NCBI GenBank assembly: GCA_903921785.1 | Contig: CAIXRH010000199.1 | Coordinates: 1 to 64,000, forward strand | Direction of reading: 5' to 3' | DNA from: an uncultured Pseudomonadota bacterium | Lineage (GTDB): Bacteria; Myxococcota_A; UBA796; SXON01 | DNA length: 64,000 nucleotides | Part shown: piece by piece, positions 1-64,000 of the stretch | Numbering within the stretch: the first letter of the stretch is position 1 | How the letters are laid out: every line of letters starts with the position of its first letter | Position numbers and translations under genes: made by a program | The notes under the pieces: model-generated | Databases searched by the model: none | Seen by the model: only the letters and a program-made list of their open reading frames with translations | Told to the model about the DNA's origin: nothing

Positions 1-322
1 CCGGCGCGGGGGCCGGTGCCGGCGCAGCCGCCCCCGCCATCATCGCTGCGTACTCCGCCACCAACGCCGAGACGTCCTCACCGGCCTTCAAGCCGATGAT
101 CGCGATCGGCTGGCCCGGGGGCACCTCCTGGCCTTCCTTGGCGAGCAGCTTGAGCAGCACGCCCTTGTCGAAGACCTCGATGTCCATCGTCGCCTTGTCG
201 GTCTCCACCGCGGCGATCGCCTGGCTCGGCGCCAGCACCGCGCCTTCCGCGGCCAGCCACTTGGCGATCACCCCGACGGTCATCGTGGGCGACGCCTGGG
301 GCATCACGAAGAATTGTGCCAT
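1..322 (-). CDS. pdhC: Pyruvate dehydrogenase E2 N-terminus (lipoyl domain), partial
   Basis: This is the N-terminal part of a dihydrolipoamide acyltransferase; the rest lies beyond the left edge. The translation starts MAQFFVMPQASPTM and carries the lipoyl-lysine turn ETDKATMDIE, whose lysine is the lipoate attachment site. An Ala/Pro-rich linker begins at the window edge. The ATG overlaps the E1beta stop by one base (TGATG), so the gene closes a coupled pdhA-pdhB-pdhC operon. In the complex, E2 takes the acyl group from E1 and passes it to CoA. Branched-chain 2-oxoacid dehydrogenase E2 is possible, but the E1 sequences next to it favour pyruvate. Confidence 0.9.
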   Translation of the reverse strand, partial: MAQFFVMPQASPTMTVGVIAKWLAAEGAVLAPSQAIAAVETDKATMDIEVFDKGVLLKLLAKEGQEVPPGQPIAIIGLKAGEDVSALVAEYAAMMAGAAAPAPAPAP

Positions 323-1302
323 CAGGCCCTCCCCATCACGCGGTGGGCCGCCTCGACGACGCGCGCCGGGTCGATCACCACGAGCTTCTCGAGATTGGTC
401 GCGTACGGCTGCGGCACGTCGCGGTTGGTGACGCGCACGACCGGAGCGTCGAGCAGGTCGAAGCAGGACTCCATGATGCGCGCGCTGATCTCGGCGGCGA
501 CGCCCGCGAAGAGGTGCCCCTCCTGGACGACCACCACGCGGTGGGTCTTGGCGACGGCGTTGAAGATCGCGTCGTGGTCGAGCGGACGGAGGCTCCGCAG
601 GTCGAGCACCTGGGCGGAGATTCCCTCCTTCGCCAGCTCCTCCGCCGCCTTGAGGCAGTGGTGCACCGGCTTGCCCCAGCTGATGAGGGTCAGGTCGTCG
701 CCGTCGCGCTTCAGATCAGCCTTGCCGATGGGGATGAGGTACTCCTCGGCGGGCACCTCGCCCTTCCACCCGTACATCAGCTCGCTCTCGAGGAAGATGA
801 CCGGGTTGTTGTCGCGGATGGCGCTCTTCAGGAGGCCCTTCGCGTCGTACGGCGTGGCCGGCGACACCACCTTGAGCCCCGGGAAGTGGGCGTACAAGCT
901 GTCGACGCTGGTGCTGTGCTGGGCCGCGAGGTTCTCGGCGTGGCCGTTGGCGCCGCGGAAGACGATCGGGCAGGCGTACTGGCCGCCGCTCATCTGGTAG
1001 ACCTTCGCGGCGCTGTTGATCACCTGATCAAAGGCCACGAGGCTGAAGTTGAAGGTCATGAACTCGATGATCGGGCGCATGCCCGCCATCGCGGCGCCGA
1101 CGCCGAGGCCGGCAAAACCGTTCTCGGCGATCGGGGTGTCGACCACCCGGTCGGGGCCGAACTCCTCGAGCATGCCCTGGCTCACCTTGTAGGCGCCGTC
1201 GTACTGGGCGACCTCTTCCCCCATGAGGAAGACGGTCGGATCCCGGCGCATCTCCTCCACCATGGCCTGGCGGAGCGCTTCCCGCATCGCGATGTTCGGC
1301 AT
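322..1302 (-). CDS. pdhB: Pyruvate dehydrogenase E1 component, beta subunit
   Basis: A 326-residue E1beta, full length for the family. Visible signatures are GEEVAQYDGAYKVSQG near residue 28, TPIAENGFAGLGVG near 56 and the C-terminal DVPQPYATNLE. It pairs with E1alpha to form the thiamine-diphosphate site that decarboxylates pyruvate and reductively acylates the E2 lipoyl arm. The start lies one base past the E1alpha stop and the stop overlaps the E2 start, so the three genes are translationally coupled. The pyruvate assignment rests on similarity to the pdhB type; related acetoin or branched-chain dehydrogenases share the same motifs. Confidence 0.93.
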   Translation of the reverse strand: MPNIAMREALRQAMVEEMRRDPTVFLMGEEVAQYDGAYKVSQGMLEEFGPDRVVDTPIAENGFAGLGVGAAMAGMRPIIEFMTFNFSLVAFDQVINSAAKVYQMSGGQYACPIVFRGANGHAENLAAQHSTSVDSLYAHFPGLKVVSPATPYDAKGLLKSAIRDNNPVIFLESELMYGWKGEVPAEEYLIPIGKADLKRDGDDLTLISWGKPVHHCLKAAEELAKEGISAQVLDLRSLRPLDHDAIFNAVAKTHRVVVVQEGHLFAGVAAEISARIMESCFDLLDAPVVRVTNRDVPQPYATNLEKLVVIDPARVVEAAHRVMGRA

Positions 1303-1303
1303 C

Positions 1304-2317
1304 TCAGGATCCCGAGGGGGCGTAGGTGTAGTTGTAGAGGTCCGCCGGATCGGGGATCGGCGAAGCGTCAGCGAACTCGTAGGCGTCCTTCGCGGCGATC
1401 TCCACGCGGTCGCGGATCGCTTCGAGCTCGGCGTCGCCCGCGCCGAGGTCCCGCAGGCGGGCCTCGGTGAGGTGCACCGGGTCGGACTTCTTCTTCTCTT
1501 CGAGCTCGCCCGGCTTGCGGTACTTCGCGGGGTCGCTCATCGAGTGGCCGCGGTGGCGGTAGGTCACCACCTCGAGGATCACCGGGCCGTTTCCGGCGCG
1601 GGCGTACTCGATGGCGGCGCTCATGCGTTGCCGCACCTGCTCCACGTCAAACCCTTCGAACTGCTCACGAACCATGCCGACGCCGAGGCCGCGGAGGCTC
1701 ATGTCGGTGAGCGCGCTCTGCCGATCGATGGCGGTGCCCATGGCGTAGAAGTTGTTCTCGCAGACGAAGACGATCGGCAGCTTGTAGAGCTGCGCGAGGC
1801 ACATCGCCTCGAAGAACGCGCCCTGGTTGGCCGCGCCATCGCCGAACCAGCACAGGCAGACGGCGTCGGTCTTCAGGTGCTTGAGCGACCACGCGACGCC
1901 GGTGCCGAGCGCACACTGGGCGCCGACGATGCCGTAGCCACCCATGAAGTGTACGCTCTTGTCGAAGATGTGCATCGACCCACCAAGACCCTTGGTGGTC
2001 CCGGTGGCCTTTCCGAAGAGCTCGGCCATCATCGCCCGCGGCGAGACGCCCTTGGCGATGGCCTGACCGTGCTCGCGGTAGCCGGTGACCCAGCGGTCTT
2101 CGGGGCGGCAGGCGGCGGCGGCGCCGACGGCGACCGACTCCTGGCCGATGTAGAGGTGGCAGAAGCCGAGGATCTTCCGCTCGGTGTAGGCCTTGGCGGC
2201 CATCTCCTCTACGCGGCGGATGAGCAGCATCTTCTCCCAGAGCGTCAGCAACCCGGCTTTGTCCAGCGGGGGAAGCGGGCTCTCGGGCAGCGGCGGCGGC
2301 ACGGGCAAATCGGGCAC
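1304..2317 (-). CDS. pdhA: Pyruvate dehydrogenase E1 component, alpha subunit
   Basis: E1alpha of the heterotetrameric type. The thiamine-diphosphate/Mg motif begins GDGAANQGAFFEA and ends about 30 residues later at ENN; the phosphorylation-loop-like segment RHRGHSMSDP and the substrate-side YREHGQAI are also present. The frame stays open to an ATG at 2413, but the extra 32 residues are Pro/Gly-rich and unlike the family. I chose the GTG at 2317, which follows GAGGAG by four bases and gives 337 residues. It is the first gene of the pdhA-pdhB-pdhC operon. The region upstream (2318-2573) is shared with the divergent tetR promoter and holds a copy of the dispersed repeat. Confidence 0.9.
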   Translation of the reverse strand: MPDLPVPPPLPESPLPPLDKAGLLTLWEKMLLIRRVEEMAAKAYTERKILGFCHLYIGQESVAVGAAAACRPEDRWVTGYREHGQAIAKGVSPRAMMAELFGKATGTTKGLGGSMHIFDKSVHFMGGYGIVGAQCALGTGVAWSLKHLKTDAVCLCWFGDGAANQGAFFEAMCLAQLYKLPIVFVCENNFYAMGTAIDRQSALTDMSLRGLGVGMVREQFEGFDVEQVRQRMSAAIEYARAGNGPVILEVVTYRHRGHSMSDPAKYRKPGELEEKKKSDPVHLTEARLRDLGAGDAELEAIRDRVEIAAKDAYEFADASPIPDPADLYNYTYAPSGS

Positions 2318-2430
2318 GGGGCTCCTCGGTCCGGAGGGGCCGGGAGGGTAACCCGGCGCGCGGACGGTGAGTGCGACGCCGGCTACGGACCCGACGACGA
2401 CGCGGCTCGGCATGGCGAAGGAGCGGCGCG

Positions 2431-2500
2431 GCAGGACGGGCGTGCCGCCCCGCAGCGGTCGGCGGTCGAGGAACGACCGGCGGCGAGAATGGCGAGGGTG
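2431..2500 (+). repeat. Dispersed intergenic repeat, copy A
   Basis: Holds the core CGGCGGTCGAGG (from about 2460) followed by GGCGAGAATGGCGAG, preceded by a TGCC..CCCCG block. Five other copies of the family lie in this window (B-F). It sits between pdhA and tetR, with its 3' end pointing at tetR. Confidence 0.6.
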
Positions 2501-2529
2501 GGGCGCTCCGCCGAACCTCGACGTCCACC

Positions 2530-2558
2530 TTGCGCGCCCGGCGCGCTCCGGCTATTGA
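2530..2558 (+). promoter_or_regulatory. Candidate sigma70-type promoter of tetR
   Basis: A TTGCGC -35 (2530-2535), a 17-base spacer and a TATTGA -10 (2553-2558). The start point would fall near 2565, leaving a leader of about nine bases with no Shine-Dalgarno sequence, so the tetR mRNA may be effectively leaderless. The -10 is inside the palindrome at 2554-2575. Confidence 0.45.
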
Positions 2559-2575
2559 TTGAACGTTCAATCAAT
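2554..2575. promoter_or_regulatory. Perfect 22-bp palindrome, likely TetR operator
   Basis: Half-site ATTGATTGAAC is followed directly by its exact reverse complement GTTCAATCAAT. The palindrome covers the predicted -10, the likely transcription start and the first two bases of the tetR ATG. It is an AT-rich island in DNA of about 70% GC. The form, with a TTGAACGTTCAA centre, is typical of TetR-family operators and predicts negative autoregulation; an effect on the divergent pdh operon is possible. Confidence 0.75.
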
Positions 2576-3164
2576 GTCACCCCGCGCCGCTCACCCCCAC
2601 CCGCCGGACGTCCGCCAGCACCTGCTGGACGCGGCGCTGCGCGCCTTCGCCGCCCACGGCTACGAGGGCGCCACCATCAAGCTGATCGCCGCCGAAGCCA
2701 AGGTCGCCCCTGGGTTGTTGTACCACTACTTCGCGAACAAGGAGGCGCTGCTCACGGCGCTCTTCGAGCGGAGCGGCGCGCTGGTGGCCGAGGCGTTCAT
2801 CACCGTGGCCGGCATCGCCGACCCGCGGGAGCGGCTGGCGGAGCTGCTCCGGGTGAGCGCCAGGATCGTCCGGGAGAACGAAGACTTCTGGCGGATCAGC
2901 TACGGGGTTCGCTTCCAGGGTGCCGTGCTCGCCGGTCTCGGCGCGGGCATCGCCGCGCAGTCCGCCGCGTTCCACGCCACCTTCGTGCTCCTGCTCACCG
3001 AGCTGGGGCGCCCCGACCCGGTCACCGAGGCGTGGCTGCTCTTCGCCTCGTTGGACGGGCTCTTCCAGCACTACATCCTCGCCCCCGACACCTACCCGCT
3101 CGACGCCGTGGTCGAGCTCCTGATCACCCGAGCGGGCGGCGGCGCCGCCGCGGAGACCCCATGA
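2574..3164 (+). CDS. TetR-family transcriptional regulator
   Basis: A 196-residue regulator. The N-terminal helix-turn-helix spans about residues 10-58, with the family pattern AFAAHGYEGATIKLIA, then APGLLYHYFANKEALL. The C-terminal two thirds form the helical ligand-binding and dimer domain, whose ligand cannot be told from sequence. The ATG at 2574 is chosen because it follows the candidate promoter and lies on the edge of the palindromic operator; a TTG at 2559 is in frame but inside that operator. The last bases overlap the next gene by four (ATGA), so the methyltransferase-like gene is probably co-expressed and under the same control. Confidence 0.9.
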   Translation: MSPRAAHPHPPDVRQHLLDAALRAFAAHGYEGATIKLIAAEAKVAPGLLYHYFANKEALLTALFERSGALVAEAFITVAGIADPRERLAELLRVSARIVRENEDFWRISYGVRFQGAVLAGLGAGIAAQSAAFHATFVLLLTELGRPDPVTEAWLLFASLDGLFQHYILAPDTYPLDAVVELLITRAGGGAAAETP

Positions 3165-3946
3165 AGCGCATGCAGTTGGTCGAGCTCGAAGACCTCGCCT
3201 GGTTCCCCGCGATCCTCCGGGACGGCGGCACCGCCTACCTCGAGCTCGCCGAGCGGCTCTCTGGGCACGGCGCCGTCCTCACGCCGACCCTCGCCAAGGC
3301 CCTCCGCCAGACCGGCGCCACCCGCCTCGTCGACCTCTGCTCCGGCGGCGGCGGGCCCGTGGGCACCGTCGCCCGGGCGCTGGCCGCCGACGGCCTCCCC
3401 GTGGAGGTCACCCTCACCGACCTCTACCCCAACCCCGCCGCCTACGCCCACGCCGAAGCGGGCGGTGAAGGCCGCATCCGCGGGCGCACCTCCCCGGTGG
3501 ACGCCACGGCGGTGCCCGACGAGCTCCCCGGCTTCCGCACCATCTTCAACGCCTTCCACCACTTCCCGCCCGAGCTGGCGAAGAAGGTGCTTGCCGACGC
3601 GGTGGCGAAGCGCCAGCCGATCGGCGTCTTCGAGATCGTGAGCCGTGAGCCGGCGATCCTGGTGGGGCTCCTGCTCAGCCCGCTCATCGTCAGCCTCTCG
3701 GTGCCGTTCTGGCGCCCGTTCCGCTGGCCGTGGCTGGTGTGGACGTGGCTCTTCCCGCTCATGCAGCCGTTCATCCTCTGGGACGGCATCGTCTCCTGGC
3801 TGCGCATCTACGGGGTGGACGAGCTCAAGGAGCTGGTCGCGGGCATCGACGCCCCGGACTGGACCTGGGAGATCGGCACGATCCCGCTGGGGAAGGGGCC
3901 GGGGAACGCGACGTACCTGATCGGGCGGCCGACGACGCCGGGCTGA
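3161..3946 (+). CDS. Class I SAM-dependent methyltransferase-like protein
   Basis: A 261-residue protein with the SAM-binding motif I LVDLCSGGGGPVG near residue 53, an acidic LTDLYPN after strand 2 and a FNAFHHFPPE segment in the position of motif IV. The region at about residues 165-215 is strongly hydrophobic and Trp/Phe-rich (WRPFRWPWLVWTWLFP), unusual for a soluble methyltransferase and suggesting membrane contact or a lipid-like substrate. It overlaps tetR by four bases and is probably controlled by it. The substrate is unknown. Confidence 0.7.
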   Translation: MKRMQLVELEDLAWFPAILRDGGTAYLELAERLSGHGAVLTPTLAKALRQTGATRLVDLCSGGGGPVGTVARALAADGLPVEVTLTDLYPNPAAYAHAEAGGEGRIRGRTSPVDATAVPDELPGFRTIFNAFHHFPPELAKKVLADAVAKRQPIGVFEIVSREPAILVGLLLSPLIVSLSVPFWRPFRWPWLVWTWLFPLMQPFILWDGIVSWLRIYGVDELKELVAGIDAPDWTWEIGTIPLGKGPGNATYLIGRPTTPG

Positions 3947-3958
3947 GCATCCGTCGTC
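3931..3958 (+). terminator. Stop-enclosing hairpin after the methyltransferase gene
   Basis: GACGACG (3931-3937) pairs perfectly with CGTCGTC (3952-3958); the 14-base loop contains the TGA stop at 3944-3946. There is no T-run. Confidence 0.35.
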
Positions 3959-4005
3959 TGTCCGATTCGCCTTGCCGCAAGCGCCATGACGGGCCATGGA
4001 GCCCG

Positions 4006-5874
4006 ATGCTGCTCCTCCTCCTCGCCGCCTGCACGACCGGGTCGACCGACAGCGCCGACGCCCCCTGGTACCCCGAGCCCGTCTGCCACCCGGACCCCGC
4101 GCCGTGGGCGCCGGGCACGCCGATCTACACCGAGCCCGACGGCGCCTGGGGCTTCACCGACCTCGGCGTCGTCGCGCAGCGCTTCCACGTAGCCGACTTC
4201 GACGGCGACGGGTGGCCCGACGTGCTCGCCCGCCTCTCCAGCGGCGCCGACGACTTCAACCCGGGCGGCAAGCGGATCAACTGGCTCCTCCGCAACACCG
4301 GCGCCGGCTCCTTCGAGGACGTCACCCAGGCGTCCGGGGCGTTCGCCGTACGGGATGGTGCGGACCCCAACGTGGGGCGCTGGGCGGACGTGGCCGCGTG
4401 GTCCGACATCGACAACGACGGCGACGTGGACCTGCTCACCGCGAAGGCCAACCCCGGCGACGCCGGCGGCGACACCACCGAGCTCCTGCTCAACGACGGG
4501 ACCGGGCACTTCACCTTCGGCCCAGCCGAAAGCGGCGTCCGCACGCTCGGCACCGGCGGCGGGCCCTCCGGGCTCTCGTTCACCGACTACGACCACGACG
4601 GCAACCTCGACCTCTGGTCGCCTCAGTTCGGCAACGCCGAGTCGCCCGTGCTCCAGGACCGCTTCCTCCGCGGCGACGGGAAAGGCGGCTTCGAGGACGT
4701 GACCGACGCTGCCGGCCTTGACACCGGCTCCTGGACCACCAGCCACCTCAACGCGGGGACTGCGTGGTCCTGGGGATGGGGCGGCACCGCCTGCGACATG
4801 AACGACGACGGCTTCGACGAGCTCACCGCCAGCTCCTATGGTCGGATCCCCAACGCCCTCTGGCAGGCGGACGGTGACGGTACCTTCACCAATCGAAGCG
4901 TGGATTCAGGGTACGCCTGGGATCAGAACTTCGACTGGTCTGACAACGAATCTGCGCGGTGTTACTGCAAGCTCTACCGGGACGCGGAGGACTGCGCCGA
5001 CATCCCAGAACCCGCGTATACAACCTGCGAGACCGACGCCGACGTCTTCCGCTGGGAACACTCCATGGGTCGTGAGCTCTACCAGCTCGGCGGAAACAGC
5101 GGCACCGCCACGTGCGCGGACGTGAACAACGACGGCTTCATGGACCTCGTCACCGGGGAGATCGCCCACTGGGACGTGGGGCAGAGCTCCGACAAGGCCG
5201 AGCTCCTGGTGAACTCCGGCGAGCCCGACGTGCGCTTCGATCGCCCCGGCAACGACGTGACCGGACTGACTCGCGAGCACCCCGACTACGGCTGGGACGA
5301 AGGGCACACCCACTCGATGGTGCTCGACGTGGACAACGATGGCTGGCCCGACATCTACTGGGCTGCCCTCAATTATCCCGACGACGGCAACCGCGGGCGG
5401 CTCTACCACCAGGTCGCCCCCGCCCGCTTCGAGCAAGTCGACGTGACCGACTTCTTCGACCACCACGGCATCGAAGGCGCCGGCCAGGGCGACTTCGACC
5501 GCGACGGCGACGTGGACCTGCTCATCGGCCACGGCAGCGAGACCGTCCGCTTCGCCGAGAACCAGCTCGGCGCCGCCACCAACTTCGTGGAGATCGAGGT
5601 GGTGGGCGGGGAAGGCAGCAACGCCGGGGCGGTGGGCGCGCGGGTGCGTGTCACCGCGGACGGGGTCACGCAGACCCAGGAAGTCGAGGGCGGCCACGGC
5701 CACTACGGCTCGCAGCTCTCGCGGGTGCTCCACTTCGGGCTCGGGGGCGCGTGCACCGCAGAGGTGAACGTACGGTGGCCGAACGCCGAGCAGTCCGAAG
5801 CAACCCTCACCGTCCCCGCAGGCTACCGGGTGCGGATCCTGCCGGGCGGCACGCCGGAGATCGTTGCCGACTAG
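4006..5874 (+). CDS. FG-GAP/VCBS repeat lipoprotein with C-terminal ASPIC/UnbV domain
   Basis: A 622-residue secreted protein. It starts MLLLLLAAC, a lipobox with Cys at position 9 and no basic residue. Seven Asp-rich loops follow (for example VADFDGDGWPDVL, WSDIDNDGDVDLL, FTDYDHDGNLDLW, GQGDFDRDGDVDLL), as in calcium-binding FG-GAP/VCBS beta-propeller blades. The last 110 residues match the ASPIC/UnbV pattern: a GAVGARVRV segment, HFGLGG and VRWPNAEQ. This is the CRTAC1-like architecture of extracellular repeat proteins. GGAG lies just upstream of the chosen ATG. The biological role is not known; cell-surface adhesion or binding is the usual inference for the family. Confidence 0.82.
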   Translation: MLLLLLAACTTGSTDSADAPWYPEPVCHPDPAPWAPGTPIYTEPDGAWGFTDLGVVAQRFHVADFDGDGWPDVLARLSSGADDFNPGGKRINWLLRNTGAGSFEDVTQASGAFAVRDGADPNVGRWADVAAWSDIDNDGDVDLLTAKANPGDAGGDTTELLLNDGTGHFTFGPAESGVRTLGTGGGPSGLSFTDYDHDGNLDLWSPQFGNAESPVLQDRFLRGDGKGGFEDVTDAAGLDTGSWTTSHLNAGTAWSWGWGGTACDMNDDGFDELTASSYGRIPNALWQADGDGTFTNRSVDSGYAWDQNFDWSDNESARCYCKLYRDAEDCADIPEPAYTTCETDADVFRWEHSMGRELYQLGGNSGTATCADVNNDGFMDLVTGEIAHWDVGQSSDKAELLVNSGEPDVRFDRPGNDVTGLTREHPDYGWDEGHTHSMVLDVDNDGWPDIYWAALNYPDDGNRGRLYHQVAPARFEQVDVTDFFDHHGIEGAGQGDFDRDGDVDLLIGHGSETVRFAENQLGAATNFVEIEVVGGEGSNAGAVGARVRVTADGVTQTQEVEGGHGHYGSQLSRVLHFGLGGACTAEVNVRWPNAEQSEATLTVPAGYRVRILPGGTPEIVAD

Positions 5875-5894
5875 GGGAAGCCGCTAGTCCGGCA
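5865..5894. terminator. Bidirectional hairpin enclosing both convergent stop codons
   Basis: TGCCGACTAG (5865-5874) pairs with CTAGTCCGGCA (5884-5894) with one bulged G and a nine-base loop. The plus-strand TAG (5872-5874) and the minus-strand TAG (complement of 5884-5886) both lie in the stem, so one structure can serve both genes. Confidence 0.5.
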
Positions 5895-6498
5895 GCCACT
5901 CGAGCACGATCTGCGCGTCGACCGTGTCGGGGTGACACTCGGTGTTGTCGATGACCACGCTGGCCGCGGTCGTGCCGTCCTTGTGGCCGTCGGCGCCGGC
6001 CGTGAGCACGTACTCGCCCGTGACGGCGCCACACTGGAACAGCTCGTCGGAGACCGCCACGCACGCCGCGTCGGCGCCACCGTCGACGCTGTAGTTGGCC
6101 CAGGCGTTGGCCAACACCTCATCGTCGACACCGATCACCGTGAGGTTCACGCCGACGGGCTCCACCGCGGCGCAGTCCCGAGAGTCGAGCTGCAGGTCGA
6201 GGTGCTCTTCGATCACGTGGCACTCGTCGGCGGCGACGTCCACCTCCCCGGTGACGTCCCCGTAGCCGTCGGCGATCGCGGTCACCACGATGTGGCCAGA
6301 CTGCTCCCATCCGCAGATGTACTCGCCGCCGGTGAAGCTCTCACAGTCCTGCGTTACGCCGCCATCTACGGTGAACGTGACGGTGCCGTCGTCCACCTTC
6401 TCGCCGTCCCGGTTGGTGAGGGTGACCGAGACCGACGCGGCGGCGAGGTCGGTACAGGGGGTGGTGCAGGCAGCGAGGACGAAGAAGAGGATGGACAT
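5884..6498 (-). CDS. Small two-domain lipoprotein (tandem paralogue 1)
   Basis: A 204-residue lipoprotein, MSILFFVLAAC, with Cys at 11. GGAGG lies six bases before the ATG, which fixes the start. The mature part contains two similar domains of about 90 residues, each with a Val-rich strand, a Gly-Gly turn, a central Cys-Gly step (GEYICG in one, LFQCGAVTGEYVL in the other) and a late Glu-Cys (ECH). The pattern suggests beta-sandwich carboxypeptidase-regulatory-like folds with paired cysteines. It lies 51 bases downstream of a paralogue of the same layout, so the pair arose by gene duplication. Function unknown. Confidence 0.75.
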   Translation of the reverse strand: MSILFFVLAACTTPCTDLAAASVSVTLTNRDGEKVDDGTVTFTVDGGVTQDCESFTGGEYICGWEQSGHIVVTAIADGYGDVTGEVDVAADECHVIEEHLDLQLDSRDCAAVEPVGVNLTVIGVDDEVLANAWANYSVDGGADAACVAVSDELFQCGAVTGEYVLTAGADGHKDGTTAASVVIDNTECHPDTVDAQIVLEWLPD

Positions 6499-6549
6499 CG
6501 AGCGCCTCCGGTGGAGAGGTAAGCACGCGGCATGTCGCGCCGCGGCGCA

Positions 6550-7149
6550 TCAGTCGAGCGTGATCGTTGCGTGCCCGGTCTCCGGGTAACAACCCGTCGA
6601 ATCGACCCCTACGGCGATCGTGGCGGTCCCCTCCTCGCGCCCTTCGGCGCCCGCGGTGAGGACGTACTCCCCGACCTCCACACCGCACTGGAACGCCGCG
6701 TCGCCGACCGCCACGCAGTCGGCCTCCGCGCCGCCGTTCACGGCGTAGCTCGCCCAGACGCCCACGAGCGGGTCCACCCCGCTGCCGATGATCTCCAGGT
6801 TGACCCCCACGGGCTCCACGGACGGGCAGGTCTTCGGTTCGAGCACGAGCTCTACGGTCTGGTCCGGCACCTCGCACTGCCGGGAGACGACGTCCACCTC
6901 GGCGGTGGCAGCGTCGAACCCTTCGAGCGACGCCGTGATCACCAGGTGTGCGTTGTGCGCCCCGGAGCAGATGTAGTCGCCCGGGGCGCTGGTCGTGCAC
7001 GGCTCGGGCTCCCCGTCGGGCTCGGCCGCGCGGACGTCCGCGCCGGAGATCGGGGCGCCCGCCTCGTCAAGCACGGTCACCACGACAGAGCTGGAGGCGA
7101 GGTCCTGACAGGGAATGTGGCAGGCGGCGACGAGGAGGAGGAGGGACAT
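6550..7149 (-). CDS. Small two-domain lipoprotein (tandem paralogue 2)
   Basis: A 199-residue lipoprotein, [10 protein letters not shown], with Cys at 10 and a GGAG seven bases before the ATG. It has the same two-domain layout as its neighbour: shared anchors include VEPVGVNL near the domain boundary, a FQCG..GEYVLTAGA.G segment in domain 2 and matching cysteines. The two copies have diverged strongly outside these anchors. They are probably co-transcribed. The frame remains open far upstream, but a start there would run through the repeat and the opposite-strand glycosyltransferase gene, so it is rejected. Function unknown. Confidence 0.75.
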   Translation of the reverse strand: MSLLLLVAACHIPCQDLASSSVVVTVLDEAGAPISGADVRAAEPDGEPEPCTTSAPGDYICSGAHNAHLVITASLEGFDAATAEVDVVSRQCEVPDQTVELVLEPKTCPSVEPVGVNLEIIGSGVDPLVGVWASYAVNGGAEADCVAVGDAAFQCGVEVGEYVLTAGAEGREEGTATIAVGVDSTGCYPETGHATITLD

Positions 7150-7276
7150 GGGCAGGCTCCGGGGAGGGTGCAGCACGTGCCGTGCCAGCCAGGGAGGAGC
7201 GGCCGAAACGCCCAGACCGGGTCGCGTCGGGCGCGGCCCACGACACCGATGTCGGGGATGGCGAAGGCCGGCCCGG

Positions 7277-7340
7277 GTGCGCCGCGTTGCCGCCCGGCCG
7301 ACGTCGGCGGTCGAGGCGCCGTCGCCGTGAGAATGGGGCG
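7277..7340 (+). repeat. Dispersed intergenic repeat, copy B
   Basis: TTGCCGCCCGG, then ACGTCGGCGGTCGAGG (from 7301), then GAGAATGGGGCG. It lies between the divergent lipoprotein and GT9 genes, with the 3' end toward GT9. Confidence 0.6.
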
Positions 7341-7375
7341 GGCGGCAACCCGCCGGGAGGGGTACCCTGGAGGCG

Positions 7376-7414
7376 ATGTTCGCTGCGCTCCTCGTCGCTG
7401 CCGCCGCCGCATGA
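7376..7414 (+). CDS. Possible 12-residue leader peptide upstream of GT9
   Basis: An ATG at 7376 opens a short frame reading MFAALLVAAAAA. Its TGA overlaps the GT9 ATG as ATGA. A GGAGG stands only two bases before this ATG, which is short spacing, and GGGAGGGG lies a little further up. It may couple translation to the downstream gene or be a relic of a signal peptide. There is no evidence that it is expressed. Confidence 0.25.
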   Translation: MFAALLVAAAAA

Positions 7415-8424
7415 CCCCCCGCCGGGTGCTCGTCCTCCGCTTCGGCGCCTACGGCGACGTGCTCCTCACCGCCGCGGCGGTCGCGGCGCTCCGTCGGGCG
7501 CTGCCCGACGCGCGCATCGCCTTCGGGGTGCGCGCGGAGCTCGCGGAGGCGGTCCGCCACCACCCCGGCGTGGACGAACTCCTCGTCGTGGAGCCGGGCG
7601 AAGGGGTGTGGAGCTACGCCAGCAAGGTGCGCGCCTTCGCCCCGGAGGCGGTGCTCGACCTCCACGGGCGCCTCCGGAGCGTGGCCCTCCGGGTCTTGCT
7701 GTTTCCCCTCCCCTTCGTGGCCGTCTCCCAGCGGAGCCTCTGGGAGCGCGTGCGGGTGGCGCTCGGCGGAAAGCCGCGGCCGACGGTCTCGCTGCTCGCG
7801 CGCTTCCAGGACGCGGTGGCGAGGCTGCTCGGGCGCGTCGTTCCCGCGGAGCCGCGCGCGGCATTCTCCTCCCCAGAGGCCGAGGATCGCGCGGCGGCGC
7901 TGCTCGCGGCCGCGGGCGTCGCCGGGGACCGGCCGCTGCTCGGGCTCTCGCCCGGCGCCAACTGGGCGACGAAGCGCTGGCCCGCAGAGCGGTACGCCGA
8001 GGTGGCACGGCTCGCGCTCGCGGAGGGCTGGGCCGTGGCGGTCGTGGGGAGCGCGGCGGAGGCGGCGCTCTGCGCCGAGGTCTGCGCCGCCGCCCCGGGC
8101 GCCGCGGACCTCGGCGGCCGCGTGGACCTCGCCACGCTCCCGGGGTTCGTGTCCCGGTGCGCCGCCTTCGTGAGCAACGACAGCGGCCCGACCCACCTCG
8201 CGCTCGGGCTGGGGGTGCCGACGGTCGCGGTCTTCGGCTCCACGGACCCGGCCGCGGTGGGGGTGCCGGAGGCCGCGGTAGCCCGGGTCGCAGTGGACTG
8301 TGGGCCGTGTTCGTTCCATGGGCGGCGGAGCTGCCCCCGCGGGGATCTGCGCTGCCTCACGGAGGTGAGCGCCGCGGCCGTGTGGGCGCGTCTGGCCTCG
8401 AGAACCGCCGCCACGGACCGGTGA
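7411..8424 (+). CDS. Glycosyltransferase family 9 (heptosyltransferase-like)
   Basis: A 337-residue GT-B enzyme. The N-terminus VLVLRFGAYGDVLLTAAAV is the family's first Rossmann strand and loop. The C-terminal domain has SPGANWATKRWP and SNDSGPTHLALGLGVPTVAV, the donor-binding motif of ADP-heptose transferases. A final Cys cluster (DCGPCSFHGRRSCP and a later Cys) matches the WaaC/WaaF type. The expected role is transfer of heptose or another sugar to lipid A core or a surface glycan on the cytoplasmic face. No other LPS genes flank it, so donor and acceptor are unproved. Confidence 0.85.
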   Translation: MTPRRVLVLRFGAYGDVLLTAAAVAALRRALPDARIAFGVRAELAEAVRHHPGVDELLVVEPGEGVWSYASKVRAFAPEAVLDLHGRLRSVALRVLLFPLPFVAVSQRSLWERVRVALGGKPRPTVSLLARFQDAVARLLGRVVPAEPRAAFSSPEAEDRAAALLAAAGVAGDRPLLGLSPGANWATKRWPAERYAEVARLALAEGWAVAVVGSAAEAALCAEVCAAAPGAADLGGRVDLATLPGFVSRCAAFVSNDSGPTHLALGLGVPTVAVFGSTDPAAVGVPEAAVARVAVDCGPCSFHGRRSCPRGDLRCLTEVSAAAVWARLASRTAATDR

Positions 8425-8453
8425 CGGGGGCGTTGGGGAGGCGCCCGAGGCCC

Positions 8454-8540
8454 GACCTCGCCATTCTGGCCGACCGTGGCCCCTCGACCGCGGCGCCGGC
8501 CGGGGGGCAGGCCGGTGTCGCGCCTCCAGCCCCTCGACAC
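8454..8540 (-). repeat. Dispersed intergenic repeat, copy C
   Basis: Read on the minus strand: GGGGCTGGAGGCGCGACACC, TGCCCCCCGG, CGCGGTCGAGGGGCC and CCAGAATGGCGAGGTCGGG. It is the closest relative of copy E, with similarity over about 90 bases. It lies between GT9 and the next lipoprotein. Confidence 0.65.
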
Positions 8541-8563
8541 CCCTCCCCCTCCGCCCCGAACGT

Positions 8564-8593
8564 TTGCGGTGGACCGCCAGAGTCTGGTACCGT
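8564..8593 (+). promoter_or_regulatory. Candidate promoter of the 8600 lipoprotein gene
   Basis: A TTGCGG -35 (8564-8569), an 18-base spacer and a TACCGT -10 (8588-8593). The start codon is only seven bases past the -10, so the transcript would be leaderless. The same -10 hexamer occurs before the gene at 57965. Confidence 0.4.
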
Positions 8594-8599
8594 CGCCAG

Positions 8600-9070
8600 A
8601 TGCGCACCTTCGCCTTCGCCGCCCTCCTCGCGACCACCGCCTGCGCCGACGCCCCCGTGGTGGACGACAAGCCGCGGGGGGACGACCCCGCTGACACCGG
8701 GGATACCGCGGAGAGCGCTGAGCCCGTCAGCAACGCCGGGGAGTACGTAGGAACCGTCGAAGGACTCTACAGCTGGGGCGGCGGGCAGACCTCTGATTGT
8801 CCCGGCGACGCGAGCCTCACCCTCGCCGAGGACAAGACCTTCACCGGCACCGCGACCTGCACGTCCACGATGTGGGGCACGCTCGACGGACCGCTGGAAG
8901 GGAGCGTGGAAACCGGCGTGGTGACCGGGAACTGGACCGTGTACTTCCAACCGGACACGGTTCCCCAGGAGCTCACCGGCTCGGTCGCCGACGGCACGTT
9001 CCGCGTCACGACCGACTACACCAACGACTACGGCAGCTTCTCCTCGACGATCGTGCTCACGAAGCCGTGA
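8600..9070 (+). CDS. Lipoprotein with Asp/Thr-rich linker
   Basis: A 156-residue lipoprotein. It has the only conventional short signal in this area, MRTFAFAALLATTAC, with an Arg at position 2 and lipobox TTAC. Residues 16-47 form an acidic Asp/Thr/Gly/Pro linker (GDDPADTGDTAESAEP). The rest is probably a single beta-sandwich or lipocalin-like domain with alternating Thr/Val strands and two cysteines. The family is not recognised. It is convergent with the LolC/E-like gene, and the two stops meet in the palindrome TGAGCTCA. Confidence 0.75.
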   Translation: MRTFAFAALLATTACADAPVVDDKPRGDDPADTGDTAESAEPVSNAGEYVGTVEGLYSWGGGQTSDCPGDASLTLAEDKTFTGTATCTSTMWGTLDGPLEGSVETGVVTGNWTVYFQPDTVPQELTGSVADGTFRVTTDYTNDYGSFSSTIVLTKP

Positions 9071-9072
9071 GC

Positions 9073-10377
9073 TCAGTCGTAGCGCAGCGCGTCCGTCGGC
9101 TGGGTGTTCGCCGCTCGGGACGCCGGGTAGAGCGTGGCCACCAGGCAGATCACCAACGCCCCGATCGCCACGCCCACGACCAGCCACGGCTGCACCAGGA
9201 CGGGTAGGGAATCCAGGTAGTAGACGTTGTTGTCGAGCGGGAACTGGTACTTCGCGAGCCCCCAGCACGCGGCGAGCCCCACGAGGACGCCGGACACCGT
9301 GCCGACCAGCCCCACCGCGGCGCCTTCGAGGATGAAGACCCGACGGATCATCGTGGAGGAAGCGCCCATCGCCTTGAGGATGGCGATCTCCCGCCCGCGG
9401 GTGATCACCATCACCACGAGGTTGGTGACGATGCCGAGCGCCGCCACCGTGACGATCTGCGCGAGGATGAGCAACATCACCCACTTCTGGAGCGTGAGCG
9501 CGCGGAACAGGCCCTCATTGGCGGTGAGCCAGTTGTCCACCTTGAAGCTACTCCCGAGGCTGTTCGAGAGCGTGGTGGAGATCGGCACCGCGTCCCACAC
9601 CCGGTCCTCCTCCAGCCGCGCTTCGACCGTGGTGACCTTGGTGCCCAACTGGGAGAAGTCCTGGGCGTCCGCCAGGGTGACGTAGGCGTACTTGGTGTCG
9701 AACTCGTACATCCCGGTGTGGACGAGCGCGCAGACCCGAAACGCCCGAACGGCCGGGGTGGCGAGGCCGAAGGCGGAGGCCCCGGTGTCGAGCGGGTTGA
9801 CCACGAAGACCTTGCTGCCGACGTAGACCCGGAGTTGGTCGGCGAGGCCATCCCCGAGGATCACCCCGGGGATCACGTCAGTGTCGTCGAGGTCCTGGGT
9901 GACGGCGGGCTCTGGCGCGTGCAGCCGCTCGATCACCGCCACCCGATCTTCCCGGGTGACCAGCTCGCCGCGAGGCCCAACCACCAGCCCAGCCGCGAGG
10001 TCCGTGACCGGCAGCACCCGCGCCGGATCGACGCCGCGGAGCACCGCACCGGAGCGCCCGTACGTGCTCATCAGCATCACGTCGGCGCTGGTGAACGGGG
10101 CCGCGGCGATCACGCCTTTCTCCGCGCTGACCTTGGCGATCACCGCATCGGGGTCCGCGAGCGGGCCGTCGGCGGCCTTCACCACCACGTGCGCCTGGTT
10201 GCCGAGGATCTTCGTCCGTAGATCGGTGGCGAAGCCCTCGTTGACCGAGGTGACCACGATGAGCACCGCCACCCCGAGGGTGACCCCGATCACCGAGAGG
10301 ACCGCGATGAGCGACACCCCGGCTTCGTGGCGCCGGGAGCGCAGGTGGCGGGCGGCGATGAGGAGCTCGAAGTCCAT
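9073..10377 (-). CDS. lolC: LolC/LolE-family ABC transporter permease
   Basis: A 434-residue MacB/FtsX-type permease: one N-terminal transmembrane helix at about residues 20-42, a periplasmic domain of about 250 residues, then three C-terminal helices. The start MDFELLIAARHLRSRR and the post-helix motif MVITRGREIAILKAMGAS are typical of lipoprotein-releasing permeases. With LolD it would lift outer-membrane lipoproteins from the inner membrane, which fits the many lipoproteins nearby. No LolD ATPase gene is beside it. Whether it is LolC, LolE or a homodimeric LolF type cannot be decided. It follows the nnr gene after 85 bases. Confidence 0.85.
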   Translation of the reverse strand: MDFELLIAARHLRSRRHEAGVSLIAVLSVIGVTLGVAVLIVVTSVNEGFATDLRTKILGNQAHVVVKAADGPLADPDAVIAKVSAEKGVIAAAPFTSADVMLMSTYGRSGAVLRGVDPARVLPVTDLAAGLVVGPRGELVTREDRVAVIERLHAPEPAVTQDLDDTDVIPGVILGDGLADQLRVYVGSKVFVVNPLDTGASAFGLATPAVRAFRVCALVHTGMYEFDTKYAYVTLADAQDFSQLGTKVTTVEARLEEDRVWDAVPISTTLSNSLGSSFKVDNWLTANEGLFRALTLQKWVMLLILAQIVTVAALGIVTNLVVMVITRGREIAILKAMGASSTMIRRVFILEGAAVGLVGTVSGVLVGLAACWGLAKYQFPLDNNVYYLDSLPVLVQPWLVVGVAIGALVICLVATLYPASRAANTQPTDALRYD

Positions 10378-10462
10378 GGGGCGCGGGCCCCTAACCCTTC
10401 GGGGGGGTGGCGGCGTGCGAAGCGCCGTCGCCACCGGTCAAGCCGCCGCGCCCGCTCCGCCG

Positions 10463-11872
10463 TCAACTCGCGGAGGAAGCCGCCCGGATCATCGGCACCC
10501 GATCCGCGATCTCTCGCGCCGTCGCCCCCACCGGCAACCCCCGCGCTGCCTCCTGGTGCAGCCACGCGGCCGCCAGCGCCACCGCCTCCACCTCGGCGCG
10601 GCCCCACGGCGTGCTCCCCCGCCCGTGGGCGTGGTTGGCGAGGAGGGCGCCGCAGAGGCCGGCGAGCACGTCCCCCGAGCCGCCGGTGCCGAGCGTGGGG
10701 TTCGCGCCGGAGAGGATCGCGAGGGGCTCCCCGGAGATCACCGGGCAGGCGCCCTTGTAGATCACCGCGCCGATCGCCCCGAGGCGGCGGGTGGTGGCGA
10801 GGCGGTCGGCTTCGAGGGTGCGCCAGTCGTCGCCGAGGAGCGCAGCGGCTTCGCCCGCGTGGGGGGTGATGAGCCGCGGGCGCTTGGAGGCCCGGGGGTC
10901 GACGAGCGCGCGGAGGCCGTCTGCGTCGAAGACCGCGGGGGCCTCGACCTCCTCCCAGAGGCGGCGCACCTCGGCGTCGGCGGCGCGACCGAGGCCGGGG
11001 CCGACCACCAGGGCGTCGTACGCCGGGGCAGCGCCCGGCTCGGCGACCATCACCTCGGGCGCCAGCGCGCCCAGCCGCGGCCACGCTTCCCGCTCGATGA
11101 GCAGCGTGACCAGCCCGGCCCCGCCCCGGAGCGCCCCGTGGCACGCGAGCACCGCCGCCCCCGCCTTCTCCAGGCTCCCCGCCCGCACGGCGACGTGCCC
11201 GCGGCGCCACTTGTTCGCGTCCGCCGGCATGGGCGGCAACCACGGCCGCGTGGCGACGTGGATGGCCTCCGGCGGCGTGCCCTTCCACTCCAGGCCGATG
11301 TCGACGAGGGCGAAGGGCACGGCGCTGGTGAAGCAGAACGGCTTGAGCCGGCCGATCGTGACCACGAAGGCCGGCGCGGGGAACGCGCCGACGCGAGCGC
11401 CGGTGTCGGCGTCGATGCCCGTGGGGACGTCGATCGCCACCACGGGGGCGCCGTGAAGCTCGGGGAGCGGGGGGAGCTCCAGGGGCGGGCGTTGGCCAGT
11501 GCCGAGCACAGCGTCGAGCACCAGCTCGGGCGCCGGCTCCGGGCCCACCAGGCCGAGGCGCTCCGCCACATGGTGCATCGTCACACACTCCGGCGAGCGC
11601 GGCGGCGCCACCGCCACGCACCGAACCGGCCAGCCGCGGAGCGCGAGGTGCCGCGCGACGGCGTAGCCATCGCCTCCGTTGTTCCCCGGGCCGCAGAGCA
11701 CCAACGTGCGCGGCGGGGCGGCCCGCGTCCACCACGCCACGATCGCGTCGGCGACGCCGTGGGCGGCGTGCTCCATCAGCACGGGCGACGGGATGCCCAC
11801 GCCGTTGATCAACGCCGCGTCCAGCGCCCGGACGGCGGCCGCGCGGGAGACGGGCCGGCCGGTACGCTCCAT
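10463..11872 (-). CDS. nnr: Bifunctional NAD(P)HX epimerase / NAD(P)HX dehydratase
   Basis: A 469-residue metabolite-repair enzyme. The N-terminal YjeF_N epimerase domain (about 1-210) has GPGNNGGDGYAVARHL and DVPTGIDADTG. The C-terminal ribokinase-like dehydratase domain carries ITPHAGEAA and the nucleotide-binding GTGGSGDVLAGLCGALLA. The enzyme re-forms NAD(P)H from its hydrated derivative at the cost of ADP or ATP. The ATG overlaps the pdxJ stop by one base (TGATG). In many deltaproteobacteria pdxJ and nnr follow glmM, often with acpS between them; acpS is absent here. Confidence 0.93.
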   Translation of the reverse strand: MERTGRPVSRAAAVRALDAALINGVGIPSPVLMEHAAHGVADAIVAWWTRAAPPRTLVLCGPGNNGGDGYAVARHLALRGWPVRCVAVAPPRSPECVTMHHVAERLGLVGPEPAPELVLDAVLGTGQRPPLELPPLPELHGAPVVAIDVPTGIDADTGARVGAFPAPAFVVTIGRLKPFCFTSAVPFALVDIGLEWKGTPPEAIHVATRPWLPPMPADANKWRRGHVAVRAGSLEKAGAAVLACHGALRGGAGLVTLLIEREAWPRLGALAPEVMVAEPGAAPAYDALVVGPGLGRAADAEVRRLWEEVEAPAVFDADGLRALVDPRASKRPRLITPHAGEAAALLGDDWRTLEADRLATTRRLGAIGAVIYKGACPVISGEPLAILSGANPTLGTGGSGDVLAGLCGALLANHAHGRGSTPWGRAEVEAVALAAAWLHQEAARGLPVGATAREIADRVPMIRAASSAS

Positions 11873-12579
11873 CAGGCGAGCAGCTCCAGGTACCGACGGA
11901 TGCTCGCTTCGAGCCCAAGGAAGACCGCGTCGGCGATGAGCGCGTGGCCGATGTTGTACTCCTCGATCTCCGGGGCGGCGACGACGAGGTCGCGGAGGTT
12001 CTGGAGGTTCAGGCCGTGCCCGGCGGCGACGGAGAGCCCGGCGGCCCGGGCGCGCGCGGTCGCGCGGGCGAGGCGGAGGAGCTCGCTTCGATCCCCGGTC
12101 TCCGACCAGCGGGCGGTGTTGAGCTCCACCATGTCCACCCCGGCGACGCCCGACCCATCGACCTGCTGGTCGTCGGGATCGATGAACAACGACACGTGGA
12201 TGCCCGCGGCGCCCAGGCGCTTCGCAAACGCAGCCACCTCCGCGGCCTGCCCGGCCACGTCGAGCCCGCCCTCGGTGGTGACCTCGCCCGGCCGCTCCGC
12301 CACCAGCGTGACCCGGTGCGGGCGAGACTCCAGGAGGATCGCCGCCATCTCCTCGGTGCAGGCGGCCTCCACGTTGAGCAGCGTCTGCACCGACTCGCGC
12401 ATCCGCCGCAGGTCGTGGTCCTGGATGTGGCGGCGGTCCCCGCGGATGTGCACGGTGATCTGCGCCGCGCCAGCGCGCTCCGCGATCAGCGCCGCCGCGA
12501 GCGGATCGGGGTAGCGAGCCTGCCGCGCCTGCCTCAGCGTGGCGACGTGGTCGACGTTGACTCCCAGGCGACGGATCAT
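11872..12579 (-). CDS. pdxJ: Pyridoxine 5'-phosphate synthase
   Basis: A 235-residue TIM-barrel enzyme of the DXP-dependent vitamin B6 route; it condenses 3-amino-2-oxopropyl phosphate with 1-deoxyxylulose 5-phosphate. Signatures are LGVNVDHVATLRQAR at the start, HIRGDRRHIQDHDL, VTLVAERPGE, ELNTARW, AGHGLN and EYNIGHALIADAVFLGL. The length is normal (E. coli 243). A GGGAG stands five bases before the ATG. It is coupled to the downstream nnr gene. The 232-base gap upstream holds copy D of the dispersed repeat. Confidence 0.96.
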   Translation of the reverse strand: MIRRLGVNVDHVATLRQARQARYPDPLAAALIAERAGAAQITVHIRGDRRHIQDHDLRRMRESVQTLLNVEAACTEEMAAILLESRPHRVTLVAERPGEVTTEGGLDVAGQAAEVAAFAKRLGAAGIHVSLFIDPDDQQVDGSGVAGVDMVELNTARWSETGDRSELLRLARATARARAAGLSVAAGHGLNLQNLRDLVVAAPEIEEYNIGHALIADAVFLGLEASIRRYLELLA

Positions 12580-12649
12580 GCGGGCTCCCGACACGCCCCA
12601 ATAGCCCCGCCGGAGGTTTTGGGCGATGGCCAGGGCCGGCCCGAGGGCC

Positions 12650-12710
12650 AGGCCGCGCCCACCGGCCGGCCCTGGCGGTCGAGGAGCCGCCGGGGCGAGA
12701 AGGGCGTGGC
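12650..12710 (+). repeat. Dispersed intergenic repeat, copy D
   Basis: The core CTGGCGGTCGAGGAGCCGCC begins at about 12671, followed by GGGCGAGAAGGGCG. It lies upstream of pdxJ in the opposite orientation. It is the most divergent copy in the 3' block (GAGAAGG instead of GAGAATGG). Confidence 0.5.
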
Positions 12711-12811
12711 GCGACGACCGGACCTCGCCGACGTTTGTCGTGGCTGGCCCACTTTGGGCTCGCGACGGTGGAGGAGGACCGGGAGGGAAGGGCAGGAATT
12801 CGGGTGTCGGC

Positions 12812-13891
12812 TCACTCCGCCGTCGCCGCCGCCTCTTCCAGGCTGGCCCAGGCGGCGAGCCCGGGGGTGACGTAGTCGGCCTCCGCGCGCCTCGCCCACT
12901 CGCCGAGGAGCACCAGCTCGTCCGAATCCAGCGCGTCGCCCACGGAGAGGGTGAGCACGAGGCTCCGGTCTTCGCCGTCGGCGGCGGCGGCCACCGCCTC
13001 ATTGAGGTGGATGAAGTAGGCGTCAACGTCGCCGGCGGTGTACGCGCAGGGCAGCTCCGGTGAAGGGCTCGTCGCGTACTCTTCCATGCACCGGGGGTCG
13101 CCGAAGCTCGGCACGATCGTGAGCGTGCCGCCCGGGTCCGGCGTGAGCCAATGCTGCACGTCCGACGTGCGCCAGGCGCGGAGCTTGCCCTCATCCCCGA
13201 GCGGCAGCTGCTGGTGGCAGTCGTTGGGGTCGGCGCACCCGTCGGCGTGGATCACGCTGTAGTCGCCCTCGTAGGTGGCGAGCGCCTCGGGCGCCATCGT
13301 GAGGGCGCAGGTGCCCACCGTCCCGCTGATGGTCTGGAAGCCGGCCGCCTGCGCCATCGCCATCCAGTCGCTGCCCGCGCAGACCCCCGAGATCGCCGAG
13401 GGGGACGCGAGACCGACCCCTTCGAAGGCCGCCCGCAACGTGGAGAGCCCCTCCATGCCGCCTGCGCACTGGCCCGCCGGGTCGGTGTAGGCCCCCACGC
13501 CGGTGCCGTCTTCGGCGTACACCGCGGGGCACGCGGAGGCCCAGTCGAAGAGCCCCGCCTGGGGGAGCGCCGCGTGGCCGGCCTGGACGCGGTCGGCGAG
13601 GGTCCGGAGCTCCTCGGGGCTGCCGTCGCCTGCGAGGTACTGAGCTTCGCCAACGAGGTACGCGAGCTCCGGCTCGTAGGTGAGCACCACGCCGTGGCGC
13701 CCCACCGCGCCTTCCAGCTCGCCGAGCCGCGACACATGCCGGGCGTACTTGTCCGGGCGGTCCTCCGGCGGGCCGGCGTCCTCCCCGAGGCCCTCGACGT
13801 GCACGCGGAACGCCAGCCGCACCACCCCGGGCGTGGGGGCCGTGTCACAGCCGCTCAGCGCGAGGAGTCCGAACAACAACGTGATCCGCAC
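12812..13891 (-). CDS. Lipoprotein of unknown function
   Basis: A 359-residue lipoprotein starting from a GTG at 13891 (VRITLLFGLLALSGC), which has AGGG upstream. A start at 13960 would add 23 residues that do not look like signal sequence. The mature protein is acidic, has several cysteines and contains HGVVLTYEPELAYLVGEAQYL-like and IHADGCADPNDCHQ segments. The spacing of His, Asp and Glu motifs vaguely recalls polysaccharide deacetylase or TIM-barrel hydrolase folds, but I cannot assign it. It follows the propeller-like lipoprotein gene at 13978-15300 by 86 bases, so they may be co-transcribed. Confidence 0.65.
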   Translation of the reverse strand: MRITLLFGLLALSGCDTAPTPGVVRLAFRVHVEGLGEDAGPPEDRPDKYARHVSRLGELEGAVGRHGVVLTYEPELAYLVGEAQYLAGDGSPEELRTLADRVQAGHAALPQAGLFDWASACPAVYAEDGTGVGAYTDPAGQCAGGMEGLSTLRAAFEGVGLASPSAISGVCAGSDWMAMAQAAGFQTISGTVGTCALTMAPEALATYEGDYSVIHADGCADPNDCHQQLPLGDEGKLRAWRTSDVQHWLTPDPGGTLTIVPSFGDPRCMEEYATSPSPELPCAYTAGDVDAYFIHLNEAVAAAADGEDRSLVLTLSVGDALDSDELVLLGEWARRAEADYVTPGLAAWASLEEAAATAE

Positions 13892-13977
13892 GGAACACCC
13901 TACCCCCGGTTGCGACCCGGCCGCAACCGCCGAGGACGGGACACCGGCATTTCGCCGCACCGCGCCGGCGTGGCGCC

Positions 13978-15300
13978 CTACTCCCCCGGCAGGACGTCCG
14001 TGCTGAAGATCATGTCCAGCGCGGAGAGGTAGGGTCCGTCATCGGCCTCCACCGTGAGCAGCTCCTGCTGCGCGTGATCGGCGGACCAGGCCCCGGTCTT
14101 CCCGGTCGGCGCGGCGTCCGGCAGATCGAGCACCCACAGGCCCGTGGGGTAGTCGCAGCGGTCGCCGAGGCAGCCGGAGTCGGAGACCAGCACCCGTCCG
14201 TCCGGCAGCGGGGTGATGTCGCGGGGGAAGCGGAGGACCCCTTGCGATTCGGGCAAGATCGCGTCGTAGAGGTAGACCGGTCCGTCGGCGTCCAGGCGCA
14301 GCACGGTCACCGAGCCGCCGCTGCCGAAGCCATAGTCGGGCCGGTCCGACGCGCCGAGCGACTGCGCGAACAGCACCCACCGCTCCCCGTCGGGCCGCTC
14401 GAGCGAGGCCACTCCGTGGGGCGTGTTCGCGAAGCTCTCCGTCCCCGTGGTCTCCGGGGGAAACTCCCAGAGCTGCGCCAAGGGGTCTTCGCGCCACAGG
14501 AGCACCTTCCCTCGCGACGACCCGCCCTCCTGCTCTTCGCCGGACTTCGTGTCGGGGAGGCTGCCCTTGACCGTCATCAACAGGGTCTCCTCCCCGTCGA
14601 TCTCCGCGCGGATGAGGCTGTTGACGCTCACGTAGACGTCCCAGTCCGGCGCGTGCTCGGCGTCAACCAGCCGGTTCACCACGGCGCAGGTCCCGTCCCG
14701 CGGGACGGTGAGGTCGACGAGGCGGTTGTTTCGCGAGTCGACCACCCACATCGACACGTCGGCGTCGGTCTCGTCGGTCACCCAGACAGTGTGCGCCATG
14801 CGGAGGGAGCAGTTCCACGCCTCGGCGGCGGTCGCCGCGGGATCGATGGCGCAGGGGTCCGCGGGATCGGGGCTGCACCCGGTCTCCGGGAATCCGCTGA
14901 AGTCCAGCCCGCGGACGCTCCAGCGCGTCGAGTGGTCCTCCCGGTCGACGCCGGCGAGGCGCGCGAGGAGGTCATCGCGGGCTTCGTCGTCGCCGTCGCC
15001 GCTGTCGAGGGCGGACCACGTGAAGTCGATCTCCTGGGCGCCGTCCGCGGCGTCGCGCACGCGGGACTCGAAGAGCAGGCAGTGGACGGGGTTCTCCGCG
15101 CCTTCGCACACCCCTGGATCGAGCTCGGACAGCGGGTAGCTGTCGGTGATCGTGTCGTCGCGCAGGTCGGCGATGACCCACTGGTTTCCCCGGAGGTCGC
15201 TGGAGAGGACGGTCGCCTCGGTGGGGCCCAGCGGGCGGTCGCAGCCCGGGAGGGCGAACAAAACCAGGATCCAAGCGCGGGCGCCCACAGGGGGGAGCAT
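13978..15300 (-). CDS. Propeller-like lipoprotein of unknown function
   Basis: A 440-residue lipoprotein: MLPPVGARAWILVLFALPGC, Cys at 20. The mature part repeats WVVDSRNNRLVDL, HGVASLERPDGERW, FPRDITPLPDGRVLVSDSG and GLWVLDLPDA, blade-like motifs typical of NHL or YVTN beta-propellers. These point to an extracytoplasmic propeller; partner and substrate are unknown. It is the probable first gene of a minus-strand pair with 12812-13891 and is divergent from the CotH-like gene at 15439. The 138-base gap between them holds a 27-base near-repeat of sequence at about 12758. Confidence 0.65.
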   Translation of the reverse strand: MLPPVGARAWILVLFALPGCDRPLGPTEATVLSSDLRGNQWVIADLRDDTITDSYPLSELDPGVCEGAENPVHCLLFESRVRDAADGAQEIDFTWSALDSGDGDDEARDDLLARLAGVDREDHSTRWSVRGLDFSGFPETGCSPDPADPCAIDPAATAAEAWNCSLRMAHTVWVTDETDADVSMWVVDSRNNRLVDLTVPRDGTCAVVNRLVDAEHAPDWDVYVSVNSLIRAEIDGEETLLMTVKGSLPDTKSGEEQEGGSSRGKVLLWREDPLAQLWEFPPETTGTESFANTPHGVASLERPDGERWVLFAQSLGASDRPDYGFGSGGSVTVLRLDADGPVYLYDAILPESQGVLRFPRDITPLPDGRVLVSDSGCLGDRCDYPTGLWVLDLPDAAPTGKTGAWSADHAQQELLTVEADDGPYLSALDMIFSTDVLPGE

Positions 15301-15438
15301 AGCCGGGCGGGGGCGGACGAGGGAGCGGCCTGGGAGCTCCGCGTAGCCCGCCGGCGCCGACGCCCGTCATGGCTCGCGAGGCTGGAGGAGGGCCGGGAGG
15401 TGGGACCACCCTTGGGACGACCACGATAGAGCGAACCG

Positions 15439-16752
15439 ATGCTCCTCGCGTTTTTCGCCTGCACGGCCCCCCAGACGATCGGTGGCGACCGCGACTCGAC
15501 GGGCGGGTCCGACGCCGACGCCCTCCCCGGAGACACCGCCGGCGACGACACCGCCTCCGTCCCCTGGACCCCGCCGGAGTACGACCCCGACGCGCTCCCC
15601 GACGGCGTTCCCCACGTCGAGATCACCCTCGACGCCGCCGCGATCGCCCGCCTCGACGCCGACCCGTACCACGCGGCCGACGAGCCGGGAACGTTCACCG
15701 ATGGCGACGGGGTCGTCCACCCGGTGCAGCTCAACTACCGCGGCGCCTACCAGCTTCAGAACGTGATCTACGCCTACAACCTTCGGAACTGGAAGGTCAA
15801 ATTCGCCGCCGGGGACGAGCACGAAGGCCATCGGGTGTGGAACTTCAACTACGAGCCCCACCTCCGCCAACAGCTGGCGTACGAGCTCCTCCGCTTCGCC
15901 GGCGTCGCCGTCCCTTCGGCGCGGCATGTGGTGCTGGAGGTCAACGGCCGACCCGCCGGCACCTACCTCCAGTACGAAGACCCCGACAACAAGACCTGGC
16001 TCGCCGAACAGTTCGGCGACGACGACGGCGACCTCTACAAGGGCGCCTACGATCTTCCCGGCGAACCCCAGTGTTTCGCCGACCTGACCTGGCTCGGCCC
16101 TGACGACGCCGACTACGCCTGTCACTACCTCAAGCACACCAACGACAACGTGCCGCCCGACGACATGGCGGTGCTCCGCACGTTCATCACCGCCCTCAAC
16201 GACACCCCAGACGCCGACTTCAGCGCCTGGTCGGCGGCGAACGTCGACGTGGACCGGCTCCTGTCTTCGCTGGTGGTCACCAATTTCGCCGCGCAGTGGG
16301 ACTCCTACCCGCAGCGCCCGAAGAACTACTGGTTGTACCAGGACGTCCACGCTGGGCGTATGGTCTACATCCCCTGGGACCTCGACAACACCTTCTCCGC
16401 CGACGTGGACGGCAGCTACAACCAGATGGGCACGACCGCGTCCGTGCTCTACGACCTGGAGACCCACGACTACCAGGCCCCGAACGAGGGCGAAGGCACC
16501 GAGCGGCCCCTCGCCCGCCGGGTGATCGCCCGGCCCGAGCTCCGCGCGGCCTATCTCGATCGCTACCGCGAGTTGAGCACCAGCCTGCTCACCGATGGGT
16601 GGTTGGAGGACCGCATCGAGCGGCTCACCGCCCAGCTCGAGCCCGAGCTGTCGCGCACCGACAAGGACCGGCTGCAAGCCGACAACGCCGCCGTGCTGCG
16701 GTTCGTCCACGCGCGCACACGCTTCGTCGCGGACGAACTCTCAGGGCTGTAG
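15439..16752 (+). CDS. CotH-like secreted kinase, lipoprotein
   Basis: A 437-residue protein with a signal of only seven residues, MLLAFFAC, Cys at 8. An in-frame TAG four codons upstream excludes a longer N-terminus. A Thr/Asp/Gly linker (residues 14-40) precedes a CotH-family domain (about 55-430): VQLNYRGAY near the start, HVVLEVNGRPAGTYLQYED, the PKNYWLYQD strand and MVYIPWDLDNTF at about 306-317, whose Asp residues match the metal site of CotH kinases. CotH enzymes are atypical kinases acting outside the cytoplasm, so an outer-membrane or periplasmic substrate is expected. Another CotH-like protein is at 53318. Confidence 0.8.
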   Translation: MLLAFFACTAPQTIGGDRDSTGGSDADALPGDTAGDDTASVPWTPPEYDPDALPDGVPHVEITLDAAAIARLDADPYHAADEPGTFTDGDGVVHPVQLNYRGAYQLQNVIYAYNLRNWKVKFAAGDEHEGHRVWNFNYEPHLRQQLAYELLRFAGVAVPSARHVVLEVNGRPAGTYLQYEDPDNKTWLAEQFGDDDGDLYKGAYDLPGEPQCFADLTWLGPDDADYACHYLKHTNDNVPPDDMAVLRTFITALNDTPDADFSAWSAANVDVDRLLSSLVVTNFAAQWDSYPQRPKNYWLYQDVHAGRMVYIPWDLDNTFSADVDGSYNQMGTTASVLYDLETHDYQAPNEGEGTERPLARRVIARPELRAAYLDRYRELSTSLLTDGWLEDRIERLTAQLEPELSRTDKDRLQADNAAVLRFVHARTRFVADELSGL

Positions 16753-16799
16753 CGCGGCGAAGCTCGCCGACCCCGAGCGGGGCCGGGAAGCTCCGCTAC
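16749..16799. terminator. Nested hairpin joining two convergent stop codons
   Basis: GTAGCG-C-GG (from 16749) pairs with CCGCTAC (16793-16799), and inside it CCCC(GAGC)GGGG forms a smaller stem. The TAG stops of the CotH-like gene (16750-16752) and of the minus-strand gene (16796-16798) both sit in the outer stem. Confidence 0.45.
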
Positions 16800-17722
16800 C
16801 CGCCGATCTCGACGTCCACCAGCGAGGTGGAGAACCCGCCGTTGAGCTCGAGCACCGGCTCTTCGTGGGCGCCGTTGATGCGGGTCGCGTCGGTCTTGCC
16901 GGAGTCGAGGATCGCGCCATCGACGCCGGAGAGCAGCACCAGCTGGTTCGCCTCCTCGCCGCTCACGAGCACCGCGGCCACGTCGGTGCCGCCGACCGCG
17001 ACCAGGCCCTTGGCGTTCCCCGAGAGCGCCTCGCTCCACACCACCGCCCCTTCCGGGGTGACGGCGCTGAGCTGCGTTCCCGCCGCATCCACCACGAAGA
17101 GCAGCCCGGCCTGGGCGCTCCACGCCACCCGGGACGCGCCGCCCGCGACCGCGAAGCCCGTGGCGTTATCCACCTCGTAGGCCACGACCGAGCTGCCGCA
17201 CGCGACCCAGGCGACATCCGCCTCGCGATCGAGGCTGAGGCTGCTGCAGCCGGCGGTGGGCATGCTCGCCACCTCCGCGGAATCACTGAACCAGCGGATC
17301 GCGCTGGAGGTGACGGCCACCATGCCGTGCTCGCGCAAGGCAGCGTCCCGCACCCCGGCGACCTCCCAGCGCTTCACGGCGTTGTTGTTCACGTCGAGCA
17401 GCTCCACGCCGCTCTCGGTGGCGGCGAGCGCCTGTTCGTCGCGGCTGTCGCGCAGGTCGGCGTCGGCGCTGACGTCGGAGTCGGCGACCATGGTGCCGTC
17501 CCCATCGAAGGTACAGACGGTGCCGCCGCCGATGGCGCCGTAGAGGGCCTCGCCGTCGTCGGCCACCGCGGCGCTGTGCACCTGCATCCCGACCGTCCAC
17601 CGGGTGAGCATGAAGCCCTGCTCCGACTCGACCGCGGGGGTGGGCGACACGTCGCCGCCCGTCGTGACCGCCGTCTGGTCGCTGCCCGAGAGGCCGATGC
17701 ACGAGAGAATGATCAACAACAT
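16796..17722 (-). CDS. Short-signal lipoprotein, propeller/WD-like
   Basis: A 308-residue protein beginning MLLIILSC, with Cys at position 8, a CGGAG seven bases before the ATG and no basic residue in the signal. The mature part repeats short units such as LYGAIGGGTVCTFD, AALREHGMVAVTS, ADVAWVACGSSVVAYE, AGLLFVVDAAGTQLSAV and DVAAVLVSGEEANQLVLLSG, which resemble PQQ or WD beta-propeller blades. It is probably a lipid-anchored propeller. It is convergent with the CotH-like gene, only 43 bases apart. Function unknown. The 246 bases upstream show no feature I can name. Confidence 0.65.
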   Translation of the reverse strand: MLLIILSCIGLSGSDQTAVTTGGDVSPTPAVESEQGFMLTRWTVGMQVHSAAVADDGEALYGAIGGGTVCTFDGDGTMVADSDVSADADLRDSRDEQALAATESGVELLDVNNNAVKRWEVAGVRDAALREHGMVAVTSSAIRWFSDSAEVASMPTAGCSSLSLDREADVAWVACGSSVVAYEVDNATGFAVAGGASRVAWSAQAGLLFVVDAAGTQLSAVTPEGAVVWSEALSGNAKGLVAVGGTDVAAVLVSGEEANQLVLLSGVDGAILDSGKTDATRINGAHEEPVLELNGGFSTSLVDVEIGG

Positions 17723-17968
17723 CCGATGACTCCGGGGGGTGCCCTGCCCCGGGGTAGTGTCGCACGGCGGCGCAAGAGTCGCCACCAACAAGTTGTCGCG
17801 TCGCGTCGATTCAACCGACGGGGGAACGACGGGCGCGGCCGTCCACGGCCGGTTCGTCACAGGGGCGCCATACACCGAGGTGCCCCGGTACAAGAAGCCC
17901 AGGCGCAACGACCGTCATCGCCCGGTTCAACCGCCAACCGCCGGGCGGTGGCTCCGGACGGCGGCGCC

Positions 17969-18868
17969 CTACGCTCCGGTGGGCTTCCCCTCCCCCGTCG
18001 CGAGCCAGCCCATCGTGGCCGAGTCCGGGACCAGGGCCGCGCGCATCGCCGGGGCGCGGAGCACCCGAGTCCAGGCGGCCAACGCCGGACCTCGGGCAGC
18101 GGGCGCGGTCGAGGCGTACACCGCGAGGGCGCCGCCGAGCCCCACCAGCACCACCGCCGGCGGCGAGCCGAAGGTGCGCTGCACGAGGCGCAGCTCCACC
18201 AGCCGCGCGACCACGTCCCGGGCATCGGCGTCGAAGCCGGGGTCGGGCGCGGAGAAGCCTGGGTTTTCCCACGGATGTGCGGCGAGCGGCGCCAGGGCCG
18301 CCGCCGCGCTCGTGCCCGCCTGCGGCAAGAGCTCCGCCCACGGCACCGAGCCGAGCCGCGACGCCCACCGCGCGAGGTAGCCCTCGGGGAGCCCGCTCGA
18401 TCCCGGGCGTTCACCGAGCATCGCCCCCAGCGCCGCGCCCACCGTCGGCGCCCCGCGGAGCATCCCGGCCACCGCGTGCTCCATCGCTTCGTCGCCGGGC
18501 GCCTGGGCGACCAGGGTGTCGGGCGGCAGGGCGAGCTCGGGGGCGTCGGGTTGGTCGAGCGCGCGGTAGCAGCCCGGGTCGATCCCCCAGCGTTCCCCGC
18601 CGCCCACCCGCACCCGCACCAGCGGGTACTGCCGGCAGATCGCGGGCTTCGCCGCGGCGCCGAACGTGGTGTGCACCCGGCACCGCCCGGCCTCGTCGAG
18701 GAAGACGCAGGCGCCGTCCACCCGCCGGAGCGCGCCCTCGACCACGGGGTCCGCCACGCCGAGCGCCGCCGCCGCCGCGATGAGGCCCTCAACTTCGCCG
18801 TCCTGCAGCCGGATCACCACCCCGCGGCAGCTCCCCCCGCACCCTTCGCAGCGGTGGCGGAGGCCCAC
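17969..18868 (-). CDS. YkgJ-type Cys-cluster protein
   Basis: A 299-residue protein whose first 110 residues carry the YkgJ/Fe-S-like cysteine pattern: CEGCGGSCRG at 7-16, DGACVFLDEAGRCRVH, then KPAICRQYPLV and GCY. Members of this family are thought to bind zinc or an iron-sulfur cluster; the role is not established. The rest is an Ala-rich helical region with no motif I know. The ATG is one base past the glmM stop, so it is the last gene of the ftsH-glmM operon. Confidence 0.75.
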   Translation of the reverse strand: MGLRHRCEGCGGSCRGVVIRLQDGEVEGLIAAAAALGVADPVVEGALRRVDGACVFLDEAGRCRVHTTFGAAAKPAICRQYPLVRVRVGGGERWGIDPGCYRALDQPDAPELALPPDTLVAQAPGDEAMEHAVAGMLRGAPTVGAALGAMLGERPGSSGLPEGYLARWASRLGSVPWAELLPQAGTSAAAALAPLAAHPWENPGFSAPDPGFDADARDVVARLVELRLVQRTFGSPPAVVLVGLGGALAVYASTAPAARGPALAAWTRVLRAPAMRAALVPDSATMGWLATGEGKPTGA

Positions 18869-18869
18869 G

Positions 18870-20069
18870 CTACGCCCGCAGCATCGCGACCACCCGGTCG
18901 CGGAGCGCGGTGGCCACCGCGGCGTCTTCGTGCTCCACCATCACCCGCACCACCGGCTCGGTGCCGCTTTTGCGCACCACGGCGCGGGCGCCGGCAGCCT
19001 CGATGAAGCGAAGATCGAGCTCCGGGAGCGTGACATCTCGGACCGCGGAGTGGGCCTGGTGGCTCGGGGTGAACCCGGAGGTCTCCAGCGCGGGGTGGGC
19101 GGCGAGGGCCCGGAGGCCGGCGTAGAGCCCGTCTGCCGTCGGGGGACCGTCCGCGAAGAGCAGGTGCCCGCTGGGCTCTCCCCCGACCGGGGCGCCGTGC
19201 TCGCGCATCGCCGCGGCCACCTCGGCGTCGCCGACCGGGGAGCGGAAGAGCGGGATGCCCTCGCGCGCCAGCGCCCGTTCGAGGCCGAGGTTCGTCATCA
19301 CCGTGCCCACCATCCGCGGCTCGCGGCGGCAGAGCCAGAGCAGCGCGTCGCCGTCGAGGACACGGCCGTCGCGGTCGAGGAGGGCGATCCGGTCGCCGTC
19401 GCCGTCGAGGAGCACGCCCACGTCGCAGCTGTGCTCGCGGAGGGCGCGGGCGGCGTGCTCGGGGTGCACCGCGCCACACGCCACGTTGATCGCCGGACCG
19501 CCGAACGGGACCACGTCGGCGCCGAGGGCCCGGAGCACCGCCTCGCCGGCGGCGGCGCCCGCGCCGCTCGCGGCGTCGAAGAGCACGCGGCGCCCGGACA
19601 GCCAGCGGCCGGGGGGCAGGGCGGCGAGCAGGACCGCCACGTAGTCGTCGACCGCGGTGGCCTCCCGAGCGGTGCCGCCCGCCGCCGCCACGGGCGTGTC
19701 GATCGCCGCGCCCAGGGCGCGGAGCACCGCGGCGTCGAGCTTCCCGCCGCCCGCACCGAGCACCTTCAGCCCATTGTCTTCGGGCGGGTTGTGGCTCGCC
19801 GTGACCATGATCCCCGCGGACCCGCCCGCGGCCACCCGGCTGGAGAGCCCTGGCGTGGGCAAAATCCCGAGGTTCGTGGCGTGCCCGCCGGCCGCGACGA
19901 CGCCGCGCACGGCCGCCGCGAGCAGCGCCGGCCCGGACGGCCGGGTGTCTCGCGCCAGGATCACCTCTGGCCCGAGCACCCGCACGACCGCGTTCCCGAC
20001 CGCCTCGGCGAGCGCCTCGTCCACCTCGACCCCGGCGCGGCCGCGGATCCCGTCCGTCCCGAACTTCAT
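18870..20069 (-). CDS. glmM: Phosphoglucosamine mutase
   Basis: A 399-residue alpha-D-phosphohexomutase, somewhat shorter than the usual 440-450. Present are MKFGTDGIRGRAG, the phosphoserine loop IMVTASHNPPEDNG, the Mg site LLDGDGDRIAL, the sugar-binding GGEPSGHL and the phosphate-binding RKSGTEPVVRVMVE. GlmM converts glucosamine-6-phosphate to glucosamine-1-phosphate for UDP-GlcNAc, hence peptidoglycan and LPS. Its ATG overlaps the cdaR stop by four bases. In Firmicutes GlmM binds and restrains CdaA; the preserved gene order suggests the same link here. Phosphomannomutase activity cannot be excluded. Confidence 0.93.
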   Translation of the reverse strand: MKFGTDGIRGRAGVEVDEALAEAVGNAVVRVLGPEVILARDTRPSGPALLAAAVRGVVAAGGHATNLGILPTPGLSSRVAAGGSAGIMVTASHNPPEDNGLKVLGAGGGKLDAAVLRALGAAIDTPVAAAGGTAREATAVDDYVAVLLAALPPGRWLSGRRVLFDAASGAGAAAGEAVLRALGADVVPFGGPAINVACGAVHPEHAARALREHSCDVGVLLDGDGDRIALLDRDGRVLDGDALLWLCRREPRMVGTVMTNLGLERALAREGIPLFRSPVGDAEVAAAMREHGAPVGGEPSGHLLFADGPPTADGLYAGLRALAAHPALETSGFTPSHQAHSAVRDVTLPELDLRFIEAAGARAVVRKSGTEPVVRVMVEHEDAAVATALRDRVVAMLRA

Positions 20070-21028
20070 GGCGTTTCCTTTCGCGTGACCGGGATGGTGG
20101 CCGGCGACACGTCGACCACCCGGACCTGGTCGCCGCCGCCCTGGATGACCTCGAAGCGGAGCCCGTCGGCGCGGCCCGCGCGCGCGTCGCCCCCGGGGCC
20201 GGTGTAGCCCTCGGGCACGTGCACCACGACGCTCACCTCCTCCGTCTGCAAGCCCGAGATCGCCTCCTCCGGGCCGCTGAGCTTCACGGTGACCCGCTCC
20301 ACCGTGGTTCCCCACCCGGCCTCCCGCACCATCACCGGCACCTCGGCGAACGTACGCTCCGCGATGATCGGCTCCACATCCACGTGGGCGGTGAACCGCT
20401 TGCCGGCGCCGGCGGGCTCGACGCCCTTCTTCAGCGCGAGGCCGACGTCCACGTCGGCGTCTTCGCGGAGGCCGTCGAGGTCGATGTCCTCGGTGGAGAC
20501 GGCGTCGAGCGCGCGGAGCACGCTGGCCGCGCCGATGAGCTCGGCGCGCTCGGGGAGGATCTTCACGCTCGCGAGCCGGAACCCGGGCGCCACCGCGCCC
20601 ACGGTGACCGGCGCGACCGCGACCTTCCGCTTGAGCTGCCGGTCGAGGGTGACGCGCAGCAGCGACGGCGAGATCGACCGCACGTGCACCTGCTCCGGGA
20701 GGCCTTCCACCTGCTTCTGCGTGAGGTCCACCGAGACGTCGCCCTCGCGCGCCTTCCCGAGGTCCACCACGATGCGCAGCTCGCGCTGGTGGAGCAGCCG
20801 GACGAAGGCCTGAACCCCCTCGACCGAGACGGACACCTGCTCCAACGGGGGCTCGGTCAGCGCGGTGCCGTCGGGCAGGCGCCACTCCACCGTGGCCCGC
20901 ACCCGGTCCTCCACCCGCTGCTCGCTCTGCACCCACACCCAGAAGACCAGCGCGAACAAAAGCGCGACGGACTTGTACCCGAAATTCCGGGTGAGGGCGT
21001 CCTTGAGCGTGGTGAGCAGCTCGGTCAT
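20066..21028 (-). CDS. cdaR: YbbR-domain membrane protein, CdaA regulator
   Basis: A 320-residue protein with one N-terminal transmembrane helix (about 20-34, SVALLFALVFWVWVQ) and a large extracytoplasmic part with repeated YbbR domains. Each domain has a strand ending in a V..DL or V.VDV segment (IVVDLGKAREGD, EDIDLDG, AHVDVEP). YbbR proteins regulate the diadenylate cyclase CdaA at the membrane. It overlaps cdaA by four bases upstream and glmM by four bases downstream, so production of the three proteins is coupled. Confidence 0.88.
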   Translation of the reverse strand: MTELLTTLKDALTRNFGYKSVALLFALVFWVWVQSEQRVEDRVRATVEWRLPDGTALTEPPLEQVSVSVEGVQAFVRLLHQRELRIVVDLGKAREGDVSVDLTQKQVEGLPEQVHVRSISPSLLRVTLDRQLKRKVAVAPVTVGAVAPGFRLASVKILPERAELIGAASVLRALDAVSTEDIDLDGLREDADVDVGLALKKGVEPAGAGKRFTAHVDVEPIIAERTFAEVPVMVREAGWGTTVERVTVKLSGPEEAISGLQTEEVSVVVHVPEGYTGPGGDARAGRADGLRFEVIQGGGDQVRVVDVSPATIPVTRKETP

Positions 21029-21807
21029 GCCCGGGTTCCCGACTTGGTGGTGGCGAAGGCCTCGAGCAGCCGCTGCCGCAGCTCGTTGGGATCGTTGGCG
21101 GGGCGCACCTCGCCGGCGATCGCCACGCCGACCGTGCCGCGCTCTTCAGAGACGACGATGACCACGGCGTCCGTCTCCTCGGTGAGGCCGATCGCGGCGC
21201 GATGCCGCGTGCCGACGAAACGACTGATGTCCTTGCTCAACGAGAGCGGCAGGAAGACCTTGGCCGCCACCACGCGCCCCCGCTCCACCAGCACCGCGCC
21301 GTCGTGCAGCGGGCTCGTGGGATGGAAGATCGACAGGAGCAACGCCTCACTGAGCCGGGCGTCGAGGCGGTTGCCGGTGTCGGCGTATTCCTGGAGGGTG
21401 GCCTCGCGCTCGATGGCGATCAGCGCGCCGATGCGCCGGCTCGCCATCAGGAAGCTCGCGCGGATGATGTCCTCGAACGAGCCCGGGTCTTGGGTACGGG
21501 CGAAGCCGCGGAAGAGCCGGCCGCCCGCGCCCGCGAGGCCGCGGCGGATGTCGGCGGAGAACAGGATCAACATCGCGATGAGGAAGGTGTCGAACAGCTT
21601 TTCGAGCAGCCAGTGGGTGGCGTAGAGCTCAAAACGTTGAGCGAGCACGTAGAGCATGCCGGCGCCGAGGAGGCCGAGCATCGTCTGGAAGGCGCGGGTG
21701 CCACGCACCAGGAGGAGGGCCTGGTAGGCGACGAACCACAAAAGCAGGATGTCCACCGCGTCCGAGAAGCGGATGTTGCGGACGTAGAGGTCGAACAGCT
21801 CGCTCAT
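21025..21807 (-). CDS. cdaA: Diadenylate cyclase
   Basis: A 260-residue CdaA-type enzyme that makes cyclic di-AMP from two ATP. Three N-terminal helices (about 18-85) precede the DAC domain. The active-site DGA (LHDGAVLVERG) and RHR (GTRHRAAIGLTEETDA) motifs are intact, so activity is expected. The gene is coupled by ATGA overlaps to folP before it and cdaR after it. c-di-AMP usually governs osmolyte, potassium and cell-wall homeostasis; no c-di-AMP phosphodiesterase or receptor is seen in the window. Confidence 0.95.
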   Translation of the reverse strand: MSELFDLYVRNIRFSDAVDILLLWFVAYQALLLVRGTRAFQTMLGLLGAGMLYVLAQRFELYATHWLLEKLFDTFLIAMLILFSADIRRGLAGAGGRLFRGFARTQDPGSFEDIIRASFLMASRRIGALIAIEREATLQEYADTGNRLDARLSEALLLSIFHPTSPLHDGAVLVERGRVVAAKVFLPLSLSKDISRFVGTRHRAAIGLTEETDAVVIVVSEERGTVGVAIAGEVRPANDPNELRQRLLEAFATTKSGTRA

Positions 21808-22559
21808 CGCAGCGCCTGCCACGTGGCCAACGCTCGCCGCGTGGCCGCCACGTCGTGCACCCGGAGCATGCCCACCCTCGCCTCGGAGCAGTGTATCGCG
21901 ACGGCGAGCGAGCCACCGAGCCGGTCCTCCGGGGTGGGCTGATCGCCGAGGCCGGCGAGGAAGCTCTTTCGGGAGGCGCCGACGAGCACCGCGGCGTTGT
22001 CGCGGCCGGCGAGGGACCGCAAAAGCGCCACGCTCTGCGCCGCCGTCTTGGCAAAGCCGATGCCCGGGTCCACCCACACCTCGGCCACGCCCGCGGCTCG
22101 GGCCGCCGCCGCGCGCTCCCCGAGCTCCGCCCACACCTCGGCCACGACGTCGGCGTACCCGGTGAGCGAGCGCATCGTCGCCGGCGTGCCGCGCATGTGC
22201 ATCAGGATCAGCGTCGCCCCGCCGGCCGCACACACCGGGAACATCGAGGGATCGCGCCCGCCCGTGACGTCGTTGACGATGCGCGCCCCCGCCGCGAGCG
22301 CAGCTTCCGCCACGCCGGCCCGGCGGGTGTCCACCGACACCACGATCCCCTCCCCCGCCAGCGCCCGGATCACCGGGATCACCCGCGCGAGCTCGTCTGC
22401 TTCGGAGACCTCGGCCGCGCCCGGGCGGGTGCTCTCCCCGCCCACGTCGACCACCGCGGCGCCCTCCGCCCACAGCCGGCGGCCCTGCGCGACCGGATCA
22501 TAGGCGCCGCCGTCGCTGAAGCTGTCCGGCGTGGCGTTGACGATGCCCATGAGCTTCAC
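21804..22559 (-). CDS. folP: Dihydropteroate synthase
   Basis: A 251-residue enzyme of folate synthesis, joining p-aminobenzoate to 6-hydroxymethyl-7,8-dihydropterin diphosphate. Signatures are MGIVNATPDSFSDGG, DVGGESTRPGA, VSVDTRRAGVAE, NDVTGG, LMHMRGTP, DPGIGFAK and LVGASRKSF. The start is a GTG at 22559 that overlaps the upstream stop as GTGA, giving VKLMGIVNATPD. The gene sits between a membrane protein and cdaA in the ftsH operon, a neighbourhood common in deltaproteobacteria. Confidence 0.95.
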   Translation of the reverse strand: MKLMGIVNATPDSFSDGGAYDPVAQGRRLWAEGAAVVDVGGESTRPGAAEVSEADELARVIPVIRALAGEGIVVSVDTRRAGVAEAALAAGARIVNDVTGGRDPSMFPVCAAGGATLILMHMRGTPATMRSLTGYADVVAEVWAELGERAAAARAAGVAEVWVDPGIGFAKTAAQSVALLRSLAGRDNAAVLVGASRKSFLAGLGDQPTPEDRLGGSLAVAIHCSEARVGMLRVHDVAATRRALATWQALR

Positions 22560-23920
22560 GGCCACCGCCACAACGCGCCGGTCGCGGTGAGCTCGTCTGG
22601 CGGGCCGAGCTCCGAAGCGTACGACGAGAGCACGTCCGCGGGCACATCCCGGAGGTCGAGCACCACCGGCGAGTTGGACGAGCGGACGAGCTGGGCCACG
22701 CCGTCCTCGGAGACCATGTGCCGCTGCTCCGCTTGCCCGCCTTCGAGCGCCGCCCGGGACGGCGCCCAGCCCACTCGCTGCCGGTGCACCGGGATCGCCC
22801 CGACGCCCGCCGCCGGGACCCGCTCGTCCGGCGCGGTGATCACCACCCCAGCGCGGGGCGTGGCGCCCAGCGCGCGGAGCACCTCCGACGGCGCCGGGCG
22901 CGGCGCCCAGGCGGCGCCACCGCCAGCGAGGATCGGTCCGAGCGCATCGGCGGCGAGGAACACGCCGAGGCCGACACGACGGGGCTCGACCAGCCGCGCG
23001 ACCAGCGGCAACGCAGCGGCGAAGGCCAGCGCCACCGCGGCGGCGAGCGCGGCCCCCGATCCGGGCGCGAGCGCCGGGAGGATCCGCGCCCCTGCGACCG
23101 CGGCCGGCGCGATGCCAAGCAGCAGGCCCCCGAAGAGGAGGGCCGCCGCCCAGCGCTTCCCCCCGTTCCAGCAGGCCACGCCCGCCAGCGGGAGGGCGAG
23201 CGGGAGCGCCCGCACCGCCCGGCCAGCCGGCCACACCAGGTCGATCCCGCCGACGCCGGAGGTTCCCCAGGTGCCGAGCGGCGCCGCCACGAGCCCCAGC
23301 GCTGCGACGGCCCCGAGCGGGAAAAGCCCGGCGCCCAGCAAGAACGCGGCGGAGGGCAGCGGCGCCACCACCGCGCCGAACAGCGTGAGCCCGATCGCGA
23401 GCCCCCGACGCTCCGCGAGCCACGCCGCGCCGGCCATCGCCGCCGGCCCGATGCACACCTGCGCCGCGTGCCCTCCCGCGGCCCCGGTGACGCCCCAAGC
23501 GGCCGCCCCTGCGAGGGCACCGAGCCACGGCGAGCGGAACGCGCCACCGTAGGCGGCGCCGCCGAGCACATTGAGCACCAGCACCAGCAAGACCCCGAGC
23601 CCCGCGCCCACCGAGGCGGAGCCGCCCGCGTGAAAACCGAAGCTGAGCAGGGCGATCCCGGGGTTCCCCACGACGTCGAGCAGGGAGCCGGTGCCCTCCG
23701 CGAACACCGAAGCATCGAACGGGGCGCGGTGGTTCGCGACGTTGTCCCAGAGCTGCCAGGGGAGCCAGCGGTTCACCTCCGCCACAGGATCGGCGCCGCC
23801 GGCCAGGGTCACGCGGTCGAGGCGCCCGTGCGCCTCCACCAGCCGCGCCGCGACGGCGACTGCCGCAACCGCCAGCCCCGCGCCGAGCCGGACCCGACGC
23901 GGCGATCCGACCCCGAGCAC
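22556..23920 (-). CDS. Polytopic membrane protein of unknown function
   Basis: A 454-residue protein with about ten hydrophobic helices from residue 10 to about 335 and a soluble C-terminal tail of about 115 residues. After the first helix a conserved-looking loop contains RWLPWQLWDNVANHRAPFD, recalling the first extracytoplasmic loop of GT-C glycosyltransferases or YfhO-like proteins; this is weak evidence. The tail has VITAPDERVPAAG and SPVVLDLRDVPADVL. It starts with a GTG immediately after the ftsH TAG and overlaps folP by four bases, so it is made together with both. It interrupts the usual ftsH-folP order. Confidence 0.7.
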   Translation of the reverse strand: MLGVGSPRRVRLGAGLAVAAVAVAARLVEAHGRLDRVTLAGGADPVAEVNRWLPWQLWDNVANHRAPFDASVFAEGTGSLLDVVGNPGIALLSFGFHAGGSASVGAGLGVLLVLVLNVLGGAAYGGAFRSPWLGALAGAAAWGVTGAAGGHAAQVCIGPAAMAGAAWLAERRGLAIGLTLFGAVVAPLPSAAFLLGAGLFPLGAVAALGLVAAPLGTWGTSGVGGIDLVWPAGRAVRALPLALPLAGVACWNGGKRWAAALLFGGLLLGIAPAAVAGARILPALAPGSGAALAAAVALAFAAALPLVARLVEPRRVGLGVFLAADALGPILAGGGAAWAPRPAPSEVLRALGATPRAGVVITAPDERVPAAGVGAIPVHRQRVGWAPSRAALEGGQAEQRHMVSEDGVAQLVRSSNSPVVLDLRDVPADVLSSYASELGPPDELTATGALWRWP

Positions 23921-25726
23921 CTACGCCCCCGAGGGCGCGAGGTGGTCCCGGACGATGGCCTCGAAGGCGGCAGAGTCGAGCGTCTCGCGGTCGAGGAGGG
24001 CGGTGGCCACGGCGTCGAGCAGGCCGCGGTGTTCGCGGAGCAGCTCCCGGGCCTGCGCGTGCGCTTCGTCGAGGAGGCGACGCACCTCGGCGTCGATCCG
24101 CTCGGCGGTGGCCGACGAATACTCCGCCTCGAAGCGGCTGCGCCCGGTCGCATCCTCCAACGGGGTGCCCCAGGCCACGGGGCCGAGGGCGTCGCTCATG
24201 CCCGAGACGCAGACCATGTGCCGGGCGAGGCGGGTGGCGTTGCGCAGGTCGGCCTCGGCGCCCGACCACCGTTCGCCGTACACCTCCTCCTCGGCCGCGC
24301 GCCCCCCCATCAACAGGGCGAGCATCCCGAGGCGGTAGGCCGCGCTCTCGGCGTGGCGCTCCCGCGGCAGCGGCTGGGTGAGCCCCAGCGCGAAGCCGCG
24401 CGGGACGATGGTGATCTTGTCCACCGGGTCGCAATCGGGGACCAGCCGCGCCACCACCGCGTGGCCGGCCTCGTGGAACGCGGTGCGGCGGCGCTCTTCG
24501 GGAGAGACGACCAACGAGCGGCGCTCGGCGCCCATCGCCACCTTGTCCTTGGCGGTCTCCAGATCCGCTTGGGTGACCGTAGGCTTCTCCGCCCGCGCCG
24601 CCAGCAGCGCGGCCTCGTTCACCACGTTGGCGAGATCGGCGCCCGAGAACCCAGGGGTGCTCCGCGCGAGCCGCTCGAGGTCCACCTCTGGGGCGAGCGC
24701 CACCTTGCGGCCATGCACCCGGAGGATCTCCTGGCGCCCGCGAACATCGGGCGCGGGGACGATCACCCGACGATCGAAGCGGCCAGGGCGGAGGAGGGCG
24801 GGATCCAGCACGTCCGGCCGGTTGGTGGCGGCGATGAGCACGAGCGCGTCGGTGGGCTCAAAACCGTCCATCTCCACGAGGAGCTGGTTGAGCGTCTGGT
24901 CCCGCTCGTCGGTGCCGGTGGCGGCGTGGCCGCCGCGGTGCCGGCCGATCGCGTCGATCTCGTCGATGAAAACGATGCACGGCGAGCGCCGCCGGGCCTG
25001 CTCGAAGAGGTCACGCACCCGGGACGCGCCCACGCCCACGAACATCTCGATGAATTCAGAGCCGGAGATGCTGAAGAACGGGACGTCGGCCTCCCCCGCG
25101 ACGGCGCGCGCGAGGAGCGTCTTCCCGGACCCCGGCGAGCCCATCAGCAGCACGCCCTTGGGGATGCGCCCGCCCAGCCGCCCGAACCGGTGGGGGTCCT
25201 TCAAGAAGAGCACGATCTCCTTGAGCTCCTCCTTGGCTTCTTCACACCCCGCCACGTCCGCGAAGGTGACCTTGCGCGAGCGCTCCATCGCGAGCCGCGG
25301 TCGCGAGCGCCCGAAGTTGATCGCCCGGTTGTTCCCGACCTGCATCTGGCGGAACAAGAGCGCCATGACCAGCCCGAGCATCACCGTGGGCGCGACGAGC
25401 CCCGCGACCTCCAGCCAGGCGCCCTGCGAACGTTCGTACCGGGGCACGACGCCGTTCTGGGTGAACCAGCCGATGTAGTAGTCCGGCTGCTCGGGCCCGA
25501 TCGTGCTGATCTTGGTGCCATCCTTGAGCTCGGCCGTGATCGACGGGCCTTGGATGGTGATCGCCGCCACCTCGTGCCGCTCCACGTCGGCCACCAGCTC
25601 GGGCATGTCCACCGCCCGGATGCCCTTGGGCCGACCGAGGCCGCCTTGCAAGGTGGCGGCCACCAGGGCCACGAGGATCAGGAAGGTGAGCAGGATCCAG
25701 AGCTGACGGCGGCGCACCCTCCCCAT
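23921..25726 (-). CDS. ftsH: ATP-dependent zinc metalloprotease FtsH
   Basis: A 601-residue membrane AAA+ protease. Two transmembrane helices (about 10-26 and 105-127) flank a short periplasmic domain. The AAA module has Walker A GSPGSGKT, Walker [13 protein letters not shown], the pore-loop region [16 protein letters not shown] and the second region of homology RPGRFDRR. The zinc site is HEAGH, with a distal Glu/Asp helix. The C-terminus is shorter than in E. coli (644), ending HLAPSGA. It degrades membrane and regulatory proteins. It is the first gene of the operon; the 184 bases upstream hold short inverted repeats but no heat-shock site I can recognise. Confidence 0.97.
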
Positions 25727-25905
25727 CTAACCGCGAGGAGGGCGGGGCGGGGGCGTCCCGGTGGCGGGCGACGTGTTTCCCGGGCCGATCGCCCGGCGGC
25801 GCCGCGATCGCCACCGGACCCTGCTCGTGTCCGGACCGTGATCCGGCGATCGCCCAGATGGGAATTGATCCCAGCGGCCCGTCGGCCCGCGCCTTCGCCC
25901 GCGCG

Positions 25906-25926
25906 CCGGTTCAGCCCGACGACCGG
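25906..25926 (-). terminator. Hairpin enclosing the RNHCP stop codon
   Basis: CCGGT (25906-25910) pairs with ACCGG (25922-25926); the loop contains the complement of the TGA stop at 25911-25913. A five-base stem is weak alone, but it matches the pattern at other gene ends here. Confidence 0.25.
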
Positions 25927-26462
25927 ACCGAGAGCGCCCGTAGCGCCGCCGGCTCGTCGGGAATCGCCAGATCGTCGAGCACCCGGTTGAAGCGCTCCGC
26001 CCCGCAGGCGGCGCAGCGGTACCGGATTCGCGTCCCCTTGCCGCCCGGCTCGATCGCCTGGGGCACGAGGAGTCCACCGCAGCCAGCGGCCCGATCGCCA
26101 GGGACGACGTCCACATGCAGGGAATGCAGGCAGTGAGGACAGTGGTCGCGGGGCCGACGTCCCCCCGCGGGCACCTCGTGGCCACAGTGGGCGCAAGCGA
26201 AGGCTTCATCTCGGGCAATCGGATTTTTCCGGACCTGGGCGCCGTCGGTGCGTGCCAGGCAAGCACGCAGCAACCGCTTGCCGTCGAGCTCCGCCCAGTC
26301 CTCCGGAAGATCGGCGCCGCGCCGAACAGCTTCCGCCACCAACGCGGCGCGGAGGCCGCTCCCCGCACCATCGAGGAAGTCGCCGCCACGCTTGACCTCG
26401 CCGCGGCTCTCGGCGGTCAGCAGCTCGGCGACGGGATCGGGGACCTTGCTCGGCTCACGCAT
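25911..26462 (-). CDS. RNHCP-domain protein
   Basis: A 183-residue protein. Residues from about 85 to the end match the RNHCP domain: FACAHCGHEVPAG, the name-giving motif here read as RDHCPHCLHSLHVD, PGDRAAGCGG, then RYRCAACGAERFNRVLDD. The four CxxC-type cysteine pairs form zinc-ribbon-like elements. The first 80 residues are helical and charged. The domain's function is not established; nucleic-acid or protein binding is a guess. The start lies only 20 bases from the start of the divergent gene at 26483, so each promoter must overlap the other gene's beginning. Confidence 0.8.
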   Translation of the reverse strand: MREPSKVPDPVAELLTAESRGEVKRGGDFLDGAGSGLRAALVAEAVRRGADLPEDWAELDGKRLLRACLARTDGAQVRKNPIARDEAFACAHCGHEVPAGGRRPRDHCPHCLHSLHVDVVPGDRAAGCGGLLVPQAIEPGGKGTRIRYRCAACGAERFNRVLDDLAIPDEPAALRALSVRSSG

Positions 26463-26482
26463 CCGGGTGACGTACGCTGAAC

Positions 26483-28390
26483 GTGTTCGTCCTGCACCTC
26501 CTCGCCACCGCGCTCGCCGCGGAGCCGCCCCGGTTCGCGGGCGTCCCGATGCCGGTGGCGGAGCTGATCTGGCAGGTAGAAGTTCAGCGGCTGCCGCCCG
26601 CCTCGTTGTCGTCACTCTTCGCGGACGCCGACCCCGCCGTACGCGCCCGCGCCGTCCAGGCCGCCGGCCGCCTCCACGCCACCGCGGCGCTGCTCTCTGG
26701 CCCCGCCGCCGACGTGGACCCCACGGTTCGCGCCGCCGCCGCCGAAGCGCTGGGGTTTGGCACCGACACCGCCGAGTTACTCAGGGCCCGCCTCGGGAAT
26801 GAGACGGACCCGGCCGTCCGGACCGCGCTGTACGACGCGCTCGGTCGCATCGGCGTCGCGGAGGATGTCACCCGGGCGATCAACGGCCTGAGCACGGCGC
26901 AGTCCACCGCCGCCGCCAAGGCGCTCGGCCGCATGGGCATCCGCAAGGTGGAAGGAACCGGCGGCGAAGCTGCGGTCACCGCGCTGCTCGACACGCTCCG
27001 GTTCCCCGTGGGCGACACCCGCCGCGCCGCCGCCTGGGCGCTCTCCCGCACCGCCCTGGCGGGGCTCTCCCCTGCCCTCGCCGCCCGCCTCCGCGAGAGC
27101 GCGCTGCACGACGGCGATTCCCGCGTCCGCGCCTGGCTTGTCCGCGCCGCCGCGCCCGTGCTCGCCGATCCACACTTCCTCGCCCAGGCCGCCGGGGATG
27201 ATGCGGTCGAGGTCCGCCTCGCCGCGGTCCGGGCGATGCCGAAGAACGGGTGCGACGCGCCCTCCCTCGCGCGCCGCCTCCAGGACGACAGCGACTGGGT
27301 GCGCGCCGAGGCGGTCACCGCCGCGGCGACGTGCGTGGGCGTGGACATCGGGCCGGTGCGCGGCATGCTCACCCAGGGCCCGGCGGCGGTCCGTGCGGCG
27401 GCGCTCACGACGCTTGAAGCCCGCAAGGCGCTGCCGACGGCGCTCGCGGAGTACCAGGGGGAGGCGTGGCCGCTCCCGGTGCGGATCGCGGCGGTGGAGG
27501 CGATGAAGGAGCGGCCGAAGCTCTCCCGCCTCGCGTTGAGGAGCGCCGATCCCCGCATCCGCAGCGCCGCCACCGGCGCGCTGCTCTCCGGCGACGATCC
27601 GCCCCGCGCCAACGAGATCGCCGAGCTGCTCGGCTCGGCGGACGCGGTGATCGTCCAGGCCGCCGCCGACGCCGCGAAAGAACACCCGGACCCGGTCCTC
27701 GAGAAGCCGCTCCTCGCCTGCCTCGGCAAGAAGGAGGTGGACCGGGCCGTCGCGGTGAGCCTCGTCCGCGCGCTCGACGCGCTCTACGCCACCGGGCGGC
27801 TGCCCCAGCCAAACCCGGACGCGAAGGCGGCGATCCGTCGGTGGCTGGTGGTGCCCGAGCTCGAAGGCGCACGCACGCGCCTCGCGGCGATGCTCGGCAT
27901 TGAAGCTCCGGCGCTCAAACACCCGGATCGGACGCTGCCGTCGTTGGCGGAGGTCGCGAAGATCCGCAGCGCGCGGGTTTTCACCACCGAGGGTGAGCTG
28001 CGCATCGAGCTGCTCCCAGAGGTCGCGCCGCTCACCGTGTGGAACTTCGCGACGCTCGCCGAGAAAGGCTACTTCAACGGGCTCACCTTTCACCGGGTCG
28101 TCCCCGACTTCGTCATCCAGACGGGCGACCCGCGCGGCGACGGTTGGGGCGGCCCCGGCTACGAGATTCCCGATGAACTGAGCAACGAACCCTACACCGC
28201 GGGCGCGGTGGGGATGGCGCTCTCGGGGCCCGACACCGGGGGAAGCCAGTGGTTCATCACCACCGCCCCCCAGCCGCACCTGGACTTCGGGTACACCGTC
28301 TTCGGGCACCTCAGCAGCGGATTACGGGCGGCGCAGGCGGTGGATGTGGAGGACACGATCGAGAGGATCGTGATTGAGCGGCTGCCTTGA
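26483..28390 (+). CDS. HEAT-repeat protein fused to cyclophilin-type peptidyl-prolyl isomerase
   Basis: A 635-residue secreted protein starting at a GTG. A 12- to 13-residue signal without basic residues (MFVLHLLATALA) leads into about 440 residues of HEAT repeats: recurring helix pairs such as DADPAVRARAVQAAGRL, DVDPTVRAAAAEALG and DDSDWVRAEAVTAAA. The C-terminal cyclophilin domain (about 490-635) has TVWNFATLAEKGYFNGLTFH, FVIQTGDPRGDG and SGPDTGGSQWFIT. It should speed prolyl isomerisation in the periplasm, with the HEAT solenoid as a scaffold. It is divergent from the RNHCP gene with a 20-base gap. Similar fusions are known in other phyla. Confidence 0.88.
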   Translation: MFVLHLLATALAAEPPRFAGVPMPVAELIWQVEVQRLPPASLSSLFADADPAVRARAVQAAGRLHATAALLSGPAADVDPTVRAAAAEALGFGTDTAELLRARLGNETDPAVRTALYDALGRIGVAEDVTRAINGLSTAQSTAAAKALGRMGIRKVEGTGGEAAVTALLDTLRFPVGDTRRAAAWALSRTALAGLSPALAARLRESALHDGDSRVRAWLVRAAAPVLADPHFLAQAAGDDAVEVRLAAVRAMPKNGCDAPSLARRLQDDSDWVRAEAVTAAATCVGVDIGPVRGMLTQGPAAVRAAALTTLEARKALPTALAEYQGEAWPLPVRIAAVEAMKERPKLSRLALRSADPRIRSAATGALLSGDDPPRANEIAELLGSADAVIVQAAADAAKEHPDPVLEKPLLACLGKKEVDRAVAVSLVRALDALYATGRLPQPNPDAKAAIRRWLVVPELEGARTRLAAMLGIEAPALKHPDRTLPSLAEVAKIRSARVFTTEGELRIELLPEVAPLTVWNFATLAEKGYFNGLTFHRVVPDFVIQTGDPRGDGWGGPGYEIPDELSNEPYTAGAVGMALSGPDTGGSQWFITTAPQPHLDFGYTVFGHLSSGLRAAQAVDVEDTIERIVIERLP

Positions 28391-28440
28391 GAGGCTGGAG
28401 GCTGGAGGCCTGAGGCTTGAGGTCGGAAGCTTTGGCCGTA

Positions 28441-28466
28441 GAGCTAAGGTTTTAGCTTCGCTTTTT
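28441..28466 (+). terminator. Intrinsic terminator candidate after the HEAT-cyclophilin gene
   Basis: AGCTAA (28442-28447), loop GGTT, TTAGCT (28452-28457), then CGCTTTTT. It is one of the few hairpins here followed by a T-run. It lies in a locally AT-richer stretch (28391-28490) that also contains GGCTGGAGGCTGGAGGCCTG-type simple repetition. Confidence 0.5.
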
Positions 28467-28491
28467 GGGTCCCGCGACTCGCTGCGCTCGC

Positions 28492-28542
28492 CGCTCCCCA
28501 CCCCCACTCCCCAACCCCTCGCCCCCGGGTGGGGCGAGGGGC
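28492..28542. repeat. 51-bp REP-like repeat, copy 1
   Basis: Identical over 51 bases to 52028-52078. It contains CCCCTCGCCCC, loop CGGGT, GGGGCGAGGGG, a perfect 11-bp stem, preceded by CTCCCCACCCCCACTCCCCA. It lies between the convergent HEAT-cyclophilin and GT4 genes. Confidence 0.85.
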
Positions 28543-28556
28543 GCGCTCAGCGCGCC
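28540..28556 (-). terminator. Hairpin whose loop is the GT4 stop codon
   Basis: GGCGCGC (28540-28546), loop TCA (28547-28549), GCGCGCC (28550-28556). The three-base loop is exactly the complement of the GT4 TGA. The 7-bp stem is perfect; there is no T-run, but the REP-like stem follows directly. Confidence 0.4.
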
Positions 28557-29488
28557 AACGCCTCGGCGTAGACCGCCTCCGTGCCCGCGACCATCGCGGC
28601 GACGGAGAAACGCCGGGCATAGGCCTGGATTCGGAGCCGGTCGTCGTCGAGGGCAAGGCGGAGCGCGTGCTGCCAGGCGCCGAGGTCGTCGAGCGGGACG
28701 GGGTGGCCGACGTCGCCGAGGAGCTCCGGGATTCCCCCGACTTCGCTCGCCACCACCGGCACCCCGCGCGCCATCGCCTCGATGAGCACGCTGCCGGCCG
28801 CCTCCTCGCGGGAGGGCAGCACCACGGCGTGGGCGCGGGCGAACCAGGGCTCGAGATCGTCGACGGCGCCGAGGAAGCGGGCGCGGACGCCGAGCCTGGC
28901 CGCGCGAGCCTCCAGCGAGGGCCGGAGCGGGCCGTCCCCCGCGAAGACGAGCTCGCCCGGCATCCCCACGAACGCGTCGAGGAGGGCCGCCTGGCCCTTG
29001 TGGGCGACCAACGCCGCGGGGACGAGGTACTCGGGGATGGCGGTGTCGGGTCGGGGAAGCGGCGCCGGTGCGTCCGCGCCGTCGTACACCACCGAGACCC
29101 GCGGGACACCCGCGGCGCGGCAGAGCCCGGCCACGAACGCGGAGACCGCCACAGTGGACGCCGCCCGGCGGTACCGCCAGACGTTCGTGGGCGGGCGGTG
29201 GTTGCGCCGGTGCACCACGACGGGCACGCTCACCCCCAGCGAGGCGGTGTGCGCGTGGGAGCTATGAACCGCGACGAGGTCGTAGGCGGCCGCCCCCGCG
29301 CGGAGCAGGGGGAGGTTGCGGAGGTCGGAATTGGGGCGAAGCGGGACGTCTGGCGGGCGCACCCGGCGGGCGAGCTCCCCGCGCGGGGCGCCGGCCCAGC
29401 CGTCGCCGGGGCGCGCGCGGAGGAGCGCCGCCAGCTGCGCCTGCCCGCCCCGCCACTCCAACGCCGGGTCGACGTGGAGCACCTTCAC
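28547..29488 (-). CDS. Glycosyltransferase family 4
   Basis: A 313-residue GT-B glycosyltransferase. It starts at a GTG ([19 protein letters not shown]) that overlaps the DUF3108 stop as GTGA. The C-terminal nucleotide-sugar domain has ELVFAGDGPLRPSLEARAA, the VVLPSREEAAGSVLIEAMAR segment with its E(x7)E-type pattern, and GVPVVASEVGGIPEL. These features fit transfer of a sugar in glycan or LPS assembly. It is the last gene of the YgiQ-DUF3108-GT4 operon. Donor and acceptor are unknown. Confidence 0.85.
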   Translation of the reverse strand: MKVLHVDPALEWRGGQAQLAALLRARPGDGWAGAPRGELARRVRPPDVPLRPNSDLRNLPLLRAGAAAYDLVAVHSSHAHTASLGVSVPVVVHRRNHRPPTNVWRYRRAASTVAVSAFVAGLCRAAGVPRVSVVYDGADAPAPLPRPDTAIPEYLVPAALVAHKGQAALLDAFVGMPGELVFAGDGPLRPSLEARAARLGVRARFLGAVDDLEPWFARAHAVVLPSREEAAGSVLIEAMARGVPVVASEVGGIPELLGDVGHPVPLDDLGAWQHALRLALDDDRLRIQAYARRFSVAAMVAGTEAVYAEALAR

Positions 29489-30147
29489 GGCGCCTGACCC
29501 ACGAGCCGGACCGTCACGCCCCCCGCCTTGGTGGCGACCACCGCGCGCAGCGGGGTCCGCGCGTCGTCGGCCGAGAACCAGGCGGTGATGCGGTCGCGGA
29601 GCACGCCCTCCTCGCGGGTGCGCAGGTCGATGCGCCACGCCGCCACCCCGTCGACGAGCTCCGCCACCGGCACGCCGCACTCGATCGGCACCACCCGCTT
29701 CCCCGAGAAGACCTGCAGCGTCACAGCCGACGTCGCGGATCGCAGCCGCAAGACGGCCGAGAGCGGGTCCTCCACCCCGGGCACCGCCGCGTAGTCGTTG
29801 CTCCAGGTCCGCCAGCCCTCGGGGAACCACTGGTGCCGGTCGACGTGGATCCCGGACTCGCCAAAGCCCATCGCCTGGTCCTGCTGGAACCGGCCCTCAC
29901 GAAAACGGGTGACATACCGTCGGCTTCCGCCCTCGGTCCACTCGCTGCGCACCTCGTCGTCGATGGGGTAGAGCGGCGCCAGCCAGTCCGCCGACCGAGT
30001 GGTCAGCGTGGTCGTCCACCCCTCCCCGCTCCGGCGGGTCACCGCCGTCGCCGCGCCGGCCTCGATGCCCATCCACTCCGCGGCGTAGCGCAGGGTCTCG
30101 CCGTCGACCGGCGTCCACGCCCAGGCCGCGGCGACCAAGATCAGCAC
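29485..30147 (-). CDS. DUF3108-like exported protein
   Basis: A 220-residue protein. It starts at a GTG inside the end of the ygiQ-like gene ([11 protein letters not shown], a signal without basic residues), then [20 protein letters not shown], which matches the start of DUF3108 proteins, a beta-rich periplasmic family. Later segments include [31 protein letters not shown] and [17 protein letters not shown]. Its function is unknown; members often sit near envelope-biogenesis genes. It overlaps the GT4 start by four bases. Confidence 0.7.
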
Positions 30148-32060
30148 GCGGTCCCCGCGAGCCCCTCCCACCGTTCTTCGTCGAGGTCCTGACGGCTGGC
30201 CTTCTCCACCTGCATCCCCATCGCGCCCACCGTCGGCTCGTTCGGCCGCGCCCCCCGCTGCCAGTTCCCCCGGGACGGTCCCGGCGGCACGAGGCAGCCC
30301 GGCGCCGTCCCCACAAGGTCGGGGCGGTTCCAGGCGAAGAGCGCCTCCCGCACCGCCGGCCACTCCTCCTGCTTCCACCAGAACATCAACGCGCGCTGGC
30401 GCGCGCGTTCCTTGTGACCGCGCGCCACCGCGACCGGCACCTTGGTGTAGGGATCGATGCCCGTGTAGTACATCGCCGTGCTCAGGGTACCCGGCGTGGG
30501 CATGAACAGCTGCACCTGCCGACAGCGCAGCCCGTTGTCCTTCATGTAGCGCGCGAGCTCGATGGCCTCTTCGGGCCCGGTGCCCGGGTGCGCGCACTGG
30601 AAGTACGGAACCAGGAACTGCTTCTTCCCCGCCTTCTGTGACGCCTCCTGGAAGCGCTCCATGAAGTCGGCGAAGTGGGTGATCTCCGGCTTGCGCATGT
30701 GGTGAAGCGCCTTGGCGGAGACGTGCTCCGGCGCCGTCGTCAGCGATCCCGACACGTGATGGGTAGCGATCTCTTCGACCACCCCGGGCGCGAGCGCCGC
30801 GAGATCGTAGCGGAGGCCGGAGTTGACGAACACGCGCTTCACGCCGGGAAGCGTCCGCACTCGGCGGAGCAGCTTCACGAACGGGCCGTGATCGGTGCCG
30901 TAGTGTTTGCAGCGCACCGGATGGAGGCAGGAGACCCGCCGGCAGACGGCGTTCGCCGACGCGGACATACACCGCATGTGAAACATGTTCGCCGTCGGCC
31001 CGCCGAGGTCGGAGATGACCCCGTTGAACCCCTTCTGCTGGGTGAGCGAAACGACCTCTCGCTCCACGCTGCCGGCGCTTCGGCTCACCACGTCCTTGCC
31101 TTGGTGCAGCGTAAGCGCGCAGAACGAACACCCCCCGGAACAGCCGCGATTGATCGTGACGCTGCCGCGGATGCTCTCGAACGCGGGGACGGGCGCGCGG
31201 TACGCAGGGTGCGGCGCGTTGGAATACGGCAGCTCGTAGAGCCGGTCGAGCTCGGCGGTGCTCAGCGACCGCGCGGGCGGATTGCACCAGATCGCCCGAT
31301 CCCCGTGTGGTTGGACCAGCGCCTCCGCGCAGTGGGGGTTCGACTCGCGGTACATCAGCATCGTGAGCCGATTGAACGCCGCGGGATCGGCGACGCACTG
31401 CTCAAAGCTCGGCGCCTCCACGACCTTCATCTCCGGCCGAGGCGTCTTCATGCCGAGCGCCCACGCCGTGCCCGCGACGTCCCGGCACCCGGCGATCCCT
31501 TTGCCGGCACGGAGCCGCTCGGCGATCTCCACCACCGCCAGCTCGCCCATGCCGTGAACGAGGAGGTCCGCCTTCGCATCGAGGAGGATGCTGCGCCGGA
31601 GCCGGTCCTGCCAATAGTCGTAGTGGGCGAACCGTCGGAGCGAGGCCTCGACGCCGCCGAGCACCACCGGCACTCCCGGGTAGGCCTGCTTCACCCGGTT
31701 GGCGTACGCGATGCACGCCCGATCCGGGCGACGCCCCGCCTCGCCCCCCGGCGAGTACGCGTCGTCGTTACGAATGCGCCGCGACGCCGTGTAGTGGTTC
31801 ACCATCGAGTCCATCTGGCCCGCGGTCACCCCGAAGAACAACCGCGGCCGGCCGAGCACCCGGTAGGCGTCCGGGTCGTCCCAGTCGGGCTGCGCGATCA
31901 CCCCGACCGTGAAGCCGTGCGCCTCCAGCCAGCGGCCGATGAGCGCCACCCCGAAGGTGTTGTGATCCACGTAGGCATCGCCGGTGACGAGGATCACGTC
32001 GAGCTCGCCGCCCGCCTCCTCGGCGGTCATCGGCAGAAATCGAGCGTGGGGGTGCTTCAC
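30141..32060 (-). CDS. ygiQ: YgiQ-family radical SAM protein
   Basis: A 639-residue member of the YgiQ/UPF0313 family. The N-terminal cobalamin-binding-like region starts [17 protein letters not shown]. The radical SAM cluster is [17 protein letters not shown] (CxxxCxxC). Later family markers are [40 protein letters not shown] and [17 protein letters not shown]. The length is normal. The reaction is not established for this family. It overlaps the DUF3108 gene and is probably first in that operon. Confidence 0.93.
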
Positions 32061-32120
32061 CCCCTCCGGCTAACCCGGCCCGGGGCGCCAACTGGTGCCC
32101 CGAGTCACGCCCTGCCGCCT

Positions 32121-35100
32121 TCAGCGCCGACGACGGCTCAGCGCGAGGCCCGCGAGGAGCAACCCGGCGCCGGCCGCAACCCCGGACGGATCCGTGGTGT
32201 CGCAACCGCAGCCGCCACCACCGGCGACGTCCTCGTTGTTGGCGCCCGAGGTGTCGTTGTTGCCGTTGGTGTCGGTGTCCACGCCGCTGTCGGCCGTGTC
32301 GCCGCCGGTGTCGCCACCCGTGTCGCCCCCGGTGTCGCCGGTGTCGCCGGTGTCGATGAGGTCGACGCCGTCGCAGTCCTGGTCCACGCCGTCGTTGGCG
32401 ACCTCTTCAGCCCCCGGGTGCACGCTGCCGACCTGGTCGTCGCAGTCGCTGGAGTCCGCGACGAAGTTGGCCGGCTGGTTGCAGCTCGAGTCGATCACGT
32501 TGATGTTGCCGTAGCTGTCGCCGTCGGCATCGGCGTACCAGAGGCTCGAGTCCGCCGCCTCGTTGTCGACCTCCCCGTCGCAGTTGTCGTCCTTCTCGTT
32601 GCAGACCTCGGTCCCGTTCGGGTTGATGGTCGCGTCGAGATCGTCGCACTCCTCGCAGGCCGGGAAGGTGTCCCCGTCCTGGTCGTCGTAGCCGGTGGAG
32701 CCGTCGCAGTTGTAGTCGTTCGGGTCGGTGCAGTCCGTCTCCGGGGCGCCGGGGTAGTACGCCGGGTCGGCGTCGTTGCAGTCGCCCGAAGCCGAACCAT
32801 CGCCGACCTCGCCCGCGTCCGCACAGTCCGCGTCGGAAGAGGCCACGGTGGTGTCGTCCACCCGGGTGCCGTCGGCGTCCGCATCGATGTAGCAGAGCTC
32901 GCCGCCATCGCAGTCTTCGTCGATGCCGTCGGCCACGATCTCGGTCGCGCCCGGGAAGGCCTGGGAGTTGCCGTCGTCGCAGTCGTTGCAGGCCGCCACG
33001 CCGTCGCCGTCGTTGTCGAGGTAGGCCACGGTCCCGTCGCAGTTGTAGTCGTTCGGGTCGTCGCAGGTCTCGGTCGCGCCCGGGTTGTAGGCCGGGTCAG
33101 CGTCGTCGCAGTCGCCGCCGCTGGACGTCGCGGTGGCCTCGCCGGCGTCCACGCAGTCCGTGTCGGCCGAGGCGGTGATCGCACCGTCGTCGGAGTAGTA
33201 GCCGTCGCCGTCGGTGTCGGTGAAGCAGTCTTCGCCGCCATCGCAGTTCTGGTCGATCTCGTCGCCGGTCGTCTCGAACGCTCCGGGGTTGATGGCGGCG
33301 TCGGCGTCGTTGCAGTCGCCGTTGGTGACGGAGGACAGGGCCTCGCCCGCGTCGGCGCAGTCGAGGTCGGCGCTCAGCACCGTGTCGTCCGTGCGGTAGG
33401 CGTCGGCGTCGGCGTCGGCGTAGCAGCTCTCGCCGCCGTCGCAGTTGGCGTCGATCCCGTCGCCCACGGTCTCGGTAGCCCCGGGGTGGATGGCCCCGTC
33501 GGCGTCGTTGCAGTCGGTGTCGTCGGCGATGTAGCCAGCGCCCGCATCGCAGGCGGTGATGGAGCTCGCGGCGTTTCCGTAGCCGTCCGAGTCGCTGTCG
33601 GCGTACCAGGTGCCGCCGCCGAGCGCGCCGGTGTCGGCGTCATCGGCGAGGCCGTTGCAGTTCTCATCGACGTTCGCCGGATCGCACACCTCGGTGGCGG
33701 CCGGGTTGATGCTGGCGTCGGTGTCGTCGCAGTCCGAGCTGTCGGCCACGGCGGTGGCGGAGGCGTCGCAGGCGAGCACGGTCGACGAGGCATTGCCGTA
33801 GGTGTCGCCGTCGGCGTCCGCGTACCAGGTGGACTTCGAGGCCGCGGAGACCGAGGCGTCGGCGTCATCGGCGGTGCCGTCGCAGTCTTCGTCGGTGTCC
33901 GCCGCGTCGCACACTTCGGTGGCGCCGGGGTTCACGGCCGAGTTGGCGTCGTCGCAGTCGCCAGCGGTGGTGACCGAGCGGGCCTCCCCGGCGTCCGTGC
34001 AGTCCGCGTCCGCCGAGGCGATGACGGTGGTGGTGCGGTAGCCGTCGGCATCCACGTCGGCGTAGCAGCCGGCGCTTCCATCACAGTTCTCGTCGAAGTT
34101 GTTGCCGACGATCTCGGTCTTGCCCGGGTTGATCGACGCGCGGGTGTCGTCGCAGTCGCCCGTGGGGTCGCTGGAGGTGGCCTCCGCGAGGTCGTTGCAG
34201 TCGGTGTCCGCCGACGCGACGGTGGTGCCGGGCGTGTAGGTGTCGTTGTCGGCGTCGGCGTAGCAGGTCTCGCCGCCGTCGCAGTTCTCGTCGATGCTGT
34301 CGCCGGTGACCTCGGATGCACCGGGGTTGGCGGCGGCGTTGCTGTCGAGGCAGTCGCCGCTCGGCACGGTGGCGAGGGCCTCGCCGGGGCCCGTGCAGTC
34401 GCCCGTGGTGGAGGCGGAGGTGGTGCTGGTGCGGTAGCCGTCGCCGTCGGAGTCGGCGTAGCAGAGCTCGACGCCGTCGCAGTCGCTGTCGATCCCGTCG
34501 GCGACGGTGTCGGTCGCGCCGGGGTTGATGCTGGCGTCGGTGTCGTCGCAGTCCTGGCTGGTGCCGTTGCCGCCCACCACGTAGCCGTCGCCGTCGGCAT
34601 CGACATAGCCGTGGAAGACCCAGACCTTGCCGGTGGAGGTGGTCAGGGTGCTGCCGCCGACGGCCACGTCACCGTAGCCGTCCCCGTTGACGTCGCCCGC
34701 GCCGGCGACCGCGCGCCCGAACTGGGAGCCGGCCGTGCCCGCGAAGGTGGTGCCCGCGGTGCTGGAGGTGCCCGAGGCGGAGCCGTTGAAGACGTAGGCC
34801 GCGCCCACGTTCGAGCCGTACTTCCGCTCGCCGACGATGACGTCGGAGTAGCCGTCGTTGTCGACGTCGACCCCGCCGTCCACCGCGAAGCCGAACTCGT
34901 AGCCGGCCGTGGAGCCGTCGAGGTTGGTGTCTACCGTGGTGTCGACGCCGGAGGCGCCGCCCTCGTAGACCTGCGCGCGCCCGAGCGAGGAGCCGTACCC
35001 GTACATGCTCACGATGATGTCGTCGTAGCCGTCGTTGTTGACGTCGCCTGCGCCGGCCACGTCGTAGCCCATGTAGTAGTTGCTGGAGCCGCCGGTGAGC

Positions 35101-36503
35101 GTGGTCGCCGCGCTGCTGCTCACGCCGGTGGAGGTGCCGTGGAACACGTAGGCACGGCCCTTGTTCGAAGAGAAGCCGTAGGCGCCAGCGACGAGGTCGG
35201 CGTAGCCGTCGTTGTTCACGTCCCCCGCGCCGTCGACCGCCCAGCCGAAGTAGCTGGCCGTGCCGCCACCGATGGTGGTGTCCGCCGTGGAGTTGAACGT
35301 CGCGCCCCCGTGAAACACGTAGACGCGACCGATGTTGGAGTTGTACAGCGGCTCGCCCACCGCCACGTCGTCGTAGCCGTCGTTGTTCACGTCGCCGATG
35401 CCGGCGACGGACTGCCCGAACCGGTCTTCGGCGGTGGAGCCCGTGAGCGTGACGGCACCGGTCGTGGTGATGCCGGAGGCCGAACCGAAGTAGACGAAAG
35501 CCTCGCCGTCTTCGGCGGTGTAGCCGTAGGCGCCGACCACGACGTCGTCGTAGCCGTCGTTGTTCACGTCGCCCGCGCCGCGAACCGCGGCGCCGAAGTA
35601 GTCGCTCGCCGCGCCGCCGGTGAGGGTGGTCGTGGCGGTCGAGGACACGCCGGACGCCGACCCGTGGAACACGTAGGCGCGGCCGGTGCTCGACGAGTAG
35701 CCGTAAGCGCCGACGATGAGGTCGTCGTAGCCGTCGTTGTTCACGTCGCCCGCGGCTTCCACAGCGTAGCCGAAGTTGTTGCTGGTGGTCTCCCCGGTCA
35801 TCGTGGAGGAAGCCGTGGTCAGCACCGGATCGACGGTGATCGGCCAGAGGGCGTCGGCGTCGTCCACGTAGATGCGGAGGCCTTCGGGGGTGGCCTCGAA
35901 CCACGCGTCGAGCGCCTCGCCGCGCGCATCCCACGCGGAGAGCGCGCTGTAGCGGAAGGCGAACCCGCTGTCGGTGGTGATCCACAGCTCGGCCTCGTCG
36001 CCGTCGACGTCCGCGCCGTCTACGCCGACTTCGATGACCAGCGGACCGGCGCCGGCGGGCCGGGAGTCGAGGTCCCAGCCCTGCTCCAGGCCGCTCGCGG
36101 CGTTGGCCCACCAGGCCGTGGCGCCGGGGTGGGCGTACTCAACCTGCCGAGCGCAGCTGCCGTCGGGGCGCACTTCGGGGGTGCACGCGCCGAGACGCGG
36201 AGCGACGGGCTCGACGCTGTCCACCGCGCCGTCACGGCCCCAGCCGCGGAAGCTCATGGTGAACGCTTCGTCCCCTTGGCCGACCACCGTTCCGGAGGCA
36301 TTCAGCGCGCCATCCAGGCTCCAGATCGGGTTGATGAACCGGAAGCCGTCCGACGACTCCGCGAAGGCCCGCGCATCGGCCTGGAGCACCCCAGTCAGCG
36401 GATCGGCGCCAGATTCACGAGGAGTTACCTGCGTTTCCGGGACCACGGCCACCGTGTTGGAGCAGGCGAGGATGTGCAGAAGCGGGATGAACAGGACGGA
36501 CAT
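32121..36503 (-). CDS. Giant FG-GAP / MopE-repeat surface protein with MYXO-CTERM-like tail
   Basis: A 1460-residue exported protein. MSVLFIPLLHILAC carries a possible lipobox Cys at 14. An N-terminal domain of about 240 residues is followed by seven FG-GAP repeats of 57-59 residues (DVNNDGYDDLIVGAYGY, then GRAYVFHG). About fourteen MopE-type putative metal-binding repeats come next, each with DCDD..ASINPGA and DENCDG plus DADGD loops. A DTGDTGGDTGG linker leads to GGGGCGCDTTDP, a hydrophobic helix and SRRRR. The last part matches the MYXO-CTERM plan, cut and anchored by myxosortase in Myxococcota. It should be a calcium-rich surface protein. Having both a lipobox and a C-terminal anchor is unusual. 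Confidence 0.85.
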   Translation of the reverse strand: MSVLFIPLLHILACSNTVAVVPETQVTPRESGADPLTGVLQADARAFAESSDGFRFINPIWSLDGALNASGTVVGQGDEAFTMSFRGWGRDGAVDSVEPVAPRLGACTPEVRPDGSCARQVEYAHPGATAWWANAASGLEQGWDLDSRPAGAGPLVIEVGVDGADVDGDEAELWITTDSGFAFRYSALSAWDARGEALDAWFEATPEGLRIYVDDADALWPITVDPVLTTASSTMTGETTSNNFGYAVEAAGDVNNDGYDDLIVGAYGYSSSTGRAYVFHGSASGVSSTATTTLTGGAASDYFGAAVRGAGDVNNDGYDDVVVGAYGYTAEDGEAFVYFGSASGITTTGAVTLTGSTAEDRFGQSVAGIGDVNNDGYDDVAVGEPLYNSNIGRVYVFHGGATFNSTADTTIGGGTASYFGWAVDGAGDVNNDGYADLVAGAYGFSSNKGRAYVFHGTSTGVSSSAATTLTGGSSNYYMGYDVAGAGDVNNDGYDDIIVSMYGYGSSLGRAQVYEGGASGVDTTVDTNLDGSTAGYEFGFAVDGGVDVDNDGYSDVIVGERKYGSNVGAAYVFNGSASGTSSTAGTTFAGTAGSQFGRAVAGAGDVNGDGYGDVAVGGSTLTTSTGKVWVFHGYVDADGDGYVVGGNGTSQDCDDTDASINPGATDTVADGIDSDCDGVELCYADSDGDGYRTSTTSASTTGDCTGPGEALATVPSGDCLDSNAAANPGASEVTGDSIDENCDGGETCYADADNDTYTPGTTVASADTDCNDLAEATSSDPTGDCDDTRASINPGKTEIVGNNFDENCDGSAGCYADVDADGYRTTTVIASADADCTDAGEARSVTTAGDCDDANSAVNPGATEVCDAADTDEDCDGTADDADASVSAASKSTWYADADGDTYGNASSTVLACDASATAVADSSDCDDTDASINPAATEVCDPANVDENCNGLADDADTGALGGGTWYADSDSDGYGNAASSITACDAGAGYIADDTDCNDADGAIHPGATETVGDGIDANCDGGESCYADADADAYRTDDTVLSADLDCADAGEALSSVTNGDCNDADAAINPGAFETTGDEIDQNCDGGEDCFTDTDGDGYYSDDGAITASADTDCVDAGEATATSSGGDCDDADPAYNPGATETCDDPNDYNCDGTVAYLDNDGDGVAACNDCDDGNSQAFPGATEIVADGIDEDCDGGELCYIDADADGTRVDDTTVASSDADCADAGEVGDGSASGDCNDADPAYYPGAPETDCTDPNDYNCDGSTGYDDQDGDTFPACEECDDLDATINPNGTEVCNEKDDNCDGEVDNEAADSSLWYADADGDSYGNINVIDSSCNQPANFVADSSDCDDQVGSVHPGAEEVANDGVDQDCDGVDLIDTGDTGDTGGDTGGDTGGDTADSGVDTDTNGNNDTSGANNEDVAGGGGCGCDTTDPSGVAAGAGLLLAGLALSRRRR
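32350..34590 (-). repeat. Intragenic MopE-type repeat array
   Basis: About fourteen imperfect units of 60 to 190 bases coding the Asp/Cys-rich motif (GDCDD, INPGA, DENCDG). Cytosine/guanine-rich versions of the same words recur throughout (for example the complement of GACTGCGACGAC), so recombination and assembly collapse are likely here. Confidence 0.8.
34660..35770 (-). repeat. Intragenic FG-GAP repeat array, seven units
   Basis: The complement of the DGYDD-coding segment starts near 34668, 34842, 35019, 35196, 35367, 35544 and 35721. The periods are 174, 177, 177, 171, 177 and 177 bases, all multiples of three. The codons for DVNNDGYDD are nearly identical between units. Confidence 0.9.
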
Positions 36504-36624
36504 GGGGCACCACGACGGAAAGGATCGCGCGCATGGTACCTCGCGGTGGCCGATTCGGCGCGCCCCGTCCCGCAGAATCTCTCACGTCGCGGGCGACCGG
36601 TGCCCGCGGCCACCAGCTCCGCCG

Positions 36625-37152
36625 TCAGTTCAGCTCTTCAGGCGCGGCTTCGGGCTCTTCATCCTGCTCCAGCTCCTTCGCGTTGAGCAGACTGGCCGTG
36701 TCGCTGGGATCGATCTCGTGCGCGCGAGCGAACGCCGCGCGGCTCTGCGCCACCAGCTCGGCGAAGCGCGCCGGATCGTCGCCGAACACCACCTCGTCGG
36801 AGGCTGCCAGCTCCTTGAGCACTTCCCCGAGCAGCGCCCACGCGAGGGCGAGGACGATGTGCTCGGGCACGTCTTCGGTCCAACCCCCACCGGCCTCGAG
36901 GATGCGGATCGCCTCGCGCGCCTCCTCCTCCGCTTCGGCGAGCCGCCCCATCTCCAGGTAGATGCGACCGATCTCCATCCGTGGTTCGGCGAGCCGAGGC
37001 TCGGCACGGAGCACGGCCAGGAGGCCGTCGAGCGCAGCGTCTACCCGACCCGCGGCGCGAGCCTCCAACGCCGCGAGGAACTTGGGCCCGAGGTCGGCGA
37101 GGTGGGCTTCGGGGGCGGTGGTGTCGAGGTCGTCCGGGGGGGTGTCGCTCAT
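36625..37152 (-). CDS. TPR-repeat protein
   Basis: A 175-residue soluble protein. The middle (about 25-130) has TPR-like helix pairs, with FLAALEARAAGRVDAALDGL, IGRIYLEMGRLAEAEEEAR and SRAAFARAHEIDPSD. The C-terminus is strongly acidic (LEQDEEPEAAPEELN). The ATG overlaps the stop of the histidine kinase gene as ATGA, so it is the last gene of the 43737-36625 operon. It may be an adaptor for the kinase. No receiver domain is present. Confidence 0.75.
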   Translation of the reverse strand: MSDTPPDDLDTTAPEAHLADLGPKFLAALEARAAGRVDAALDGLLAVLRAEPRLAEPRMEIGRIYLEMGRLAEAEEEAREAIRILEAGGGWTEDVPEHIVLALAWALLGEVLKELAASDEVVFGDDPARFAELVAQSRAAFARAHEIDPSDTASLLNAKELEQDEEPEAAPEELN

Positions 37153-37841
37153 GCCGCGGCGGCTAGCACGATCCGCCAGCGGACGCCGCACTCCGACGTC
37201 TCCAGCGCGATCTCCCCCCCAGACCCCTGCACCAACGCCCGCACGATCGGCAGGCCGAGCCCCGTTCCCCGCTCCTTCGTGGTGACGAAGGGCTCGAAGA
37301 GCCGCGCCCGCACCGGGAGCGGCAGCCCGGGTCCGTTGTCCTCCACGACGATGGAGTTGCCCTCCACCCGCAGCGAGACCCGGGCATCCTGCCGCCCCTC
37401 CGCCGCTTCGATGGCGTTCTGCCCGAGGTTGACCACCGCCTGTTGGATCGCCAGAAGACTGCCGCGGACCACCATGCCCGGCCCGAGGTCGGCCTCCACC
37501 GCCACCCCCAGGGCCGCGCCGCGGTGGCGGAGCAGGACCAGCGCGCTCTCCACCGGCGCCCGCAGATCGAACACCTCGTCCATCCGCGCGGGCCGCCGCG
37601 CGAAGTCCGCCCAGCCGTCGACGAGCGCCTGGAGCACGTGGAGCTGCTCCTCGGCGACCGCGAGGTGCGCACCAGCCCGAGTGGGGTCCGCCGCCGCCAG
37701 CTGCACGAGCCCGCGGACCGCGAACAGCGGCTGCCGGAGCTGATGCACCAGCACCGCCGCCTGATGGCCGAGCTCAGCGAGGCGCCACTGGTCGATCTCC
37801 ATGGCAGGAGGCGGCAAGGGACGCGCGGGGGCGCTGCTCAT
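37149..37841 (-). CDS. Soluble histidine kinase without sensor domain
   Basis: A 230-residue kinase core. The phospho-acceptor helix has HQAAVLVHQLRQPLFAVRG, with His33 as the likely acceptor. The HATPase has the N box NLGQNAIEAAEG, G1 VEDNGPGLP, the F box LFEPFVTTKERG and G2 TGLGLPIVRALV. All motifs look intact. There is no transmembrane helix, PAS, HAMP or receiver domain. ATGA overlaps join it to the giant Ig lipoprotein gene before it and the TPR gene after it. A kinase wedged between envelope-protein and TPR genes suggests that its input or output is linked to them; no response regulator is encoded in the window. Confidence 0.88.
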   Translation of the reverse strand: MSSAPARPLPPPAMEIDQWRLAELGHQAAVLVHQLRQPLFAVRGLVQLAAADPTRAGAHLAVAEEQLHVLQALVDGWADFARRPARMDEVFDLRAPVESALVLLRHRGAALGVAVEADLGPGMVVRGSLLAIQQAVVNLGQNAIEAAEGRQDARVSLRVEGNSIVVEDNGPGLPLPVRARLFEPFVTTKERGTGLGLPIVRALVQGSGGEIALETSECGVRWRIVLAAAA

Positions 37842-40800
37842 GGGAGCTCCAGGCGGTGGGCCACGTCGACCGACTCGACGCAGGCTTCGCCGCGGTTGTC
37901 CTGGGCGTCGATCGCCCAGAGAGTGATGAGGTAGCTGCCTCCGGCGACGACCAGACCGTCGTCCCCGGTGCCGTCCCAGGTGATCGCGACCGAGGTGCCG
38001 TCGACGCGGGTCGAGCGTACGCGGTTACCCGATGTGTCCTCGACGTCCAGCGCCCACCACGTCGGCGAGGCGCTGCTCACCGGCGTGAGCTCCACCGAGT
38101 CGGCCTCCACGCCCGCGCCGTCGTCGCCGTCGGGGCGGAAGGTGTCGGTGCTCAGGGAGCAGCCCGCCAGGGTAGGGAGCGTGTCGGCGACGTCGCCGAA
38201 GGTGCTGGAGTACGCGGCAGCCGCGCCAGACCACGCCCCGTCAAGCCGGTTCCCCGCCTCGTCGCGCACGACCGAGGACAGGGTGAGGGTGAAGCTGCCC
38301 GTCGACGTGTCCAGCGGGGAGTCGGGCGTCAGCGTGATCGTACTTCCATCCACCGAGACGCTCGCCGACACCGCGCCCGAGGGGCCGTATAGCGTGACCC
38401 CGCTGGCGCTGGCCGGGAGGATGTCCTCGTCGAAGCTGACGACCACCTCCTCCACCGGAGCGTGGGTGAACCCGCTCGGCGTGACGGACACCACGTGAGG
38501 CCGGGCGCTGTCCTGCGTGACCGCGACGGTTGCGGTCCCGTACCCGCCCGCGGACTCCGAGCCCGCGTACAAGGTCGCGATGGCGGCGTAACCCGCGGGG
38601 AACGACCAGCTCACGGTCCCCTCCCCGGCCGCGTCGAGGGTGAGCTCCAGCCCCGTGCCGCTGGCGGTGCCCGCGACGGTGCCGAGGCTGGTGCGGAGGA
38701 GAACAGGTTGATCGACCGCAACGTCGCCCGTGCAGTCGTAGGCGAGTACGTCCACGCTGAGGCTCCCGCCGGTGGCGATGGTGCTCGCGCTGGCGGTCAA
38801 CTCGATGGGGCCGGTGGGCTCCCCGTCGTCTTCGCCGATCCAGACCCAGGTGGTGGCGGCGGCGCCGCAGCCGTTCTCGTCGATGGCGATGCCTTCCACA
38901 CGCCGCGGACCGGCGCCGGACCATTCCAGGGTGCCCGTGCCGGACTCCGTACGGAGGCGTTGGTCTTCGTTGTCGACGAAGTGCCAGGCGGCGATCGGCG
39001 CGCCCCCATCCGTCGAACCGGTCGCGTCGACGGCGACGCTCGCGTTACCCGCCGCGAGGCACACGACCGGCTGGGTCTCCCCGTCCAGGGTGAACGCCAC
39101 GGTCGGCGGGGTTGCGCAGGCAAGGTCCACCACGTCGAGCGCGCCGCTCACCCCGGAGTAGGTGCCGTCGGTGACGGTGACCAGGCCGTCGAGCACCACC
39201 GCGGAGCAGGGCACCGTCACGGAAGCGGCGCCCGACGCGAAGCCGCCGATGCTCGCGGTCGTACACGCGTCGTCGGTGACGGAGATCGTGGGCGTTCCGC
39301 CGTAGGTCGCGATCGGGTTCCCGAAGGGGTCGATCGCCTGCACGGTCGCGTCGAGGTCCGTGCCCGTCGCCACCCAGGGCGGCGCCACCACGGAGAACCC
39401 ATCCATCCCCGCGGCGTTCACGTTGATGGCCGCGCTGCTCCCCAGCCGCAGCCCGGCCTGCGAGGCATGGACCCGAACCGCGGCGGAGGCCCGGGTGAGC
39501 ACGGCGGCGGTCGTGACGCTCCCCTCCACCCCGAGCGTCGCGCTCGAGATCGTGAGGGTGCCCGTGGTGTCCTCAAGATCGATCACGGGATCGCTTTGTT
39601 CCAGGTACGGGTTCCCGTAGAGGTCGTACCCCTCGAGAAGCAACGGGAACGAGGCGCCGGCGACCACGCTCGACGGCGCGGTGACGTCCACCACCGCGAG
39701 GTCCGCGTTGACGATGGTGATCGAGTCCGGCGCGGCGCCCGTCACCCCGAAACGCGCGATGGAGGCAGAGACCTCGTCATTCTCCCAGGCAGTGGTGAAG
39801 GCGCAGATGAACGACTGGTGGCCGTCACCGATCGCGCCGAACCACTCGCAGGCGACGGAGCCGCTGTCGTCGGTGAAGTTCACCGGGTCCAGCCCGCCGG
39901 GTTCGAAGGCGACAAGGTTTCCCCATGCGTCCACCGCGGCGACCGAAGCGGTGATCTCCCGGCCGGCGACCGTGTTGCGCGTGCTGAGCTGCAGGTCGAG
40001 GGACGTGGGGACGTCCGCGTCGACCATCACCGTCCCTGACGCGCCCCTTCGTGACGCTTCATCGACGACCCGAACGATGTCCGCTCCCGCCCGCCGGAGG
40101 TAGGTGGAACAGATGGACACGCCGGCGTGAAACCCGGGGCAGGAGGTACGCGGAGCGTCCAGACCCGCGAGATCATCCTCCAGGGTGATGACCCCGACGC
40201 CGTCCGGAACGACGTTTCCGTACGCATCCACGGCCTCCACCTGAACCAGCACCGGGTCCACGCCGGCGGTGATGGCCGAGTCCGGCGTGGCGGTGACCCG
40301 GTAGGCGGTGTGCTCCGCCGCGGCGACCTCGAAGGGCTCGCTCACCGCCTCCCCCACCGAATCGCTGGCCACCGTGAGACGATCTTCAAGGCAGGCCGTG
40401 TTGAGGGTGACCTCCACGTCCGCCGCGCCGAACACTTCGACCTTCGGGTGGTAATTCGAACATTCGTCGGAGAGGAGGATCCGAGCGTAGGCATCGGGAA
40501 GCGGGTTCCCGCGCGCATCTTCAAGGGCGATATGCACGGTGAACGGCTGACCGGCGACCGCCCGATACGGGGAAAACGGGAGACTGACCACCGCGTTGGT
40601 GGCGGCGCCCGCCTCCCACGTGATGAGCGTACTGCCGTCCGCGAGCTCGTCGTCGTCGACCGCAGTGACCCTGAACCGCACGTCGTCCGGCTCCGAGGAG
40701 GTGACCTTGACCACGGTGGAGCCATCGGCGTCCAGGGCGCCGGTGATGCCGACGTCGCCCTCGACCGCGGTCTGCCCCCCGAGCTGATCGGGACCGAAGG

Positions 40801-41317
40801 TCACTCCGCGGGCGCCGATCGCCGAGGACGCGATGATCGACACCGAGAGCTCAGAGGGGATCACGACCCCGGACGGGTCCTCGACCCGTACGGTCATGTC
40901 CGCGTAGTCGCCTACCGGTGCGACGCCGCTCTCAATGCTGAGCGTGAGCCGGTCGGCCCGGGTGAGGGTCACCCGGAAGGCGTCGTCGAGCGACGCTTCG
41001 ATGCCCGACGGGGTGCGTAATTTCACGGGGTACACCCCCGGGTCGATCCCCGCGGGGACCTGCGCCGTGAGCGCCGAGTGATCGAGGAGCTCGGTGCCCT
41101 CCAGCCGGAAGTCCCCGTCGGCACCGACGAGCCACGCTTCAAATTCACCCACCACCTCATCCTCCGCGCCGAGGTTGAGGGATGGGAGGAGGTTTTTCCC
41201 CTCGATGCGCACGTCGGTGGTCTCCCCCTGCCAGCCGCGGTCCGGGCTGACGGCGTACAACTCCACCGGCGGCGCGGTAGGCGCGCAAGCGGCGAAGAGG
41301 GCGAGGAGCGGGCCCAT
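37838..41317 (-). CDS. Giant Ig-domain lipoprotein
   Basis: A 1159-residue lipoprotein, MGPLLALFAAC, Cys at 11. The mature protein is a string of Ig-like modules: an IPT/TIG-like start (YAVSPDRGWQGETTDVRIEG), several Big_1/invasin-like units with the D.YGNP, DAWGN and DPFGNP turn, a PKD-like unit with VAVDATGSTDGG, a Big_5-like unit (SVTPSGFTHAPVEEVVVSFD) and a C-terminal FlgD-like unit with ITWDGTGDDGLVVAGGSYLI. It is probably exposed at the surface and used for adhesion or as a stalk. It starts two bases after the stop of the outer-membrane Ig/barrel gene and overlaps the kinase gene by four bases. Confidence 0.82.
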   Translation of the reverse strand: MGPLLALFAACAPTAPPVELYAVSPDRGWQGETTDVRIEGKNLLPSLNLGAEDEVVGEFEAWLVGADGDFRLEGTELLDHSALTAQVPAGIDPGVYPVKLRTPSGIEASLDDAFRVTLTRADRLTLSIESGVAPVGDYADMTVRVEDPSGVVIPSELSVSIIASSAIGARGVTFGPDQLGGQTAVEGDVGITGALDADGSTVVKVTSSEPDDVRFRVTAVDDDELADGSTLITWEAGAATNAVVSLPFSPYRAVAGQPFTVHIALEDARGNPLPDAYARILLSDECSNYHPKVEVFGAADVEVTLNTACLEDRLTVASDSVGEAVSEPFEVAAAEHTAYRVTATPDSAITAGVDPVLVQVEAVDAYGNVVPDGVGVITLEDDLAGLDAPRTSCPGFHAGVSICSTYLRRAGADIVRVVDEASRRGASGTVMVDADVPTSLDLQLSTRNTVAGREITASVAAVDAWGNLVAFEPGGLDPVNFTDDSGSVACEWFGAIGDGHQSFICAFTTAWENDEVSASIARFGVTGAAPDSITIVNADLAVVDVTAPSSVVAGASFPLLLEGYDLYGNPYLEQSDPVIDLEDTTGTLTISSATLGVEGSVTTAAVLTRASAAVRVHASQAGLRLGSSAAINVNAAGMDGFSVVAPPWVATGTDLDATVQAIDPFGNPIATYGGTPTISVTDDACTTASIGGFASGAASVTVPCSAVVLDGLVTVTDGTYSGVSGALDVVDLACATPPTVAFTLDGETQPVVCLAAGNASVAVDATGSTDGGAPIAAWHFVDNEDQRLRTESGTGTLEWSGAGPRRVEGIAIDENGCGAAATTWVWIGEDDGEPTGPIELTASASTIATGGSLSVDVLAYDCTGDVAVDQPVLLRTSLGTVAGTASGTGLELTLDAAGEGTVSWSFPAGYAAIATLYAGSESAGGYGTATVAVTQDSARPHVVSVTPSGFTHAPVEEVVVSFDEDILPASASGVTLYGPSGAVSASVSVDGSTITLTPDSPLDTSTGSFTLTLSSVVRDEAGNRLDGAWSGAAAAYSSTFGDVADTLPTLAGCSLSTDTFRPDGDDGAGVEADSVELTPVSSASPTWWALDVEDTSGNRVRSTRVDGTSVAITWDGTGDDGLVVAGGSYLITLWAIDAQDNRGEACVESVDVAHRLELP

Positions 41318-41319
41318 GG

Positions 41320-43737
41320 TCAGTACAATAGCCGGTAACCGCCGATCATGTGCAGTCCACCCGCGTTCTGCGCGATGGTGACCGCCCCGTCGGGCGCCGT
41401 GAACAGGAGGTAGCCAACCTCGGCAAAAAGCTCGGTCTGACCTAGCCGCCAGCCGACGGTCCCGCGCGCGTCGACGCCGGGCGGAGAGAGGCCCACCCCG
41501 CCGAGGGCGTCGGCGCCGTCATACCGTGCGGAGAGGTCGAAGGGCACCACCACCAGGGAGAGGCCGGCGCCGAGGCTGAGCCGGGGCCCCCGAGAAGCCA
41601 GGGTGAGGCCGAGGTCCACGGGGAAGAAGGTGGCGGTCACCTCCGCGTCGCCGGTGGCGTCCTCCACCTGGGCCTTCAGGCCGTAGGCGCTCACGCCGAT
41701 GCGAGCAGAGAGCACGTTCCAGGGTAGCTTCGGCTCCAGCGCGATCACCCCGTAGGGGCTGGAGATGGAGCTGAAATTGCCCACCCAGCCGAAGCCGGCG
41801 GACACCAACCCCCGGACGGGGCGCGGCGCCATCGCCAAGGTGGTGACCACGGCGCCGGCGGACGACTTCGCCGTGATCCGCACGTCCCTCGCCACCGTGC
41901 CGAGCGCCGGCGTGAACAGCGCCACGAACGAACCGTCCAGCTGAGCGATCGGCGCGGTCACCGTCCCCTCAGAGGCCGAGACCTCCACAGGTTCGTCGCG
42001 CACCAGCGCCCCCGCCGAGTCAAGCATCCGCACCCGCACCGCCGCGCTGGCCCCCGGGCCGAGGGTGAGCGTCCGCGGGTCGGTCTCCACGAAGACCTGG
42101 CGGACCCGGCCGGTGCGGATCGGCACCTGAACCCGGGCGTCGAGGTCCGCCCGATCGGGCTCGGCGCTGCTGAGGCACCCCGCGTCCCCGGGAACGTCGG
42201 GGCGCACGAGCGCCTCCCCCGAAGCGCCTTCCGCGACGACGCGGAGCACGCGGACCGTGTCGCCTTCCACGCGCCACCGGGCGTAGCCCCGCGTATCCGT
42301 CACCACGTCACGCAACGCCTCCGCTCCCGCCGTCGCCCCGACCGCCCGGCCCACGAGGGGGCGGCCGAGCCGGTCCAAGACGCGGGCGACGGCCTGGACC
42401 TCACCGGTCGGCGTCCGGGCGGAACAGACAAGGATCCGCTGAGGGGAGCCGTCCCCGGATGGCAGGCTCCATCGGGCGCGGATCTCGTCCTGTCCGAGCG
42501 CCGCGGCGGCGGTGCCGTCGTAGTCGCCGCGGAGGGCGTCCTCGGCGGCGGTGAGCCGAAGGGTGCCGTGCGCGGCGGTCAGCTCCAGCCCCGTGGGCGG
42601 GAGGCGGTCGCCGGACTCGTCGATGAGGCTCGCCTGGACTTCGGCGAGCGGGAAGTCCGCCGAGAGCACGTCGGGGTAGAACCGCAGGGCGATCGCTGCA
42701 GGAAGGCGGGACGCGCCGGGCACCCTCGTCGTGACCGCGGCCTCGCCCATGGTGCAGCCGGCGGGCGCATCGGTGAGTCGATCGTCCGTGGGAGACCAGC
42801 GCCAACGGGCTCGGCCCACCTCGGCGGCCGCCGCGGGCGCGGCGGCACCCGCCCGACAGGCCGGCGCCGGACCCGCCCAGGGGGCGCCTCGCGGGTCCGC
42901 GGCGCTGAGCCAGAGCTCGCCGCCCGTCCGCCCCGGTCCTTCCACCGCGATGAGCGCGGGACGGGTGGCGGCGGGAACGGCCTGGGTCAGGCGCTGGGTG
43001 TTGCCGAGATCGTCGGTGACCAGGAGCTCGTAGCTGCTCTCTCCGGGGAGTGCCTCGAAGGACACGGCGGCAGCGCCATCCGCGCCGGCGACGAACGGAC
43101 CATAGCTTCGCCCTCCGATCTTCAGGGACAGGCGGGTTCCCTTCTCGGCCGAGACGGTGCCCGAGTGGCGGGCGCGCAGGCGCACGGTTGCGAAGGCGGG
43201 AGGGACGCCGGGGGCGCGAACATCGAGCGCGCCGAGGACCAGGGGCCTCGCGATCCGGTCGGCGGCGAGCGTGACGGTGGCGGCGAGCCCCTCCGCGGTG
43301 CGCTCGAGTGGACCGACCGTGCCCTCTGAGCTCCGCAGCACCACGTCCTCGGGGGCGACATCCCCGGCGGTGAGCACCCGGACGCGGAGCGCCCCGTCCG
43401 CGATGGCGAGCTCCGGAGGAACGACCAGCGTCAGCGCGGAGGCCTCAAGCGGGACCACCGGCACTCGTGCCGTGATCCTCCCCGTGGGCTGGCTGACCGA
43501 AAACTGGAGCGCTTCCCCGACTGGGCCACCGACATCCACGTAGAGCACGCCGTCAGGTCCGGCCCGGGTGCCCAGCACGACGGCACCGACGACCTCCACG
43601 CTCGCCCCCTCGAGGGGCCCGGCGCATCCGACGCAGACCAGCCCTACCCGCGACCGCTCCCCCACGTGCACCACCCCCTCGGGCACCCAGGCGACGAGCG
43701 GCGCTGCGAGGGCAGCGGTCAAGAGCGGAAGTAGCAC
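41320..43737 (-). CDS. Outer-membrane protein with Ig-like domains and C-terminal beta-barrel
   Basis: An 805-residue protein. An 11-residue signal without basic residues (MLLPLLTAALA) precedes about 580 residues of Ig-like strands, including DRLGRPLVGRAVG and DTRGYARWRVEGD turns and MLDSAGALVRDEPVEVSASE. From about residue 600 the pattern becomes alternating hydrophobic/polar with Gly and aromatics (VSAGFGWVGNFSS, SLGAGLSLVVVPFDLSARYD, GWRLGQTELFAEVGYLLF) and ends GGYRLLY. The final Tyr and the amphipathic strands indicate a small outer-membrane barrel. It is first in the operon with the Ig lipoprotein, kinase and TPR genes. The exact family is not recognised. Confidence 0.72.
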   Translation of the reverse strand: MLLPLLTAALAAPLVAWVPEGVVHVGERSRVGLVCVGCAGPLEGASVEVVGAVVLGTRAGPDGVLYVDVGGPVGEALQFSVSQPTGRITARVPVVPLEASALTLVVPPELAIADGALRVRVLTAGDVAPEDVVLRSSEGTVGPLERTAEGLAATVTLAADRIARPLVLGALDVRAPGVPPAFATVRLRARHSGTVSAEKGTRLSLKIGGRSYGPFVAGADGAAAVSFEALPGESSYELLVTDDLGNTQRLTQAVPAATRPALIAVEGPGRTGGELWLSAADPRGAPWAGPAPACRAGAAAPAAAAEVGRARWRWSPTDDRLTDAPAGCTMGEAAVTTRVPGASRLPAAIALRFYPDVLSADFPLAEVQASLIDESGDRLPPTGLELTAAHGTLRLTAAEDALRGDYDGTAAAALGQDEIRARWSLPSGDGSPQRILVCSARTPTGEVQAVARVLDRLGRPLVGRAVGATAGAEALRDVVTDTRGYARWRVEGDTVRVLRVVAEGASGEALVRPDVPGDAGCLSSAEPDRADLDARVQVPIRTGRVRQVFVETDPRTLTLGPGASAAVRVRMLDSAGALVRDEPVEVSASEGTVTAPIAQLDGSFVALFTPALGTVARDVRITAKSSAGAVVTTLAMAPRPVRGLVSAGFGWVGNFSSISSPYGVIALEPKLPWNVLSARIGVSAYGLKAQVEDATGDAEVTATFFPVDLGLTLASRGPRLSLGAGLSLVVVPFDLSARYDGADALGGVGLSPPGVDARGTVGWRLGQTELFAEVGYLLFTAPDGAVTIAQNAGGLHMIGGYRLLY

Positions 43738-43826
43738 GCGGGAAGGCTATCCGGTGCCACGAAGGTGGACATGGGGCGGGGGTCCCGATAGACGCCGCCC
43801 CGACGGCCCGGCGTCGTGAGGATTCC

Positions 43827-45152
43827 ATGTTCTTGATGCTCGCAACGTTGGCTTCCGCCGAACCGCCCGAGCTCACCGGAGGCGCGTACGTGGGGCAATA
43901 CCTCACCTTCGCCCCCAACGCGCTCTCCCCGGCCTTCGAGGGGATGGGTCGCCTCGGGCTCCGCGCCGCGCGCCCCTTCGATCTGGAGGTGGAGGTCGCC
44001 TACGGGGAAGGGCACACCCTCTCCGACTTCGACTACCTGTATTCGCGGTGGTCCGGTCGGGTGGCCGCCCTCTACCACTTCACGCCCGATGAGCGGGTCG
44101 ACGTGTTCCTCGATGTTGGCGGCGGACTCCAGTGGGTGGAGGTACACCGGAAGAGCAACGCCGACGATCCCGGGGGCGCCGAGCTGCAGCTCTACCGCAA
44201 TCCCTCCAGCGACTTCCTGGTCCACGCCGGGCCGGGGATGACCATCTGGCTCGCCGGGCCGCTGCACCTGCGGGCCGACGTACGCTGGCTCGGGAGCTTC
44301 GGCGGGGACCCCACTCAGGACACCACCGACGTGTTCCACAACGTGGAGTGGACCTTCGGCGTGGACCTCCGCCCCGAGGTCCCCCCCGACGCCGATGGCG
44401 ACGGCGTCCCCAACCGCGCCGACGGGTGCCCCGACGAAGCAGAGGACAAGGACGGCTGGCAGGACGAGGACGGGTGTCCCGATCTGGACGACGATGAAGA
44501 CGGCGTACCCGACGCCCGCGACCAGTGTCCCGACCACCCCGAAGACAAGGACGGCTTCCAGGACAAGGACGGCTGCCCGGACAAGGACAACGACGAGGAC
44601 GGGATCAAGGACAAGCTCGACGCCTGCCCCGACGAGGCGGAAGACGCCGACGGCGACCAGGACGACGACGGCTGCCCCGAAGGCGATCCCGACGCCGACG
44701 AGGACGGCATCGTCGACCGGAAGGACAAATGCCCGGAAGAAGCTGAGACGCCCAACGGCTACCATGACAAGGACGGTTGCCCGGACGAGGTCCCCCGCGA
44801 GGTCGCGAAGTTCACGGGCGTGATCAACGGGATCACTTTTGAGACGAACAAGGCCGTGATCCGTTCCAGCTCTGAGACCGTGCTCTATGAAGCGCTCGGT
44901 GTCCTCAAGCAGCACCCGGATCTGTCGATGGAGATCAGCGGACACACCGACGACGTAGGTGACGACCGGCACAACCTCGAGCTCTCCCAATCCCGCGCGG
45001 AGGCGGTGATGACGTGGTTCATCCTCAACGGGATCGACCCCGCGCGCCTCCGTGCCATCGGATACGGGGAGCTGAGGCCCATCGCCGAAAATTCGACCGA
45101 TGCCGGTCGCGCCGAGAACCGCCGCGTTGAGTTCAAACCCATCGAGCCCTAG
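43827..45152 (+). CDS. OmpA-family protein with thrombospondin type 3 repeats
   Basis: A 441-residue outer-membrane protein. An 11-residue uncharged signal (MFLMLATLASA) is followed by an eight-stranded-barrel-like N-terminal domain (about 12-190), then Asp-rich TSP3 calcium-binding repeats (about 190-318; DADGDGVPNRADGCPDEAED and similar). The OmpA C-terminal peptidoglycan-binding domain (330-441) has ITFETNKAVI, ISGHTDDVGDDRHN, LSQSRAEAV and GRAENRRVEF. It links the outer membrane to the wall. A GAGGA precedes the ATG. The gene after it starts at a GTG sharing the last base of its TAG, so they are coupled. Confidence 0.92.
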   Translation: MFLMLATLASAEPPELTGGAYVGQYLTFAPNALSPAFEGMGRLGLRAARPFDLEVEVAYGEGHTLSDFDYLYSRWSGRVAALYHFTPDERVDVFLDVGGGLQWVEVHRKSNADDPGGAELQLYRNPSSDFLVHAGPGMTIWLAGPLHLRADVRWLGSFGGDPTQDTTDVFHNVEWTFGVDLRPEVPPDADGDGVPNRADGCPDEAEDKDGWQDEDGCPDLDDDEDGVPDARDQCPDHPEDKDGFQDKDGCPDKDNDEDGIKDKLDACPDEAEDADGDQDDDGCPEGDPDADEDGIVDRKDKCPEEAETPNGYHDKDGCPDEVPREVAKFTGVINGITFETNKAVIRSSSETVLYEALGVLKQHPDLSMEISGHTDDVGDDRHNLELSQSRAEAVMTWFILNGIDPARLRAIGYGELRPIAENSTDAGRAENRRVEFKPIEP

Positions 45153-47806
45153 TGATCATGCCGGAAGCTCCCGACTACCGCCCCGAACCCCGCACGTCGT
45201 CGATGCCGACGCGCATCGCGGGGATCTACACGGTGGCCGGGCTCCTGTGGATCTTCGTCTCCGACCGGCTCACCATCGCCACGGCGGGCTCCTCCACGGG
45301 GTTGATGGAGGCGATCTCGATGGTGAAGGGCGCGCTTTATGTCCTGCTCACCGGGGCGCTGCTCTACCGTCTGCTCGGCCGGTGGGCGCAGCGGCAGACG
45401 AAGACCCACGCGGCGGCCCTCTCGCTCCAAGACGAGCTGCGGCGCTTGTTCGACGACGCCCCGATCGCGGCCTGGGTGGTCACCGCGGACGGTCGGCGGG
45501 TGCTCGACGTGAACCGGGTCGCCCTCGCCCAGCGCGGATGGTCCCGAGCCGAGTTCCTTGAGCTTGAGCCCGGCTCCCTGATGCCGCCGACGGAGGGGTC
45601 GGAGGCCGAACGGACGCAACCGACCCGCGACGGGGGCACGTTGGTGGTACGCCTCACCAGCCACCATCTGGTCTACCAGCATGTCCCTGCACTCCTGGTC
45701 TACGCGAACGACCTCACCGCGCAGCGGGCCGCGGAAGAGAGCCTGAAGCAGACCGAGCAGAGTTTTGGGGAGATGCTCGGGGCGCTCGCCGAGGCGATCT
45801 GGATTTCTGATCCGGCGTTCACCCGCTTCTATTTCGTGAGCGCCGCCGCCGAGGCGATCTGCGGCATCCCCGCCCAGGCCGACGCCCCTGGGCGTTGGCT
45901 CACCCTGGTGCACCCCGACGACCGGGCCACGCTCCAGACGACCCTGAGCAACGCGGCGGCGGGGCGCGAGAGCAGCGCCTCGGGCCTTCGGCTCCGCCGC
46001 GCCGATGGCGCCGACCGGTTCGTCGAGGTCTCGGTGGCCCCGGTGACCAACGCGGCCGGGGAGGTGGTGCGGCTCATCGGCAGCCTCAGTGACGTGACCG
46101 AGCGTCGGGAGGTGGAGGCCGAGTACAGGTTGGTGGCCCAGATGTTCACCGACACCCGGGATGCCATCCTCATCGTGGACGAAAACCGTTCGATCATCCG
46201 CGCGAATCGGGCCTTTGATGGCATGACCGGCTATCGGCAGGCAGAGCTGGTGGGGCAAACCCCGCGGATGCTCCAGTCGGGCATGCACGACCCCGCCTAC
46301 TACGCATCGATGAACGCGGCGCTGGCGCAGGAAGGGCATTGGGAGGGCCAGATCTGGGACCGAAGGAAGAACGGCGAGGTCTTCCCGGCACGGCTGTCCA
46401 TCACCCGCGTCGGCGGCGGGGACCAGCCCGTCCACTACATCGCGGTCTCCGCAGACCTCACCGAGGCCCGACGGGCCGAAGCGCGCATTCACAGCCTGGT
46501 GAACTTCGACCCGGTGACCGGGCTCGCGAACCGCACGCTGTTCCAGGCCCGGCTGGGCGAGGCGCTCGCGTCGCGCCCTGTGAACGGGGTGACCCTGCTG
46601 CTCCTCGGCGTCGATCGGTTCACCGCCATCAACCAGGTGCAAGGCCACGCGGCCGGAGATCGGGTGCTGGCCGCGCTCGCCGATCGCCTGGTCGATGCCC
46701 TCCCGGCCGGCACCAACGTCGCCCGGTTCAGCGGCGACCGCTTCGCGGTCATGCTCGACGGAGACTTGGACGAGGCCGCGGTCCAGGAGACCGCGAGGGC
46801 GCTCACCGCCGCCGTGGCGGCCTCGGCGAGCGCGAGCGAGGCGCCCTTCCCGCTCACCGCCGGGGTTGGCGTCGCCCGCAGCCCCGGAAACGGCACGACC
46901 GTCCCCGAGCTGCTCCGAAGCGCAGAAACGGCCCTCAACCACGCCAAGGCGCTGGGGCACGGGCGGATGGCGTCGCTTTCGGCCACGCTCGACGCCGAGG
47001 CCTCCGCCCGGCTGCGCATCGAAGCCCGACTCCGGCGCGCGGTGGCCGAGGGCAGCCTCCGCCTGCACTACCAGCCGCAGATCACCCTGGCGGTGGCCCG
47101 CTGCGAGTCGGTGGAAGCGCTCCTTCGGTGGACCGATCCGGTGCTCGGCGAGGTCCCCCCAGGCAAGTTCATCCCCATCGCCGAGTCTTCGACGTTGATC
47201 CTCCAGCTCGGGGACTGGGTTTTGAGGGAAGCCTGCCGCCAGGCACACGCGTGGCACCGGGAAGGTCACCCGCTCCGCGTGGCCGTGAACATCAGCGCCG
47301 TGCAGTTCCGACAGCCCGAGTTCGTGGAGTCGGTGCGGGGAGCCCTCCAGGCAAGCGGGCTCCAACCTCAACTTTTGGAGCTGGAGGTCACCGAGAGCGT
47401 CGTGATGGAGGGCGCCAACCACGTCACCGCGACGCTCCAGGCGCTCCGCGGGCTGGGCCTGCACCTGTCGATCGACGACTTCGGCACCGGCTATTCGTCC
47501 CTCGCCTACCTGCGCCGGTTCCCCATCGACAAGTTGAAGATCGACCAGAGCTTCATCCGTGACATGCTCCACGATGCTGACGCCGCGGCGGTGACCCAGG
47601 CGATCGTGGACCTCGCCAAGAGCCTTCGGCTGAGGGTGATCGCCGAGGGGGTGGAGACCGAGGATCAAGCAAGATTCCTAACCACCATCGGCTGCGACGA
47701 GGCCCAGGGCTGGCTCTACGCGAAGGCGATGCCCGAGGCGATGCTCGCGGAGTGGCTCCTGCAGCATCCGGGGCGCGCCCACCCCCAGGTCCGCCCGCCG
47801 GAATAG
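45152..47806 (+). CDS. Membrane PAS-GGDEF-EAL protein, probable c-di-GMP phosphodiesterase
   Basis: An 884-residue protein. Two helices (about 20-42, 57-76) are followed by three PAS regions (about 90-450), a GGDEF domain (about 453-610) and an EAL domain (about 625-870). The GGDEF signature reads SGDRF, so cyclase activity is unlikely. The EAL domain keeps VEALLRW, AVNISAVQF, LELEVTES, SIDDFGTGYSSL, KLKIDQSF and IAEGVET, including the metal and catalytic positions, so hydrolysis of c-di-GMP is expected. The GTG at 45152 overlaps the OmpA stop; an ATG two codons on is an equal candidate. The final stop is followed after ten bases by the CDF gene. Confidence 0.9.
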   Translation: MIMPEAPDYRPEPRTSSMPTRIAGIYTVAGLLWIFVSDRLTIATAGSSTGLMEAISMVKGALYVLLTGALLYRLLGRWAQRQTKTHAAALSLQDELRRLFDDAPIAAWVVTADGRRVLDVNRVALAQRGWSRAEFLELEPGSLMPPTEGSEAERTQPTRDGGTLVVRLTSHHLVYQHVPALLVYANDLTAQRAAEESLKQTEQSFGEMLGALAEAIWISDPAFTRFYFVSAAAEAICGIPAQADAPGRWLTLVHPDDRATLQTTLSNAAAGRESSASGLRLRRADGADRFVEVSVAPVTNAAGEVVRLIGSLSDVTERREVEAEYRLVAQMFTDTRDAILIVDENRSIIRANRAFDGMTGYRQAELVGQTPRMLQSGMHDPAYYASMNAALAQEGHWEGQIWDRRKNGEVFPARLSITRVGGGDQPVHYIAVSADLTEARRAEARIHSLVNFDPVTGLANRTLFQARLGEALASRPVNGVTLLLLGVDRFTAINQVQGHAAGDRVLAALADRLVDALPAGTNVARFSGDRFAVMLDGDLDEAAVQETARALTAAVAASASASEAPFPLTAGVGVARSPGNGTTVPELLRSAETALNHAKALGHGRMASLSATLDAEASARLRIEARLRRAVAEGSLRLHYQPQITLAVARCESVEALLRWTDPVLGEVPPGKFIPIAESSTLILQLGDWVLREACRQAHAWHREGHPLRVAVNISAVQFRQPEFVESVRGALQASGLQPQLLELEVTESVVMEGANHVTATLQALRGLGLHLSIDDFGTGYSSLAYLRRFPIDKLKIDQSFIRDMLHDADAAAVTQAIVDLAKSLRLRVIAEGVETEDQARFLTTIGCDEAQGWLYAKAMPEAMLAEWLLQHPGRAHPQVRPPE

Positions 47807-47816
47807 GCCCCCGCCC

Positions 47817-48680
47817 ATGCGCCTACATCCGCTCACCGTCGCGATCATCTCCACGCTGCTCCTCGGCGGCGCGAAGCTGGCGCTGGCGCTCATCACGGGC
47901 TCCAGGGCGATCCTCGCCTCCGCGGCCGACAGCCTGGGGGACGCCGTGGTCAGCGGAGTGAACCTGCTGATGGTGAAGCAGGCGGCCGTGCCGCCGGACG
48001 AGGGGCACCCCTGGGGGCACGGCAAGGCGGAGGCCCTCGCGAGCCTCACCCAGGCGGTGCTGCTGGGCGGCGTGGTCGCGGGCGTGGCCTGGACCGCGGT
48101 TCGCACGCTCATGGCCCCGACGGGCGCCGCGCCCGACACCACCGTCGGCATGATCGGCATGCTGGTCGCAATGGTCGGCAGCTTCGGGATTTCCACGTTC
48201 CTGGCCCGCGCCGCGAAGCGCACCGGCTCGCTCGTCCTCGCAGCTGACGCCGTCCACTACCGCATGGACCTCTTCACCGGGGCGGCCGTCGTGCTCGGGC
48301 TCGGCGCCACCTGGCTCACCGGGCGGGCCGAAGCCGACGCCGTCGCGTCCATCGTCGTCTCCGGCTTGATGGTCAAGGAGGTGTGGGGGCTCGCCCGGGA
48401 GGCGATCGACGAGCTGATGGATCGTCCCCTCCCCCAGGAGGAGGTCGAGAAGCTCGAAGCCGCGCTCCGCACGTTCGGGGAGCCGGTGCGGAGCTGGCAC
48501 GACCTGCGCACGCGCCGCTCCGGTCCGCGCCGCTTCGTGCAGGTGCACGTCGCGCTCCCCTCCGACCTCTCCTTCGCCGCCGCACATGCGACGACCCACT
48601 CGGTGGAGGAGCACCTCAAGACGGTGCTCCCCCTCGTGGACGTGATCGCCCACGCCGATCTGGATGGGGAGCCGGAGTAG
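47817..48680 (+). CDS. Cation diffusion facilitator transporter
   Basis: A 287-residue CDF-family transporter with six predicted helices and a C-terminal metal-sensing domain. The transport site is visible as ADSLGDAVVSG in helix 2 (D-x3-D) and HYRMDLFTG in helix 5 (H-x3-D), the FieF/ZitB arrangement for Zn2+, Fe2+ or other divalent ions moved against protons. HPWGHGKAEALA is the family loop after helix 2. The C-terminal domain (about 205-287) ends with VIAHADLDGEPE. It is probably in one transcript with the EAL protein. The metal cannot be told from sequence. Confidence 0.92.
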   Translation: MRLHPLTVAIISTLLLGGAKLALALITGSRAILASAADSLGDAVVSGVNLLMVKQAAVPPDEGHPWGHGKAEALASLTQAVLLGGVVAGVAWTAVRTLMAPTGAAPDTTVGMIGMLVAMVGSFGISTFLARAAKRTGSLVLAADAVHYRMDLFTGAAVVLGLGATWLTGRAEADAVASIVVSGLMVKEVWGLAREAIDELMDRPLPQEEVEKLEAALRTFGEPVRSWHDLRTRRSGPRRFVQVHVALPSDLSFAAAHATTHSVEEHLKTVLPLVDVIAHADLDGEPE

Positions 48681-48686
48681 GCTCCC
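48667..48686. terminator. Hairpin around the CDF stop codon
   Basis: GGGAGCC (48667-48673), loop GGAGTA, GGCTCCC (48680-48686), a perfect 7-bp stem with part of the TAG stop in the loop. A second stem, AGGGC..GCCCT at about 48688-48703, encloses the TGA of the convergent glutathione peroxidase gene. Confidence 0.45.
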
Positions 48687-48695
48687 GAGGGCCGC

Positions 48696-49184
48696 TCAGC
48701 CCTTCACGCGCCCCCGCAGCTCCCCGGCGAGCGACTCCGGCGTGTCCGTGCTCGCGTAGCGCTTCACCACCTCGCCGTCGGGACCCACCAGGAACTTGGT
48801 GAAGTTCCACTTGATGGACTCGGTGCCGAGCACGCCCGGCGCTGCCGCCTTGAGCTGCTGGAAGAGGGGGTGGGTGCCCGCCCCGTTGACCTCGACCTTG
48901 GCGAACATCGGGAAGCTCACCCCGTAGTTCTTGGTGCAGAACGCGCCGATCTCCTCTTCGCTCCCCGGCTCCTGGTGACCGAACTGGTCGCAAGGGAAGC
49001 CGAGGATCGCGAAGTGGTCGGGGCCCAGCTCCTTCCACAGCGCCTCCAGGCCTGCGTACTGCGGGGTGAGGCCGCACTTGCTGGCGGTGTTGACCACCAG
49101 GAGGGTCTTGCCCCGGTAGCCTTCCAGGGTGGTGGGGACGCCGCTGAGGGTGGTGACGGGGACGGAGTAGTCGATCTTGGACAT
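48696..49184 (-). CDS. Glutathione peroxidase-family thiol peroxidase
   Basis: A 162-residue peroxidase. The active-site segment VVNTASKCGLTPQY carries the peroxidatic Cys37, with GFPCDQFGHQEPG (Gln and the possible resolving Cys) and IKWNFTKFLV (Trp, Asn) completing the tetrad. Non-selenium members usually use thioredoxin rather than glutathione to reduce hydroperoxides. There is no signal, so it is cytoplasmic. It is a single gene, convergent with the CDF transporter. Confidence 0.93.
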   Translation of the reverse strand: MSKIDYSVPVTTLSGVPTTLEGYRGKTLLVVNTASKCGLTPQYAGLEALWKELGPDHFAILGFPCDQFGHQEPGSEEEIGAFCTKNYGVSFPMFAKVEVNGAGTHPLFQQLKAAAPGVLGTESIKWNFTKFLVGPDGEVVKRYASTDTPESLAGELRGRVKG

Positions 49185-49263
49185 GTCGCAGAGCTAAGCA
49201 CGCTCACGCCGCCGGCGCCGCGCCCCGCGTAGCCGCGACCACCGATGCCGAAGGGGCCGGCGA

Positions 49264-51912
49264 TCAGTCCGCCCCGGCCTCGGCGATCTGGAATTGGACC
49301 ACCACGGCCTTCGCGCCCTCCGCCCGCGCGTCCACCCGGATGCTCCCCCCATGCCGGTTGGTGAGGTCCACCGCGAGGCCGAGGCCGCGGCCGATGAAGC
49401 GGCTGCGGATCATCGCGTTGGACAAGGCGCCCGGGGCGTCGTCGATCACCGCGATCTCCGCGAGCGGATGCCCGGTCACCTCGTCTTCGGTGTCGCTGAG
49501 CGCGACGGCCAGGGCGGTGGCGCCGGCCGAGAGGGCGTTGCGGAGGAGGTTGGCGAGGATGTCCTCGAGGTCGGGTCGGAAAAGCCGGAGGGTGAGCGGG
49601 CCCCCGGTGACCCAGAGCTCGGGGAGGGCGGTCCCCGCAAAGCCCGGCTCCGCGCTCACCCGCGCATAGACCTCGCGCACCAGCGCCTCGTCGCAGCGCA
49701 GCACGCAGATCTCCCGGACGAGCCGACCGATGGTGCCATACGCATCTTCGTTCACGACCCGGCTGATCTCCCGGAGCGCCTCGGGATCGGGGCGACGCAT
49801 CCGTCGCAGACGGGCGAACGCGCGGAGCAGCGGACCGAAGGTGGGATCGACCGCGGGGACGAACCGGACGTGGCGCGCGCGGCCCAGGGTGACCAGGGCA
49901 CCCACGTAGGCGTGGAGCTTCTCGGTGAGCTCGGGCAGGCGGGCGACCAGCGCGTTCCACGGCGCAAGGTCTCCGCGTTCGGCCGCCTCCGCCACCTGGG
50001 GGAGCACGGTGGTGTTGTGTTTGAGCACCTCGTGACGGATCCCGGCCAGCAGGCGCGCGGCTTCGTGCCAGGACTCCGGCGTGGCCTCGAGCAGCTCGGA
50101 CAGCGTACGGCTGGTCCGCCGGCGCCACCACCACAACGCCGGCGTCCCCAGCCCGACCAGCCCGAGGAACAGCCAGAGCAAGGCGAACGCCCGGCGACGC
50201 GCCTGCAGCTCCGAGCGCATCGCCCCGGCCGCCAGGCGGTACTCAGACGTCAGCGAGGCGCTCCGTTCATACGCCCCGAGCTCCGCTTCCACCGTGGCCC
50301 AGTCGCCGATCTCCCGCGCGAGCCGCGCGAGCTGGTAGTGGGCCTCGGGGTCGCCGAGCGCGGCGGCACGGGCGAGGCAGTCCTTCCGTTCTTCCGGCGA
50401 CTTCGCGGCACCGGCGAGGTTGCGCCAGATGTCCGGCTGCGCCGGGTCCGCATCGAGCGAGCGGCGCCACCAGATGACCGCCGCGTCGGGGTGCCCCGCT
50501 TCGTTGTCCAGATCGCCATGTTTGCGGAGCAGCAAGGCGTTGTGCGGCTCCTCGGTGACCGCCTGATCGAGCTCGACGGCCGCCTCCTCGCGCTTGCCCC
50601 GACCAAGGAGCACCAGAAAGACCCGGTAGTGGTGCTCCGCCGCCGCGGACATCTCCATCCGTGCCGAAGGCGAAGGCTCGGGGAGCACGGGGGGCGTGCG
50701 GATGAGCGCGTCGAGCCGCGACTGGGCCTCCGGCGCCCACTGACCGCCCGCATCGGCAGCGAGGACCGCGCGGTAGGAGGCCTCCGCGTCGGAGAAGTGT
50801 CCGGTTCTTTGCTGGACGATCGCCAGGCGGAAGCGGAGGCCGGCGTCCCCGGAGCGCAGCTGACAGGCGGCCTGGAGCTCGGTGAGCGCCTCGGTGTCCC
50901 GGCGGCCGCCGTACGCGTCGGCGAGGAGGCGACCGAGGCGCGCACGCGCGGACGCGTCCTCCGGGGCGAGGCGACGGGCGATGCGGGCTTGCACCTCGGC
51001 TTCGCCCCAGCTCCCCGCCGCGATCAGCGCGTCGGCATAGCGGGCGTGGGCCGTCGACGAGTCGGGCGCGCGGGTCACCAGCTCGGCGCCGACGGCCTTC
51101 GCCGTGGACACGTCCCCCTGCGCGAGGGCGGCCTCCACACGCGCGGCTACGGCCAGGAGCTCCGCGTCGAGCGGGGTGTCTCCGCCGAGGTCCAAGCGCG
51201 CAGCTTCGGCCTCCACCTCGATGCGCTCCAGGCGTTCGTGCGCCTCGGCGGCCGCGCTCCCCTCCGGCCAGCTCTCCAGGTAGGCGCGGAGGAGCCCTTC
51301 GGCGGCCGCGGGAGCGGCGTCCACAAGGTCGAGGAAGACGGCCCCATCGGGCATCGCGCCTTGGAGCAACGCCAGGTACCGCTCCCAGCTCACCTGCGCG
51401 TCGTCCACCATGCCGAGCTTCACCCGCAGGCGGGTCTCATGCAGGTACGGCGTCGGGTCCCCGACCCGGGCGGGCTCCAGGCGCACCCACTCTTCGAGCG
51501 CCTCGGCCGGGCGGCTGGACTCCAGCAGCGTCGCGAGCGCTTCGCTCACGTCAGGATCGCCGAGGGCATCCCGGTAGAGCGCTTCGGCATCCCCCAATTT
51601 CCCCTGCGCTTCCAGCGCGCGACCGAGGCCGAGGCGGGCCGGGACGAAGGTCGGGTCCTGGTCGAGGACGAGCTGATAGAGGCTCGCGGAGGTGGCGAAT
51701 CGGCCGCTGGTCTCCTGCTCTTCCGCGCGGGCGTAGATGGCGCGGGCGGTCGGAGCGAGGGCGTCGAGCGGATCGGCGAGCGCGGGAAACGCCACGACGA
51801 GCGCCAGGCCGGTCACGGCGGCGCGGAGCCGCCCGACCTGCCACCAACGATGGGGCCTCGGCTCGGAGCGCATCGGGCGCCATGTAGCCCGTCGAGGCTG
51901 GCTCGCCGCCAT
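49264..51912 (-). CDS. TPR-domain membrane histidine kinase
   Basis: An 882-residue protein. After a signal sequence (MRSEPRPHRWWQVGRLRAAV then a hydrophobic core ending FPALA) come about 500 residues of TPR-like helices (ASLYQLVLDQDPTFVPARLG, RIARRLAPEDASARARLGRL), expected in the periplasm. A transmembrane helix lies at about 571-592, followed by a cytoplasmic kinase-like region. The His helix has GIRHEVLKHNTTVLP; the HATPase has LEDILANLLRNALSAGA (N box), a divergent G1 IDDAPGALSN and GRGLGLAVDL (G2). I chose the ATG at 51912, after GGTCGAGGTG; an ATG at 51873 is also possible. No response regulator is adjacent. Confidence 0.8.
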   Translation of the reverse strand: MAASQPRRATWRPMRSEPRPHRWWQVGRLRAAVTGLALVVAFPALADPLDALAPTARAIYARAEEQETSGRFATSASLYQLVLDQDPTFVPARLGLGRALEAQGKLGDAEALYRDALGDPDVSEALATLLESSRPAEALEEWVRLEPARVGDPTPYLHETRLRVKLGMVDDAQVSWERYLALLQGAMPDGAVFLDLVDAAPAAAEGLLRAYLESWPEGSAAAEAHERLERIEVEAEAARLDLGGDTPLDAELLAVAARVEAALAQGDVSTAKAVGAELVTRAPDSSTAHARYADALIAAGSWGEAEVQARIARRLAPEDASARARLGRLLADAYGGRRDTEALTELQAACQLRSGDAGLRFRLAIVQQRTGHFSDAEASYRAVLAADAGGQWAPEAQSRLDALIRTPPVLPEPSPSARMEMSAAAEHHYRVFLVLLGRGKREEAAVELDQAVTEEPHNALLLRKHGDLDNEAGHPDAAVIWWRRSLDADPAQPDIWRNLAGAAKSPEERKDCLARAAALGDPEAHYQLARLAREIGDWATVEAELGAYERSASLTSEYRLAAGAMRSELQARRRAFALLWLFLGLVGLGTPALWWWRRRTSRTLSELLEATPESWHEAARLLAGIRHEVLKHNTTVLPQVAEAAERGDLAPWNALVARLPELTEKLHAYVGALVTLGRARHVRFVPAVDPTFGPLLRAFARLRRMRRPDPEALREISRVVNEDAYGTIGRLVREICVLRCDEALVREVYARVSAEPGFAGTALPELWVTGGPLTLRLFRPDLEDILANLLRNALSAGATALAVALSDTEDEVTGHPLAEIAVIDDAPGALSNAMIRSRFIGRGLGLAVDLTNRHGGSIRVDARAEGAKAVVVQFQIAEAGAD

Positions 51913-51965
51913 CGGCACCTCGACCGCCGACGTTGACCGGGGGGAAAGGCGGCGCCCTCGCCACC
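51898..51965 (-). repeat. Dispersed intergenic repeat, copy F
   Basis: Minus strand: TTTCCCCCCGG, AACGTCGGCGGTCGAGGTGCC, then ATGGCGGCGAG. The core AGG doubles as a possible Shine-Dalgarno for the TPR-kinase start at 51912. The GAGAATGG block is missing. Confidence 0.5.
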
Positions 51966-52027
51966 CGCCCTTTTCCAGACAAGGTTCCCGCGCCAGGACG
52001 CCGGCGCCCTCCGGAGCGCCCGCGCCG

Positions 52028-52078
52028 CGCTCCCCACCCCCACTCCCCAACCCCTCGCCCCCGGGTGGGGCGAGGGGC
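52028..52078. repeat. 51-bp REP-like repeat, copy 2
   Basis: Identical to 28492-28542, with the 11-bp stem CCCCTCGCCCC/GGGGCGAGGGG and loop CGGGT. Here it lies between the DUF2330 gene and the TPR-kinase gene, both on the minus strand. Confidence 0.85.
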
Positions 52079-52119
52079 CCACGCCGAAACGCCGACTGGA
52101 ACCGATGGATCTCCGCCGA

Positions 52120-53247
52120 TCAGCGCCGCGACAGCCGCCGCCGCAAGCCGACCAGCCCCACGAGGCCCGCCGGGAGCAGCCAGGCCGCCGGATGATCAGC
52201 CTCGTATGCCGACTCCTCCTGGAGGAAGATAACGGTGTCGACCTCGGTCTTCTCGGTGGTGTCGGTGAACTCGGCGTCCACCGTCTCCGCGGAGGGCTTC
52301 ACGAACGAATCGTACCGGGTGAGCCAACGGCTCTCGCCGGCATCGTCGGTGTATTCGCCCGTCCAGGTCTGCCACGCGACCGCCTGATCGCCGGCGAGCT
52401 CGGTGAGGAAGCCGCTGAGCAGGCCGTTGGGGTCTTCGTAGGACGGGCCGACGATGTCGTAGTCGTTTCCGTCGCTCACATCCGGGTTCTCCGGGGCGGA
52501 CCAGCCGGAGATCGAGGCGGTGCCGGTGGCGAGGACGAACATCTCGGTCCGCACGGCCTCGACCGTGGAGGACTGGCCGAGACGCGCGGGGAAGACCGCG
52601 TGGAGCGCGCCGTCGGCGCCCGTGCCGTAGGTGATCTGGAGGGGGTCGAGGAGCACGTTCCCGAAGTCATCCGTGACAACCGCTTCGCCCGGGGCGACCT
52701 GCACCGCCACGAATTCGTAGTCGAGGGGATCGGCGACGTAGGCGTCGATCGCGGACTGAATCAGCGAGACGTCGTAGCCGTGGTCGGTGAGCCACGCGGA
52801 GAGCCCGTCCGCGTCCGAGGCGGCGAGGGTGGTGTACTGGAGGTTCCCCGCGAACCCCGTGCCGGTGACGAAAACGCCGGAATACCCACCATCCTGTCCG
52901 AGACCGCCCTTCATGCCGTCCGAGCCGGCGGCGCCGCAGCCGCAGCCGCCCTCTTCGTTCACCGCGGGGTCGAGGTGCACGACCGGGTCGGAGGCGAGCG
53001 CGATGGCATCGAGCCGGTCGGCGTCGCCCTGGCTCACGTCCGTGATTCCCCCAGGAACGGCAAGGACCCAGGCGAAGTCCGTCGCGTTGCCTGCGTACCG
53101 CGCGCGGTAGGTCACGGTGATCGCGTCCTCACCAAGCTCGTAGAGGGCCTGCTGGGCGTCGGAGGAGACCCTCGTTCCGGATGGCGGCACGAAGCCACCG
53201 CAGGCGTGAGCGTGGGGGAGGAGCGCGGAGAGGAGCAGGGGGAGCAT
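52120..53247 (-). CDS. DUF2330 protein with MYXO-CTERM-like tail
   Basis: A 375-residue exported protein. The signal MLPLLLSALLPHAHA precedes CGGFVPPSGTRVSSDAQQA and, further on, VTYRARYAGNATDFAWVLA, the N-terminal hallmark of DUF2330 proteins. A GCGCGAAGS stretch lies near residue 90. The C-terminus is an acidic stretch, a hydrophobic helix (AAWLLPAGLVGLVGL) and RRRLSRR, the layout of a C-terminal sorting or anchoring signal, though the classic Gly-Cys before the helix is absent. It is probably anchored in the envelope. Function unknown. Confidence 0.8.
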   Translation of the reverse strand: MLPLLLSALLPHAHACGGFVPPSGTRVSSDAQQALYELGEDAITVTYRARYAGNATDFAWVLAVPGGITDVSQGDADRLDAIALASDPVVHLDPAVNEEGGCGCGAAGSDGMKGGLGQDGGYSGVFVTGTGFAGNLQYTTLAASDADGLSAWLTDHGYDVSLIQSAIDAYVADPLDYEFVAVQVAPGEAVVTDDFGNVLLDPLQITYGTGADGALHAVFPARLGQSSTVEAVRTEMFVLATGTASISGWSAPENPDVSDGNDYDIVGPSYEDPNGLLSGFLTELAGDQAVAWQTWTGEYTDDAGESRWLTRYDSFVKPSAETVDAEFTDTTEKTEVDTVIFLQEESAYEADHPAAWLLPAGLVGLVGLRRRLSRR

Positions 53248-53308
53248 CGGGACCCGAGGTGGTGCAACCCATCATGCACACCTTGTGCCAACGCGACACG
53301 GACAACGC

Positions 53309-53328
53309 GGCGGGAGTATGCTCCCGCC
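53309..53328 (+). promoter_or_regulatory. Hairpin with a start codon in its loop
   Basis: GGCGGGAG (53309-53316), loop TATG (53317-53320), CTCCCGCC (53321-53328). The stem absorbs the GGGAG Shine-Dalgarno and the loop shows the ATG at 53318. It could restrict translation of the CotH-like gene or shift it to the ATG at 53330. Confidence 0.4.
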
Positions 53329-54994
53329 GATGTTCCCGCTCCTCCTCCTCGCCTGCGCCACCTCGGGTCACATCCAGCTCGGCGGCGACGACACCGACCG
53401 CGACACCGCGATCCCGACGGACGACTCCGCAGACGAGCTCCCCTCCGAGTCCTCGCTCACCCTCGGCGAGCCGGTGATGACGCCGGAAGGCGGCGCGTTC
53501 GTCGGTGAGACCACGGTGACCCTCGACGTCGACGGCGGCGACGGCGACCTGGAGTATTGCCGCGCCGATCCCGGCGACACCGACTGCACGTTCCAGGCCT
53601 ACACCGGGCCGATCACCCTCGGCGCATCCACCATCCTCCACGCGCGGGTGAACCTCGAAGGGGAGCTGTCCAAGACCATCGGCCGCAGCTTCGTGGAGGT
53701 GGACGACACGGTGGGCGCGTTCTCGTCGACCGTGCCGGTGCTCGTCTTCTGGACCACCGGCAGCGCCCCCGACGGCACGGACGACGTGTCGATCGGGCTC
53801 ACGGTGGTGGAGCCCGTGGACGGCGCGGAGGCCGGCGTGCTCGACGTCCCGGTCGACAGCGGGCGCGGGCGGATCCACGTCCACGGCTCCTCGAGCTCCG
53901 GCTTCGACAAGAAGGCCTACGACCTGGAGCTCCGCCAGCCGGACAACGACGACGACCGGAAGGCGTCGCTCGGCGGGATGCCCAAGAACGGCGACTGGGT
54001 GCTCTATGCACCCTACTACTTCGACGAGGCGCTGGTCCGAAATCCCCTCGCCTACGCGCTGAGCAACACGGTCGGCCGCTATGCGCCCCATACGCAGTTC
54101 GCCGAGGTTTTCCTGGCGCAGCGGCACCGCGCGGTGACCAGCGCCGACTACCTCGGCGTGTACGTGATCACCGAGGAGGTGGAGATCGACCCCGACCGGG
54201 TGGCGATCACCCCGATGCTCCCCGAGGACGTGGCCGAGCCCGAGGTCACGGGTGGCTACCTCTTCAAGATCGACCGCACCGGCACCGGCGAGTCCGGCTT
54301 CTACGCCGGGAGCGGAGGAGGAATCTGGCAGTTCCAGCAGAGCTTCGTCAACGTGCAGCCGAGCGAGAGCGAGCTGGTCCGCCCCCAGTCGAACTACCTC
54401 ACCGCCACGCTCGACTCCATCGGCGACGCCCTGGTCCGGCCCGATCTCACCGACCCCCGCACCGGCCTCCGCTACGACGAACTCCTCGACGTCGACTCGT
54501 TCATCGACCACCACATCCTCAACGTGTACCTGAAGAACCCGGACTCTTTCCGACTCAGCGGCTACATGTTCAAGGATCGGGAAGGCCTGGTCCAGGCCGG
54601 CCCGCTGTGGGACTTCGACCGCGCCGCCGCCAGCGCCGACTCCCGCGCGTGGCTCCCCACCTGGTGGGACGACCAGAACGAGACCACCGACTGCACCGAC
54701 GTGTGGGAATTCGGCTGGTACCCCGGCCTGTTCGACGACCCGGTCTTCGCCGAGCGGTACTGGGCCCGGATGGAGGAGCTGCTCCGCAGTGACCTGAGCA
54801 ACGACGCGGTGGACGCCCAGATCGACGCGCTGGTCGCGCCGCTCAACGCCCCGGCCGCCCGGAATTCCACCCGCTGGGGCAGCTCCGACTACCGCGCCCG
54901 CGTCGCGGAGCTCAAGACCTGGCTGCACACGCGCAACGCGTGGATGCTCCAGTGTATCGACACGTACCCCGACCCGCGCGACTGCCCGGGGTGA
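53318..54994 (+). CDS. CotH-like secreted kinase, lipoprotein (second)
   Basis: A 558-residue lipoprotein. Starting from 53318 the signal is MLPPMFPLLLLAC; starting from 53330 it is MFPLLLLAC, eight residues with no basic side chain. A linker rich in Asp and Thr (GGDDTDRDTAIPTDDSADE) is followed by an Ig-like segment and the CotH domain (about 150-540): GRIHVHGSSSSGFDKKAYDL, NGDWVLYAPYYFDEALVRN, DYLGVYVITEEVEID, LFKIDRTGTGE, and the metal-site strand AGPLWDFDRAA near 425. CotH kinases phosphorylate proteins outside the cytoplasm. It is convergent with the thioredoxin-TPR gene. It is a distant relative of the protein at 15439. Confidence 0.82.
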   Translation: MLPPMFPLLLLACATSGHIQLGGDDTDRDTAIPTDDSADELPSESSLTLGEPVMTPEGGAFVGETTVTLDVDGGDGDLEYCRADPGDTDCTFQAYTGPITLGASTILHARVNLEGELSKTIGRSFVEVDDTVGAFSSTVPVLVFWTTGSAPDGTDDVSIGLTVVEPVDGAEAGVLDVPVDSGRGRIHVHGSSSSGFDKKAYDLELRQPDNDDDRKASLGGMPKNGDWVLYAPYYFDEALVRNPLAYALSNTVGRYAPHTQFAEVFLAQRHRAVTSADYLGVYVITEEVEIDPDRVAITPMLPEDVAEPEVTGGYLFKIDRTGTGESGFYAGSGGGIWQFQQSFVNVQPSESELVRPQSNYLTATLDSIGDALVRPDLTDPRTGLRYDELLDVDSFIDHHILNVYLKNPDSFRLSGYMFKDREGLVQAGPLWDFDRAAASADSRAWLPTWWDDQNETTDCTDVWEFGWYPGLFDDPVFAERYWARMEELLRSDLSNDAVDAQIDALVAPLNAPAARNSTRWGSSDYRARVAELKTWLHTRNAWMLQCIDTYPDPRDCPG

Positions 54995-55007
54995 GGGCAC
55001 CTACCCC
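54988..55007. terminator. Hairpin containing both convergent stop codons
   Basis: GGGGT-G-AGG, loop GCA, CCT-ACCCC: eight base pairs with one bulge. The plus-strand TGA (54992-54994) and minus-strand TAG (complement of 55001-55003) are both in the stem. Confidence 0.4.
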
Positions 55008-56452
55008 CCAAACTCCTTGATCATCGCCTCCACCTCCCCCCGGTACCGTGTGGTCCGCACGGCGTCGGCGGCCGTGGGCGTAGGCGCGACGGCGAGCTCG
55101 GTCTTGAGCGCCGCGAGCGCTTCGGGCCGACGGCCCTGCGCGTCGACCGCGCGCGCGAGGCGCTGCACGGCGCGCAGGCGCTGATCACCCCACGCCACGG
55201 CGAGCGCCGCGCGGGCGCGGGCCTCGGACTCCGGGTACTTCTTGGCGTCGGCGAGGAGACGGGCGGCGGCGAAGTCCCAGGTGAACTCCTGTGGATACGC
55301 CGCCTTGAAGGTATCGAGCACCGCGAGGGCACGCGGCAGATCGCCGAGCGTGGCGTAGCCATCCGCGAGGTCGACCACGTAGCCGCGGCTGGCGCCGAGG
55401 TTGTCGGTCACGTGCTGCTGCGTGAGCGTGGTGAAGGCCGCGTGGGCGACGAGGGCGGCCTCGGGAGGCGCTTTCGACGCGTAGGCGTCGAACGCCCAGG
55501 TCGCCAGCTCAGGGGAGAGCTCGGGGATCCGGGGGGCGACGGCCGGGAACAGGTCGGGGAAGGCGCCGAGGAGATCGGGAGCCCAGTCGCCTTGGGGGTC
55601 GTGGGCGAGGAGCCACAGCGCGTCCGTGCGATCCGGCGCGAGGATCAACCGCGCGTAGTGGGCGTCCCGGCCGTCGCCCGCCGCCTTGAGCCAGCGTTGG
55701 GCGAGCTCCTCCCGTTGGGTCTTCGCCAGCCGGAGCGCCACCCGCCCGGCCTCCGCCGGGGCGACGCCGGCCGGCGGCCCGGCCTCCATGGCGGCCAGCG
55801 GCGTGGCCCGCGAGAGCCCGGCGAACCACCCTTCGAGGCTCGCGACGCCCTCGTAGCCGACGTAACGATCCAGCTCCGCGCCCGACGAATCGACGGCCAC
55901 GAGCGTGGGGTATCCGCCCACGTGGTAGCGCGATTTCAGGGGCCAGCTCTCCGGCCGGTCCACGTCCACCGGCACGATCTCCAGGACGCTCCACGGCGCC
56001 ATCCGGCTCGCGTCGTCGAGGAACTCCGCCTTCATCTGGTTGCACGGCGGGCACCACACGGCGCCGAAGTCGTACACCCGCACCGCCGCGCCGATCGACC
56101 CCGCGGCGGCCGCCGGGACGACGAGCGCCGGCGCAGTCAGCGTTGCCTTCCCCGAGCGGCGATTCCCCCCGATCACCGCCTCCATCGCCACCAGACGGCA
56201 GTTGCTCCCCGAGTCCGTACAGAAGGGGAGCTCGGCGCGGAGCGTCCCGCCCTCCTCCGGCACCGGGAGCCGCGCCCACTCGAGCGCGCCGAGGCCGTGG
56301 ACCTCGCTCGGTCCGAGGGACATCGACGCCGGCGCCTCGTCGTTGACGTGCTCCCCCGCGGGGGGCACGATCTGGAGCTGGACTTCCCCCGCCGCCCACC
56401 GGGCGGTCATGGTGGGGTCGGCGGCGAAGGCGTGCGAGAGAAGCAGGAGCAT
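55001..56452 (-). CDS. Exported thioredoxin-like protein with TPR tail
   Basis: A 483-residue periplasmic protein. The signal is only ten residues, MLLLLSHAFA, without a basic residue; an in-frame TAG four codons upstream fixes the start. Residues 12-110 resemble the N-terminal DsbD-like beta domain. The thioredoxin fold (about 115-215) has YDFGAVWCPPCNQMKAEFLD, with the WCPPC redox pair near 133-136, and the cis-Pro loop VGGYPTLVA. The last 250 residues are TPR-like helices. It is probably a thiol-disulfide reductase or disulfide donor. Copy E of the dispersed repeat lies in the 181-base gap upstream. Confidence 0.83.
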   Translation of the reverse strand: MLLLLSHAFAADPTMTARWAAGEVQLQIVPPAGEHVNDEAPASMSLGPSEVHGLGALEWARLPVPEEGGTLRAELPFCTDSGSNCRLVAMEAVIGGNRRSGKATLTAPALVVPAAAAGSIGAAVRVYDFGAVWCPPCNQMKAEFLDDASRMAPWSVLEIVPVDVDRPESWPLKSRYHVGGYPTLVAVDSSGAELDRYVGYEGVASLEGWFAGLSRATPLAAMEAGPPAGVAPAEAGRVALRLAKTQREELAQRWLKAAGDGRDAHYARLILAPDRTDALWLLAHDPQGDWAPDLLGAFPDLFPAVAPRIPELSPELATWAFDAYASKAPPEAALVAHAAFTTLTQQHVTDNLGASRGYVVDLADGYATLGDLPRALAVLDTFKAAYPQEFTWDFAAARLLADAKKYPESEARARAALAVAWGDQRLRAVQRLARAVDAQGRRPEALAALKTELAVAPTPTAADAVRTTRYRGEVEAMIKEFGG

Positions 56453-56515
56453 GGGCGCGGTCTAATGCGGTCGGCCACCGACCGGCCGTGATCCACGCGC
56501 CTCCGGCGAGGACGC

Positions 56516-56612
56516 GGCGCCCCGACGCGCCATTCTCGCCCGCGCGGCTCCTCGACCGCCGCGCCTCCCGCGGGGCAAGCCGGTGGCGCGCCACCAGCCC
56601 TTGACCGCCGTC
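56516..56612 (-). repeat. Dispersed intergenic repeat, copy E
   Basis: Minus strand: GGTCAAGGGCTGGTGGCGCG, CCACCGGCTTGCCCCGCGGG, GGCGCGGCGGTCGAGGAGCC and GGCGAGAATGGCGCGTCGGG. It includes a perfect palindrome GGTGGCGCGCCACC. It is the longest copy, close to copy C. Confidence 0.65.
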
Positions 56613-56625
56613 GTTCGGCCAACCC

Positions 56626-56640
56626 GCGGTCGGCTACCGC
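56626..56640 (-). terminator. Hairpin at the stop of the S1 protein gene
   Basis: GCGGT (56626-56630), loop CGGCT, ACCGC (56636-56640). The TAG stop (complement of 56634-56636) bridges loop and stem. Short but perfect. Confidence 0.25.
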
Positions 56641-57734
56641 TTGACCTTCACGTCCTTGAGCAGGGCCGCGAACACGTCGAACCCGCGAGACCCGCCACCG
56701 CCGCCGCCGCCGCCGCTGCTGCCGCCGGCCGAACCGCCGGAAGACGAGGCGCCACCGGACGAACTTCCCCCGGACGTCTGCTTCATGCTCAGCTCCACGC
56801 GGCGCCGGGCGGCGTCCACTCCGAGCACGCGCACGGTGACGGTGTCCCCTTCCTTCACCACCTCGGAGGGGTGCTTCACCCGACGATCCACGAGGTTGGA
56901 GATGTGGACCATCCCCTCCACGCCGTTGGGGAGCTTCACGAAGGCGCCGAAGTCGCGCACGCCAGAGACGGTGCCTTCGACCACGTCGTTGATCTGGATC
57001 GACCCGTAGCGCTCGGAGGCCATCGCCCGCTCTTCGGCCTCGACCAGGGCGCGGCGGCTGAGCACCACATCGCGGCCGCGGAGGTCGTGAACGAGGAAGG
57101 CCATCGTCTGACCGACGTAGTTGGCGTCTGCCGAGTCGGCGGCGCCGGTGTGGGAGCCGGGGCAGAAGGCCTTGATGCCGTCGGTGAGCAGCACCTGCCA
57201 GCCGCTGTCGGCGGCGGCGGTGATCTTGCCGTTCACCGGCATCTTCGCGGCCATCGCCTCGACGAACATCTCGCGGGCCGCGCCGCCGGAGGGGGTGCGG
57301 GTGACGCGGAGCTCGCCATCCGTGGAGGCGACGAACGCGTCGATCACGTCGCCGAGGCGTACGTCGCCGAGCTCCAGACGATCCACCGCCGCGTCGGATT
57401 TTCCGCCCACGTCGAGGAAGACGTTCTGGGCGCCGATGCTGGTGACGCGACCGCGGAGACGCTGGCCCACGCGGTAGCCGCCGCTCTTGCGACCGCCGGT
57501 GAACTCTTCCATGAGCGCACGCACGTCGGTGGCGTTCATGTCCCCGATGGCGCGGAGCCCCTCGAAATCGGTGGTTTCCCGCGGAGAGGGGGCAGAGACG
57601 GGGGTCGGAGCGGGCGCCGGGCGAGCGGCCACGGGCTCCGGCGTCGGCTCGGCGACCACCACCGGCTCCTCGAGCACACGCTCCTTGGGGCCACCCCGGC
57701 GACGGGGACCGCGAGCGGCGAGAGGATCGGACAT
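56634..57734 (-). CDS. S1 RNA-binding-domain protein
   Basis: A 366-residue protein with a Pro/Ala-rich N-terminal tail (about 1-50) and three S1 domains (about 85-155, 160-235, 243-318). The third is the most canonical: GTVSGVRDFGAFVKLPNGVE, GMVHISNL, then KEGDTVTVRVLGVD and RRRVELSMKQ. The C-terminus is low-complexity Ser/Gly (residues about 320-350, with eight consecutive Gly) ending FDVFAALLKDVKVKR. It resembles shortened ribosomal protein S1-like or YhgF/GsiB-like RNA-binders and may act in translation. AGGAG stands six bases before the ATG. It is head-to-head with the tandem CsrA-like gene across 230 bases. Confidence 0.82.
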   Translation of the reverse strand: MSDPLAARGPRRRGGPKERVLEEPVVVAEPTPEPVAARPAPAPTPVSAPSPRETTDFEGLRAIGDMNATDVRALMEEFTGGRKSGGYRVGQRLRGRVTSIGAQNVFLDVGGKSDAAVDRLELGDVRLGDVIDAFVASTDGELRVTRTPSGGAAREMFVEAMAAKMPVNGKITAAADSGWQVLLTDGIKAFCPGSHTGAADSADANYVGQTMAFLVHDLRGRDVVLSRRALVEAEERAMASERYGSIQINDVVEGTVSGVRDFGAFVKLPNGVEGMVHISNLVDRRVKHPSEVVKEGDTVTVRVLGVDAARRRVELSMKQTSGGSSSGGASSSGGSAGGSSGGGGGGGGSRGFDVFAALLKDVKVKR

Positions 57735-57915
57735 GACGGTCTCCTGAGGGGACGCGCCGCTATCCTGCCACGCGCACGCACGCCCGCCGTGATCGGGTGC
57801 ACGCCCCCGCGACGCTCGCGCCGCCCCACGCCGGCGCCCCGCGCACGTTGTGCCGGGAACTCACGAAGAAGGGAGCCGGCGTCGGCAGCGTGGGTGCGAG
57901 GCGGCACCGCACGAC

Positions 57916-57944
57916 TTGCAGCGCCCGAGCCCTTCGGGTACCGT
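57916..57944 (+). promoter_or_regulatory. Candidate promoter of the tandem CsrA-like gene
   Basis: A TTGCAG -35 (57916-57921), a 17-base spacer and a TACCGT -10 (57939-57944), with a predicted leader of about 14 bases. The -10 is identical to that at 8588. Confidence 0.45.
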
Positions 57945-57964
57945 GACGACGCTCCGGAAACCCG

Positions 57965-58402
57965 ATGTTGTGCCTCACGCTGAAGGACCAAGAGATCGTG
58001 TACGTGGGCACCACCTCCGCCCGGGTGGAGCGTGTGCAGGGGGGCATGGCCGCGGTGGTCCTCCAAATCCCGCCCGGCACGGCGGTGGAGCACCTCAGCG
58101 TCCCCGATGGCGGGATGGGCGTGATTCGCGCCCGCGCGCCCAGGGTGTCGCTCCGTGAAGGCGATGTCCTGGTGGTCGGCGACGCGCGGCTGTTCATCCG
58201 CCGCATCAAGGGCAGCTACCTCCGCGTGGTGTTCGATGTGCCCGAACAGACGGAGGTCCGGCGGGTCAGCGTAGCCGATGCGGGGGAGGCCCCGCGCCCC
58301 GCCGCAGCGCCCGCACCCGCGCGCCAGGCCGAACGCGAACGTCGAGAGAACCCGCTGCCGACCTGGGCCGTGACCGTGCGCCGCGGGTCTGGCCACCGCT
58401 GA
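57965..58402 (+). CDS. Protein with two tandem CsrA-like domains
   Basis: A 145-residue protein. Residues 1-46 (MLCLTLKDQEIVYVG, RVERVQGG, VVLQIPPGTAVEHLSV) and 59-103 (RVSLREGDVLVVGDARLFI, RRIKGSYLRVVFDVPEQTEV, RRVSV) both fit the CsrA/RsmA strand order: an L.L.R..GE start, a V/IGD turn, a strand ending R..G, and an .. P..V.VHR-like end. The RNA-contact Arg of strand 1 (R6 in CsrA) is Leu in both copies; the strand-5 Arg (R44) survives only in copy 2 as R99/R100. An Ala/Pro/Arg tail follows. CsrA normally acts as a dimer, so this could be a single-chain equivalent with altered binding. It lies five bases before queA. Confidence 0.6.
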   Translation: MLCLTLKDQEIVYVGTTSARVERVQGGMAAVVLQIPPGTAVEHLSVPDGGMGVIRARAPRVSLREGDVLVVGDARLFIRRIKGSYLRVVFDVPEQTEVRRVSVADAGEAPRPAAAPAPARQAERERRENPLPTWAVTVRRGSGHR

Positions 58403-58407
58403 ACCGC

Positions 58408-60912
<2,505 letters not shown>

Positions 60913-60913
<1 letters not shown>

Positions 60914-62697
60914 TGGAAGCCGGTCTTGTCACCCGAAGCGCCATCATCGTGGCGTCGTTCCTCGCGGGCATCTGGATGCTCGTCCCCACGTTCTCCCCTC
61001 CTGAGGTGCGGACGGAGCTGGAGCGTGTCTGCAAGCTCGAGGCGATGAAGGAGAAGGATCGCCCGAAGGACGCCGCGCCGGGTGAGTGGTACACCAGCGT
61101 GCTGCCGTGCCACTTCCTCGTGAAGGGGCTCGACCTTCAAGGCGGCGTCGACATGACGATGTACGTCGACGTCGACGAGGCCGTCCGGTCCACGGTGTCC
61201 CGCGAGGCGGCTCACCTCGAGGCCGCCGCCAAGGACAAGAACGTGGACGTGGTCGAGGCGCGCCGTGATCGCCACGAGCCCATCCTCCTCGTGCTCCCCG
61301 GTCCGAACGCCACGACCGAGCAGGTCAAGACCCTGGTTCTGGACCGCCTGGAGCGCTACGAGTTCACCGGAACCCGCGTGGAAGGCGACAAGACCTGGGT
61401 CACCTTCGCGATGAAGGCCGACCGGGTGTCCGACATCCGCAAGCAGTCGGTCGATCAGGCCCGCGAAAAGATTGAGAGCCGCATCAACGGCACGGGCGTG
61501 AAGGAGCCGACCATCACCCGCAAGGGCGAGACCGGGATCGACGTGCAGCTCCCCGGCGAGACCGACATCGAAGCCGCGAAGGAGGCCATCGGCACCACCG
61601 CGCAGCTCGGCTTCCTCCTGGTCGATGAGTCCTTCAAGCTCCAAACGCTCGACGGCCCCGAAGGCTGGCTCGCGAAGGCCAAGGCCGCACTCCCGGAAGC
61701 CGACTACAACAACGACCTGCTGCTCTCCCAGTGGCTGGAGGACCAGAAGGTCCTCACCCCCAAGCAGCGGCTGTACTGGTACTACGACGACGACGCCAAG
61801 CCGCCCGTCCGCAAGGCGGAGTACCTCGTGCTCCACAGCGAGATCCTCCTCACCGGCGAGGATGTCGACACCGCGGGCATCGAACGCGACTCGCAGAAGG
61901 GCGGCTGGGACACCTCGTTGGACTTCAAGCCGCGCGGCGCGAAGATCTTCGGCGACATCACCGGCGCCAACATCCACAAGCGCCTCGCCATCGTGCTCGA
62001 TGACCACATTCGCTCCGCGCCGCAGATCAACGGCCGGATCGACGGGCGCTGCAGCATCAGCGGCAGCGGCCTCAAGAGCGACGACGTCGAACAACGCGAA
62101 GCGAGCACCCTGGCGCTCGTGCTGCGCACCGGCGCCCTCCCCGCACCGGTCAACATCGGTGAGGTCCGGACCATCGGCCCGCAGCTCGGCGACAAGGCGA
62201 TCCGCGAGGGCACCTTCGCGTCGTTGCTCGGCTGCGTCCTGGTGTTCCTGTTCGCGGGCATCTACTACCGGGTGAGCGGGATCCTGGCGGACATCTCCCT
62301 GGCGCTCAACGGTCTGCTCTGCGTGGCCCTCCTGGTGTGGCTCGGCGCCACCCTCACCCTGCCCGGCATCTGCGGCATCGCGTTGACCATCGGCATGGCG
62401 GTAGACGCGAACATCATCATCTTCGAGCGTATCCGAGAGGAGCTTCGAGGAGGAAAGTCCGCGCGTACGGCCATCGAGACCGGGTTCGACCGCGCCTCGG
62501 TGGCGGTCATCGATTCCAACATCTGCACCCTGCTCGCCGGCGTGGTGCTCTTCAGCTACGGCACCGGCCCCCTCCGGGGCTTCGCCGTCACGCTGCTCAT
62601 CGGCATCTTCACCACCCTCTTCACCGGCGTGTTCGTCTCCCGCACGTTGATGGAGGCGGTCTTCGGTCGCCGTTCGACCGCGAACGTGAGCATCTGA
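60913..62697 (+). CDS. secD: Protein translocase subunit SecD
   Basis: A 594-residue RND-type membrane protein. An N-terminal helix (about 8-25) is followed by a long periplasmic domain beginning with VKGLDLQGGVDMTMYVD, and five C-terminal helices (about 430-590) with IREGTFASLLGC and GMAVDANIIIFERIREELRG. The first periplasmic part is normal; residues around 220-310 include an acidic and aromatic stretch. It uses the proton-motive force to pull exported proteins into the periplasm together with SecF. Confidence 0.96.
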
Positions 62698-63866
62698 TGT
62701 TCGAGATCGTCCCGAAGACCTTCTGGTACGACTTCGTGGCCCGCCGCCACTTCTGGGCGGTGGTGTCGTTCGCGATGTCCGGGCTCGGCCTGTTCTTGTT
62801 CCTCTTCATCGGGCCTCGGTGGTCGATCGACTTCACCGGCGGCACCGAAGTGGACATGCACTTCGAGAAGACCACCGAGATCGCTGAGGTGCGCGCGGCG
62901 CTCGAGGCCGTGGGCGTGGCCGAGGACGCGGTGCAGCAGGTGGGCGACCCGGGAACCTCCGAGTTCTCGGTGCGCATCCAGGGAAACACCGCCGCCAAGC
63001 AGGAAGATGTCGACGCCGTGAAGGCCGCGTTGATCAAGGCCCACGGCGAGACCTGGATCGACGACTTCCGGGTCGAGACCGAGGTCGGCGCCCGCATCGC
63101 CGTCACCTACATCGGGGACCAGCTCAGCAAGGACGTGCTCGAGGCCGACGTGGCCTCGGTGAAGGGCTGCCTTGTGACGCTCGGCGGCGGGCAGGACGCC
63201 AACCTCGTGTACATCACCCTCCCCGGGGTGAGCGAAGAGATCAAGGATGCGCTCAACACGGCGCTCCCCGATCGCGGAATGATCGTCGACCGCGCCGATT
63301 CGGTCGGTCCGAAGGTCGGCGGTTCGTTGCGCACCGCGGGGGTCACGTCGCTGGTGGTCTCGGCGCTCCTCCACCTCGTCTACGTGGCCATCCGGTTCGA
63401 CTTCACGTTCGCGCCGGGCGCGATCATCTGCCTGTTCCACGACGTGCTCATCACGGTGGGCATCCTCGTGGCGATGCGGCAGGAGTTCGGGCTCTCCACG
63501 GTCAGCGCGCTGCTCACCCTCTCGGGGTACTCGCTCAACGACACCATCGTCGTCTACGACCGCATCCGCGAGAACCTGGAGCGGTACAAGCGGAAGAACT
63601 TCGGAGACCTGATCAACGACGCGATCAACCAGACGTTGTCGCGCACGATCATGACCTCCGGGGCCACGTCCATGGCGATGATCCCGTTCCTCTTCATCGG
63701 GGGAGCGGTGCTCCAGCAGTTCGCGCTGGTGATGCTCATCGGCATCGTGGTCGGCACATACTCGTCGGTGTACGTCGCCGCGCCGCTCACGATGATCCTC
63801 CGCGACTACGAACCGCAGCTGCGAGCCCTGTTCGCCGGCAAGAAGGCCTCGCCGAAGACCCCCTGA
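62697..63866 (+). CDS. secF: Protein translocase subunit SecF
   Basis: A 389-residue partner of SecD. It has an N-terminal helix, the periplasmic segment with WSIDFTGGTEVDMHF, and C-terminal helices with IRFDFTFAPGAIICLFHDV, GYSLNDTIVVYDRIRENLER and RTIMTSGATSMAMIPFLF. The start overlaps the secD stop by one base (TGATG). The C-terminal extension of about 15 residues is basic. Downstream is the HU/IHF gene. Confidence 0.96.
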   Translation: MFEIVPKTFWYDFVARRHFWAVVSFAMSGLGLFLFLFIGPRWSIDFTGGTEVDMHFEKTTEIAEVRAALEAVGVAEDAVQQVGDPGTSEFSVRIQGNTAAKQEDVDAVKAALIKAHGETWIDDFRVETEVGARIAVTYIGDQLSKDVLEADVASVKGCLVTLGGGQDANLVYITLPGVSEEIKDALNTALPDRGMIVDRADSVGPKVGGSLRTAGVTSLVVSALLHLVYVAIRFDFTFAPGAIICLFHDVLITVGILVAMRQEFGLSTVSALLTLSGYSLNDTIVVYDRIRENLERYKRKNFGDLINDAINQTLSRTIMTSGATSMAMIPFLFIGGAVLQQFALVMLIGIVVGTYSSVYVAAPLTMILRDYEPQLRALFAGKKASPKTP

Positions 63867-63896
63867 GCGCCCAAGCCCTGCTATAGTGGAGGCCGG

Positions 63897-64000
63897 ATGA
63901 CCCGCAGCGAGCTCGTCGACGCCCTGGCCCACCGCCACTCCGTGCCCCGCGTGGTGGCGGAGCGGGTGGTGGATGGGTTCTTCACCGGCGTGGCCGAAGC
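63897..64000 (+). CDS. HU/IHF-family DNA-binding protein, N-terminus (partial)
   Basis: The first 34 residues, MTRSELVDALAHRHSVPRVV then AERVVDGFFTGVAEA, match the helical N-terminus of IHF/HU proteins; the beta arms lie beyond the right edge. GGAGG stands four bases before the ATG. A TATAGT at 63882-63887 could be a -10 element, but it lies so close to the start that the GGAGG would hardly be transcribed, so the main transcript may come from the sec operon. IHF beta or HU cannot be decided. Confidence 0.75.
   Translation, partial: MTRSELVDALAHRHSVPRVVAERVVDGFFTGVAE

Follow-up and report, generated by a model that had tools for sequence, protein, structure and literature searches.

A gene directly upstream of queA in the window, the 64,000-nucleotide stretch of DNA that was analysed, encodes a protein with two successive CsrA-like domains. 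No other doubled member was found in the queA-linked branch of CsrA proteins to which it belongs. That the gene arose when a unit of about 57 codons was duplicated within it is supported by the comparison of the two copies with each other and with their relatives. There is an about even chance that the chain forms a pseudo-dimer by itself, with one GGA site complete and the other degraded.

Two CsrA-like domains in one chain

The gene and its neighbours are listed in Table 1; the source genome is 7.48 Mb in size and 96% complete. The Pfam CsrA family, PF02599, matches residues 62–105 of the whole protein alone, with 16.2 bits and an E-value of 0.01 (the gathering score is 27 bits). When the halves were submitted separately to Pfam, neither yielded a CsrA match, so that the half-by-half PF02599 search suggested in an earlier note on this DNA nearly fails as a test. 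NCBIfam, including the CsrA equivalog NF002469 (TIGR00202), gave no match to the window protein.

Table 1. Features of the csr locus in the window and the evidence for each
Feature	Position	Strand	Evidence or details
S1-domain protein, head-to-head with csr	56634..57734	-	Pfam S1, 93.8 bits; synteny
Tandem CsrA-like protein, 145 aa + stop	57965..58402	+	Intact ORF, ATG start; branch profile matches twice
CsrA-like copy 1, residues 1–47	57965..58105	+	Branch HMM, 16.1 bits; shuffle test against copy 2
Key residues of copy 1			L2, L4, L6, K7; H43 at the Arg44 position, S45 at the Glu46 position
Inter-copy linker, residues 48–58	58106..58138	+	Gap separating both profile matches
CsrA-like copy 2, residues 59–104	58139..58276	+	Pfam CsrA, 16.2 bits, sub-threshold; branch HMM, 40.7 bits
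Key residues of copy 2			P59, V61, L63, R64; V98; R100 at the Arg44 position; S102
Low-complexity linker and Arg-containing C-terminal tail, ending TWAVTVRRGSGHR	58277..58399	+	Similar basic tails in many single-domain orthologues
queA, start 5 bases past the csr stop codon	58408..59430	+	Pfam Queuosine_synth, 347 bits; synteny
tgt	59442..60590	+	Pfam TGT, 500 bits
yajC, secD, secF	60590..63866	+	Pfam YajC and SecD/SecF families

A profile built from 11 single-domain orthologues matches the window protein twice, at residues 1–47 (16.1 bits) and 61–104 (40.7 bits). The E-values of these matches are 4.6e-7 and 9.3e-15 on a single-target scale (Z=1), and the i-E-values are 9e-4 and 2e-11 when the complete ORF set from the first loci is searched. 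Copies 1 and 2 align over 47 residues without a gap and with a BLOSUM62 score of 75; none of 5000 shuffles reached this value (mean 20, maximum 45). The tandem CsrA architecture proposed earlier is thus borne out by the branch profile and by the repeat itself, and the idea that the first half looks like CsrA by chance is rejected on the same profile and shuffles. Copy 1 scores 28–71 against ten single-domain orthologues and 32 against E. coli CsrA. In a tree of 48 domains, built on only 48 usable columns, the two copies, both of them long branches, are joined with a support of 90/84 and lie on the branch side. The profile matches, the gap-free repeat, the shuffles, the closeness of the copies to each other and the tree together argue for the internal duplication. 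Homology to CsrA is established through the intermediate profile of the orthologues, which matches both copies; since the protein is below the Pfam cut-off but homologous to orthologues that match Pfam, it was filed as a diverged tandem CsrA derivative.

A duplication introduced by assembly is not favoured, as the copies differ widely in sequence and are located inside a 155-kb contig. The GC content at the third codon position, taken from codon-position GC, is 0.94 in copy 1, 0.85 in copy 2 and 0.91 in queA, which is coding-like in both copies.

The single-domain branch and its locus

When relatives were searched with the window protein, 13 other genomes gave matches, mostly aligning to its second half. 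Apart from the weakest match, L013, which is away from this locus, they read as short proteins of one domain, for example MLVLTQKEGEILQVGKDVRIFIKRIKGNWVRLCIDAPKEVELKRIP. A search of genome contigs with the window protein as the query found no relatives; a single orthologue as the query matched eight named Myxococcota/Deltaproteobacteria records, including JAKLKD010000250 (Myxococcota bacterium). No relative was found in phage records. The class search placed the branch in 23 of the 71 genomes of the Myxococcota class, so the orthologues that had been expected in Myxococcota do exist. With one exception (G002), the branch profile matched once per positive class genome; at that sensitivity, most of them appear to have no CsrA relative besides the branch member. 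The second CsrA of G002 (L081:177-314 on contig C87, MLVLSRKKNEAIRINNDI...) keeps Arg6 and Glu46 and could be a paralogue or contamination.

All 15 single-domain orthologues that were scanned match Pfam CsrA (E<=1), among them L003 with 48.2 bits, above the cut-off of 27, and the orthologue branch matches solved CsrA/RsmA/RsmE chains with E-values down to 2.6e-13. Against the NCBIfam CsrA equivalog, L003 scores 50.6, with a cut-off of 73; judging by this one member, proteins of the branch may go unnamed in annotation. The dN/dS of single-domain csr genes in six pairs is 0.14–0.40, as compared with 0.10–0.17 for queA, and is higher for csr in five of the six. Single-domain csr of the branch is under purifying selection, somewhat weaker than that on queA. 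A low-complexity linker followed by an Arg-rich C-terminal motif recurs in the single-domain tails (VTTRRFRPGPR, VTTRRRSR, RSRMGRR, MARRR), e.g. at loci L024, L025, L016, L017, L026 and L061; the corresponding tail of the window protein is TWAVTVRRGSGHR. Members of the branch resemble the window protein in this basic tail, in the loss of Arg6 and, nearly all of them, in the divergent arrangement of the S1 gene and csr-queA-tgt. They differ in having one domain per chain, in 22 other genomes, and the scanned members match Pfam CsrA far better.

The Pfam identification of the S1 protein, QueA, TGT, YajC, SecD and SecF agrees with the earlier description of csr as standing head-to-head with an S1 gene on the divergent strand and as leading queA-tgt-yajC-secDF. 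The positions of S1, Csr, queA and tgt, tabulated across genomes, show the same divergent order in about twenty of them, and the adjacency of csr to queA is kept across nine genera of the class; this conserved synteny indicates that the csr genes are orthologous. The fetched stretch of G025 stops short of S1, those of G068 and G069 contain no S1 match, and in G064 csr is located elsewhere, not beside queA. The G064 member (L065:4001-4306) lacks Arg6; downstream of it, as judged by translation, are an aspartate kinase-like ORF and then a diaminopimelate decarboxylase-like ORF. Two Csr domains at the S1–queA locus are found in the window genome only.

In the family of 22 genomes, queA is present in all 22 and csr in 14, being absent in eight. 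In the csr-less genomes S1 and queA are mostly still adjacent, with little intergenic space, and G008 keeps a tail remnant. Loci with csr missing between S1 and queA include L019, L020, L023, L030, L033 and L036, and L023 retains a stretch with the tail motif (SAVTTRRFRPGPC). An Rfam scan of positions 56000–61000 found no RNA family, and a promoter and terminator scan of 57600–58500 found neither element. At two other loci, L021 and L022, TTGCGA-N17-TAAGCT was recognised by eye directly before the GTG start of csr, suggesting a very short mRNA leader or none.

As csr stays linked to S1, queA and tgt, a role in translation-related control is a reasonable starting guess but nothing firmer, and a conserved position does not in itself make a target; on linkage only, the S1 and queA-tgt transcripts are the first candidate targets. 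In other bacteria, FliW is a protein antagonist of CsrA. Regulation of the FliW type was rejected, as FliW was found in none of the 71 class genomes; flagellin-type genes are present in 50 of the 71, including the window genome.

RNA-contact residues and the arrangement of the chain

Each RNA site of CsrA is made of strands 1 and 5 from opposite subunits, with Leu4 and Arg44 being critical, and dimers with two sites bridge two sites on one mRNA (PMC7652899). The GG of the target is close to Leu2/Leu4 from one subunit and to Val42 from its partner; in RsmE, the Arg6–Glu46 salt bridge was reported to be indispensable (PMC6692469). Replacement of the Arg44 equivalent in RsmN lowered the affinity more than 1000-fold (PMC3791407).

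These positions were compared in 49 domains. The branch set includes both window copies and the G064 member; 24 comparison domains came from the phylum search, one of which, L080, is on a contig with 33% GC and is probably foreign. Of the domains that can be read at position 6, all 24 comparison CsrAs keep Arg6, and the 22 from the branch lack it without exception. Glu46 is mostly replaced in the branch (by P, S, A or K) and is kept in genus g6 and G001. Both window copies lack the pair, having L6/S45 and L63/S102, respectively. Since all readable members of the branch lack Arg6 and most lack Glu46, this is a trait of the branch and by itself no argument for a non-GGA RNA. The non-GGA target that the earlier note derived from the loss of Arg6 is therefore unsupported, the whole branch being without Arg6 and mostly keeping Leu2, Leu4 and Arg44, and the loss of the strand-1 Arg is no peculiarity of the fused protein. 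The statement that neither copy has this Arg is correct for position 6, but position 7 is still basic in both (K7, R64). The strand-5 Arg is indeed confined to copy 2, where R100 corresponds to Arg44; copy 1 has H43. Arg44 is also replaced in G001, G015, G017 and G019. Three single-domain members from genus g6 (L029, L026 and L027) have Met6, His44 and Glu46 together, unlike the rest of the branch.

Because CsrA sites combine strand 1 of one subunit with strand 5 of the other, two different copies in one chain would give two unlike sites. The evidence supports a single-domain gene as ancestral at the locus and the duplication of its unit of about 57 codons in the lineage of the window genome. 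According to the pseudo-dimer model, the copies would, most likely, fold on each other, replacing the usual homodimer, a geometry that we infer from the residues. Residue mapping assigns copy 1 strand 1 (L2, L4, K7) and copy 2 strand 5 (V98, R100) to site A, which would keep the GGA-contact set and lack nothing but the branch trait, and copy 2 strand 1 (P59, V61, R64) and copy 1 strand 5 (V41, H43) to putative site B, where Leu2 and Arg44 would be lost. Each chain would bind one GGA-type RNA site and would be unable to link two sites of the same mRNA, which homodimeric CsrA can do. A stricter version, a single-chain ‘heterodimeric’ CsrA with exactly one working GGA site, the other site having been released from RNA, within a branch that lacks the Arg6–Glu46 bridge, is a serious possibility, if short of an even one. 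The g6 relatives G015, G017 and G019 have His44 as their sole version with dN/dS of 0.22–0.29; H43 is therefore no proof of a dead site, and site B may not be dead.

AlphaFold2 models of the window protein are of low confidence both with a nine-row alignment (mean pLDDT 46.8) and with the single sequence (47.7). The weakness of the models is explained by the behaviour of MAFFT, which always aligned the orthologues to copy 2 and left copy 1 uncovered. In the low-confidence single-sequence model, the strands of copy 1 (residues 2–7, 10–14, 19–24, 28–34 and 43–45) follow the CsrA order, though at a confidence too low for this to carry weight; the two models disagree on the position of strand 1 of copy 2. 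A Foldseek search of the PDB with both low-confidence models returned no significant match, and no CsrA was among the 50 matches listed.

The copies might instead pair between two chains, each with its counterpart in the other, in a four-domain assembly with two Arg44-bearing and two His-bearing sites per dimer. Such pairing would be in keeping with the known CsrA structures, which are strand-swapped dimers, and with the better preservation of copy 2 (40.7 vs 16.1 bits). It is nevertheless unlikely, since a linker of 11–13 residues should reach a partner in the same chain, by an estimate from strand lengths made without coordinates, which favours an intramolecular partner; in addition, a site formed by two copies 2 would have a poorer strand 1, with P59 in place of Leu2. 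An RNA-binding pseudo-dimer is also to be set against a module for a protein partner, in which copy 1 or both copies dock a protein and RNA binding is gone. The altered residues of site B would suit that role, and CsrA folds elsewhere do bind proteins, CesT and FliW (PMC5864733, PMC7829508); with the GGA-contact set of site A (R100, V98, L2, L4) still present, and with FliW, a known partner, missing from the class genomes, this reading is very improbable.

The absence of csr from eight of the 22 family genomes, taken with its fast evolution, makes relaxed constraint possible. The queA-linked CsrA may be in the course of being lost in the family, with the tandem as a drifting remnant of little function. 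Besides the absences, the S1–queA space that is too small in most of those genomes, the tail remnant of G008, the replacement of Arg44 in four genomes and the higher dN/dS of csr than of queA in five of six pairs would fit such erosion. The intact window ORF with coding-type GC3 in both copies, the dN/dS of single-domain relatives, well below 1, and the retention of the hydrophobic strand pattern and of the basic tail speak against it, and erosion is considered an improbable account of the gene.

Comparison with known systems

In the search of 379 phylum genomes, two CsrA matches in one frame turned up in a single further genome, G146. Its ORF (L080:1137-1376, contig C41) resembles the window protein in carrying both matches in a 122-aa open frame and differs in that the second match lacks strand 1, Arg6 is kept and the contig has 33% GC. 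The GC content and the missing strand indicate that this ORF is probably foreign (contamination) and tandem-like only. Titles and abstract openings retrieved in a literature search mentioned neither a tandem CsrA nor csrA with queA, a scope that makes this weak evidence.

CsrA/RsmA/RsmE proteins (PF02599) are homodimeric translational regulators with a short single-domain chain. The window protein is like them in that both copies match the CsrA-branch profile and copy 2 keeps the equivalents of Arg44 and Val42. It differs in its two-domain chain of 145 residues, in the loss of Arg6 and Glu46 in both copies and in that copy 1 has His where CsrA has Arg44; it also lacks the C-terminal helix motif (EEIY) and has an extra linker and a basic tail. 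The branch as a whole, being without the Arg6–Glu46 bridge and yet under purifying selection, offers a direct test of the role of that bridge.

RsmN/RsmF of Pseudomonas aeruginosa likewise goes back to a duplication and is a CsrA relative of rearranged structure (PMC3791407), but it contains an inserted helix, and its chains, of one domain each, still pair as a homodimer. If the pseudo-dimer model is correct, a CsrA homodimer can turn into one asymmetric chain in nature. Engineered dimers of E. coli CsrA in which one polypeptide carries R44A (Mercante 2009, as outlined in PMC7652899) have, according to that outline, one RNA surface intact and the other broken, as is proposed here; they were made by mutation, whereas the window protein would owe this state to a natural duplication. 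The window protein would then be the natural counterpart of a laboratory state that was built to ask whether repression needs both RNA sites.
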